A stretch of DNA of 43,354 bases from a virus, in the IMG/VR virus record IMGVR_UViG_3300013120_000156, positions 1-43,354 of that record; one strand, 5' to 3'. The notes below the pieces were generated by a model. The model saw nothing but the letters and a program-made list of their open reading frames with translations, ran no database searches and was not told the origin of the DNA. Positions 1 through 43,354 of this stretch are shown here, piece by piece. The stretch's first letter is position 1. Each line of letters opens with the position of its first letter. The position numbers were made by a program, and so were the translations under genes.

Positions 1-119
1 CTTAGTGTAAAACTCCATTCTTGGTTCTAATGCACCAAATTTTTGTTTAAACATTATGTAGTTTTTATACAGAACTTCGTTTTTTTCTAAGTTTGGAAAT
101 TGAATTAACATTTTTCCAT
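1..119. repeat. Terminal direct repeat, left copy
   Basis: These 119 bases are identical to the last 119 bases of the window. The methyltransferase gene that starts at 543 runs off this end and continues in frame in the right copy. The contig is therefore a circular molecule or a terminally redundant (headful-packaged) genome opened at an arbitrary point. The repeat has no special structure of its own. Confidence 0.95.
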
Positions 120-543
120 TTACTTTCAGTGCTTTAAAAATATTAAATAAAACTTGAAATGCTTTAGGTTTCTCAATGTGTTGAATTACTATGAAACTAA
201 ATGCTTTATCGTATGATTCTTTAAATAAACCGTTTCCTTCCTCATTGTTTAGTATCTTAAAGAGTACATTCTCTTTTTCACAGTAATTAGTTGCGTGTCC
301 AATCATGTCTTCACTAATGTCTGCTCCTGTTATTTCACCACAAATTTCACTAATTGGTTTTGTTAATCTGCCTATTCCACAGCCAAAGTCTAAGACAACG
401 TCTGTGTCTTGAATTTCTAGTTTTTTTAATAACTCTAAGTCTTTGTTTGTACTCTTTTCAAAGTCTCCAGTTATTACCTTTGTTTTTGCTTCATTAAATG
501 GTTTAACATTTAACCAGTAGTTTATTGTATTGTCTATGTCCAT
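1..543 (-). CDS. SAM-dependent methyltransferase, 5' part (continues at the right end)
   Basis: The N-terminal 181 codons of a class I methyltransferase. Motif I reads VVLDFGCGIGR near residue 50, followed by an acidic residue in GADIS and a Q-H-I segment typical of small-molecule methyltransferases. The start ATG at 543 overlaps the end of a small amber-interrupted frame. Joined to 43092-43354 the complete protein is about 230 residues, normal for the family. It lies in a block of sugar-transfer genes, so methylation of a glycan or sugar precursor is a reasonable inference; the substrate cannot be seen. Confidence 0.85.
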   Translation of the reverse strand, partial: MDIDNTINYWLNVKPFNEAKTKVITGDFEKSTNKDLELLKKLEIQDTDVVLDFGCGIGRLTKPISEICGEITGADISEDMIGHATNYCEKENVLFKILNNEEGNGLFKESYDKAFSFIVIQHIEKPKAFQVLFNIFKALKVNGKMLIQFPNLEKNEVLYKNYIMFKQKFGALEPRMEFYTK

Positions 544-686
544 TTTGATTTTTTCTTTATTTCCTTTATTGTGCTTGATATTTCATCTAGTTTCTTTAAA
601 GTTTTAGTTAATAAGTTTACTACACTTTGTTCAAACTCTTCGTGGTACTAGTCTTTTCCATTTAAGCAAGTTTTTACATATCCCAT
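534..686 (-). pseudogene. Small ORF interrupted by an in-frame TAG
   Basis: An ATG at 686, one base after the TAA of the radical SAM gene, opens a 50-codon frame with a TAG at codon 13 (648-650). It then continues through a charged helical segment (reads ...YHEEFEQSVVNLL...) to a TAG at 534-536 that overlaps the methyltransferase start. The tight packing at both ends argues that the whole frame was once one gene. TAG ends other genes here (for example the methyltransferase at 43092), so general reassignment is unlikely. It is a broken gene, a sequencing error or a recoded codon. Confidence 0.5.
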
Positions 687-1895
687 TTAATCTTCCCATG
701 GACAAAGTGAGTTTTTATGTTCTTGCCACTCCTTTCTACAAAATTTAATTAAGTCTTCAACTTTCTTTAATCCTGTGTCTACATTAGACTTAGTACTTGT
801 TTGATGAGTGTTAATGTCTAGTATCTTAACACCAAACTTTTCAGGATTTTCATAAATTGGAGTCCCTGGATATGCAACTAATGGGTAAAAATCTGCATAA
901 TCTAAATCTAATTCTTTGGCCATTTCTAAAGTTCTTTTAATTGTTTGCTCTGTTGCTCCAGGTAAGTTTACAATAAAACTACCTCTAATCTTTATGCCTA
1001 ACTGCTTGCATACTTTAATAGCATTAAAGTGGTCTTGCATTGTTTCTCCTTTATTTATTTTTTTTAATACAATATTATCAAAGTGTTCTAGTCCAAAGCT
1101 TATACTTCTTAGTCCTGCTTTCTTCATTATTTCTATTAACTCTTTGTCTACTTTGTCTGTTCTGCTTGTACATCTAAATGTTATGTCCAACTTTTCTTGA
1201 TTAATTAACTTACAAATTTGAATGGCTCTTTCTCTGTTTGCTGTAAAGTGGTCATCTAAAAAGTAAAAAGAATTATATCCTTTTTTCATTAGCCCCTTAA
1301 TTTCCTGTAGAACTCGTTTTGGTGAGTGAAATCTATATTTTCCTAAGATTCCTTTTGTGCAAAAACAACAACTATAGGGACAAGACCTGCTAGTTAATAA
1401 CACTGCTGTTTTTCTACCTTCTTGATTTATTGTGTATGGATAATCTGTTTGGTTGTGAGGTATTGGTAAGTTATCTAAGTTTTCTTCAACAGGCATTTTT
1501 ATAATTCTGTTTTTTGTTTTTCCTTCCACTATTTCAATTATTGCTTTTTCTCCTTCTCCTTGTACTACATAGTCAAAATAAACTAGTTCATTTGGACTAA
1601 CTGTTGCATAAGGTCCTCCTGCAATTAATGGTGTATCTGGATAATTGTGTTTAAGGTGTTGTGAAAAGTTATGTATCCACTCTTTGTATGGAGTTGTTGT
1701 TGTTATTCCTATAAAGTCACATCCTTTAATTTTTTCATTTAGTTGGTCATAAGAATCGTGATTTAAATCAGAGATTACTGCAGTGTGTCCTTTGTCTCTT
1801 AGACTTCCTGCTAAGTATAATAATCCCATGTTTGGGCGGTCACCTGCTTCCATGAGCATGTGTTTCTCTGGTGGACTAATTAGTACTATTTTCAT
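687..1895 (-). CDS. B12-binding radical SAM protein
   Basis: 402 residues. An N-terminal cobalamin-binding-like Rossmann domain (about 1-130, with the GGPYATV turn) is followed by a radical SAM barrel whose [4Fe-4S] cysteines are C172, C176 and C179 in CPYSCCFC. The layout matches the B12-dependent radical SAM family, which methylates or rearranges unreactive carbons in lipids, sugars and antibiotics. It overlaps the glycosyltransferase upstream by 20 bases, so the two are co-translated. A role in modifying the glycan made by its neighbours is inferred. Such enzymes are uncommon in viruses. Confidence 0.9.
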   Translation of the reverse strand: MKIVLISPPEKHMLMEAGDRPNMGLLYLAGSLRDKGHTAVISDLNHDSYDQLNEKIKGCDFIGITTTTPYKEWIHNFSQHLKHNYPDTPLIAGGPYATVSPNELVYFDYVVQGEGEKAIIEIVEGKTKNRIIKMPVEENLDNLPIPHNQTDYPYTINQEGRKTAVLLTSRSCPYSCCFCTKGILGKYRFHSPKRVLQEIKGLMKKGYNSFYFLDDHFTANRERAIQICKLINQEKLDITFRCTSRTDKVDKELIEIMKKAGLRSISFGLEHFDNIVLKKINKGETMQDHFNAIKVCKQLGIKIRGSFIVNLPGATEQTIKRTLEMAKELDLDYADFYPLVAYPGTPIYENPEKFGVKILDINTHQTSTKSNVDTGLKKVEDLIKFCRKEWQEHKNSLCPWED

Positions 1896-3120
1896 TTATT
1901 AAGTTTTCCCACTGTTTTTTAACAATATTCCAATCATAAGTTTTCATGACTGCTTCTCTTCCATTTTCTCCCATTTGTCTTGCTTCTGTTGGATGATTGT
2001 GTAACCACTCAATTTTATCTGCACAGTCATACACATCACAAAAACCTCTTTCCACTTCCCAACTCCCAGTCATAGTTCCATTTAAAACTCTTAAATCATA
2101 TTCTTTTGAGTCAGTATTAAACATGTCTATTGTCTCAACTCCACTCAACTTGATTCCTAATCCTGCTTTGTTATTAATTACTATCTCAGGGGTAGTTGTA
2201 TAGTCTGTTGCTACTACTGGAATCTTACAAGCCATGGCCTCAATCAATGGAATACCAAACCCCTCTCCACTAGTAGTTAGTAAAAAACAGTCCATTACAT
2301 TATAAATCTCATTCATTTGAGTCCAAGGGAATCCCTTAAAAGCTTGCATTCCTGAAAAAACAACTCTGTTTTCTAAGTTGTATTTTTTTATTAAACTTGG
2401 TAAGTTGAATAGTTGTCCTGCTGGGTCATTTGGGTCCATGTGTAAAAACAAAACTGCTTCAGGAATTTTCTCTGCAATTAACTTCATTGCTTTTATTGTT
2501 CTGTCTAAGTTCTTTCTTGGTTGATTTCTTGCTACTACTCCAATAACATACTTACCTTGTAAACCATATTTTACTTTAAGTTCTGTTTTTTGGTCAGCTG
2601 GTAGTGGATAGTATCTGTCTGTTTCAATTCCATGAGGAATGTGTTTTACATCTAAGTTGTAGTAATCTTTAACTTGTTTTTGACCAAACTTGGCCATAGC
2701 TACTGGACAATCGACTTTTTTTAAGATGTTCTCACAGTCTTTAGGCATTCCTCCTCCTCCATCACTTGGGAACCAAAAGAAAGTCTTAGCAGGTGATGTG
2801 TCTTGATTCATAAATCCACTTTGAAATAACATAAAAGTATCAAGTAAAATAATAAACTTATCTGGTTGAATTTCATTAAGTAACTGTCTCATAGAGTTTG
2901 CAAAGTAAGACTGTGTCATTTCTCCATAAATCTTGTAATCAAAAATAGTTCCATCCTCAAGTTTAGTATACTTAATAGTTGCTCCATTGTAAGCATTTGC
3001 AAAAAAATGTGTGTCGTGTCCTATGTCTGTTAAGTGTTTTGCTAGTAGCTTTGCTTGGTGACTGTACCCAGTAGGTAAAAAAGGAGAATCACTCAGTATT
3101 GCAATTTTTTGTTTCACCAT
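1876..3120 (-). CDS. Glycosyltransferase, GT4-like (group 1)
   Basis: About 414 residues from the ATG at 3120 (MVKQKIAIL). An in-frame upstream ATG would extend it 13 codons further into the RNA ligase gene. The N-terminal domain begins with a beta strand and the SPFLPTGYSHQA loop. The C-terminal donor-binding domain has VIGVVARNQPRKNLDR and the GEGFGIPLIEAMACKIPVVATDY signature that holds the E-x7-E nucleotide-sugar contact. GT4 enzymes are retaining transferases using NDP-sugars. It overlaps both neighbours and belongs to the wrap-around sugar block. Confidence 0.9.
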   Translation of the reverse strand: MVKQKIAILSDSPFLPTGYSHQAKLLAKHLTDIGHDTHFFANAYNGATIKYTKLEDGTIFDYKIYGEMTQSYFANSMRQLLNEIQPDKFIILLDTFMLFQSGFMNQDTSPAKTFFWFPSDGGGGMPKDCENILKKVDCPVAMAKFGQKQVKDYYNLDVKHIPHGIETDRYYPLPADQKTELKVKYGLQGKYVIGVVARNQPRKNLDRTIKAMKLIAEKIPEAVLFLHMDPNDPAGQLFNLPSLIKKYNLENRVVFSGMQAFKGFPWTQMNEIYNVMDCFLLTTSGEGFGIPLIEAMACKIPVVATDYTTTPEIVINNKAGLGIKLSGVETIDMFNTDSKEYDLRVLNGTMTGSWEVERGFCDVYDCADKIEWLHNHPTEARQMGENGREAVMKTYDWNIVKKQWENLINENSTN

Positions 3121-3727
3121 TTTTTTTATTCTTTTCATTATTTTTATTAAACCAATCAAACATGTCTTTTCTTAGCTTTGCCATTCTTCCATCTGGGTGT
3201 GTAAAAACAATCCCTTCTACAAAGCCTTCTCGATTTCCATGCATGCTAGCATATAGTGGAATTAAGTCTTTAAACCACTCAGAGATAGTTTGAAAGTCTT
3301 TTGGATACTTTCCCCAAGATTTATACTTAAGATGTTTTTGACAAAATGTTGTAAAAGGAATCCATAAGTGTTCTTTTAACTTATAAGGATTACCATTAAC
3401 TCTTGGACCTATCACTTCTCCAAAGTGTTGACCATCTCCTAAGAACTCAAGATAACCTCTTTCTTTAGAATTTAATAAAGCTTCAGTAATCCATTTTTTA
3501 CCTTTGTTTATAAAAGGGATTCTTTCAGTTCTGTTATACACTGCAATAACATTGCCTTCAACAATAACAATACTAACATTAGTTCCATGAAGTTTTTCAA
3601 TTGCTATAACAGACTCGTCTTCAAAAACCCATTCGTATCCTTCTGCTATTTCTGAAGTTACAACATATTCACCATTAATTTGTTTACGAACAAATGGACT
3701 CTCAAGTTTTGGCATATCTTTAATCAT
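3089..3727 (-). CDS. RNA ligase, Rnl2-like family
   Basis: 212 residues. Nucleotidyltransferase motif I is EKLHGTN with the AMP-accepting lysine at K45. Motif III/IIIa lies in GEVIGPRVNGNPY, motif IV in EGFVEGIVF, and motif V in AKLRKDMF. The E-K-x-H-G-T-N form is typical of T4 Rnl2-type ligases rather than DNA ligases. The protein is short, so it lacks a large C-terminal domain. It starts at an ATGA overlap with the 74-residue gene and is the second gene of that operon. It probably seals RNA breaks; a link with the tRNA-like element at 5300-5367 is speculative. Confidence 0.85.
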   Translation of the reverse strand: MIKDMPKLESPFVRKQINGEYVVTSEIAEGYEWVFEDESVIAIEKLHGTNVSIVIVEGNVIAVYNRTERIPFINKGKKWITEALLNSKERGYLEFLGDGQHFGEVIGPRVNGNPYKLKEHLWIPFTTFCQKHLKYKSWGKYPKDFQTISEWFKDLIPLYASMHGNREGFVEGIVFTHPDGRMAKLRKDMFDWFNKNNEKNKKNGETKNCNTE

Positions 3728-3948
3728 GTTCTTACATCCTCAAATTTATAATTAGCAACTTCTTTACTTGTTGGAACAACTTGAGTACCTGATTGAGCAA
3801 TAATACAGGTTCCACTTCGTTCTACAGTGAAGTGGCACCCTTCGAAGAAGACAGCAACTTCGTTTGGTATAGTTAAACCCATGACCTTTTTAGGCATACG
3901 ATTAGTAGTTGAATTTGAGTGAACTATTGTACGAAGTTTGTATCTCAT
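3724..3948 (-). CDS. Small protein, possible AbrB-like regulator
   Basis: 74 residues, first gene of the leftmost operon. The central part (MPKKVMGLTIPNEVAVFF, then FTVERSGTCII) resembles a swapped-hairpin AbrB/SpoVT fold (IP-x-E-V core), but the match is by eye only. A TATA box is centred 27 bases before the ATG, implying a nearly leaderless mRNA, and the palindrome GTATATAC lies between TATA and ATG. If the protein binds DNA, autoregulation through that site is an obvious hypothesis. It could instead be an unrelated beta-rich viral protein. Confidence 0.7.
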   Translation of the reverse strand: MRYKLRTIVHSNSTTNRMPKKVMGLTIPNEVAVFFEGCHFTVERSGTCIIAQSGTQVVPTSKEVANYKFEDVRT

Positions 3949-3955
3949 GTTAATA

Positions 3956-3985
3956 GTATATACCCCTTAATATATAAATGTTTCT
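3956..3985 (-). promoter_or_regulatory. Archaeal promoter with GTATATAC operator
   Basis: On the minus strand GAAAC (BRE-like) precedes TTTATATA (3971-3978), centred 27 bases before the ATG at 3948. The palindrome GTATATAC (3956-3963) lies downstream of TATA, around the expected transcription start, a position that usually represses. The same palindrome sits upstream of TATA in four virion-gene promoters. Confidence 0.75.
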
Positions 3986-3996
3986 ATTTAATTTAA

Positions 3997-4275
3997 TTAC
4001 TTAAAAAAGTCTTGTAGCTCCTTTAAAGACTTTTTGATTGTTTGTTTAGCTAAGTTTAGTCTGTTTAATTCCTTTTGCATTTGCTTGTTTACAGGTCTGC
4101 TTATGCTAGTGATTTGTCCTTCATTAAGTAAGTCTCTTGTTATCTTAGTAGCAAGTTTTTTTTGTTCAAGTAGTTTCTTTTTTACAATTAAGTACTTTGG
4201 TTCACTTACTACGATGTTAAATATTTCAATGTTTTGTAAGTCTTTAATTAAGACTGCTTTAGTTCTTAGTTCCAT
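3997..4275 (-). CDS. Hypothetical helical protein
   Basis: 92 residues, not recognised. The second half is lysine- and leucine-rich with heptad spacing (LNRLNLAKQTIKKSLKEL), suggesting a coiled coil. The start overlaps the winged-helix-like gene upstream by 17 bases, so they are co-transcribed. It is the last gene before the promoter at 3956-3985. Confidence 0.6.
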   Translation of the reverse strand: MELRTKAVLIKDLQNIEIFNIVVSEPKYLIVKKKLLEQKKLATKITRDLLNEGQITSISRPVNKQMQKELNRLNLAKQTIKKSLKELQDFFK

Positions 4276-4537
4276 AGTAATGTAGTGCTTTTATATGAGG
4301 AGTGATTGAGTAATAACCTGTCATTTTTGTTCCTAAATTTGATTTTACGTGATAATTTGCATAAATAAAATCATATCTTAGTAAAAAAGGTATTAGCTGT
4401 TTTAAATTACTTATACCAGTAGCTTCTCTTATTTCTCTTTTATTAGCAAACTCAACTTCACATAAGTAATTTAAGACTCTAGTTACTTGATGAAGTGTTC
4501 CACCATGCTTACTATTTTTTTCTTTAATCATCTTCAC
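4259..4537 (-). CDS. Winged-helix-like protein
   Basis: 92 residues. The run VTRVLNYLCEVEFANKREIREATGIS followed later by LKQLIPFLLRYDFIYA has the helix-turn-helix pattern of a small winged-helix DNA-binding protein that would sense or repress a viral promoter. An alternative start is at 4531. It overlaps the HNH gene upstream by 14 bases. Function is inferred from the fold pattern only. Confidence 0.6.
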   Translation of the reverse strand: MKMIKEKNSKHGGTLHQVTRVLNYLCEVEFANKREIREATGISNLKQLIPFLLRYDFIYANYHVKSNLGTKMTGYYSITPHIKALHYYGTKN

Positions 4538-4850
4538 TTAATTTATTTACTAAGTAATTAAATTGATTTAAGTCACTTCCCATCAATTGTACAATAAACC
4601 ATAAAGCATGTTTATGAGCAGAGAATTTTCCAAACTTATGATGTTTTGGACATAAAATTATACCATTCATCTCATCCCATCTAGTTTCTGTAAAATTCTT
4701 AGGGATTATGTGATGAGCATTAGGCATTTTAGTTTCTCCACAAATAAAACATCTTCCATTGTATTTTGTTAGCACTGCTTTTTTCCACTCTTTGTCTTTT
4801 CTTGTTTTTTCTTTTTTTAACTCTTTTAATTTTTTTGCTTTGTTTACCAT
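4524..4850 (-). CDS. HNH endonuclease
   Basis: About 108 residues (116 if started at 4874). A basic N-terminal helix precedes the metal-binding HNH core: CFICGE, then AHHIIP, then NGIILCPKHHK. Freestanding HNH proteins of this size are homing or nicking enzymes or packaging-associated nucleases; the terminase genes are far away, so homing is more likely. The start at 4850 gives only a 7-base overlap with the small HNH gene upstream. Confidence 0.85.
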   Translation of the reverse strand: MVNKAKKLKELKKEKTRKDKEWKKAVLTKYNGRCFICGETKMPNAHHIIPKNFTETRWDEMNGIILCPKHHKFGKFSAHKHALWFIVQLMGSDLNQFNYLVNKLSEDD

Positions 4851-5050
4851 TCTTCTGCTCTTAACTGATGACATCTTTTACACAACATTAGTATGTTGTT
4901 AGGTGTGTATTCTCCTCCTTTGTATCCAGGATTGATTCTATGTGGCTCTAAAATACCAATCTGCTTCTCATGCTTATGACACCCTTGACATGTGAATTTT
5001 ACTATTTCTCTTAGTACTTCTTTTTGTTTACTTGATAATTTTGTATTCAT
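4844..5050 (-). CDS. Small HNH protein
   Basis: 68 residues (71 if started at 5059). It carries CQGCHKHE, then PHRINPG and NNILMLCKRCHQL, the minimal zinc-bound HNH finger with a histidine-arginine pair at the catalytic position. It is next to another HNH gene but the two differ in sequence, so this is not a recent duplication. It overlaps the winged-helix gene upstream by about 23 bases. Confidence 0.8.
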   Translation of the reverse strand: MNTKLSSKQKEVLREIVKFTCQGCHKHEKQIGILEPHRINPGYKGGEYTPNNILMLCKRCHQLRAEEW

Positions 5051-5258
5051 AATAAGCATGAGTTGTTTTTTTGTTTGGGTTTTTTTGTTTTTGTTGTTCT
5101 CTAGTTACTAGTCTTCTTTTAACTTCATTAAACTTTAATAATCTATTAAGTCTTGCAGATATTACTGCTTTTGAGTTTTTAAGACTACTATTTATTTCAT
5201 CAATTGACATCCAATTGTCTTTCTTTTTTAATATTTCAATTATTTCTGCTTGTCCCAT
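5028..5258 (-). CDS. Winged-helix protein
   Basis: 76 residues from the ATG at 5258, preceded by a GGGGGGG run at 5269-5275 that may act as ribosome site. The frame is open back to a TTG at 5309, but that TTG is the anticodon of the tRNA-like element, so the shorter start is preferred. QAEIIEILKKKDNWMSIDEINSSLKNSKAVISARLNRL fits a MarR-like or ArsR-like winged helix. It is probably a small transcription regulator. Confidence 0.7.
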   Translation of the reverse strand: MGQAEIIEILKKKDNWMSIDEINSSLKNSKAVISARLNRLLKFNEVKRRLVTREQQKQKNPNKKTTHAYYEYKIIK

Positions 5259-5299
5259 GAGTATAAATCCCCCCCTTTTAAGTTTTTGTTTAAATTGTT

Positions 5300-5367
5300 C
5301 AAGCTCCAAAAGCCTGTGTGTTAGACCACTACACTATACTCTTACGAGCAATGGGATTCGAACCCAT
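5300..5367 (-). tRNA. tRNA-Gln(TTG)-like element in circularly permuted order
   Basis: Read on the minus strand: a perfect T-arm (ATGGG-TTCGAAT-CCCAT, 5367-5351); an acceptor-like hairpin TGCTC-GTAA-GAGTA (5350-5337) closed by a GNRA tetraloop; TA as bases 8-9; a D-arm GTGT-AGTGGTCTA-ACAC (5334-5318) with the GG pair; A26; and an anticodon arm CAGGC-TTTTGGA-GCTTG (5316-5300) with anticodon TTG. The 3' half precedes the 5' half. The acceptor strands are complementary over most positions, so they belong to one molecule. The break is in the variable loop, where ATTGT (5375-5371) can pair with ACAAT (5298-5294); outside this a run of Cs (5390-5383) can pair with a run of Gs (5275-5269). There is no discriminator or CCA, so it may be a tRNA mimic rather than a working tRNA. 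Confidence 0.6.
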
Positions 5368-5396
5368 GTTACAATATTGTCAGGGGGGGGTCAAAT

Positions 5397-5639
5397 TTAA
5401 TTTTGTTTTTTCTGACTATTAAATCTCTCAAGAGAGTTGTTAATACTTTCTAATTGGTCTTCAATGTTTTGAGCTTGAATGTCTTTTTGCTCTATGAAGT
5501 CCTTTAATGCTTCCTCAGCCTTTTCAATTTCCATTTTTAACTGAGTTTCTGTTAATCCGAGTGAAGCTTTTGCATTAATTAGCTTAGCTTTTTTTTCTTC
5601 TAACTCTGCTATAATTTCGTATCTGCTTTTTGTTTCCAT
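5397..5639 (-). CDS. Coiled-coil protein
   Basis: 80 residues, almost wholly charged helix with heptads (AELEEKKAKLINAKASL, then ENIEDQL-like repeats). A GGAGGG ribosome site precedes the ATG. Function unknown; it could be a dimerising structural or anti-host protein. It ends just before the tRNA-like element. Confidence 0.65.
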   Translation of the reverse strand: METKSRYEIIAELEEKKAKLINAKASLGLTETQLKMEIEKAEEALKDFIEQKDIQAQNIEDQLESINNSLERFNSQKKQN

Positions 5640-5839
5640 TTTTCCCTCCTTTCATTAAATCTTGTTACTATTGCTAGCTCTTTGTGTTTACAAAGTGCAG
5701 GTGAGTTAATAAACTTTGTACCATTTAAACAACTACATAAAACTAATGTTCTTCCACTTTTCTTTTGAAAAATTACAGTGTAAGTATTGTTTTTAGACTC
5801 AATTTCATACATTTTGTCACTTACTTTTTTTATTATCAT
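5609..5839 (-). CDS. SWIM zinc-finger protein
   Basis: 76 residues from the ATG at 5839, which overlaps the upstream stop as ATGA. CSC at the end of a beta strand and CKHKELA about 15 residues later give the CxC...CxH pattern of a SWIM finger, a DNA- or protein-binding module also found in archaeal and viral proteins. The rest is a small beta sheet followed by a basic helix. Confidence 0.75.
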   Translation of the reverse strand: MIIKKVSDKMYEIESKNNTYTVIFQKKSGRTLVLCSCLNGTKFINSPALCKHKELAIVTRFNERREKWKQKADTKL

Positions 5840-6210
5840 TGCCAAGCTCCTTTTTGAGTTTTAATTCCAAAGTGTTTATCAATTAATCTAAGTAAGTCTT
5901 TAGCTTCACTTATTGCCCAAATTTTATTTTCTTCTGTTGGTTTGTCTTTTACATCAAAACCATGTCCCCAGTGTATTGACTTTCTGCATAGTTTTTTTAA
6001 TCTTTGTTTTAATCTAATTGGCAAACTATCTGGTATTTCTAGCTCATACAAGTGGTCACTTGCTGCATTAAACCACAACTCTGCATCCTTGGGTTTTGAT
6101 TTCCAGTAGTCTCTTTCACTGTGACATAAAAATAATCCTAAACAGTAAGTTAAACCTTTTCCAAATTCTGATTTATTTTTTTCGTTTATCTTTCTTCCTC
6201 TTTGTAGCAT
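5836..6210 (-). CDS. Hypothetical protein
   Basis: 124 residues, not recognised. It is helical with many aromatic residues (YCLGLFLCHSERDYW, AELWFNAASDHLYEL, then KSIHWGHGF). The N-terminus overlaps a 34-codon gene in another frame by 38 bases. The compact, tryptophan-rich composition suggests a globular soluble protein; no catalytic motif is evident. Confidence 0.65.
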   Translation of the reverse strand: MLQRGRKINEKNKSEFGKGLTYCLGLFLCHSERDYWKSKPKDAELWFNAASDHLYELEIPDSLPIRLKQRLKKLCRKSIHWGHGFDVKDKPTEENKIWAISEAKDLLRLIDKHFGIKTQKGAWQ

Positions 6211-6277
6211 TTTTTCTATCTTGTTTTTGTTTTCTATACTCTTCGGGAGTCATTCCTTGTTTTCCATGACTAGTCAT
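6173..6277 (-). CDS. Very small basic protein
   Basis: 34 residues, more than a third lysine or arginine after MTSHGKQGMTPEEYRKQKQ. The start overlaps the upstream stop as ATGA, a sign of translational coupling, and the frame also overlaps the next gene. It probably binds nucleic acid. It would be missed by a length cut-off. Confidence 0.5.
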   Translation of the reverse strand: MTSHGKQGMTPEEYRKQKQDRKNATKRKKDKRKK

Positions 6278-6468
6278 TTTTTATGCTGTCTTTTGGTGTG
6301 TTTTTTATATTTTTTATTTACTTTGTGAAATTGTTTTCTTTTTATTCTAAAACCATGTTCCTCCTTATGACAATTAAAACAAAGCAATATAAAAGGAGGT
6401 TGATGGTTTCCAATAAGACTATGCTTTGTTAGCTTCTTTGTTTTCTTCTTGCACTTCAGGCATATCAT
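6274..6468 (-). CDS. HNH-like zinc-finger protein
   Basis: 64 residues from the ATG at 6468 (MICLKCKKK). CLKC, then a histidine region (HSLIGNH), then LLCFNCHKEEH form an HNH-type finger, followed by a very basic tail. It sits 49 bases inside the end of the OB-fold gene in another frame. The catalytic histidine arrangement is weaker than in the other HNH proteins here, so it could be a plain zinc ribbon. Confidence 0.65.
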   Translation of the reverse strand: MICLKCKKKTKKLTKHSLIGNHQPPFILLCFNCHKEEHGFRIKRKQFHKVNKKYKKHTKRQHKK

Positions 6469-6820
6469 TTTGTTCAAATGCTTCTTTAGCTTGCTTAACA
6501 AGTTTTATTGATAAGTCCATTATGTCTGTTGCTGCTTTTGCTTCTTGACCTTCTTTCCATAACTCGCAAAAAATGTCTTTTGCATAGCTTGTGTACATGC
6601 TTATTGTTTTGTTTGGTGTGCCTTCTTCGATAGGTGCCTTGTTTAGTAAATTTACTTTCTTGATGTTTTTAAAATTACCATTAACTTCAAACTCAACATT
6701 AACTTCATCACCTTTATTTACTGGTGAGTTGTTCCAGCCATTGTACCAAGTTCCAGCAATTTTTATGCCATATCTTCCATCTTTGTTGCTTACTTGTTCA
6801 ACTTTTCCTTTTGTTTCCAT
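6419..6820 (-). CDS. OB-fold protein, possible single-strand DNA binder
   Basis: 133 residues. The first 60 residues look like an OB barrel (GKVEQVSNKDGRYGIKI, then GDEVNVEFEVNG). A helical domain and an acidic tail (QEENKEANKA) follow, as in many phage single-strand-binding proteins whose acidic tip recruits partners. A GGAGG site precedes the ATG. With no replication enzymes in the genome, such a protein could help host machinery copy viral DNA. Confidence 0.6.
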   Translation of the reverse strand: METKGKVEQVSNKDGRYGIKIAGTWYNGWNNSPVNKGDEVNVEFEVNGNFKNIKKVNLLNKAPIEEGTPNKTISMYTSYAKDIFCELWKEGQEAKAATDIMDLSIKLVKQAKEAFEQNDMPEVQEENKEANKA

Positions 6821-7133
6821 TTTTTTTAACCTCCTTTAATTTAGTTATAAGTGTCTTCTGTTTTCTTATAATTTCAATTAAACCATCTGTTATTTGTTTT
6901 TGACTTATTAATAAATCTAGAGTATTATCCCAGCTTTTAAATATTGATTGAATAAATCTTCTATTGTACATGTGATAACACCAAAAAGCAATTAATAACA
7001 CCATAAGAGCCGTATTCAACCCCATAAGGTAAGTAGGAGAATGTATTGAAACAGCAATAGTCCATACTGAAAATATAATTAACATCACTAACCAAGTCCA
7101 ATCAAATATTTTTAACTTTTTTTGTGTTTTCAT
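6798..7133 (-). CDS. Membrane protein with two transmembrane helices
   Basis: 111 residues. Two hydrophobic helices (about 12-30 and 38-53) are followed by a cytoplasmic-looking coiled coil rich in lysine. Its promoter has a TATA box 27 bases before the ATG, so the mRNA is leaderless and this is the first gene of an operon that runs leftwards. Function unknown; it may act at the cell membrane early in infection. Confidence 0.7.
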   Translation of the reverse strand: MKTQKKLKIFDWTWLVMLIIFSVWTIAVSIHSPTYLMGLNTALMVLLIAFWCYHMYNRRFIQSIFKSWDNTLDLLISQKQITDGLIEIIRKQKTLITKLKEVKKNGNKRKS

Positions 7134-7149
7134 TGTATTGTATAATCTC

Positions 7150-7180
7150 TTTAATATTTAAATGTTATTATAAATCAAAA
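7150..7180 (-). promoter_or_regulatory. Archaeal promoter, AACATTTAAATA type
   Basis: On the minus strand TTATAATAACATTTAAATA holds ATTTAAAT at 7156-7163, centred 27 bases before the ATG at 7133. The promoter at 12560-12580 has the same stretch, and related AACATTTAAATACT boxes precede 30517 and 33482. No GTATATAC palindrome is present, so this looks like a distinct promoter class. Confidence 0.7.
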
Positions 7181-7233
7181 TATATAATAAAAAAATTATT
7201 GATTTATCTTATTAGACAAAGATTATTATTAGG

Positions 7234-7342
7234 GTTAAGGGAAGTTTTTTGCGTAGCAAAAAATTTGGGTGAGCCGAAGGCGAACTCTTTAACGCATATT
7301 ATGTTCCTTTTTCCGTAGGAAAAAGTTAAATCCTTAGGATTT
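7234..7342 (+). repeat. Folded element E1
   Basis: Outer stem GTTAAGGG (7234-7241) pairs with TCTTTAAC (7286-7293) with two G.T pairs. Inside are hairpin 1 (7245-7263, loop GTA), the constant TTTGGG (7264-7269) and hairpin 2 GCC-GAA-GGC (7273-7281). CATATTA follows, then mini-hairpins at 7307-7325 and 7328-7342. The design is shared with five elements at 36.9-38.9 kb. G.T pairs on the plus strand suggest that strand folds. It lies directly 3' of the 40-residue gene. Confidence 0.75.
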
Positions 7343-7360
7343 AAAGTTTAAATCCAATGG

Positions 7361-7483
7361 TTACTTCTTCCTATACTTTTTCAAATGCTTATCAGCTTTC
7401 TTGATTAATCTATCTAATCTTTCTTTTTCTTCTTTCTTCTTTTTTCTAAGCTGTTCTCTAGCATATGCTTTTGAAAAGGGCAT
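7361..7483 (-). CDS. Very small basic protein
   Basis: 40 residues (MPFSKAYAREQLRKKKKEEK...), strongly helical and basic. GGAGG stands 9 bases before the ATG, inside the end of the upstream gene. The gene is bracketed by a 14-bp inverted repeat (7347-7360 and 7496-7509) and followed by element E1, so it looks like a small accessory cassette. Probably binds nucleic acid. Confidence 0.55.
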   Translation of the reverse strand: MPFSKAYAREQLRKKKKEEKERLDRLIKKADKHLKKYRKK

Positions 7484-7484
7484 C

Positions 7485-7751
7485 TTATTTAACCTCCATT
7501 GGATTTAAATTGAACATAATATAAGGGTCTACCTCACAATAATCATTGAAAGCTTTATCATATTCATTCCAAGCTTCTACCATCTCATTATTATTTTCAT
7601 AACAAAGATTTAATTCTGCTTGTAAATCTTTATAGCTTTGGTTTGTTGGATTTGTTATTTCTAATACTACCCCTGCAATCATTAAGATTACAAAAGATGC
7701 AAAAAAAGCTAATATAACCCAAAACCACCACTTACTTGTTAGTTTTTTCAT
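7485..7751 (-). CDS. Single-pass membrane protein
   Basis: 88 residues. A positive N-terminus and one long hydrophobic helix (about 8-30) are followed by an acidic outside domain with two cysteines, giving a type II or signal-anchor topology. The function is not recognisable. It overlaps the zinc-ribbon gene upstream by 20 bases. Confidence 0.65.
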   Translation of the reverse strand: MKKLTSKWWFWVILAFFASFVILMIAGVVLEITNPTNQSYKDLQAELNLCYENNNEMVEAWNEYDKAFNDYCEVDPYIMFNLNPMEVK

Positions 7752-8031
7752 TTTTACTTCCTTTCATTAAGTCTTGAATGATTAATCTTCTAAGATACAG
7801 TGATTTTGTTATGCCTAACTTAACTACTTTTTCATTTAATTGAATCATTTGAGATTGAGTTAACATTGTTGTAATAGTCATTTGAGGTAACTCTTCACCA
7901 TTGCTTCTTCTTAGTAATTTTACATGATTTCCTCTACACTTAAAACAATAAAACTTGCCTTTAATGATGTAAATGCTTCTAGTTTTTCCTTTACAGTCTT
8001 CACAATTAAACCTATGTGTTGTACTTCTCAT
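7732..8031 (-). CDS. Zinc ribbon plus ribbon-helix-helix-like protein
   Basis: 99 residues. An N-terminal zinc ribbon (CEDCKG, then CFKCRG) is followed by a segment around 50-90 (MTITTMLTQSQMIQLNEKVV, then SLYLRRLIIQDL) with the beta strand and two helices of a ribbon-helix-helix DNA-binding domain. A transcription regulator is the best guess. Confidence 0.65.
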   Translation of the reverse strand: MRSTTHRFNCEDCKGKTRSIYIIKGKFYCFKCRGNHVKLLRRSNGEELPQMTITTMLTQSQMIQLNEKVVKLGITKSLYLRRLIIQDLMKGSKNEKTNK

Positions 8032-8037
8032 TTCTAT

Positions 8038-8568
8038 TCACCAACTTGAATGATACTCAAATAACCAATTATCTGGTAATTCTAAACATTTATTTATAAT
8101 CTTAATTGTGTTCTCTAAATCAGTTTTATACCATTTATCGTATTCATAACTTCCAAAGAAAAAACCAGGACAAGTGGGTAATAATTTTTCTATTTCTTTA
8201 GTATCCTTAAAAAGTAACTCATCTCTATCTTGTCCGAATTGGTCTTTCCATTTTGTTTTAACTGGTTTTTGTTTTAATAATATTTTCAAAACCTTCTTAC
8301 AAAGTTCTCTTAACTCCTCAAGCTTTTTTCTTGATACATAAGAACTTTGACATTCGTCTCTTCCATCTTGACAATTTTCAACAAACCACTTATGAATAGC
8401 ATTAGCTTTTCTCCAGTATCCTGCTTCAAAAGTTACTCCTACAGTATTTAAATTATCTGACTCAAACATTTCTGGAAATAACTTTCTCATCTTTTGATTT
8501 AACTTTTCTTGTTTTTTATCAAATTTGTATAAATTCTTTCTTGCTGTTAAGTACATGTCTAATCCCAT
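8038..8568 (-). CDS. Conserved phage protein, MGLDMYL family
   Basis: 176 residues starting MGLDMYLTARK, a start shared by a family of uncharacterised proteins in many tailed phages of bacteria and archaea. Other marks are GYWRKANAIHKWFVEN and the ending LFEYHSSW. No biochemical role is established for the family. It is the largest protein in this run of tiny genes and does not overlap its neighbours. Confidence 0.8.
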   Translation of the reverse strand: MGLDMYLTARKNLYKFDKKQEKLNQKMRKLFPEMFESDNLNTVGVTFEAGYWRKANAIHKWFVENCQDGRDECQSSYVSRKKLEELRELCKKVLKILLKQKPVKTKWKDQFGQDRDELLFKDTKEIEKLLPTCPGFFFGSYEYDKWYKTDLENTIKIINKCLELPDNWLFEYHSSW

Positions 8569-8569
8569 T

Positions 8570-8728
8570 TTAAATTTTTTGATAAATACTAACCCCCTTT
8601 TTATAATTTTTTAATCTTGCAGGAATTATTTTTATAAAATTACACTTATCACAACACCTGCCATCTTTGATTGGTAGAGCATTGTTTCCAAATTTTCCTG
8701 CGTCTTTCTTACAAATACAGCACTTCAT
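8570..8728 (-). CDS. Small zinc-ribbon protein
   Basis: 52 residues. CCICKKDAGKFGNNAL followed by GRCCDKCNF makes a two-knuckle zinc ribbon, as in viral proteins that bind nucleic acid. The ATG overlaps the upstream stop as ATGA. The basic C-terminal half supports RNA or DNA binding. Confidence 0.6.
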   Translation of the reverse strand: MKCCICKKDAGKFGNNALPIKDGRCCDKCNFIKIIPARLKNYKKGVSIYQKI

Positions 8729-8883
8729 TTTCCATACTTCTCCTTAAGTTTATTATTAATTTCGTTAAGTTTAGTTAGTGGTGCTTCTTCATCAAAGTAA
8801 ATCTTGATTTCCCAAGAGTACTTATCATTCATTCCCTTTGATAACTTAATGCTGTTTTGTTTTTCAGTTATTGTTTGTTCCAT
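8725..8883 (-). CDS. Small hypothetical protein
   Basis: 52 residues, mixed charge (SWEIKIYFDEEAPLTKL core). Not recognised. It is packed between two zinc-ribbon genes, with overlaps of 20 bases upstream and ATGA downstream, which supports real translation. Confidence 0.55.
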   Translation of the reverse strand: MEQTITEKQNSIKLSKGMNDKYSWEIKIYFDEEAPLTKLNEINNKLKEKYGK

Positions 8884-9046
8884 TTTCCATAAACTCTATA
8901 AATTTAATTAAACATTCCTTACATAAAAATGCAGTGTCTCTATTGTCTTTACTTTCTCTTTGAAAGACTTGTAAGTAAAAAGTCTCATCATCAAAGTCTA
9001 TTCTTTTCTCACATCTACTACAGTGTTTTCTTATTTTCATTTTCAC
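8864..9046 (-). CDS. Small zinc-ribbon protein
   Basis: 60 residues. HCSRCEKRIDF and FLCKECLIKF give a CxxC...CxxC ribbon about 30 residues apart, as in small viral regulators. The start overlaps the stop of the gene upstream as ATGA. Confidence 0.65.
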   Translation of the reverse strand: MKMKIRKHCSRCEKRIDFDDETFYLQVFQRESKDNRDTAFLCKECLIKFIEFMENGTNNN

Positions 9047-9180
9047 TCTGTTTTATTTAATGTAAGTTTATGGCCACATTTCATACAACCACCATGATAA
9101 GGATGAGGTGTAATTCTTGGTTTATCACATTGTTCACAATAAAACTTTATCTTGGGTTTAAATAGTTTTATTAACTTCAT
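9043..9180 (-). CDS. Small zinc-ribbon protein
   Basis: 45 residues. YCEQCDKPRITPHPYHGGCMKCGHKL is a rubredoxin-type ribbon. A lysine-rich N-terminus suggests nucleic-acid binding. The ATG is 22 bases inside the end of the next gene upstream. Too short for usual gene callers, but both ends couple to neighbours. Confidence 0.6.
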   Translation of the reverse strand: MKLIKLFKPKIKFYCEQCDKPRITPHPYHGGCMKCGHKLTLNKTE

Positions 9181-9346
9181 TTTTACCTCCTTCTAATTCT
9201 TTTTTCTTTTTGAACATACTAAACCTTTGGTATTTACTTACATCTTTGTATCTTTCATTTAATTCCATTAACTCCTTTGCCATTTCCATACCTCTATCCT
9301 CATCCTCTATACTTATTTGTTCTGTGTTTTCCATTTTTGTCTCCAA
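9158..9346 (-). CDS. Small acidic helical protein
   Basis: 62 residues, acidic first half and basic second half, rich in methionine and glutamate. Not recognised. It is the first gene of an operon of tiny zinc-ribbon genes: GGAG stands about 8 bases before the ATG and a TATA box lies near 9401. Confidence 0.6.
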   Translation of the reverse strand: METKMENTEQISIEDEDRGMEMAKELMELNERYKDVSKYQRFSMFKKKKELEGGKNEVNKTI

Positions 9347-9389
9347 GGTTTCTTTTGTTTTCCTTTAATTTAATTAATTAAATTAATTA

Positions 9390-9441
9390 AATATAGTATT
9401 TAAATATTATTACACTATAATATATATATTGCAGTATATAC
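9390..9441 (-). promoter_or_regulatory. Promoter with TATA box and upstream GTATATAC
   Basis: ATTTAAAT near 9397-9404 on the minus strand is about 55 bases before the ATG at 9346, leaving a short leader with a ribosome site. A GTATATAC palindrome (9434-9441) lies further upstream but not at the 14-bp spacing of the virion promoters, so its role here is uncertain. Confidence 0.5.
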
Positions 9442-9449
9442 ATTAGCAG

Positions 9450-9650
9450 TTAAAACTTAAAGCGCCAGTCATTCTCATCTACTCTGCCTGTTCTTGAGAT
9501 TACCTTTGTTCCCCTGACATTAGTGTTTACTTCCTCTCTTACTTCTACTCCATGTATTATGTTTGGTTCACAAATTAAACAAGTTCCTGACTCTAAGATT
9601 ATTCTTTTTTTTCTACACTTTTTACACTTCATTGTTTCTACTTTATACAT
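9450..9650 (-). CDS. Small zinc-ribbon protein
   Basis: 66 residues. CKKCRKKRIILESGTCLIC is a compact ribbon with CxxC pairs; a beta-rich tail with VRGTKVISRTGR follows. The start overlaps the winged-helix gene upstream by 13 bases. An internal ATG at residue 7 is an alternative start. Confidence 0.6.
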   Translation of the reverse strand: MYKVETMKCKKCRKKRIILESGTCLICEPNIIHGVEVREEVNTNVRGTKVISRTGRVDENDWRFKF

Positions 9651-9847
9651 TTTTCAATTAACTCAACATCAATTTTAAATTTATCTCCTACATCTGATTT
9701 TATAAATCCTATTGATAAAAACTTCTTTATACAATTTCTTTTAGCATAAGTATTTGAGTAAGCATTTTGAAAGTCTGTTTGACTTAAACATCCTTTTTCT
9801 AATGCAAATTCTAATATTGCTTTTTCTAAGTCTGTTAAGTGAATCAT
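9638..9847 (-). CDS. Winged-helix-like protein
   Basis: 69 residues. LTDLEKAILEFALEKGCLSQTDFQNAYSNTYAKRNCIKKFLSIGFI reads as a three-helix winged-helix core. Likely DNA-binding. AGGAT precedes the ATG weakly. Upstream is the long gene-free stretch. Confidence 0.6.
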   Translation of the reverse strand: MIHLTDLEKAILEFALEKGCLSQTDFQNAYSNTYAKRNCIKKFLSIGFIKSDVGDKFKIDVELIEKCIK

Positions 9848-10486
9848 TTTTATCCTATTATAATAATAATAATTTTAATTTTTCTTTTATTATTATTGCA
9901 GTTACCACTAAGGTATCTGTTCACTATCTGTTCTACCCTAACCCTGTAGTTAATTTATGTTTTCTCACTACGCTTTTGTTTAGAGAGGCATACTCCTTTG
10001 TGATACAACAATGGTTATTAAGAGTTCCAAGTTTTATGGGATATGTTTATTTTGTTGGCTGTATCGACTTACCATTCCCTCTTGTATGAACAATGTTAAA
10101 AAATAAACTTCTACCCATCATCTGACCTTAATCCCTGACTATCCAATCAGTGTGTTTGGTCTGCTCATTACTTATTACTGTCTACCTAAAGTTCACAGAT
10201 TCCATCGAGTAATTCAAACTAAATTAAAAGACTTACAGATTTGCTTTTAAATTAGAATTGAATTTACAGAGGTCTGAGCTTCTAATTTACCTTCAACTAT
10301 GAGCTTATAAAATTTCCAAAGCATAGAAATAGATAACCTTTAGAGTTTATAAACATTGTTATACTAAAGAAAAAGAGGGTGTAGCTTTGAAAGAAAACAC
10401 CCCCACAGAGATAGGAAAACACAAAGAAATCTTTCTCTCTGCAATATAATTAAACTACTTAAGTTTATAAGTATTTATATATTAAT
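9848..10486. other. Longest gene-free region; candidate ncRNA or replication origin
   Basis: About 640 bases with no credible gene. A plus-strand open frame here (to 10089) is hydrophobic, lacks a ribosome site and crosses the neighbouring gene, so I reject it. The stretch is visibly less AT-rich than ordinary spacers. It holds a GGGTGT/ACACCC hairpin (about 10377-10403), the nearby direct repeats TATCTGTTC near 9916 and 9927, and several ACAGAT copies. A TATA box at 10473-10480 would drive leftward transcription of the whole stretch. A structured RNA or an origin is plausible; neither is shown. Confidence 0.5.
10470..10486 (-). promoter_or_regulatory. Candidate promoter for the gene-free region
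   Basis: ATATAAATACTTATAAAC on the minus strand contains a good archaeal TATA box (10473-10480) with no gene start for over 600 bases downstream. It follows the stop of the 69-residue gene, so it would make a long non-coding transcript or a long leader. Confidence 0.45.
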
Positions 10487-10693
10487 TTACTTCTTTCTGT
10501 TTGAATTATTTCTTGTTAATTTATTTACTTCTTTCATTACATCTTCTGCTATTTCATAATCCATAAATTCAGGTAATAACTCCTTCAATCTCTTTATAAA
10601 TTCTTTAAATTTCTCCACAGGCATCCATCTATGAAACTCTGGATAATTTGCATCAGACCATTCAATTACAGGATATTTAAATTTTTTTTCCAT
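10487..10693 (-). CDS. Small hypothetical protein
   Basis: 68 residues from the ATG at 10693 (MEKKFKYPVIEW), one base after the stop of the 28-residue gene, so coupled translation is likely. The frame is open to 10726. Tryptophan-rich first half (SDANYPEFHRWMPVEKF) and helical second half. Not recognised. Confidence 0.6.
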   Translation of the reverse strand: MEKKFKYPVIEWSDANYPEFHRWMPVEKFKEFIKRLKELLPEFMDYEIAEDVMKEVNKLTRNNSNRKK

Positions 10694-10694
10694 T

Positions 10695-10781
10695 TTATAT
10701 AAAATATGATATAATTTGCCCTGCAAATATGAAAGCTAACATAAAATCCCTAATCAATTGAGCTATTTGTTCTCTTTCCAT
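10695..10781 (-). CDS. Very small membrane peptide
   Basis: 28 residues, mostly one hydrophobic helix (FMLAFIFAGQIISYFI). It ends one base before the next ATG. Viral membrane peptides of this size exist, but the call rests on packing and composition only. Confidence 0.4.
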   Translation of the reverse strand: MEREQIAQLIRDFMLAFIFAGQIISYFI

Positions 10782-10783
10782 TT

Positions 10784-10840
10784 TCAATCATCCTCTACAA
10801 AGTAGTGTGGTTTATCATCCTGTAATAGTTGAGTATTCAT
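10784..10840 (-). CDS. Possible 18-residue peptide
   Basis: MNTQLLQDDKPHYFVEDD fills the gap between two small genes. An ATG with spacing consistent with the operon is the only support; a chance frame is quite possible. Confidence 0.2.
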   Translation of the reverse strand: MNTQLLQDDKPHYFVEDD

Positions 10841-10857
10841 TAATCTAATATTGTGTT

Positions 10858-11040
10858 CTAATAAAAGAGTACAAACGAGCTATTTTTTCCAGCTTCATAA
10901 CCTTCCCAGTAACTTTCTTGAGGACTATTTTGAGAATTGTTTTTTAAATTAATTCTTAAATTATTTAAGGTTATTCTTATTTCTTTAAGTTGTTTTTCAA
11001 CTTTTTCTATTTTTTTGATTGTTTTGCTTAGTGTTCCCAT
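10858..11040 (-). CDS. Coiled-coil protein downstream of the pseudoknot array
   Basis: 60 residues from the ATG at 11040 (MGTLSKTIKKIEKVEKQL). The frame is open to 11106, but the longer form would translate through a 10-bp hairpin, so the shorter start is preferred. Heptad-rich helix, then an asparagine/serine-rich tail. Not recognised. Its leader is the structured RNA array, so translation or mRNA stability could be controlled there. Confidence 0.55.
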   Translation of the reverse strand: MGTLSKTIKKIEKVEKQLKEIRITLNNLRINLKNNSQNSPQESYWEGYEAGKNSSFVLFY

Positions 11041-11050
11041 TTTAATAAAA

Positions 11051-11304
11051 GACAGGTAGGATAAAGTTTGGTTAGGGTTAAAACCTACCTGTCTGGATAG
11101 ACGCAATGAAAAAAAGAAAGAGGTATCCTTCTTTAGTGCCCACCTTAGTCTATCCTTTGTGGACTATAACGAGACAGACGCAATAAAAACAGGTGAAAAT
11201 ATCACTCGTATCAACCCTTTGTCTGTCTCTGGTTGATTATAAAGGAGTAGACGCAAACACAATAAAAACAATTTTGTCAATCCTTTGCCTACTCCGTGAT
11301 TGAC
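11051..11304 (-). ncRNA. Tandem array of three H-type pseudoknots plus a hairpin
   Basis: Each unit on the minus strand reads P1 - short loop - P2 - (A/T)AAG - P1' - 23-33 base loop ending in TGC - P2'. Unit C: P1 GTCAATC/GATTGAC, P2 GGAGTAGGC/GTCTACTCC (11244-11304). Unit B: ATCAACC/GGTTGAT and GAGACAGAC/GTCTGTCTC (11171-11237). Unit A: TAGTCCAC/GTGG-gc-ACTA and GGATAGAC/GTCTATCC (11095-11166). The stem sequences differ but pairing is kept, which is covariation. A further 10-bp hairpin GACAGGTAGG/CCTACCTGTC (11051-11093) ends the array. The G.T pair of unit C favours the minus-strand RNA. No known family recognised. Confidence 0.75.
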
Positions 11305-11447
11305 TATTCAGGTTCTTCAGATTCTGTTTCTTCAGCTTCTGCTTCTGCTTCTGTTTTTGCTTCTTCCTCTGGTTCATCTACTACTTCTTCAGGAGTAGCT
11401 TCGTCAGGTGCAGTACTTGGTTCTTCTGTTTGTTCTTGTTCTGTCAT
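11304..11447 (-). CDS. Small very acidic protein
   Basis: 47 residues, about half glutamate or aspartate (PEEVVDEPEEEAKTEAEAEAEE). GGAGGT precedes the ATG. Its stop codon TAG shares its last base with the first base of the pseudoknot array. Low complexity prevents a family call; a DNA-mimic or a scaffold fragment is possible. A similar acidic stretch occurs in the protease-scaffold protein. Confidence 0.55.
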   Translation of the reverse strand: MTEQEQTEEPSTAPDEATPEEVVDEPEEEAKTEAEAEAEETESEEPE

Positions 11448-11475
11448 TTTAATCTATTACCTCCAAATTTAATTA

Positions 11476-11511
11476 ATCTAAATAAATAAAAAAAATAAAA
11501 AAAATTAAAAT
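11476..11511 (-). terminator. T-rich transcription stop candidate
   Basis: Just after the stop at 11512 the minus strand has repeated runs of eight Ts separated by A. Oligo-T in the non-template strand is the usual archaeal termination signal. Confidence 0.45.
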
Positions 11512-12099
11512 TTATTCAGTTGAGCAGCTGTACACATTACCAACTTCAAAGTCTGTTACTTCAGCGTCTTCATAGTCATCGTCTCTATCTAAGTCTTTAA
11601 CTACAAATTCTATTTCTACTCTTGCACTTTCTGCTTCATCTCCATAGTTATCAAAGTAAACTTTAACTTCTAATAAAACTCTAGCAGTTGTTCCAAAAGC
11701 TCCGTCAACATCAACGTCTTTTACAATTACTGAAGTAATGTCTTTTCTTTCAACATCTGTATCATGGCAGTCATTTAAAGCATCAGTGATTTCTTCTCTC
11801 ACGTCTCTGTCGGATAACTCATCAGTTGCTAATTCCTCAGCTAACTGTTTCTTGTAATCTCTTACAGACAAGTGAGTGTCTGGAACATCAATTAATGCTG
11901 CAATTTCTGCTGCTGTTGGTATGTCAACGCTAGCTAAAACTTGGGCTGCAATTGCTTCTTCACTTGGAAAATCAGGTATTTCTGGTACTGATTCTTTTAC
12001 TGTATCTGCTACATAACCAATAGCTAAAAATCCAGCAATTGCCAAAAGAGCTGTGCAAATAATAACTGTCCATATTACGGGCATTTGATTTGCGTTCAT
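11512..12099 (-). CDS. Membrane-anchored acidic protein
   Basis: 195 residues. A single hydrophobic helix (about 8-31, VIWTVIICTALLAIAGFLAIGYV) is followed by a long aspartate- and glutamate-rich outside domain ending in a beta-rich part with two cysteines. The composition is less AT-biased than in its neighbours. It could be a virion-membrane, spike or cell-surface protein. GGGAGGT precedes the start. Confidence 0.65.
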   Translation of the reverse strand: MNANQMPVIWTVIICTALLAIAGFLAIGYVADTVKESVPEIPDFPSEEAIAAQVLASVDIPTAAEIAALIDVPDTHLSVRDYKKQLAEELATDELSDRDVREEITDALNDCHDTDVERKDITSVIVKDVDVDGAFGTTARVLLEVKVYFDNYGDEAESARVEIEFVVKDLDRDDDYEDAEVTDFEVGNVYSCSTE

Positions 12100-12500
12100 T
12101 TTTCTTTACCTCCCTTATCACAATAATTCAACATATTTCTAAGATTATTATATCTTTTAATTAAACCGTGACATTTTGCACAAACTAAAATACAAACCTC
12201 TGATTTATAATTTTCATGGTGTCTATGAACGTTTTTAGTTTTAGTTTTACAAATATCACATTGTAAAATACCGCCTTTTTTGTATTTAAAGTAGGCTAGT
12301 CTTCTAGCTTTAGTTCTTTCTTCTTGTTTTTTTAATTCTTCTTGAGTTGGAATTTCACCTTCCATTACTGGAGAATCGCCTTCTTTCCACTTTTTACTAT
12401 AAACCCCACTCCAATATTTAGAATTGCAAACGTCCGAACAAAAATGCCTTCTACTTCCTCTAACCTCACCATTACAATAAAAACATTTATTAGATTTCAT
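12096..12500 (-). CDS. HNH endonuclease with extra zinc finger
   Basis: 134 residues. An N-terminal zinc finger (CFYCNGEVRGSRRHFCSDVC) resembles the MYM/FCS type. A lysine-rich linker leads to an HNH core (CDICKTKTKNVHRHHENY, then VCILVCAKCHGL). Finger plus HNH is common in freestanding homing endonucleases, where the finger adds DNA recognition. Confidence 0.8.
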   Translation of the reverse strand: MKSNKCFYCNGEVRGSRRHFCSDVCNSKYWSGVYSKKWKEGDSPVMEGEIPTQEELKKQEERTKARRLAYFKYKKGGILQCDICKTKTKNVHRHHENYKSEVCILVCAKCHGLIKRYNNLRNMLNYCDKGGKEK

Positions 12501-12509
12501 TTTATTTTA

Positions 12510-12539
12510 TTAGAATTTGTTTTTAATATTGTTTTCCAT
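12510..12539 (-). CDS. Possible 9-residue leader ORF
   Basis: MENNIKNKF then TAA. Its ATG is about 28 bases after the TATA box at 12563-12570, where a leaderless mRNA would begin, and it lies ahead of the HNH gene. It may be a leader peptide or chance. Confidence 0.2.
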   Translation of the reverse strand: MENNIKNKF

Positions 12540-12554
12540 AGAAATATAATTAGT

Positions 12555-12590
12555 TTTAAAGTATTTAAATGTTATTATAACATAAAATAA
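12555..12590 (-). promoter_or_regulatory. Archaeal promoter, AACATTTAAATACT type
   Basis: TATA box ATTTAAAT at 12563-12570 with TTATAATAAC just upstream, the same stretch as in the promoter at 7150-7180. It drives the HNH gene and the genes to its left. The repeated sequence argues for one promoter class. Confidence 0.65.
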
Positions 12591-12803
12591 CTATTCTTTT
12601 GGTTCTTTTTTTGATTCTTCATCTAGTTTTTCTTCTTTTTCAGTTTTTTCAGTTTTTAAGAGTTTATTTAACTCTATTAAAGCACCTTGCTTTTGTAGAA
12701 TAGACTGTCTTCTTTGTTCAGCCACTTGCATTGCTACTTGTAACTGCTTAGAATCTTCCTCTAACTCTTCCTGAATTTCTTTAAGTCTTTGTTTAATTTC
12801 CAT
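12591..12803 (-). CDS. Coiled-coil protein
   Basis: 70 residues of glutamine/glutamate-rich heptads (LKEIQEELEEDSKQLQVAM) with an acidic-basic tail. Last gene before a promoter. Prefoldin-like or virion-assembly roles are possible but not shown. It overlaps the Cys/His gene upstream by 11 bases. Confidence 0.6.
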   Translation of the reverse strand: MEIKQRLKEIQEELEEDSKQLQVAMQVAEQRRQSILQKQGALIELNKLLKTEKTEKEEKLDEESKKEPKE

Positions 12804-12978
12804 TTTGATTATATTCTCTCTTTTTTATTGACATTTCAATATCATAGAATATCTCAAAATCCTCACAAGTTACATGGGTATGGTCATAGCAATAATCTCT
12901 TTTCCCGTAGTGTGAGCAAAAGTTGTATCTACACATGGGAAGTTTTTTTAATAGTTTTTCAAGTTCTTCCTTTTTCAT
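12793..12978 (-). CDS. Cys/His-rich small protein
   Basis: 61 residues. MCRYNFCSHYGKRDYCYDHTHVTCEDF holds enough cysteines and histidines for one or two zinc sites. The ATG overlaps the stop of a six-codon frame (MYITNE) as TAATG. Not recognised further. It follows the fibre gene, whose stop is about 50 bases upstream. Confidence 0.6.
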   Translation of the reverse strand: MKKEELEKLLKKLPMCRYNFCSHYGKRDYCYDHTHVTCEDFEIFYDIEMSIKKREYNQNGN

Positions 12979-13027
12979 TATTCATTCGTGATATACATTT
13001 TGGTTTTTTTAACTTTATACCTCCTTA

Positions 13028-14662
13028 TTAACTTTCATCATCATATATACGAATCCATTTTGTTACCCCATTTATTTCAATTCTTATTGCTCCAAACTTT
13101 GCACTATTCTCTGTTGTATCAGTTGAAATACTCCTTGAGCCATCTGCTGCTGAAGTTCCTATAAAGTCAATAAAACTATCATCTATATCTCCTTGGTCTA
13201 ATCTTAATACTGGTTTTGCTCCTGTTGCAGAAGATTGGTCAATATGAAATTTTGCTGTTGGAGAAGTAATACCAATACCAGTATCGCCACCCACATCTAT
13301 CACAAATCTGTTCACTCCACCAGTTTGAAAAATTAAAGCCCCATGATACCATTCAGTAGGACTCGTAGGATTTCCTGCAATGAGTTGACAGTAACCTTTA
13401 TTTGCGTGTTCATTTCCAAACAAGGAAAATCCTGCTCCCCTTGTACTTCCAAATGCCCCGCCTGCTGTAACATCTAATCTCTTGTTGTCTGAGCCATCAC
13501 TTGTGTCTGTTGAAATAACAGGAGTGGAAGCTCCAAAGGAAAGTTCTTGGGGAGGTGTAGCTGTTCCAATACCCACCCTATCTGCATATCCAGAGGCATT
13601 AACGACTAAAGTGGTGGTATCAACTATCAGTTCACTTGCCGCACCAGTTAAAGTAAGATTGCCTGAAGATGTGATATTATCATCATCAAAATCAAAAGTG
13701 CCACTTGAAGAATAAAGTTTAGGCGTGCTGTCTATGGTTATGGTTTGCGAGCCTCCTGCTGTTGTTGCCCTCACAATCAAAGTAGGTGTATCATTCCAAG
13801 GGTCATCATTGTTTTTAGCGGGTGTGAAAATAAGCTCTCCTGTTTCACTGCCAGAAGTAGCACTATGCCATCTCGCTCCGAAAAAACCAGCAAAATCACC
13901 TTCATTACCTCCTCCATCTTCTAAAAGAAAATACTGCCCTACTCCAAAACCATTTTGTCCATTGCCGTCAGAATGCACTCTTTCCAGAGCCATAGCCCCA
14001 TAAGTTCCAGAACCAGCAGTGGTATATCTTACAAACTTTCCAACAGGAAATGCAGTGCCCTTTGCAATAATTTGTGATGTTCCAGTTCCATCTCCCACAG
14101 TTAAGTCATCGTCTATTACTACGTCATCAGTTGAATAAAGATGTTCAGCCTGAACCGTGCCTGTGGTAGTAAGGTCTTCATTATCAAACGAGACAGTCCC
14201 TGTAGAATCTGAAATAACATTTCCGTTTAAATTAAGAGTATCAACATCAAGATTAGTAAAGATTCCTAAACCATCTGAATCAATAGAAGCAACTTCACTA
14301 GTATCACTATCAATAACAGATACTTTTCTACCTCCTGCATTATCATATAATTTTAATTTTATGTCTGCATCAAGAGACTCAATAGTTAAATCACCTCCAC
14401 TTGCAGTAACTCCTGAACCTGCTGTGTCAGTTACAGCTAAACTTAAATAATCAATCCAGTTAGAATTAGTAATATTTAATGAAGTTGCTGTGTTATTCTG
14501 ACCTTCAATATTAAGGTTTACTGCTGTTGGTTTAAGTGGTGAATTTGTACAATCTAGCCTTAAGAAATGAGTATCAATTATCTCTGCGATATCTTCTAGT
14601 AAAATTTCTGTTAAAATTAAGTGTTTTTCAATGTCATTCAAACTAAGACTAGACAATCCCAT
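13028..14662 (-). CDS. Tail fibre protein
   Basis: 544 residues. The AT-rich N-terminal 60 residues probably attach to the tail. A long repeat-rich beta region follows with NLNGNVISDSTGTVSF, DDVVIDDDLTVGD and the GIGTATPPQ / GIGITSPTAKFHID turns found in many phage and archaeal fibres. It ends GAIRIEINGVTKWIRIYDD, a C-terminal motif I associate with fibres. Codon third positions are clearly richer in G and C than in the rest of the genome, so the receptor-binding part was probably acquired by transfer. It binds the host surface. Confidence 0.85.
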   Translation of the reverse strand: MGLSSLSLNDIEKHLILTEILLEDIAEIIDTHFLRLDCTNSPLKPTAVNLNIEGQNNTATSLNITNSNWIDYLSLAVTDTAGSGVTASGGDLTIESLDADIKLKLYDNAGGRKVSVIDSDTSEVASIDSDGLGIFTNLDVDTLNLNGNVISDSTGTVSFDNEDLTTTGTVQAEHLYSTDDVVIDDDLTVGDGTGTSQIIAKGTAFPVGKFVRYTTAGSGTYGAMALERVHSDGNGQNGFGVGQYFLLEDGGGNEGDFAGFFGARWHSATSGSETGELIFTPAKNNDDPWNDTPTLIVRATTAGGSQTITIDSTPKLYSSSGTFDFDDDNITSSGNLTLTGAASELIVDTTTLVVNASGYADRVGIGTATPPQELSFGASTPVISTDTSDGSDNKRLDVTAGGAFGSTRGAGFSLFGNEHANKGYCQLIAGNPTSPTEWYHGALIFQTGGVNRFVIDVGGDTGIGITSPTAKFHIDQSSATGAKPVLRLDQGDIDDSFIDFIGTSAADGSRSISTDTTENSAKFGAIRIEINGVTKWIRIYDDES

Positions 14663-14982
14663 TATGACCAGCTCCCAATGCTTGTAATTCTATTATTTGC
14701 ATAAGTTAAAACATTAACAAAACTACCTGCATCTATAAATTGAGTGATGCTTCCTATTCTACTGCCTGTTGTGCCTGCTGCTGTTCCTGATACTTGATAC
14801 TCAAACTTAAATGCTGGATTGTTTTTGTTTGAGTCTATTGGGTTGGTTTCTTGAATTGTTATAGAGTCTACGTTTACTCCAGAAATTGTAATGTCTCCTC
14901 CTAAGTCTACTTTTAGTCTTCCCTCTGAGGTTACTGCAGCTAAGTGTCCGCTTCCAGTTCCGTCAATTATTGATTCTGGCAT
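14662..14982 (-). CDS. Virion-associated protein next to fibre
   Basis: 106 residues starting MPESIIDGTGSGHLAAVTSEGRL, a beta-rich start seen in small structural proteins beside fibre genes. Stop and fibre start share a base. Probably a baseplate or fibre-connecting protein. Confidence 0.65.
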   Translation of the reverse strand: MPESIIDGTGSGHLAAVTSEGRLKVDLGGDITISGVNVDSITIQETNPIDSNKNNPAFKFEYQVSGTAAGTTGSRIGSITQFIDAGSFVNVLTYANNRITSIGSWS

Positions 14983-14983
14983 T

Positions 14984-15157
14984 TTAAATTATTATAGTGT
15001 GTCCAGCTAAACCAGTTATGATTGCTGACATGTACCATCCTATTCTTTTCATCCACTTAATGTCTATAGACAAATTATTAACATTTTTTTCTATGTTTGA
15101 TACTCTATGATTGAGTGTTTCACAGAGCAAATTAAAGTTTTTCTGTGTTAATTTCAT
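14984..15157 (-). CDS. Small coiled-coil membrane protein (XhlA-like)
   Basis: 57 residues. A coiled-coil stretch (LNHRVSNIEKNVNNLSIDI) is followed by a C-terminal hydrophobic helix (WYMSAIITGLAG). This layout is that of XhlA/haemolysin-type accessory proteins that pair with holins. Its ATG overlaps the holin-like stop as ATGA. Confidence 0.6.
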   Translation of the reverse strand: MKLTQKNFNLLCETLNHRVSNIEKNVNNLSIDIKWMKRIGWYMSAIITGLAGHTIII

Positions 15158-15321
15158 ATTGCATCTCTTAGTCCATACAATCCAAGTAATCCTGCTAAAA
15201 TTTGCACTGTATCAGCTGCTATATGCTCTGCACCTGGTACTCCCCACAACTGACCTAATCCTAAGAGTCCAGCTATTCCAAATCCCCACACAGTCTTACT
15301 TGCTAAAATTGGTTTATTCAT
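15154..15321 (-). CDS. Holin-like protein
   Basis: 55 residues with two hydrophobic segments (ILASKTVWGFGIAGLLGL and ILAGLLGLYGL) joined by a short loop. The K-P-x-L-x-SKTVWG start is common in small phage membrane proteins annotated as holins. It sits between virion genes, coupled to the XhlA-like gene. No lysin was recognised nearby, so lysis function is inference. Confidence 0.6.
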   Translation of the reverse strand: MNKPILASKTVWGFGIAGLLGLGQLWGVPGAEHIAADTVQILAGLLGLYGLRDAI

Positions 15322-15367
15322 TTTATCCTCCATTAATTTAAATATTACATTAATTTACATAATTTTA

Positions 15368-15892
15368 TTACATTAAACCTCTAAATGATTGAACTGAATA
15401 ACTCATAACAGTAAAATCAGCACTTGCATTAGCACCAAATTTTAATACTACATCCGATGAACAGTCTAAGTGGTTAATAATATTATTTGATACTTTTAAA
15501 TTACTTTCTGGTAAATTATACATTGCTTGCTCGTGTGCTCTTAAAACTCCAATTCCAAGTAAAGGACTTCCAACTACTGCATAGTAATCAAATACAATGT
15601 GAGAAAAACCTGAACCAGCAACTAATTCTCTATTTGCACTTGTCCCTGAAATTCGTAAAGATAATGAGTCTCTTTTATTATTTGCTAATCTTCCTTTAAC
15701 TTGAATTTCACAAGGATTTGATAAACTTCCTGCAGATAAAACAACACTTCCAGCAACTTGAAAATCAGTTCCACTCTCAATTTTTAAAAATGAACCAAGT
15801 CCTAATCCTCTACCTGCACCACTAAATCTATTAGCTTCACTTGCATATAAAATATCTCCATCTACTTTTGGAAACTCGCTTTCGTTCGCCAT
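15368..15892 (-). CDS. Virion (tail/baseplate) protein
   Basis: 174 residues, beta-rich and glycine/serine-rich (FSGAGRGLGLGSFLKI). Not assigned to a family. It is the first gene after a virion-type promoter and precedes holin-like and fibre genes, so a structural role at the tail tip is likely. GGAG lies upstream of the ATG although the mRNA is predicted to be almost leaderless. Confidence 0.65.
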   Translation of the reverse strand: MANESEFPKVDGDILYASEANRFSGAGRGLGLGSFLKIESGTDFQVAGSVVLSAGSLSNPCEIQVKGRLANNKRDSLSLRISGTSANRELVAGSGFSHIVFDYYAVVGSPLLGIGVLRAHEQAMYNLPESNLKVSNNIINHLDCSSDVVLKFGANASADFTVMSYSVQSFRGLM

Positions 15893-15907
15893 GTTAACTT
15901 AAATTCT

Positions 15908-15948
15908 CCATTCTTTAAATATTTTAATAAACTTAGTATATACTAAGT
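15908..15948 (-). promoter_or_regulatory. Virion-gene promoter with GTATATAC operator
   Basis: GTATATAC (15936-15943), inside an 18-bp perfect palindrome (15931-15948), lies exactly 14 bp upstream of TATA box TATTTAAA (15914-15921). The box is centred about 25 bases before the ATG at 15892. The spacing is identical at 22178, 26294 and 29629. Confidence 0.8.
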
Positions 15949-16314
15949 AACTTCAAGTGTTGTTAAGATTTGAGTTTCATTTGAACCATCAAAGACAATG
16001 CTTCCAAATGCTTCTCTTTGCCAAGTAGAACCAGTAAATCCTGTTCCACTAGCAACATCAAACAATCCAAACTCTGTTAAGTGGATTCCTGACATCTGTA
16101 TTGAGTTAAAGTCTCCTTGAAAAGTAACTTTTCTAACTGTAGTAAAGTCTGGACTTCCAGTTATTGCTTGTCTGTTTACTTCATTTTGAAGTGTTACGTT
16201 TGTTGTAGCAGCAGTTCCACTACCAGACCCTATTCCAATGTGTCCTACGTACATTTGCACATCACTTCCTAGTCCCCATGTTACAAATTGTTTACCTGCG
16301 TTTGTAAATGGCAT
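15943..16314 (-). CDS. Baseplate/tail protein
   Basis: 123 residues, beta-rich (VGHIGIGSGSGTAATTNVTL, HLTEFGLFDV). The HIGIGSG...T-x-L-x-N-E-V pattern resembles small phage tail-collar or baseplate proteins. It directly follows the hub gene and has a strong GGAGG site. Confidence 0.65.
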   Translation of the reverse strand: MPFTNAGKQFVTWGLGSDVQMYVGHIGIGSGSGTAATTNVTLQNEVNRQAITGSPDFTTVRKVTFQGDFNSIQMSGIHLTEFGLFDVASGTGFTGSTWQREAFGSIVFDGSNETQILTTLEVT

Positions 16315-16340
16315 TTTAACTTTTTTAACCTCCTTTTTTA

Positions 16341-17909
16341 CTAATAATAACCTCCGCTCGTTATTATTGATAGTGCATTTCTTGAGTCTCCTAAAAAGTT
16401 TATTCCACTAGCTACAATACTTCCTAGTCTTCCACCAGCTTGAGCGCCTATACTTCCAGTAAAACCAGAATGACCTAGTACAAAAGAACTACCAAGTTCT
16501 CTTGTTTGAATTGCCCAGTAACTTCCAACAATTACACAACTTCCTGTTGCTTGAATTAATCTAGTTAAAACATCTGTGTCTTGTCTGTCTTGAGACTCAA
16601 TTAGCCCAATACGTTTATCTAAATCAGTAATTTTATCTGTTACGTCTTTTATTTTAGTGTCTAGCTTAATTTTAATTACTGTTTCTGCCTGAATAGAGTT
16701 CTTATCAAATCTATAGTCTACTCCTAGAATTCCAATAGAGTTATCATCTATGTTAAAATCATCCATTGTGATGTTTAGTGTGTCTCCAGGAGTAATTGCT
16801 TGCCATCCCTTTATTTCAACTTCTATTCCTTTGAATGGGTCAGATTTCTCTAGCTCTTTCTTTAATATCTCTAAAGCTGTTCGTGGGTCTTTAATTGTTT
16901 TATCATTAATTACTTTTACTTTCTTACCAAAAGAAGAAATACTGTCATCATTTTCTCCAAACTTAACAATAGGAATCTCTCTGTCATAAGTGGTTATTAT
17001 ACTTCCACCAGAAACAGGAATAGAATCATAATTAATGTCTGTACCACTTAAAAAAATTAACTGTTTATCTTGAAAACTTACTAGATAGTCTGGTCCACTT
17101 ACAACACTAGTTGTTAACTCATAAACTCCTCCTTTTAGTGGATTTCCTAAGTACTCTACTAGTGTGTTGTGAGGTTTGCTTAATAAAGTAAAGACACTTC
17201 CTATAGCACCTCCCCAAGGGCTTCCATTTAACGTGTTTTCTTCTCTAAACCCTGATAAGTACCTATCTCCATAAACCCAAATAGAATTAGCCATGCCTTC
17301 TCTAGTAGTATTGCTAGTCATTTGTAAAATATTAGTGTTGTCTAAACTAATGTCTGAGCTTGTGTTTTTTCTTAACTTAAAGTTTAAATCAGAGTTAGAG
17401 TCTACGTAAAAGAAAAATCCAGCTAGTTCAGCTAACTCGGTTAGTGCATCAAACATGCTATTGTGATTAAAAGCTATTCTGTCTAAAGTTGTTTCAGTAA
17501 CATCAACATTATTCACAGTTACGTCTGGTACATTGTTGTTTACTATGTCTGTTACTATTGTGCTTACTTCACTGTCTGTGTAAACAGCTGGTTGAACTGT
17601 TGAGTCTTTTAGTCTTGCAGTAAAGTCTCTACCAATTAAAGTAACTGTTTGAGTTGTTCCTTTTCCTTCAAATTTGATTCTTTCTATGATTCCTTTTAAT
17701 AAAGTAGTAGCAGGAGCAGCGTCTTGGTCTGCAAAGACTTCTATAGTATCTCCAACAGTAAAATCATCATTGTGTCTTCCAAAAGGATTATCATATTTAA
17801 TTATGTAATTACTACTAGCATTGAACTCAGACATGGTTTTGCTAATTTTCATGTTTTGAAAGTCACTGTGTTCTGTTCCATTTACCTCTACTTTTGTTCT
17901 GATAGTCAT
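16341..17909 (-). CDS. Tail hub/baseplate protein
   Basis: 522 residues. The N-terminal ~330 residues follow the gp27/late-control-D-like hub pattern (VGDTIEVF, then TLIGRDFTARLKDS, then AGFFFYVDSNSDLNFK), a ring that caps the tail tube. The C-terminal part has DITDLDKRI-type coiled coil and a glycine-rich end. It follows the tape measure by a 4-base overlap, the canonical tail gene order. Confidence 0.8.
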   Translation of the reverse strand: MTIRTKVEVNGTEHSDFQNMKISKTMSEFNASSNYIIKYDNPFGRHNDDFTVGDTIEVFADQDAAPATTLLKGIIERIKFEGKGTTQTVTLIGRDFTARLKDSTVQPAVYTDSEVSTIVTDIVNNNVPDVTVNNVDVTETTLDRIAFNHNSMFDALTELAELAGFFFYVDSNSDLNFKLRKNTSSDISLDNTNILQMTSNTTREGMANSIWVYGDRYLSGFREENTLNGSPWGGAIGSVFTLLSKPHNTLVEYLGNPLKGGVYELTTSVVSGPDYLVSFQDKQLIFLSGTDINYDSIPVSGGSIITTYDREIPIVKFGENDDSISSFGKKVKVINDKTIKDPRTALEILKKELEKSDPFKGIEVEIKGWQAITPGDTLNITMDDFNIDDNSIGILGVDYRFDKNSIQAETVIKIKLDTKIKDVTDKITDLDKRIGLIESQDRQDTDVLTRLIQATGSCVIVGSYWAIQTRELGSSFVLGHSGFTGSIGAQAGGRLGSIVASGINFLGDSRNALSIITSGGYY

Positions 17910-19399
17910 AAACTCACCTTATTATTTAACTCATCTGATAATGCTTTGCTTATGTCTTCTGCGTCTACTCCTTGAATCGGTCCATTAATGTTTATAATCA
18001 TTCCCATTGCTGGATTTTTAGTGCCTATTATTGTGTCATTAGGGCTTGTTTCAATTAACTGTCCATTTGGTCTTAGTATAAAATCACCTACTTGCTTGAC
18101 TCCTGCTGCTTTGGCCATTCTATTTGCTACATCTTGTCTTGTTTCTGCTATTTTTCCAATCACACTACCTACTGTTGACAAAATGTTTTTTATTATTGGT
18201 AAAGCTACACTTTTTATCCAGCTTATTAAGTCTTTCATTTTACTCCACCATGGCTGAATGTAAGTTTTCCAAATAAAATCCCACATTAAACCAAATAATT
18301 TTAATAGTATCCTAAAAGCAATAATTTGAGGTGCAAACCATTTTTTTAAAAAGTTTAATAAAGCTGCTCCTTTTTCTTTAATTAAATCTAAATTTTTCCA
18401 TAATAAGACCCCTATTGCAATTAAGGCTGCAATTACACCAATTGCTATTAGTATTGGAGTAGCAAACGCTGTTATAACTCCTATTAAAATACTAAACCCA
18501 GTAATTAAAGCAGGTAAAAACCCTATTAAAATTAATAAAGGTCCAATTATTAAAGCTAAAGCAGTACTCACTGCTATTAACACAATTGCTACTCTTGAAA
18601 TAGTTGGGTGTTGTTCCATAAAACCTATTAGCTCTTGTAGTCCAATTGCTACTTTTTTAGCTATTGGCAACAACACTTCACCCATAACTCTTGATATTTT
18701 AATTAAACTGTCTTGAATATTACTTACTTGTCCTAAAAAAGTTTTGCTTTGTTTTTTCATTAAATCAAAGAACTTACCACCTTCACCAGACATTGTCATA
18801 AATGCTTTCTCTACGTCATCAAATCCTATTGCTCCTTCTGAAACCATTTCTTTGATTTCTGCTTCTGTTACATTTAAGTTCTTAGCTAGCTCTGCAATTA
18901 AAGGCACACCTGCTCTTGCAAAGTCTCTCAATTCAACTCCTGTTAGCTTTCCTTGTGCTTTAACTTGTCCAAAATTAAAAGCTATTTGTTCTAAAGGTAC
19001 ACTCAAACCAGAAGCAACATTACCTAAAGCATTTAAAGTGGGGATTATGTTTTCTACTTCTATGCCCATAGCTAGTAGCTGTTTAGCGTTTTGTTCTACT
19101 CCTGTGATTGTGAAAGGCGTTTTAGCTGCAAAATCTGTTAACTCTTTTAATGTTTCAAGAGCTTCTTTTTCACTTCCAAGCATGGTAGTAAATGCAGTTT
19201 TGGTTTGCTCAAACTTTCCTGCTTGTTGAACTACACTTTTAATTGCAAATGCTCCTGCTATTCCAAAACCAGTTATTGCTGCTCCTGCTACTTTTGCAGT
19301 TCTTGTAAAGTCATTTAAAGAGACATTAGCTCTATCAAGTGTTTTACTAAACTCATCTCTTGCTTTAATTACTATTTCAATTGTATTTCCAAAAACCAT
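17906..19399 (-). CDS. Tape measure protein
   Basis: 497 residues. The N-terminal TMP_core-like region includes FEQTKTAFTTMLGSEKEALETLKELTDFAAKTPF-type sequence (about 65-100). Strong hydrophobic helices lie at about 265-345. A basic amphipathic region and a small C-terminal domain follow. At about 1.5 angstrom per residue the tail would be near 75 nm, a short siphovirus tail. It sets tail length and probably enters the membrane during DNA delivery. Confidence 0.9.
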   Translation of the reverse strand: MVFGNTIEIVIKARDEFSKTLDRANVSLNDFTRTAKVAGAAITGFGIAGAFAIKSVVQQAGKFEQTKTAFTTMLGSEKEALETLKELTDFAAKTPFTITGVEQNAKQLLAMGIEVENIIPTLNALGNVASGLSVPLEQIAFNFGQVKAQGKLTGVELRDFARAGVPLIAELAKNLNVTEAEIKEMVSEGAIGFDDVEKAFMTMSGEGGKFFDLMKKQSKTFLGQVSNIQDSLIKISRVMGEVLLPIAKKVAIGLQELIGFMEQHPTISRVAIVLIAVSTALALIIGPLLILIGFLPALITGFSILIGVITAFATPILIAIGVIAALIAIGVLLWKNLDLIKEKGAALLNFLKKWFAPQIIAFRILLKLFGLMWDFIWKTYIQPWWSKMKDLISWIKSVALPIIKNILSTVGSVIGKIAETRQDVANRMAKAAGVKQVGDFILRPNGQLIETSPNDTIIGTKNPAMGMIININGPIQGVDAEDISKALSDELNNKVSL

Positions 19400-19554
19400 T
19401 ATCTTTTTACTTGTTTAGCTTGACGCTGTGCTTTTTTAAACTCTGCCTCTCTTTTTTTCATAAATCTAACCACATCATTGAAGTCTTTTACACTTAGATT
19501 ACGAACATAATCAAGTGTCCACTTAAACTCTTTACAAATGGCTAGCTCGTTCAT
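19399..19554 (-). CDS. Second tail assembly chaperone (GT-like T part)
   Basis: 51 residues. Start ATG overlaps the stop of the upstream chaperone as TAATG, and its own stop overlaps the tape-measure start as TAATG. The helical, basic sequence (FKWTLDYVRNLSVKDF) and position match the T portion of lambda-type G/GT chaperones, often made by -1 frameshift. The upstream -1 frame is open near the junction, but no classic slippery heptamer is seen; stop-start coupling may replace frameshifting. Confidence 0.65.
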   Translation of the reverse strand: MNELAICKEFKWTLDYVRNLSVKDFNDVVRFMKKREAEFKKAQRQAKQVKR

Positions 19555-19790
19555 TACTTGAGAGGTTGTTGAAAATCTGTTAAACCATTAACATCATTGA
19601 TAGCTTGTTGTAGTTCTACGCCATCTTTTATTGATAATTTGTCGTACTCTTCTTCAGTCATGTCTGTACCTAAGATTATCATTTGTTTAGCTGCTTCTTC
19701 TTTAGAGATTTCACTAAGTTTAACTGCATCTTTGTACTTGATTTCTTTGATGGTGTGCTCTTTGTCTCCAACAATTACTTTCTTTTCCAT
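19554..19790 (-). CDS. Tail assembly chaperone (G-like)
   Basis: 78 residues, starting EKKVIVGDKEHTIKEIKY, a small beta start then helices, like tail chaperones that keep the tape measure soluble. It lies between tail tube and tape measure genes, the conserved site. GGAGG precedes the ATG. Confidence 0.75.
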   Translation of the reverse strand: MEKKVIVGDKEHTIKEIKYKDAVKLSEISKEEAAKQMIILGTDMTEEEYDKLSIKDGVELQQAINDVNGLTDFQQPLK

Positions 19791-19818
19791 TTTACCTCCT
19801 TTTTATTTAATTAAAAAA

Positions 19819-20826
19819 TTAAAAAGGATTATATGCACTTCCTGTATCCCAAACACTTCCACTTAAAGACTGTGGTCTAACTTCAATAGTGGATTCTACT
19901 ACTCCTTCGTTTGTACTTGGATTTTCCATAGACGTAATCTTACATCCACTCATAGTAAAAACTACATGTTGAGAACCTGTTGAATCTGCATTTAAGTCAA
20001 ACACTGAATTAAATGCTGTATTAGACTTGTAAAAAGAATTATACAAAAAATCAGCATCTTCACCATCTAAGTCCATAGTTACGTTTAGTGTATAATCTCT
20101 GTTCTGTGCAAATGGTACACTAATGTCTCTACTTCCATTTAAGTAGTGTGGCGCTTCAATGTTTTGATTAATTTCTAAGCTTACTTCATTTGCAGTTTCA
20201 ATTGTACTCCCACCCATTGTTAAACTACAATCACTCCAAAGATAAGGTCTTTGAGTTGGTTCTGTTACACTGCTTGTTGTTCCTGAACTAGCTGTCAAAG
20301 TTTGTCCTACATAGTCCATAGTTACTTGGACTTTTTCTCCTCGAGAAGCTGTTATAGTTGTAACATTTGGTACAACCCCTGCAACAGTCCTAATGAAATT
20401 TCTACCAGTTCCTGGCGATTGCTTTGAGTCTTCAAGTGTAAAACTAATTGGTGCACTTAGTTGTCCTGTTCCACTAACAAATGGACTTTGCCATACATCT
20501 GAATTAATCTCTGTTGCAAAGTGTACAGAACTACCTGCACCCGCTACTTCATTCACACTACCAATTGCCCATAAGACTAATCTCATGTCAGTTGGGTGAT
20601 AAGTTAGTGTTCCTGTAACATCTCTTGGTCCTTGTTCAAGTAAGTCATAGTTTCTTGTTGCTGTTCCTAAGTATCTGTTCTCTAACTTGTTTTCAGCATC
20701 ATCAATAGAGTTTTCTGTTACTTGTCCAATCCAGAACGTACTACCTGAGTCTTTAACAGTTCCATAAGTTCCACTCTCATAAACACCTAGTACTTTGTTT
20801 TGGTCTGCTATATATCTAGCACACAT
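19819..20826 (-). CDS. Major tail tube protein
   Basis: 335 residues. Beta-sandwich-rich (YLGTATRNYDLLEQGPRDVTGTLTYHPTD, QVTMDYVGQTL, YTLNVTMDLDGEDADFLYNSFY), matching long phage tail-tube proteins that combine two tube-like halves. Position between tail terminator and chaperones supports this. The HNH gene sits directly upstream. Confidence 0.85.
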   Translation of the reverse strand: MCARYIADQNKVLGVYESGTYGTVKDSGSTFWIGQVTENSIDDAENKLENRYLGTATRNYDLLEQGPRDVTGTLTYHPTDMRLVLWAIGSVNEVAGAGSSVHFATEINSDVWQSPFVSGTGQLSAPISFTLEDSKQSPGTGRNFIRTVAGVVPNVTTITASRGEKVQVTMDYVGQTLTASSGTTSSVTEPTQRPYLWSDCSLTMGGSTIETANEVSLEINQNIEAPHYLNGSRDISVPFAQNRDYTLNVTMDLDGEDADFLYNSFYKSNTAFNSVFDLNADSTGSQHVVFTMSGCKITSMENPSTNEGVVESTIEVRPQSLSGSVWDTGSAYNPF

Positions 20827-20827
20827 T

Positions 20828-21187
20828 TTATTTATGTTTATTCATTTGTTTAACCTCCTGATTGTTTAAATGAACATTTTTACCCCAATACTTATTTTTA
20901 TTTCCTACTTGATGTAATGAATTATGACATGAATAACATAATATGCTAAGATTTTTAGGATGATTATTATGAATATTTTTATCTTTATGATGAACTAATA
21001 ACTTATCTTTAATTTGATTACATTTTTCACATTTAGAATTTTCTACAATTATTCTTCTATACCTATTTGGATTTCTTCCTTTTGGATTTTCAACTAAAAT
21101 TTTTCCTTTATTCCATGGTATCATTCCTTTTTTGAAATGAGTTCTTCCTGTATTTCTAGTCTCTCCTTTTTTATTATATCCCATCAT
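20828..21187 (-). CDS. HNH homing endonuclease with NUMOD3-like motif
   Basis: 119 residues. N-terminal HFKKGMIPWNKGK is a NUMOD3-like DNA-binding motif. The HNH core is CEKCNQIKDKLLVHHKDKNIHNNHPKNL followed by ILCYSCHNSLH. The gene sits between tail terminator and tail tube, coupled by ATGA. Freestanding homing endonucleases invade such junctions; no intron is needed to explain the neighbours. Confidence 0.85.
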   Translation of the reverse strand: MMGYNKKGETRNTGRTHFKKGMIPWNKGKILVENPKGRNPNRYRRIIVENSKCEKCNQIKDKLLVHHKDKNIHNNHPKNLSILCYSCHNSLHQVGNKNKYWGKNVHLNNQEVKQMNKHK

Positions 21188-22125
21188 GTTACATTAAAAA
21201 ACTTGTATTGAAATTGTCCTATTCTTGATTTAATTCCTTTTTCCCCTTCTTCGTCTACTTCTACTGCACTTAATAATTGAAAGTCATGTAAATTATTGTC
21301 TATGCTTCCACTGTCTGTAAACTGTATGTTTCTTAGTCTATCATAAACATCTGTAAATAACTCGTCTTTTTCTTTTTGATTTCTTGCCCATATTCTTATT
21401 TCAAGAGTAATAACCACATCCATTGCTGTGGTTTGCATACCTGCTCTTGTAGCTTCTTGATTAGTCATTTTGATAGTAATTAATGGATATTTCACTTCTC
21501 TTTCAGGAAAACTAGTCATAACAAACTTTGAGCTATTGCCTCTTTTTGCTGAAATAGGGTCTGTAACATTGCCTAGTAAATCATCTTTAATAAAAAACAA
21601 CACATCTCTTACAAAAGTTGACACAGATAAAGTTGCTACTCCCCACACCTCAAACAACATATCATCGTCTGATGCTATAGTCCAAGAAGCTCCAGAATCA
21701 GCTGAGTGATTTCTGTCACCACCTGTATAAGCTCCATCATTATTATCATATCTCCATAAAAGAGTATTGTCTGTGTCACCATCTGGTGCTCTAACAACTA
21801 TAGCATACTGAGTAGAAGCTAATAATCTTACTGAACTCATAGAAACGGTTTGCCATTCAGCTGTTGTTGTTAATGCATCACCATCTATTGTTCCTGTAGA
21901 CAAATCATTACCTGTTGGTTTATTGTTTGAATCTACGTTTCTTATGCTCACAGTTACTGTCCCTGGACTTCCACTTCTAAGTACTTTTAAGTTAAGAAAA
22001 GACAAGTTAAAATCAACGTCAGTTCCTGTTGTGCCTAATGTAAAAGTCATAGCTCTCCAATTAGCTCCTTGAATTATAGAACTGGTATCATCATCTACTT
22101 CATAGTATTCATATTTTACTGCCAT
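21184..22125 (-). CDS. Tail terminator fused to an N-terminal beta-sandwich domain
   Basis: 313 residues. Residues ~1-155 form a jelly-roll domain like choice-of-anchor/carbohydrate-binding modules (WRAMTFTLG, LNLKVLRSGSPGTVTVSI, STQYAIVVRAPDG, AYTGGDRNHSADSGASW). Residues ~165-313 (FVRDVLFFIKDDLLGNV, then SFPEREVKYPLITIKM) look like a tail terminator/completion protein. The fusion would put a surface-binding domain at the head-tail joint. It is the first gene after a virion-type promoter. Confidence 0.75.
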   Translation of the reverse strand: MAVKYEYYEVDDDTSSIIQGANWRAMTFTLGTTGTDVDFNLSFLNLKVLRSGSPGTVTVSIRNVDSNNKPTGNDLSTGTIDGDALTTTAEWQTVSMSSVRLLASTQYAIVVRAPDGDTDNTLLWRYDNNDGAYTGGDRNHSADSGASWTIASDDDMLFEVWGVATLSVSTFVRDVLFFIKDDLLGNVTDPISAKRGNSSKFVMTSFPEREVKYPLITIKMTNQEATRAGMQTTAMDVVITLEIRIWARNQKEKDELFTDVYDRLRNIQFTDSGSIDNNLHDFQLLSAVEVDEEGEKGIKSRIGQFQYKFFNVT

Positions 22126-22173
22126 CGCTTTGACTTCCTTGTAGCTCGCTTACTACATAGTAATTAAACAGTA

Positions 22174-22207
22174 ATTGTTTATATATTTTAATCAAAATAG
22201 TATATAC
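22174..22207 (-). promoter_or_regulatory. Virion-gene promoter with GTATATAC operator
   Basis: GTATATAC (22200-22207) lies 14 bp upstream of TATATAAA (22178-22185). The TATA box is about 56 bases before the ATG at 22125, leaving a leader with an AAGGAAG ribosome site. Confidence 0.75.
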
Positions 22208-22216
22208 TAAATTTAA

Positions 22217-29695: not shown

Positions 29696-30517
29696 TTAAT
29701 TCTTTTCAAAAATCAATCCAGGATAAAGTTTGTTTAATGAATCTGTTACTAGTTGTTGATTGTTTTTAAAGTCATTGCTTGCAAACACTTTATCATAAAT
29801 AAACTTATTAGCAACAATCTTACAATTCAATGGCTTCCAGTTTTCCATTTCAGCAATTGCTTTTTTTACGTTAAATCCAACAGATAGTAATTGTTTGAGA
29901 GTGTATATCTCTTCAGTTGTTTTCTCGTTTGCAATAGCCCAATCAAAAATCAAGTTTCTTTCCTCTTGATTAACGTTTCTTAATCGAACTATTGAACTTG
30001 CAACATTTACTCCAATGTTTCCTTTTTTGTTTTTAATGTCTTTGTTATCCATAACCTTAATTTTTTCTTTGTACTTAGTAGGAACTCTGTACCACTCATC
30101 AATTGCCATCCTAACTCTGTTCTTAGGCATTGATAGTCTAGTTGCTACTTCAGATTGGGTTAGTCCTTTTTTCATTAAGTAAGAACAAATTCTACCTATT
30201 TCCATTAAGTTAATAGTTTTTCGTTGAATGTTTTCAGTTGCATTTAAAATAAGAAAGTCTTCTTCTGAAATTTCATCTTCATCTTCTAAAAATAATCTAA
30301 CAGGGATTGTTCTCCAACCAAGCTTCTCACAGGCTTTAAGTCTTCGATAACCCCAAATTAGTGTGTAGTCTCCATTGTTTTTCTTAACGCCAATTGCTTG
30401 TAGTAAACCATTCTGTTTGATACTATCCATCAACTCAGCTAAGTCTACTTTAGACTCTTTTTGACAAATGTTTTCAATAACTTTAATGTCCTGAATTTTA
30501 ATTTCAGTGTATTCCAT
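29696..30517 (-). CDS. ParB-like DNA-binding protein
   Basis: 273 residues. The ParB/sulfiredoxin domain is at 1-110 (DLAELMDSIKQNGLLQAIGVKK, LIWGYRRLKACEKLGW, ENIQRKTIN). A KorB-type helix-turn-helix is near 115-150 (YLMKKGLTQSEVATRLSMPKNRV). The C-terminus is not recognised. Such proteins bind centromere-like sites for partition, or act in packaging or transcription control. No ParA is present, so a packaging-linked or regulatory role is as likely as segregation. It sits between terminase and portal. Confidence 0.85.
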   Translation of the reverse strand: MEYTEIKIQDIKVIENICQKESKVDLAELMDSIKQNGLLQAIGVKKNNGDYTLIWGYRRLKACEKLGWRTIPVRLFLEDEDEISEEDFLILNATENIQRKTINLMEIGRICSYLMKKGLTQSEVATRLSMPKNRVRMAIDEWYRVPTKYKEKIKVMDNKDIKNKKGNIGVNVASSIVRLRNVNQEERNLIFDWAIANEKTTEEIYTLKQLLSVGFNVKKAIAEMENWKPLNCKIVANKFIYDKVFASNDFKNNQQLVTDSLNKLYPGLIFEKN

Positions 30518-30599
30518 TTGTGTTCTCCTATAATTTAATTACTAGACGAGTCATTATTTGATTACTTTTATCATCACTGTAGGTCTTAATTTAATTAAT

Positions 30600-30625
30600 T
30601 AATTATAGTATTTAAATGTTTCTAT
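30600..30625 (-). promoter_or_regulatory. Archaeal promoter, AACATTTAAATACT type
   Basis: ATTTAAAT at 30610-30617 with BRE-like GAAAC upstream overlaps the terminase stop region and precedes the ParB-like ATG by about 96 bases. The leader holds two very short frames of doubtful meaning and ends in an AGGAG ribosome site. Confidence 0.65.
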
Positions 30626-31962
30626 GCTACATAAGGCGTATAATGGCTTTTTAACTCAAAGAACATCCGCATCATTATTGCATCTGAAAAGTCTGTACTT
30701 CTGCCTAGTTTCTCTTTTACTTCCTCTTTTGGTACTAACTCTATTTTTCCATCTTTGTCAATGTCTTTTTGTGCGATTTGCTCTAAGTCTGCTATAATCA
30801 TGTCCTTGAACTCACTCGGAGCATTCTGATAACATATTTTACCTTGATTAATGTACTCGGCTAGCTTGAAGTAACACTGTGTTTTTAAGTTTCTGTAATT
30901 GTGTGTTTTCTTTGAGTAAACTGACTCAATTGGTGTTGAGTTATTGACAAATCCCTTTACATTTGGTAAAAAATCTACTACTCCACCACCAACACCATCT
31001 TCATCAATTACTATGTTGCTGTTTGGAATGCTATGCTTCTTAGACAACTCATTAATGATGCTCACTACTTCCTTAACTGAGCTCTTAGGCATTACTTTAA
31101 TTTCTGTTATTAATAGCCCTTGCCAAACAACAATTACAGTCTTATCCAATCCAAATCTAGCTACGTCACAAGAAATGTATTTTTGTTCTTTTGGTGAGTG
31201 TAAGTACTCGTTTGTAAAAACATCAATTATTTTATCGTACTCAAATAATTTACTTGGGTCATCGTCGTACTCAAAGTTACCATAAAGTAAACGTTCTTTA
31301 GTAACTCTGTCTGCGTTTTTTAGTTGTTCTATGTAACTTGGGTCTAAGTAAGTGTTGTCTATTGCTAACGCAGTAATAAAAACTACGTGTTTAGGCAGTT
31401 TGTTGTCTTTAAAGGGTTTGTAATACCTGTGATAAACATGGTTTTTACTTGGATTAAAGGTTTCTAAGAGCTTAGGTAATAAATTATACTCTTTGTTTTT
31501 ACCTCTTCCTAGTCTTGTTTTAATAATCTCGATTGACTGTAACTCATTTTCATTGCTTTCATCAATAAACGCACCTGTTAACTCTAAGCCACCAAATCTT
31601 GTGTAAAGTGGGTCACTTGGTTGATATGACATGTCCATTAAGAATATCTTGCTTCCATTAAAAAATTGAATTATATTTGTTTGAGAGTTCAGTGTAAAAA
31701 TATTGTTAGGGTTTATTTTCATTACCTGTAACACTTTAAAGAAGCTTAGTAAAGTGGTCTTCTTAAGATTAGTTAACTCTCGTCTGCCAATTAACCATGC
31801 TGTGCCTGGATAAGCTAGTGCTTGAGACAGTATCCAAAAACATCCTATAAAACTCTTACCACCACCTGCTCCTCCTCCATAGCCAATCTCTGTAGAAACA
31901 TCATCAGTTAGCTTCTTGTAAGCTATCGTCTGTTTTTTCGTTAGATGAAATGTCGTCTTCAT
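30622..31962 (-). CDS. terL: Terminase large subunit
   Basis: 446 residues. The ATPase Walker A motif GGGAGGGKS lies near residue 30 and Walker B AFIDES near 131. The RNase H-like nuclease has acidic residues in SCDVARFG (~250), VIDEDGVGG (~300) and STDFSDA (~422). It cuts and pumps DNA into proheads using the portal. The start overlaps the small subunit by 59 bases. Confidence 0.95.
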   Translation of the reverse strand: MKTTFHLTKKQTIAYKKLTDDVSTEIGYGGGAGGGKSFIGCFWILSQALAYPGTAWLIGRRELTNLKKTTLLSFFKVLQVMKINPNNIFTLNSQTNIIQFFNGSKIFLMDMSYQPSDPLYTRFGGLELTGAFIDESNENELQSIEIIKTRLGRGKNKEYNLLPKLLETFNPSKNHVYHRYYKPFKDNKLPKHVVFITALAIDNTYLDPSYIEQLKNADRVTKERLLYGNFEYDDDPSKLFEYDKIIDVFTNEYLHSPKEQKYISCDVARFGLDKTVIVVWQGLLITEIKVMPKSSVKEVVSIINELSKKHSIPNSNIVIDEDGVGGGVVDFLPNVKGFVNNSTPIESVYSKKTHNYRNLKTQCYFKLAEYINQGKICYQNAPSEFKDMIIADLEQIAQKDIDKDGKIELVPKEEVKEKLGRSTDFSDAIMMRMFFELKSHYTPYVA

Positions 31963-32314
31963 TTGCCATCACCACTTTTATTTCAGTTACACCAATGCTT
32001 CCAGAGTGTTCTGTTTTAATGTCTTTTTGCTCTACGTAACCTCTAGACTTTCCCTTAGTAGACAGTAAGTACTTAGTTGCACCAAGTGTAGTTGAGTCCT
32101 TTGTATCTCCAGCAACTATGTCTAGTAACTTGTTCTCTGCAAAGTCTAGTATTTTCTCAGACTCTTCTTTTATTAACTCAGTAGCTTCGGGATGTTTTTC
32201 AACCCATTGATATAATCCTCTTCTAGTAACTCTTAACCTAGTAGCAATAGTTGACATAATTCCTCCTGAGTTTTCTACTGCTTTAGTAAACTTACTCATG
32301 TTTATCTTTGCCAT
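31904..32314 (-). CDS. terS: Terminase small subunit
   Basis: 136 residues. The N-terminal helix-turn-helix (FTKAVENSGGIMSTIATRLRVTRRGLYQWVEKHPE) and the central oligomerisation helices (EKILDFAENKLLDIVAGD) match terminase small subunits that recognise the packaging start site. It overlaps terL. Confidence 0.85.
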   Translation of the reverse strand: MAKINMSKFTKAVENSGGIMSTIATRLRVTRRGLYQWVEKHPEATELIKEESEKILDFAENKLLDIVAGDTKDSTTLGATKYLLSTKGKSRGYVEQKDIKTEHSGSIGVTEIKVVMANEDDISSNEKTDDSLQEAN

Positions 32315-32319
32315 TGTAT

Positions 32320-32372
32320 ACTTTTGTATATATATTATAAAATATATATATTATAAAATATATATATTGTAA
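32320..32372. repeat. AT-only tandem repeat before terS
   Basis: About three imperfect copies of TTATAAAATATATATA in 50 bases between terS and the gene upstream. It can hold several TATA boxes and easily melts; a promoter for the terminase genes is likely, and a packaging or bending site is possible. Confidence 0.5.
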
Positions 32373-32375
32373 TGA

Positions 32376-32852
32376 TTATTCTTTTAAAGCTCTTTGTAAA
32401 GCCTGTGCACCATCTTCCATGAGTCTGTACTTTTTACTAAATCCCTTAAACTTGTATATCTTAGTCTTTAAGAACACTGGTACTTTGTATCGACTTGTTA
32501 GTCCAGCGTCTGGAGTCTCTTTTTCTTCTAACAACTCAAAGTTCTTTAAGTCACTGTACTTGCTCCAGTCCATTTTTAATGGCTTGATTTCTTCTGCTTT
32601 AACAAAACCGTTTTTTCTCATAGACTTTTGTGCTTCTAGTCTGTAGTGGTCATCAAAGTCTGCTCTAGCTACTTGGTCTGCAAAGGGTTTAGTGTTACCT
32701 ACTTTCTTTTGCTCTTTAATTAACTGTTTATTAAACTCAGACTGAGCTGTTTTAGGATTATTTATTATAGAAATAAATCCTGGGGTATTACCATCTGCGT
32801 CAGGGGTCATGTCTTTCTCAGCTTCTGTTTGCTTTCGTACTATTGGGTTCAT
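32376..32852 (-). CDS. Hypothetical protein upstream of the terminase
   Basis: 158 residues, basic and lysine-rich, no recognised domain. Features: PDADGNTPGFISI near 18 and a C-terminal KIYKFKGFSKKYRLMEDG. It is next to terminase genes, so a packaging or virion role is possible. GGAGG precedes the start. Confidence 0.6.
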   Translation of the reverse strand: MNPIVRKQTEAEKDMTPDADGNTPGFISIINNPKTAQSEFNKQLIKEQKKVGNTKPFADQVARADFDDHYRLEAQKSMRKNGFVKAEEIKPLKMDWSKYSDLKNFELLEEKETPDAGLTSRYKVPVFLKTKIYKFKGFSKKYRLMEDGAQALQRALKE

Positions 32853-32878
32853 CTTTTACCTCCATTTTAATTTATTTT

Positions 32879-33181
32879 TTAACCTACTCCTAAGGGTTTC
32901 TTTTCTTCTACACCCTCTGAAATGTGTTTTTCCATTTCTTTAATAGACTTCTTTTTTTCTTTAATTTCTGTTTCCATTAACTTTAGTATTTTATTGTCTT
33001 CTCTGTCTTTTCTGTTTCTTAGTACTTCTCGCCACTTATCATCAAACTTTCTTAAGTAGTCTTCCTTAAACTTTAAGGCAATGTTATACTCTAAGTTTTC
33101 TTCAAGCTCTTTTACTTCTTTTTTTAACCTCTCTATTCCCTTTTCAGTTAGTTCTTTTTCCTCAGAATTTAGCTGTCTCAT
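32879..33181 (-). CDS. Coiled-coil protein
   Basis: 100 residues with long charged heptads (KGIERLKKEVKELEENLEYN, KEKKKSIKEMEKHISEG). Possibly a scaffold or adaptor. The start is within the end of the small membrane protein gene (overlap 4 bases). Confidence 0.6.
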   Translation of the reverse strand: MRQLNSEEKELTEKGIERLKKEVKELEENLEYNIALKFKEDYLRKFDDKWREVLRNRKDREDNKILKLMETEIKEKKKSIKEMEKHISEGVEEKKPLGVG

Positions 33182-33297
33182 AGTAAACTTATTACAAGTA
33201 ATTTAATTAACCATAAAGGAAGTAGTGTGAGAACTACTGTCCATAAAACTGCTTGTATTATTGTTACTACAGATAAACACCACTGATAAAATTTCAT
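33178..33297 (-). CDS. Small membrane peptide
   Basis: 39 residues, almost entirely hydrophobic (LSVVTIIQAVLWTVVLTLLPLWLIKLL), one or two membrane passes. ATGA overlaps on both sides make translation credible. A holin-like or membrane-targeting role is possible. Confidence 0.55.
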   Translation of the reverse strand: MKFYQWCLSVVTIIQAVLWTVVLTLLPLWLIKLLVISLL

Positions 33298-33482
33298 TCT
33301 GCCTCCTCATTTTCTAAGTACTGGGTTTGTCCACTTAATTTAATTTGCTCATCAATTACTATTCTACAAAACTCATCTGGTTTAAATTCTGGATTAGCGT
33401 AAATAAATCTCATTTGTCTGTTTCTAAATCCAATAGACTTCTGTTGGATTCGTTCGCTTTCGTTTGTTAGTCGCTTACCCAT
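33294..33482 (-). CDS. Small hypothetical protein
   Basis: 62 residues. The beta-helix pattern (IGFRNRQMRFIYANPEFKPDEFCRIVIDEQI) vaguely resembles a small ribbon-helix-helix protein. First gene of its operon, with the promoter box about 36 bases before the ATG. Confidence 0.55.
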   Translation of the reverse strand: MGKRLTNESERIQQKSIGFRNRQMRFIYANPEFKPDEFCRIVIDEQIKLSGQTQYLENEEAE

Positions 33483-33507
33483 TTTTTAATTAATTAATTA
33501 AACTCAT

Positions 33508-33525
33508 TAGAGTATTTAAATGTTT
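33508..33525 (-). promoter_or_regulatory. Archaeal promoter, AACATTTAAATACT type
   Basis: ATTTAAAT (33514-33521) is followed on the minus strand by a short AT leader to the ATG at 33482. It lies at the stop of the zinc-ribbon gene and separates the glycosyltransferase block from the terminase side. Confidence 0.65.
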
Positions 33526-33657
33526 TTATACTGAATTACATGCTTTGTGTTTCTTACACTTTTTACAATACATAACCCAGCTTTCATTAATCTTTTCAAT
33601 CTCCATTAAGTTACCACACTTTTTACACTTGTTCCAGTCCTCATCAATCCATATCAT
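33526..33657 (-). CDS. Small zinc-ribbon protein
   Basis: 43 residues. CKKCGNLMEIEKINESWVMYCKKCKKHKAC is a full zinc ribbon, similar in design to that at 27449. Start couples to the glycosyltransferase stop by ATGA. Confidence 0.6.
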   Translation of the reverse strand: MIWIDEDWNKCKKCGNLMEIEKINESWVMYCKKCKKHKACNSV

Positions 33658-34778
33658 ATTAAACTAATTATTTTTTTTGCTGTGTTTTCCCAGGTGTATT
33701 GTTTTGCTGTTTTAAGTGCGTTTTCTTTAAGTTTTGTTAAGTCTTTACTGTAAGCTACTCTCATAGCTTCTCTTAACTTTTTTATGTCTGGTGTGAGCCA
33801 GTTTATTCCCTCATACTGTAGCTCATGTTTTACTTCTGTTAATTTTCCAGGTATTAACCAGCCTGTTTTGTTAGTACAAAAGTCTGTTTGGCCTCCAAAG
33901 TCTGTAGTAATTACTGGCAACCCACATGCCATTGCTTCTATCATTGGCAATCCAAAAGCTTCTGCTCGAGTGGGTGCTACAAACACTTCACACTTATTAT
34001 AAAGTTTAACTAAATCATTATAATCATAATGATTAAAGTCAAATATAATCTTATCTCCTGTATAACCTAATTCTTTTAATATTTTTTGTAAATCTGGTAC
34101 TCCATAAGCTGGATTTATTTTAATTAATAGTTTTACATCTTCATTTTTAAACTCTTCAATAAAAGCCTTAATTGCGTATTGAGTTCCTCCTCTGTCTTCT
34201 AAGTGTCTGAATCCTTTATTTACTAAGAATGTAAATCGGGAGGGAGAGCCCTTCACAGGTTCACCTCCCTTTCCTGCAGGACTATTAATTGGATAAAACT
34301 TATTTAAGTCTACTCCGTGAGGAATTAGCTTTAATTTTTCTTGTATTTTTTCAGTGTCTTGATTATAGATGGTGAAGATGCTGATTTTTTGTATAATTCT
34401 TTTTACAAGTTTTAGCTCACTTGTCATTAAAATTGCACTAATTGTGTGTTTGCTTGGCACAAAAATGTACTCAATATCAGGATTTAAACACTCTTCAATA
34501 AAGTAATCTGGTACTTTGTCGCCTTCCCATACCAAATAAACCCAGTTTCTTTTTGCTGTTGTGTGTAATCTCCAATTTAAAGGATTTGTAATAATCAAAT
34601 TAATATCATCTGGTTCACGTTTAATCATTTCTAACTCTTCGTCGCTTACTAATCTTTCCCATCCAGGAATTAAATTTGTTTTTAAACTTACTTTTGTTAA
34701 TTTATTGAGTGCGTTGGCTAGTTCTCTTGTGTGAATTGAATATCCACTGCTGTCAAATATGTTTCCTATTACATTCAT
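33654..34778 (-). CDS. Glycosyltransferase, GT4-like
   Basis: 374 residues. Begins MNVIGNIFDSSGYSIHTRELANAL and has the donor-site signature RAEAFGLPMIEAMACGLPVITTDFGG near 265-290. Between LIPHGVDLNKFYP and FTFLVNKGF a stretch of about 15 residues (SPAGKGGEPVKGSPS) is coded by GC-rich DNA (34236-34281) that can form a GGGAGG/CCTCCC hairpin, unlike the rest of the gene. This looks like an in-frame insertion in a surface loop. Confidence 0.9.
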   Translation of the reverse strand: MNVIGNIFDSSGYSIHTRELANALNKLTKVSLKTNLIPGWERLVSDEELEMIKREPDDINLIITNPLNWRLHTTAKRNWVYLVWEGDKVPDYFIEECLNPDIEYIFVPSKHTISAILMTSELKLVKRIIQKISIFTIYNQDTEKIQEKLKLIPHGVDLNKFYPINSPAGKGGEPVKGSPSRFTFLVNKGFRHLEDRGGTQYAIKAFIEEFKNEDVKLLIKINPAYGVPDLQKILKELGYTGDKIIFDFNHYDYNDLVKLYNKCEVFVAPTRAEAFGLPMIEAMACGLPVITTDFGGQTDFCTNKTGWLIPGKLTEVKHELQYEGINWLTPDIKKLREAMRVAYSKDLTKLKENALKTAKQYTWENTAKKIISLI

Positions 34779-34784
34779 TTTAAG

Positions 34785-34830
34785 TTTGTTTCTTTCATTA
34801 GCTCTTGTTTGTTTCTTTCATTAGCTCTTG
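34785..34830. repeat. 23-bp perfect tandem duplication
   Basis: Two adjacent identical 23-base units (34785-34807, 34808-34830) at the 3' end of the GT2 gene. As 23 is not a multiple of three, the duplication shifted the frame and created the present TAA. Without it the protein would end ...ELMKETNLK and its stop would touch the next ATG. Confidence 0.85.
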
Positions 34831-35658
34831 TTTGCTTATTTGTTTATCTGGAAACAGTTTTCTAAGTTCCTCTTTGTTTTTTTTAGTAAATATCTCAAAT
34901 TGTTCTTGATTAAATCCTGTCATGTTTGTTGTTGGACGTTCTCCTCCACTTGGTGTTAGTTGATGAAAGTTTACTGCTCCTGTGTCTACTCCAATTTTAA
35001 ATCCATTCATTAATGCTTTGTAACTAAAAATCTGTTCCTCTCTAAATCCATGATGTGACAACTTAGTCGGATAGTACTTAACTTTTTTGTGCACTTCTCT
35101 TTTAATCATTGCACAACTACGAAAATGATGGGCAGGCAGTATTACTGATTCAGTGTACTGCATACCACAATCATCTCCGTTCCAAACGTAGTCGCCCCTG
35201 TCATCTAGAACCACTCTGTTTACTACTCCTTCCAAAAACCTAGGATTTCTCTTGAAAATCGGTACCTGCATAGCAACAGTGACTCCGCTTGCAATATCAT
35301 AGCCTCCTAAGATGACTATGTGCAAACGCTTCAGGTAGTCGGGTTCTAGTATGACATCATCATCAACTCTTACAAAGTATTTATAGTTTTCCTTTATTGC
35401 CCAGTCTACAATAGCTTGTCTAGCACGACTTACACCATGAACAAAATCAGTTCTTTTAATGAGTACTTTGTGTCCTTCTAGTCTAAGTCTAGTAACAATG
35501 CAATTAAAAAAATGGTAGTTGTTTAATGGTGTTCCACTCATATCATCCAAAATAAAAATATCAAAATCTTGATAAGACTGAGTTCTTAAACTTTGTAACA
35601 AAAGTGCAATTTCAGTAGGTCTGTCTCTTACATTAATTAAGATGCATGTTTCTTTCAT
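34798..35658 (-). CDS. Glycosyltransferase family 2
   Basis: 286 residues. A GT-A fold with SLRTQSYQDFDIFILDDMSG for the nucleotide site, and FVRVDDDVILEPDYL with the DxD-type metal motif near 105. REEQIFSYKAL may hold the catalytic base. The C-terminus is altered by the 23-bp duplication. It probably transfers sugars to a virion or cell-surface acceptor. Confidence 0.85.
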   Translation of the reverse strand: MKETCILINVRDRPTEIALLLQSLRTQSYQDFDIFILDDMSGTPLNNYHFFNCIVTRLRLEGHKVLIKRTDFVHGVSRARQAIVDWAIKENYKYFVRVDDDVILEPDYLKRLHIVILGGYDIASGVTVAMQVPIFKRNPRFLEGVVNRVVLDDRGDYVWNGDDCGMQYTESVILPAHHFRSCAMIKREVHKKVKYYPTKLSHHGFREEQIFSYKALMNGFKIGVDTGAVNFHQLTPSGGERPTTNMTGFNQEQFEIFTKKNKEELRKLFPDKQISKQELMKETNKS

Positions 35659-36041
35659 TTTTTATTTTTTCCACCATATTTATTTCCTTTTTGAAAACCA
35701 CATTGTTTGGGCATTTTTCCTTTTATTCCTTTATTCCAGGGTATATATCCTTTCTTAAAAGTTGGTTTAATAAATCCTGCTCTAATGTCAAATTTTTTAT
35801 GACAACTTCTACAAATAAACATCCAATCATCTAAATCTCTTTTATAATTATGAGATTTATTAGCCCATTCTAAAAATTTCTTTTTTTCTCCACATATCTC
35901 ACATTTTTCAATTTTAGGACCATAATTTCTAATCCAATAATGTATAGCTTCATATTCATTAGATTTAAACTTACCTTTATGTGCTTCACTAATCTTTCTC
36001 TTGTTTTCTTCTGTTTGTTTATAGCCTTTTTTAAATACCAT
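35655..36041 (-). CDS. Homing endonuclease-like protein with two NUMOD3-type motifs
   Basis: 128 residues from the ATG at 36041, coupled as TAATG. N-terminal TEENKRKISEAHKGKF is a NUMOD3 motif; the zinc-bound HNH-like core has CEICGEKKKFLEWANKSHNY and ICRSCHKKFD; C-terminal FKKGYIPWNKGIKGK is a second DNA-binding motif. It separates two glycosyltransferase genes. Confidence 0.8.
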   Translation of the reverse strand: MVFKKGYKQTEENKRKISEAHKGKFKSNEYEAIHYWIRNYGPKIEKCEICGEKKKFLEWANKSHNYKRDLDDWMFICRSCHKKFDIRAGFIKPTFKKGYIPWNKGIKGKMPKQCGFQKGNKYGGKNKK

Positions 36042-36697
36042 TATAACTTCCACTTGATACGAAAATATTTTGAGTGTGCTTCCATAATTTTTTTATCTTC
36101 ATTTAAGTGTTTTCCTTGTCTGTGATGGTCTACCCAGAAGTTTGCAATGTAAATAAGTAATCCTGCTTTTTGTACTCTGTAAGAGTAATCTATATCATCT
36201 CCACATCCTGGATTAAAGTTTTCATCAAATAAACCAACTTCATTAATAACTCTCATTGGTATGTATGTACTCCAAGTTCCTGCCCAGTGTAGTCCATCAA
36301 TGTAACTTGGTCCACTTACTCCTCCTGCTCCTATTGAAATGACTTGTCCACAATTTTTGAAATTACTTATTTCTGCCATTATTTGCAACCAGTCTTTATT
36401 AAACAATCTAAAGTGAATAACATCATCTTGAGTTAAGTACACACCTTCACATCCTAGTTCTTTTGCTTTGTTTATACCATAATTAATTGTGTCTATTAGC
36501 CCTTTACTTTTAATGTTGAAAGTTTTTATATGTTCAAACTGTTTTTCCCATGTTTCTAACACTTCTTTTGTGCCATCAGTTGAACCTCCATCTATTACTA
36601 TAATTGTATTTGGATAGTTTGTGCTAGACACTAAGCTTTTTAAGGCATGCTTTATGTTTTCTCCTCCATTTTTTACTGGTATTATTATTCCTATCAT
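36041..36697 (-). CDS. Glycosyltransferase family 2
   Basis: 218 residues. MIGIIIPVKNGGENIKHAL is the classic GT2 opening; TIIVIDGGSTDGT binds the nucleotide; YLTQDDVI carries the metal acid pair near 98; FNPGCGDDIDYSYRVQKAG holds the acid-rich acceptor site. Likely inverting transfer onto a glycan. Confidence 0.9.
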   Translation of the reverse strand: MIGIIIPVKNGGENIKHALKSLVSSTNYPNTIIVIDGGSTDGTKEVLETWEKQFEHIKTFNIKSKGLIDTINYGINKAKELGCEGVYLTQDDVIHFRLFNKDWLQIMAEISNFKNCGQVISIGAGGVSGPSYIDGLHWAGTWSTYIPMRVINEVGLFDENFNPGCGDDIDYSYRVQKAGLLIYIANFWVDHHRQGKHLNEDKKIMEAHSKYFRIKWKL

Positions 36698-36702
36698 GTT
36701 AA

Positions 36703-36912
36703 TTATTTCTTCACATAATCGTGTTCATTTAAATACTGCTCCCAGATATCACCCCATTGTTTTTCATTTTCCAACTCCTCTACCTCATTTAATGTTAATT
36801 GAATAGCTACCCTAATACCTTCTTCTATGTTGCTTGGCTTGTTTGCTGTGACCATCATCTCTGCTATGACAATATCTTCTATTTCACTTCTGAGTTTATC
36901 GCTTATCTTCAT
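36703..36912 (-). CDS. Small hypothetical protein
   Basis: 69 residues from the ATG at 36912, chosen because GGAG lies 7 bases upstream. Acidic helix-rich (SEIEDIVIAEMMVTANKPSNIEEGI). Not recognised. It abuts the end of the methyltransferase reading frame. Confidence 0.55.
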   Translation of the reverse strand: MKISDKLRSEIEDIVIAEMMVTANKPSNIEEGIRVAIQLTLNEVEELENEKQWGDIWEQYLNEHDYVKK

Positions 36913-36913
36913 C

Positions 36914-38077
36914 TTACACTCCATAACTTCCACCCACCCCAACATAACGTGGGGGTGGGCATTTTTTCAAATTCGATATAATATTAGCGTTATCAGAAGT
37001 GCCGTTAGGCATTTGGGAAACTTCGTTAGAGTTTTCCTGATAACGCATATTAAATCCCTTTTCCTTAGGAAAAGTCAAAATCTTTGATTTTGAAGTTTGA
37101 GTTAAGGGGGTGGTGATTGAGTTAAGATTTTCTTGAGCTAATCTTTTATTTGCCATTTTTACATAATCTTCATTGTTATCGCATCCAATGAAATTTCTTC
37201 CTAATTGCTTACAAGCGATAGCAGTTGTACCCGAACCCATAAAACAATCTAATACTAAATCCCCTATATTAGAACTGAACCTTATTATCTTCTTAATGAA
37301 ATCCAGATTTTTTGGAGTCAAATGCTCTTTCTTTTTTTCTGGTGGGAATAACCATACAGTAGAAGTATCTTTTTGAGGATTAAAAGTATATCTAAATTCT
37401 AAATACTCTTTTTTTAATTCGTTGTATGGCTTATCAAAAAAACCTGTTTTTTGTAAAATATTTTCATAAATTTCTTTTGTTGGAAATATCCATTGTGAAT
37501 CTCCAAAATAATGTTCTATAACACTTCTATCAATACATCCTTCTTTATTAGTATATTCACTAAACAATCTATTAAGTTTTTTGTTAGTTAATCTGGATTT
37601 CTTTTTTTGTTCTCTTAAATAATCCCTAATAGGATTATAATTATTTTTACCATCTTCTTCTTGAAGAACATAGAATAAACAATATTCACACATTTGGTGA
37701 TAGTTCCTCTTATTAGAATTATTGAAACCCATTAAAAAGTTTCTTCCATAATACTGTTTATTACCAACAAACTTTTCCCAAACAATCATCTGTTTAAAAA
37801 TAAATTCCATTCTTACATCATAATCAATGCTATTTTGTATCTTTGTTATAGTCAAAAAATCATTATGGAAAAAGTAAAAACTTCCGTTTTTTTTAAGAAC
37901 TCTTTGTAATTGAAGTAAAATAAGTTTAAACCATTCTAAATAATTATTTATCTTATCCCATTCATCTTTTCCAATATTATAAGGAGGGTCAATTATAATT
38001 AAATCAACTGAATTGTCATCTATCTCTTTCATAAATTCTATTGCATCCATATTGTATATCTTATTTTTTTCTATCAT
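36914..38077 (-). CDS. DNA methyltransferase, beta-type N4/N6 amino-methylase
   Basis: 387 residues. Motif IV DPPYNIG lies at 30, motif I DCFMGSGTT near 285, followed by QLGRNFIGCDNN; this order is that of the beta group (N6-adenine or N4-cytosine). A target-recognition region lies between. After ~residue 320 the frame runs through element E2, so the last ~65 residues are probably not part of the original enzyme. No restriction enzyme is adjacent, so it may protect viral DNA from host nucleases. A 15-bp inverted repeat brackets the core. Confidence 0.85.
   Translation of the reverse strand: MIEKNKIYNMDAIEFMKEIDDNSVDLIIIDPPYNIGKDEWDKINNYLEWFKLILLQLQRVLKKNGSFYFFHNDFLTITKIQNSIDYDVRMEFIFKQMIVWEKFVGNKQYYGRNFLMGFNNSNKRNYHQMCEYCLFYVLQEEDGKNNYNPIRDYLREQKKKSRLTNKKLNRLFSEYTNKEGCIDRSVIEHYFGDSQWIFPTKEIYENILQKTGFFDKPYNELKKEYLEFRYTFNPQKDTSTVWLFPPEKKKEHLTPKNLDFIKKIIRFSSNIGDLVLDCFMGSGTTAIACKQLGRNFIGCDNNEDYVKMANKRLAQENLNSITTPLTQTSKSKILTFPKEKGFNMRYQENSNEVSQMPNGTSDNANIISNLKKCPPPRYVGVGGSYGV
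36987..37092 (+). repeat. Folded element E2
   Basis: Stem GCGTTATCAG (36987-36996) pairs perfectly with CTGATAACGC (37037-37046). Inside: AAG, hairpin TGCC-GTTA-GGCA (37000-37011), TTTGGG, hairpin GGGAAACT/AGTTTTCC (37015-37037). CATATTA follows, then mini-hairpins at 37058-37074 and 37076-37092. It overlaps the last 50 or so codons of the methyltransferase frame. Confidence 0.8.
37114..37128. repeat. Inverted repeat, copy near the methyltransferase 3' end
   Basis: TGATTGAGTTAAGAT is the exact inverted copy of 38076-38090. A further 10 bp (37096-37105 with 38098-38107) match after a G/C-tract spacer that differs between the two sides. Confidence 0.75.
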
Positions 38078-38090
38078 CTTAACTCAATCA
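38076..38090. repeat. Inverted repeat, copy at the methyltransferase start
   Basis: ATCTTAACTCAATCA, inverted copy of 37114-37128, directly at the ATG of the methyltransferase. Together they bracket the gene as in a mobile cassette or a long stem. Confidence 0.75.
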
Positions 38091-38121
38091 GGGGGGTTTA
38101 ACTCAAATTGGATTTAAATTA

Positions 38122-38211
38122 GCGTTTAAACAAGTTGGTGCAGGGGTGGTGAGGGGTGGTTGCACCAACTTGGGAAAATCACAAAAACTATTGTGATTTT
38201 CGTTTAAATGC
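38122..38211 (+). repeat. Folded element E3
   Basis: Stem GCGTTTAAA (38122-38130) with TTTAAATGC (38203-38211). Inside: a 12-bp hairpin CAAGTTGGTGCA/TGCACCAACTTG with a G-rich loop (38143-38160), TTGGG, and an 11-bp hairpin GAAAATCACAA/TTGTGATTTTC. CATATTA follows. The longest and most perfect stems of the family. Confidence 0.8.
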
Positions 38212-38213
38212 AT

Positions 38214-38364
38214 ATTAAATGAAGTTGTAAAAATGTCAGCAGAGCTAGTTCCCCCTATTTTGGTCAAAACGAAGTAACTGGGATGGTTCCCAGAACAATG
38301 TTGGGTGTTTTTATTCTGCTGACTTTTATATGACATTTTTACAATTTGGGTGTAGCCATTTAAT
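38214..38364 (+). repeat. Folded element E4 with large hairpin
   Basis: Stem ATTAAATG (38214-38221) with CATTTAAT (38357-38364), then AAG, a 14-bp hairpin TTGTAAAAATGTCA/TGACATTTTTACAA (38225-38238 with 38331-38344) carrying about 90 bases of further structure (including CTGGGA-TGGT-TCCCAG), then TTTGGG. Hairpin 2 is reduced to GTAGCC. An open frame over E3-E5 has no ribosome site and is rejected as a gene. Confidence 0.7.
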
Positions 38365-38372
38365 ATATTGGA

Positions 38373-38435
38373 GTTAAAAGATGTTTTTTCCGTTAGGAAA
38401 AAATATGGGGATTTCTCAAAGAAATCCCTTTTAAC
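38373..38435 (+). repeat. Folded element E5
   Basis: Stem GTTAAAAG (38373-38380) with CTTTTAAC (38428-38435); hairpin TTTTTTCC-GTTA-GGAAAAAA; TATGGG; hairpin GGGATTTC/GAAATCCC; then CGATATTATGTTC. It lies just 3' of the 108-residue gene. Confidence 0.75.
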
Positions 38436-38469
38436 CGATATTATGTTCTCCTTTAGGATAAAAAATAAA

Positions 38470-38796
38470 TCATTTCTTACCCTCATCAAAAAAGCTTGAA
38501 GTAATTGGTTCTGATTCCCATAGCTTCTCTGATATTTCTTCCAATTTCTTGCCCTGAGTATCTAATATTCCTTGAGCTCTTGCTATGTTCTGCACAAGTT
38601 TGTTAAACTCGTTTAGTTGTGGGTGTTCTCTATCTATTAAACCAAATACTTGTGGAAAATCGTATTTTCCATCCCCTTCTGATGCGACCATACTAATTTG
38701 GTCTTCACAGTTTTCTCCACAACTAAACCACAAACTTCCCAAAAGCTCATCTGGGATGTCTTGTAAAGCTTTTTTGATGTCTAATATTGTCTCCAT
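38470..38796 (-). CDS. Hypothetical protein
   Basis: 108 residues, not recognised. Helical, with a cysteine pair (WFSCGENCED) and a charged end. GGGAGG stands before the ATG. It lies between elements E5 and E6, so it is probably an accessory cassette gene. Confidence 0.6.
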   Translation of the reverse strand: METILDIKKALQDIPDELLGSLWFSCGENCEDQISMVASEGDGKYDFPQVFGLIDREHPQLNEFNKLVQNIARAQGILDTQGKKLEEISEKLWESEPITSSFFDEGKK

Positions 38797-38825
38797 TTTT
38801 AACCTCCCATGATTTATTTTTTAAG

Positions 38826-38952
38826 TTCTCCAAAGGAGAATTGAACATAATATTAGAGTTTGGAGAAGTGTCCGTAGGACATTTGGGTGTAGGCGTAGCC
38901 GAAACCTCTAAACCCATATTATCAGACCCGTAGGGCAAATGATTTATCATTT
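38826..38952 (+). repeat. Folded element E6
   Basis: Stem GTTTGGAG (38858-38865) with CTCTAAAC (38906-38913), one G.T pair. Inside: AAG, hairpin TGTCC-GTA-GGACA (38869-38881), TTTGGG, hairpin GGC-GTA-GCC (38892-38900). CATATTA then CCC-GTA-GGG and AAATGA-TTTA-TCATTT. A preceding hairpin TTCTCC-AAA-GGAGAA is at 38826-38840. It overlaps the last codons of the ribbon-helix-helix gene. Confidence 0.8.
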
Positions 38953-39108
38953 GAGTTTGGACACCTCCCGTTTAGTTGCACCTTTCAATAAGTTTTCTAT
39001 AACCTCGCTGTATGATTGCATTGGATGTATCTTCATATTCTTCAACTTCTTTAAGACAGATTTCTTTATCTGCATTTGTGTGTATTCTTTAATGTTTTTT
39101 CTTGTCAT
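38947..39108 (-). CDS. Ribbon-helix-helix / VapB-like protein
   Basis: 53 residues from the ATG at 39108. TQMQIKKSVLKKLKNMKIHP followed by MQSYSEVIENLL fits the archaeal antitoxin-like family with the K-x-H-P-x-x-S-Y-x-E-V-I signature. Such proteins bind DNA as dimers, alone or with a toxin. No toxin gene is next to it, so a regulator is likely. Confidence 0.75.
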   Translation of the reverse strand: MTRKNIKEYTQMQIKKSVLKKLKNMKIHPMQSYSEVIENLLKGATKREVSKLK

Positions 39109-39124
39109 TTTTTTGATTATAAAA

Positions 39125-39161
39125 GGGCTGTCGGGTGAACAGCCCCTCACCCGAAGGTGAG
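39125..39161 (-). terminator. Paired hairpins with alternative pairing; terminator candidate
   Basis: GGGCTGT/ACAGCCC (39125-39131 with 39139-39145) and CTCACC-CGAA-GGTGAG (39146-39161) lie between two genes, with TTTT after the first on the minus strand. The loop of the first (TCGGGTGA) is exactly complementary to TCACCCGA in the second (39147-39154), so two folds compete. Confidence 0.55.
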
Positions 39162-39163
39162 TA

Positions 39164-39358
39164 TTATTTCAATTCTCTAATTACTTCGTCTGTTGATTCA
39201 TCGCAAAGGAACACTCTTCCGTCACTTTGGATTTTATATTTAAATTCAGGTCTTTTCCCATTCTCGCCCAAATCCAAATACAACGAAGTAAATCCAACAT
39301 CCCAAACAAATTCAGATGAACCGCTTGGAGTTATTAGTTTTGCTTTCATTGGTTTCAT
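39164..39358 (-). CDS. Small hypothetical protein
   Basis: 64 residues, beta-rich (FVWDVGFTSLYLDLGENGK, SDGRVFLCDESTDEV). CGGAGGT precedes the ATG. Not recognised. It shares the inverted-repeat bracket (38959-38969 and 39464-39474) with the ribbon-helix-helix gene. Confidence 0.6.
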   Translation of the reverse strand: MKPMKAKLITPSGSSEFVWDVGFTSLYLDLGENGKRPEFKYKIQSDGRVFLCDESTDEVIRELK

Positions 39359-39394
39359 TTTGTTTTTTACCTCCGTGTATATAAGAGGTTATTA

Positions 39395-39428
39395 TCCTTT
39401 ATATACTTATCTATACTGGAGTATATAG
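39395..39428 (-). promoter_or_regulatory. Promoter with near-operator
   Basis: TATATAAA (39398-39405) lies about 43 bases before the ATG at 39358. CTATATAC (39421-39428) stands 15 bp upstream, one base off in sequence and in spacing from the virion promoter pattern. Confidence 0.55.
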
Positions 39429-39557
39429 GTTTTTACCTATTTTAAGTTGAACAAGTCCAGCGAGGGAGGTGTCCGAATTTCTGATAATATAGTATTATCA
39501 ATAGTTTATTCCTGATAACATCCTTATTTGGTATGTTTAATGTCATTTTCCACAAGT

Positions 39558-39722
39558 TTATTTTTCCTTCTTTTTTATTTTAGTTGTTGATTCTACTCCA
39601 AAACATTTACATAGATAATTTTTTAATTGTTCTTCAAAAGATTCTCTAGGAATCATGTGCATAGGATTTGGATAACCTTTTGCAATTTCTTCAACTTCAT
39701 TTTCTGTTATTTTTATTTCCAT
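39558..39722 (-). CDS. Small hypothetical protein
   Basis: 54 residues (MEIKITENEVEEIAKGYPNP...). Mixed alpha/beta with two cysteines (YLCKCFG). Overlaps the 79-residue gene upstream by 26 bases. Not recognised. Between it and 39358 lie about 200 bases holding the promoter and a TGATAATA-TAG-TATTATCA hairpin. Confidence 0.5.
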   Translation of the reverse strand: MEIKITENEVEEIAKGYPNPMHMIPRESFEEQLKNYLCKCFGVESTTKIKKKEK

Positions 39723-39936
39723 TTTCTACAAGTTTCTTTCCTGCATATTTTTTTATTATATGAATTGCATAACAAACACCGCATTTTTTATCATGGTTTT
39801 TGTTTAAATCTTTTAATACTTTCTTTATAAATTCTTTTACATCCTCTTGAGCATATACTTCTCCTTTATGAGAAAATCTGTGATGTTCTTTTCCAATAAT
39901 CCAACTTTTCTCACTTAATTTAAATTCATTTTCCAT
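39697..39936 (-). CDS. Small hypothetical protein
   Basis: 79 residues from MENEFKLSEK. Histidine-rich first half (GKEHHRFSHKGEVY) and KKCGVCYAIHIIKKY later; a metal site is possible. The first residues resemble those of small genes next to it (MEKEFNL), suggesting related small proteins. Confidence 0.55.
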   Translation of the reverse strand: MENEFKLSEKSWIIGKEHHRFSHKGEVYAQEDVKEFIKKVLKDLNKNHDKKCGVCYAIHIIKKYAGKKLVENGNKNNRK

Positions 39937-40138
39937 TTTGTAACTCCTTAACAGCAAGACAAACATTTGTTAGTTTTCTAGCCATCTCATTTTGGTTTTC
40001 TGCTATTGTTTGGATTAATTCTCTAAATTCTTCACAACTTATCTCATCATCTAAATTAAATTCTTTTTCCATTTTCAACTTTTCAAAAGACTCATGGTCT
40101 TGAGTTCTGTGTCCTCCTTTGCATATTTTACAACTCAT
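39926..40138 (-). CDS. Small zinc-knuckle-like protein
   Basis: 70 residues. CKICKGGHRTQDH at the N-terminus fits a C-C-H-H zinc knuckle; the rest is an acidic coiled coil. Only two bases separate it from the GHMP kinase stop, so it belongs to that operon. Confidence 0.6.
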   Translation of the reverse strand: MSCKICKGGHRTQDHESFEKLKMEKEFNLDDEISCEEFRELIQTIAENQNEMARKLTNVCLAVKELQNGK

Positions 40139-40139
40139 T

Positions 40140-40859
40140 TTATCTTACTTTAATTGGTATTCCTCCTATTGATTCTTTTATTGCACAAATGAAATAACCT
40201 CCTCCACCTGCTCCATTTGGTTTTAAACCATAACACTCTTCTTCTAAGTTTTCTGCAATTTGTCTAGCTATTCTTGGCATACTGTTTGGAAACACACTTT
40301 GATATGCTTTTCTTGATTCATTTAATGAGTTTCCTAGTAAACTTAAGTTTTTAGTTTTTATTGCTTTAAATGAGTTTTTTGCTGAGTCTGCTAGTCTTTG
40401 TGCTGAGTACTTATTAAAGTCTGCAAACTCTTCTAAGCTAAAGTCTTTGGCTCTTTGTCCTACTTCAAAAAGTTCTATGTGTTTTTCCAGCCAGCTTAAA
40501 ATGTCTGGTTCTTGTAATCTTACTATTCTTTTAGGCATAAAGGAATTATCATACCAGCTTGCTGTAACTCCTTGTAACATTATTCCAGAAGCATCTTGAA
40601 ATCCTGAAATGTATTTAGTTCTGCCATGATTTTCTTCTTTAAATAATTGTTTTGCTAATTCTACATCATTACCTTCTGGTAAATTTTCCCATAATCTTAT
40701 TGCAGTCTCTCTTGTTGAGGTTGCCATTCCTGCTCTTTTTAAAAAATCATAAGTTGGTTGAATGCTTAAAGTTAAGTTCCAACCAGGCACTAGTGAGTTT
40801 AAGTAAACTTGGTCTAGTCCAGGACCTGCTAAACATAGTGAGTATGGCATGTTAGTCAT
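40140..40859 (-). CDS. GHMP-family sugar kinase
   Basis: 239 residues, short for the family. APG-like opening (LCLAGPGLDQVYL) with LVPGWNLTLSI; ATP-loop and middle motif in YISGFQDASGIMLQG near 84-97; the C-terminal motif 3 is NGAGGGGYF near 215. The set is closest to heptose- or sugar-1-phosphate-forming GHMP kinases, but the usual GLGSSSA loop is not evident, so activity is uncertain. It overlaps the nucleotidyltransferase, which would act on its product. Confidence 0.7.
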   Translation of the reverse strand: MTNMPYSLCLAGPGLDQVYLNSLVPGWNLTLSIQPTYDFLKRAGMATSTRETAIRLWENLPEGNDVELAKQLFKEENHGRTKYISGFQDASGIMLQGVTASWYDNSFMPKRIVRLQEPDILSWLEKHIELFEVGQRAKDFSLEEFADFNKYSAQRLADSAKNSFKAIKTKNLSLLGNSLNESRKAYQSVFPNSMPRIARQIAENLEEECYGLKPNGAGGGGYFICAIKESIGGIPIKVR

Positions 40860-41247
40860 TTTGTATTTTGGTTGTACTCCAGTCCTCCTTGTCTCTTTTC
40901 ATTAACACCATGTATGGTACATTTAATTCTAAACACGTCTTCTTTTTAAGTTCACTATTACCATCATCATTAGTAATAAACACATCTATTTTATATTTTT
41001 CTATCATTGGAATCCAGTCTAGTTTTCCCATTTCTTTTGAGACTTTTGCATAATAAACACCTTTCAAAGAGTTTATCATTTCTTTTCTTTCTTCTTCATT
41101 GAATAATGGTTTTTTGTTTTTTTGAAGTTTTAAGTTTTTATCATTTCCAATATTTACATACAAGTCTCCAAACTTACTTGCTTTTTTTAAGAACTTAATG
41201 TGTCCAGGGTGTAACCTGTCAAAAAATCCTGCTACTAACACATTCAT
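40852..41247 (-). CDS. Cytidylyltransferase-like nucleotidyltransferase
   Basis: 131 residues. VAGFFDRLHPGHIKFLKKA holds the HxGH motif, and YVNIGNDKNLKLQKNKKPL the substrate loop. ISSTR is replaced by WSTTKIQ near the end. Family members make CDP-glycerol or ADP/CDP-heptose-type sugars. With the kinase after it, it forms a two-step sugar-activation pair. Confidence 0.85.
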   Translation of the reverse strand: MNVLVAGFFDRLHPGHIKFLKKASKFGDLYVNIGNDKNLKLQKNKKPLFNEEERKEMINSLKGVYYAKVSKEMGKLDWIPMIEKYKIDVFITNDDGNSELKKKTCLELNVPYMVLMKRDKEDWSTTKIQND

Positions 41248-41396
41248 TCTAGCTCACCTTCCTCAAATCCATAGACTTGTCCATCTTTTAATCTCATAGC
41301 TTCAATTGGCATTAGCTCTGTTTCTTTGTTTTTTTTAATTATTTTGAATTTATCTCCTTTTCTATATAAAGGAATAAAATCTTTTTTTGCTTTCAT
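41244..41396 (-). CDS. Small hypothetical protein
   Basis: 50 residues, small beta barrel-like (FIPLYRKGDKFKIIKKNKETELMPIEAM). ATGA overlaps on both ends link it to the methyltransferase and the nucleotidyltransferase. Not recognised. Confidence 0.55.
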   Translation of the reverse strand: MKAKKDFIPLYRKGDKFKIIKKNKETELMPIEAMRLKDGQVYGFEEGELE

Positions 41397-41848
41397 TTTA
41401 TTACCTCTAACTTAAAATTTAATTCTTCACCGTATTTTCTATCATCATCGAGTTCAGTTTCTACTTTGTTTACTGTGTGTCCTGCGTCTTTGAAATTATA
41501 TCCTGTTTGATGTGGAATGTTCCAACTAGTAAAAAATATCCAACTCTTAGCATTCCAAGGACTTTTATGTTCTGGAAAATTTGTTAAACCATCTCCTATT
41601 GGAACTATTATTTCAATCTTTGCACCTGGTTTACATACTCTGTGCATCTCTCTAAACACAAAGTGAATGTCGTCAGGACTAATATGCTCTAAACAGTGTT
41701 CTGTGAATATTTCATCAACTGAGCTATCATCAAAAGGTAGTCCTTTTGTAATGTCTCTGACAATATCTACTTTAAAAAAGTTATCAATGTCTATGTTTAT
41801 GTAACCTTCTCTGTACTTTCTACCACTTCCAATGTGTAGTTTTCTCAT
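41393..41848 (-). CDS. SAM-dependent methyltransferase
   Basis: 151 residues. HIGSGRKYREGYINIDI is the motif I to II region, and FTEHCLEHISPDDIHFVFREMHRVCKPG motif IV to V, as in glycan-associated methyltransferases. It follows the fused glycosyltransferase by 4 bases. Confidence 0.85.
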   Translation of the reverse strand: MRKLHIGSGRKYREGYINIDIDNFFKVDIVRDITKGLPFDDSSVDEIFTEHCLEHISPDDIHFVFREMHRVCKPGAKIEIIVPIGDGLTNFPEHKSPWNAKSWIFFTSWNIPHQTGYNFKDAGHTVNKVETELDDDRKYGEELNFKLEVIK

Positions 41849-43104
41849 TTTTCAAATATATACACTTGTTCTTTATATAAAAAATAATTAGGTGTTTCAA
41901 TTCTTTTTAATCCTTTGTCTGTGAATTGTTTTAGCCACCACTCCTCTGTTTCTTTAATCTTATGAGTAGCATCAAGTTCTAGTACTGGATTTCCAATAAC
42001 TGGAACACTTATCAAAATATATTTTTTTGTGTGATTAATTAAGTTATTTATTGCTTTAGTTAAGTCTTCACCATAATTCAAGTGTTCTAGTACATCAAAG
42101 GCTACTGCTAAATCATAACTTCCTAGTCCTAAGTCTTCTACTGTCATGTCTGCTAACTTAACATTTTCATGTAATCTCTTTTCAACTGCATACTTATTAA
42201 CATCATAACCAACTGTTTTTACTCCAATTTCATTTAGTACTTTAACTCTTTGTCCTTGTCCACATCCGAAAATTATACAATCTTTTAAATTAAAGTGATT
42301 TTTCCAGTTTATTGCATCTTGATAGTGTTTAACTTCCATGTTACCTCTACTAATAAAGTAAATTTCTTCTTGACTAGTTCCAAACTCATTTAAAATAATT
42401 TCAGGTAATTCTCCTAAATTAAATCTTTTTCTTGGATAATAACCAAACAAGTGCTGAAAGTACCAGTCTCTTAAAAACTCTTTACTATGCATTTCACTCT
42501 TTTTTATGTGATTCTCATACTTTTTTTTAATATCAAACATTCCAGGAATGTAAGCTAAGTGCCAGATTGTAGTACAATTGGTGGCCATTACTGGTTCTCT
42601 TTCTTTTCCTTGTAAAACGGGATGCTCTGTTTCTGGGTAACAATCTGCCTCACTAATTTTAAATAGCCTGTTTAGTACCCAATGATTTTCTTGAGTTGTG
42701 TCTTCGTGTGATAAGTCTCCGACTAAGTGTCTCATTTTAACAGATATTAAGCCATACTTGGCTGTTTGAATAAACTCTTTTACTTTACTTAAGTTTTCAA
42801 CTACTTCATCAACATCAATACACAAACACCAATAATCTGGATAGTTTTCTTTTATATAATTAAGATAAAAGTTTCTTTGTTTGCCATTCATTTTCTTGTC
42901 TTCTTGATTATAAAGATTTTCAATCCAATGTATGTTTTTCATGTTTTTCTTTTTAACTATCTCTCTTATCCAATATGATTTAAATTCATTAGTGCTTCCA
43001 CCATCACAGTAAACTATTGCATCAGCTTCTTTAACACTCTCTAAACACATTCTAATAAACTTTTCACAGTCCTGTCCCATGATTACTACTACTAATCTTT
43101 CCAT
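41845..43104 (-). CDS. Glycosyltransferase family 2 fused to methyltransferase
   Basis: 419 residues. Residues 1-~270 are a GT2 domain (VYCDGGSTNEF, LCIDVDEVVENL with the metal motif near 97). Residues ~275-419 are a class I methyltransferase (CIIFGCGQGQRVKVL, YDVNKYAVEKRL, FDVLEHLNYGEDLTKAI). One protein would add a sugar and methylate it. It overlaps the methyltransferase that spans the contig ends. Confidence 0.9.
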   Translation of the reverse strand: MERLVVVIMGQDCEKFIRMCLESVKEADAIVYCDGGSTNEFKSYWIREIVKKKNMKNIHWIENLYNQEDKKMNGKQRNFYLNYIKENYPDYWCLCIDVDEVVENLSKVKEFIQTAKYGLISVKMRHLVGDLSHEDTTQENHWVLNRLFKISEADCYPETEHPVLQGKEREPVMATNCTTIWHLAYIPGMFDIKKKYENHIKKSEMHSKEFLRDWYFQHLFGYYPRKRFNLGELPEIILNEFGTSQEEIYFISRGNMEVKHYQDAINWKNHFNLKDCIIFGCGQGQRVKVLNEIGVKTVGYDVNKYAVEKRLHENVKLADMTVEDLGLGSYDLAVAFDVLEHLNYGEDLTKAINNLINHTKKYILISVPVIGNPVLELDATHKIKETEEWWLKQFTDKGLKRIETPNYFLYKEQVYIFEK

Positions 43105-43354
43105 TTACTCACATTAACATAGTACTCTTGTATGTTAATGTCCTCCTTTTTAGTTGCTAGCACATAAAAGTCTGAGTCTTTTTCAATTATTTGATAGTCC
43201 ATCTTAAAGACATCAAATATGTACTTTAGCTCTGTCTTAGTGTAAAACTCCATTCTTGGTTCTAATGCACCAAATTTTTGTTTAAACATTATGTAGTTTT
43301 TATACAGAACTTCGTTTTTTTCTAAGTTTGGAAATTGAATTAACATTTTTCCAT
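43092..43354 (-). CDS. SAM-dependent methyltransferase, 3' part (continues from the left end)
   Basis: The C-terminal part of the gene that starts at 543. The last 119 bases repeat the left end, so bases 43235 and lower continue the frame. Ends KWKD with a TAG that overlaps the next start. An apparent start at 43346 is internal, not a real start. Confidence 0.85.
   Translation of the reverse strand, partial: GKMLIQFPNLEKNEVLYKNYIMFKQKFGALEPRMEFYTKTELKYIFDVFKMDYQIIEKDSDFYVLATKKEDINIQEYYVNVSKWKD
43236..43354. repeat. Terminal direct repeat, right copy
   Basis: Identical to 1-119. See the left copy: removing one copy gives a circle of about 43,235 bp. Confidence 0.95.

What the first reader, a model, noticed from the sequence alone, without database searches (positions are those of the whole stretch)
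5300..5367. Circularly permuted tRNA-Gln-like element with GNRA-closed acceptor stem
T-arm, then acceptor hairpin, then D-arm and TTG anticodon arm follow each other on the minus strand. All invariant loop bases checked are present (TTC in the T loop, GG in the D loop, T33). The acceptor strands pair but are joined by GTAA, so a mature 3' end is missing. Flanking ATTGT/ACAAT and a C-run/G-run can close the open variable loop. Known permuted tRNA genes have a removable spacer between the halves; here there is none. It may be a tRNA mimic that acts as a decoy, a landing site or an mRNA element between two genes.
Basis: seen in the sequence. Interest (0 to 1): 0.88.

Follow-up and report, generated by a model that had tools for sequence, protein, structure and literature searches.

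The report
Viral permuted tRNA-mimic RNA element
A virus, probably of an archaeon, carries a small RNA domain that folds like a glutamine tRNA whose ends have been moved and whose amino-acid arm is sealed by a hairpin; it resembles the tRNA-mimicking part of bacterial Y RNAs, so it probably attracts tRNA-binding proteins and does not decode codons.

Summary
On the minus strand at 5300-5367, T-arm, 5-bp acceptor hairpin closed by GUAA, U8-A9, D-arm, A26 and a UUG anticodon arm follow each other with every pair formed. No shuffled window (0 of 11,226) reached its score. A covariance model built from 33 other viral elements, window excluded, finds it at 54 bits (E 8e-17). It is not a tRNA gene: no discriminator base, no spacer, no ARAGORN hit. 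The closest known kind is the circularly permuted tRNA-like module of bacterial Y RNAs (YrlA). I found dozens of such modules in phages, 18 of 46 surveyed records having a Ro60/TROVE gene nearby. The window differs: no TROVE gene, no RF02553 match, a break in the variable loop so that a complete anticodon arm follows the D-arm, a C8/G7 closing stem, and a probably archaeal host. It fills the gap between a coiled-coil gene and a winged-helix gene, with an RNA ligase gene 1.5 kb downstream; a 22-kb relative lacks element and ligase. I read it as a tRNA mimic binding tRNA-recognising proteins; cis control of the next gene is the main rival. Function is untested.

The parts
5351..5367 (-). T-arm, 5 bp, loop TTCGAAT
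   Evidence: sequence; model R1 positions 1-17; pair probabilities 0.8-0.99
5337..5350 (-). acceptor-like hairpin TGCTC-GTAA-GAGTA, 5 bp with GNRA tetraloop; no discriminator base, no spacer, no free 3' end
   Evidence: sequence; R1 match
5335..5336 (-). U8-A9 equivalents
   Evidence: sequence
5318..5334 (-). D-arm GTGT-AGTGGTCTA-ACAC with A14, G18G19, A21
   Evidence: sequence; R1 match
5300..5316 (-). anticodon arm CAGGC-TTTTGGA-GCTTG, anticodon UUG (Gln), one base (A26) after the D-arm as in ordinary tRNA
   Evidence: sequence; one search places it downstream of the D-arm
5383..5390 (-). C8 run, 5' strand of the closing stem; begins 6 nt after the stop codon of the coiled-coil gene
5269..5275 (-). 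G7 run, 3' strand of the closing stem; ends 10 nt before ATG 5258, so it may also serve as Shine-Dalgarno sequence
5397..5639 (-). small coiled-coil protein gene (80 aa) directly upstream; a weak homologue in L364 also precedes a C/G-run-closed T-arm element
   Evidence: 34% over 73 aa, E 1.7e-4 in a small set
5028..5258 (-). winged-helix-like small protein gene directly downstream (weak TFIIE_beta match)
   Evidence: below curated cut-off; homologue in L515
3089..3727 (-). RNA ligase with intact nucleotidyltransferase motifs (KLHGTN, FGE, VEGIVF, KLR)
   Evidence: PF09414 36.2 bits over cut-off 27; alignment A2

Best explanation
It is a tRNA-mimic RNA domain of the Y-RNA kind: a tRNA fold circularly permuted so that the acceptor end is sealed by a GNRA hairpin and both RNA ends leave from the variable-loop position through a C8/G7 stem. 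It is transcribed with an early operon between a coiled-coil gene and a winged-helix gene (inferred from orientation and spacing). Most likely it works in trans, as an RNA domain that cannot be charged but presents a tRNA elbow and a Gln(UUG) anticodon arm to tRNA-recognising proteins: a decoy or tether, perhaps held by the neighbouring coiled-coil protein and acting beside the viral RNA ligase when host tRNAs are attacked. Shown here: fold signature, membership of a wide viral class of such modules, lack of a tRNA 3' end, position. Inferred: expression, protein partners, decoy or tether action.
For: Arms, spacing and signature bases; 0 of 11,226 shuffles; 54.1 bits with a model from 33 other viral elements. 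The model's sources belong to Y RNAs: RF02553 matches of 46.6 and 43.5 bits (below gathering) and a TROVE/Ro60 gene over cut-off in 18 of 46 records, about 0.2-1.3 kb from the core. The Y RNA tRNA-like domain is a circular permutation of tRNA and a substrate of TruB and DusA; a competitive-inhibitor role towards an anticodon nuclease was proposed for YrlA. RNA ligase gene 1.5 kb away; close relatives of the ligase often lie beside tRNA or tRNA-like genes (L356, L357, L358, L364, L365). The coiled-coil gene and a C/G-run-closed T-arm occur together again in L364, where no ORF of 40 aa or more begins at the G-run.
Against: No TROVE gene in the record, no RF02553 match at E up to 10, no Ro-type terminal stem. 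No separate promoter or terminator recognised (bacterial-type scan), so a free RNA would have to be processed out of an mRNA. No relative carries a full copy, so conservation of the window's own element could not be tested. The L364 counterpart lacks the capped acceptor and its gene homology is weak.
Confidence: 0.45

Rival explanations
1. Cis-acting translational switch. The C8 run pairs with the G7 run that doubles as Shine-Dalgarno sequence of the winged-helix gene, the tRNA-like domain holding the strands together. A ribosome finishing the coiled-coil gene (C-run begins 6 nt after its stop) or a protein bound to the tRNA-like domain opens or keeps the stem, coupling or repressing translation, in the manner of the tRNA-like thrS operator of E. 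coli (from general knowledge).
For: The stem spans almost the whole 138-nt intergenic gap; G7 ends 10 nt before ATG; stem pairing probability about 0.96; other genes show G-rich Shine-Dalgarno-like sequences; the relative without the element has an ordinary GGAG before the homologous gene.
Against: The C/G-run closure in L364 is not followed by an ORF of 40 aa or more that begins there; a plain hairpin would suffice for coupling and would not explain a complete tRNA mimic; related modules are known as trans-acting RNAs.
Confidence: 0.3
2. Relic or recombination product: fragments of tRNA genes joined head to tail by deletion between tandem tRNAs, or a decayed permuted tRNA gene, now without function.
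For: Tandem tRNAs with short spacers mimic the order and occur among pattern hits (e.g. L193); no relative keeps the full element.
Against: All 19 pairs intact, exact 14-nt capped acceptor without discriminator or CCA remains, D-to-anticodon spacing of one base, 54 bits to a functional class, unique C8/G7 closure.
Confidence: 0.13
3. Permuted tRNA gene that is processed into a functional tRNA-Gln, as in Cyanidioschyzon or Thermofilum.
For: Order 3' part before 5' part; near-complete set of tRNA bases; the probable archaeal host would have tRNA splicing enzymes.
Against: No spacer, no discriminator base, no mature 3' end, acceptor pairs only 5 of 7; no bulge-helix-bulge seen by inspection at the flanks; ARAGORN finds none, Rfam tRNA only below threshold.
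Confidence: 0.04

Closest known systems
Bacterial Y RNAs (YrlA, RF02553), tRNA-like effector module (structure PDB 6CU1)
   Same: Circularly permuted tRNA fold; T-arm, hairpin-capped acceptor, U8-R9 and D-arm in the same order; canonical T- and D-loop bases; ends tied by a terminal stem
   Different: In members with a recognisable anticodon-like arm it lies upstream of the T-arm (break near position 26); in the window it lies downstream of the D-arm (break in the variable loop). No Ro60/TROVE gene, no RF02553 match, different terminal stem (C8/G7), archaeal-type virus
Permuted tRNA-like elements in tRNA clusters of large phages (found here, e.g. L070, L228, L079)
   Same: Same permuted core; L070 and L228 also have T-A-D-anticodon order
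   Different: Closed by a 6-9 bp stem followed by CAGCAA on the 5' side and UGUU on the 3' side (possible pseudoknot); lie among true tRNA genes; acceptor loops often longer
Circularly permuted tRNA genes (Cyanidioschyzon, Thermofilum)
   Same: 3' half precedes 5' half
   Different: Those carry a removable spacer with mature ends and are processed into working tRNAs; here none of this
tRNA-like mRNA operators (thrS of E. coli)
   Same: tRNA-like domain next to a ribosome-binding site
   Different: Not a permuted complete tRNA fold; no evidence of autoregulation here
Permuted tmRNA (RF04321)
   Same: Permuted tRNA-like RNA
   Different: No tag reading frame, has an anticodon arm, no match here

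Membership tests
Bacterial Y RNA (Yrl) | Permuted tRNA-like module: T-arm, capped acceptor, D-arm | tested here: met
   54.1 bits, E 8e-17 with a model built from viral Y-RNA-type elements, window excluded
Bacterial Y RNA (Yrl) | Match to Rfam RF02553 | tested here: not met
   no match at E up to 10; viral relatives L248 and L272 do match, below gathering
Bacterial Y RNA (Yrl) | Ro60/TROVE gene in the neighbourhood | tested here: not met
   0 in the 43-kb record, against 18 of 46 other element-bearing viruses; the record may be incomplete
Bacterial Y RNA (Yrl) | Terminal stem of Ro-binding type | tested here: inconclusive
   a terminal stem exists (C8/G7) but no Ro-type sequence was seen by inspection
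Bacterial Y RNA (Yrl) | Binds Rsr/Ro60 and an effector such as PNPase | not testable with these tools
   biochemistry needed
Permuted tRNA gene | Spacer between halves, mature 5' and 3' ends, joinable halves | tested here: not met
   TGCTC-GTAA-GAGTA leaves no spacer or discriminator
Ordinary tRNA gene | Linear cloverleaf found by tRNA finders | tested here: not met
   ARAGORN 0; Rfam none at gathering; RF00005 19-25 bits, gathering 29
Permuted tmRNA (RF04321) | Covariance match and tag frame | tested here: not met
   no RF04321 match in the window region; the same search finds one in L372

The most novel reading that the evidence does not exclude
An archaeal virus carries a Ro60-independent, Y-RNA-type tRNA mimic with a complete glutamine anticodon arm and a new break point, partnered with a small coiled-coil protein and an RNA ligase as a counter-defence against tRNA-cleaving nucleases.
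Probability: 0.2. Interest if true: 0.85.

Novelty: new variant of a known kind. Interest (0 to 1): 0.6.

Why it matters
Capped, permuted tRNA mimics are known from bacterial Y RNAs that work with Ro60. A version without a detectable Ro60 gene in a probably archaeal virus, with a different break point and an intact anticodon arm, suggests that the module is a portable tRNA decoy or handle used beyond Ro60. The wider set found here in tRNA clusters of large phages, with a covarying stem and CAGCAA/UGUU motifs and no TROVE gene, gives testable candidates for how viruses manipulate tRNA-binding proteins.

Tried and rejected
T4 stable RNAs C and D: RNA C has a T-arm but neither is permuted. Permuted tRNA gene with spacer: rejected, no spacer or discriminator. 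Bulge-helix-bulge splicing at the flanks: not seen by inspection. ATTGT/ACAAT helix: no energetic gain. T-A-D-anticodon look-alikes from overlapping tandem tRNAs (L193, and probably L148, L189) recognised by eye and discounted. RF00005 half-match uses TACTCAT over the start codon of the next gene; judged fortuitous. Ligase against solved structures: no relevant match. Relatives of the winged-helix protein in viral contigs: none. Pattern scan for more cases of the L364 kind: only L364's own record. Chance: rejected.

Full report
What is there. On the minus strand between the stop codon of a small coiled-coil gene (5397-5639) and the start codon of a winged-helix-like gene (5028-5258) lies a 138-nt gap. 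It contains, 5' to 3': C8 run (5390-5383), TGACAATATTGTAAC, T-arm (5367-5351), acceptor-like hairpin with GTAA loop (5350-5337), TA, D-arm (5334-5318), A, anticodon arm with UUG (5316-5300), an A-rich stretch, and G7 run (5275-5269). The acceptor hairpin is 14 nt, the sum of two 7-nt acceptor strands with nothing between them, so no mature 3' end can be made.

More than chance. A structural scanner for T-arm, capped acceptor, U8-R9 and D-arm gives the window 15.5; 11,226 dinucleotide-preserving shuffles of the whole window gave 84 weaker hits and none at or above 15.5. The anticodon arm and the C/G stem were not used in that test. The two G/C runs are the only ones of length 7 or more in the window.

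Known kind. Pattern scans of viral contigs found the same order in dozens of phages (analysed). One scan with a GNAA-capped pattern ran to completion with 41 loci, most of which fold as expected. Two of them match Rfam YrlA below the curated score. A literature check found that the tRNA-like module of bacterial Y RNA is a circular permutation of tRNA (PMC11472068), is modified by TruB and DusA and belongs to Ro60 (Rsr) complexes (PMC8394870). In 18 of 46 element-bearing viral records a TROVE (Ro60) gene passes the family cut-off and lies roughly 0.2-1.3 kb from the RNA core. A covariance model from 33 of these elements, window excluded, hits the window at 54.1 bits. The 33 rows had been pre-filtered for pairing by the scanner, so their 100% pairing is by construction; 11 of the 14 pairs nevertheless show changes on both sides.

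How the window differs. In the members with a recognisable anticodon-like arm, it usually lies five or so bases upstream of the T-arm, so the break is near position 26. In the window, in L070 (GAT) and in L228 (AAC) the anticodon arm follows the D-arm by one base and the break is in the variable loop. The window has no TROVE gene, no RF02553 match and none of the CAGCAA/UGUU flanks of the large-phage group. Its closing stem is C8/G7, predicted at about 0.96 probability.

Host and relatives. Terminase relatives at 82-86% are other metagenomic contigs; at 37-50% they include Bacteroidota prophages and phages. Evidence for an archaeal host is indirect: TATA-like octamers peak 20-40 nt upstream of start codons (counted over window, L478, L477, L356, L358, L359 and L362: 13 in those two bins, 8 in the other eight bins together), TTGACA is depleted, ligase relatives include one record with a match to PCNA (just over cut-off) and one with a strong match to MCM (that family also rings in bacterial control genomes), and L356 has tRNAs with 41- and 77-nt inserts in the anticodon loop. 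The D-arm and UUUGGA anticodon loop resemble archaeal tRNA-Gln (general knowledge, not tested). I put an archaeal host at about 75%.

Accessory nature. In relative G041 (82% terminase) the winged-helix homologue directly follows a SWIM-like ORF and neither the coiled-coil gene, the RNA element nor the ligase is present in the syntenic stretch. In L364 (ligase 67%) a weakly similar coiled-coil gene is followed by CCCCCTC ... T-arm ... AATGGTCTA ... GAGGGGG, the closing stem differing by a C-G to T-A change, then by a tRNA-like gene. This hints at a coiled-coil plus RNA cassette, but the L364 element lacks the capped acceptor (model R1 finds only its T-arm, 13 bits) and the protein similarity is weak.

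Function. Two readings remain. (1) Trans: an unchargeable tRNA mimic that binds tRNA-recognising proteins, with an RNA ligase encoded nearby; precedent is the Y RNA module and the suggestion that YrlA may inhibit an anticodon nuclease (PMC7790460). (2) Cis: the C8/G7 stem masks the likely Shine-Dalgarno G-run of the winged-helix gene; ribosomes ending at the coiled-coil stop, 6 nt before the C-run, could open it. The first is favoured because the same module works in trans elsewhere and because the L364 closure is not followed by an ORF of 40 aa or more that begins there, but the layout fits the second well. Expression and partners are untested.

Limits. The window is a linear viral metagenome record; the homopolymer runs could carry assembly errors. 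No full-length homologue of the window element was found, so selection on it could not be measured.

Noticed in passing
L002, L004, L061, L070, L079, L113, L130, L142, L152, L177, L205, L227, L228, L241, L247, L265: About 20 permuted tRNA-like elements, many in tRNA clusters of large phages, share a 6-9 bp stem of varying sequence directly followed by CAGCAA on the 5' side and UGUU on the 3' side (possible pseudoknot). The records of this group that were tested have no TROVE gene. Possibly an undescribed Ro-less RNA subclass.
   Followed up: partly
L109 around 5573 (minus strand): Permuted tRNA (anticodon CAT) whose acceptor halves are joined by A-CCA-TAGCTAAGT, i.e. with discriminator, CCA and spacer; could be a processable permuted tRNA in a phage.
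   Followed up: no
L372 1329-1549 (minus strand): Permuted tmRNA (RF04321, 52 bits, over gathering) in a virus whose terminase is about 50% identical to the window's.
   Followed up: no
L356 4375-4485 and 4611-4755: Two tRNAs with 41- and 77-nt inserts in the anticodon loop just upstream of the RNA ligase gene; a short tRNA-like element apparently without anticodon arm lies between them (near 4524).
   Followed up: partly
L515 785-985 (minus strand): About 200 nt of non-coding, hairpin-rich sequence directly upstream of a small HNH gene, absent at the same place in the window.
   Followed up: no
L070 4082-4706 and L079 5852-6477: ROOL RNAs in the same tRNA-rich phages that carry permuted tRNA mimics.
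   Followed up: no
L364 5400-5640: After the C/G-run-closed T-arm element come a tRNA-like gene and what look by eye like further tRNA-like folds, one with an unusual T-loop.
   Followed up: no
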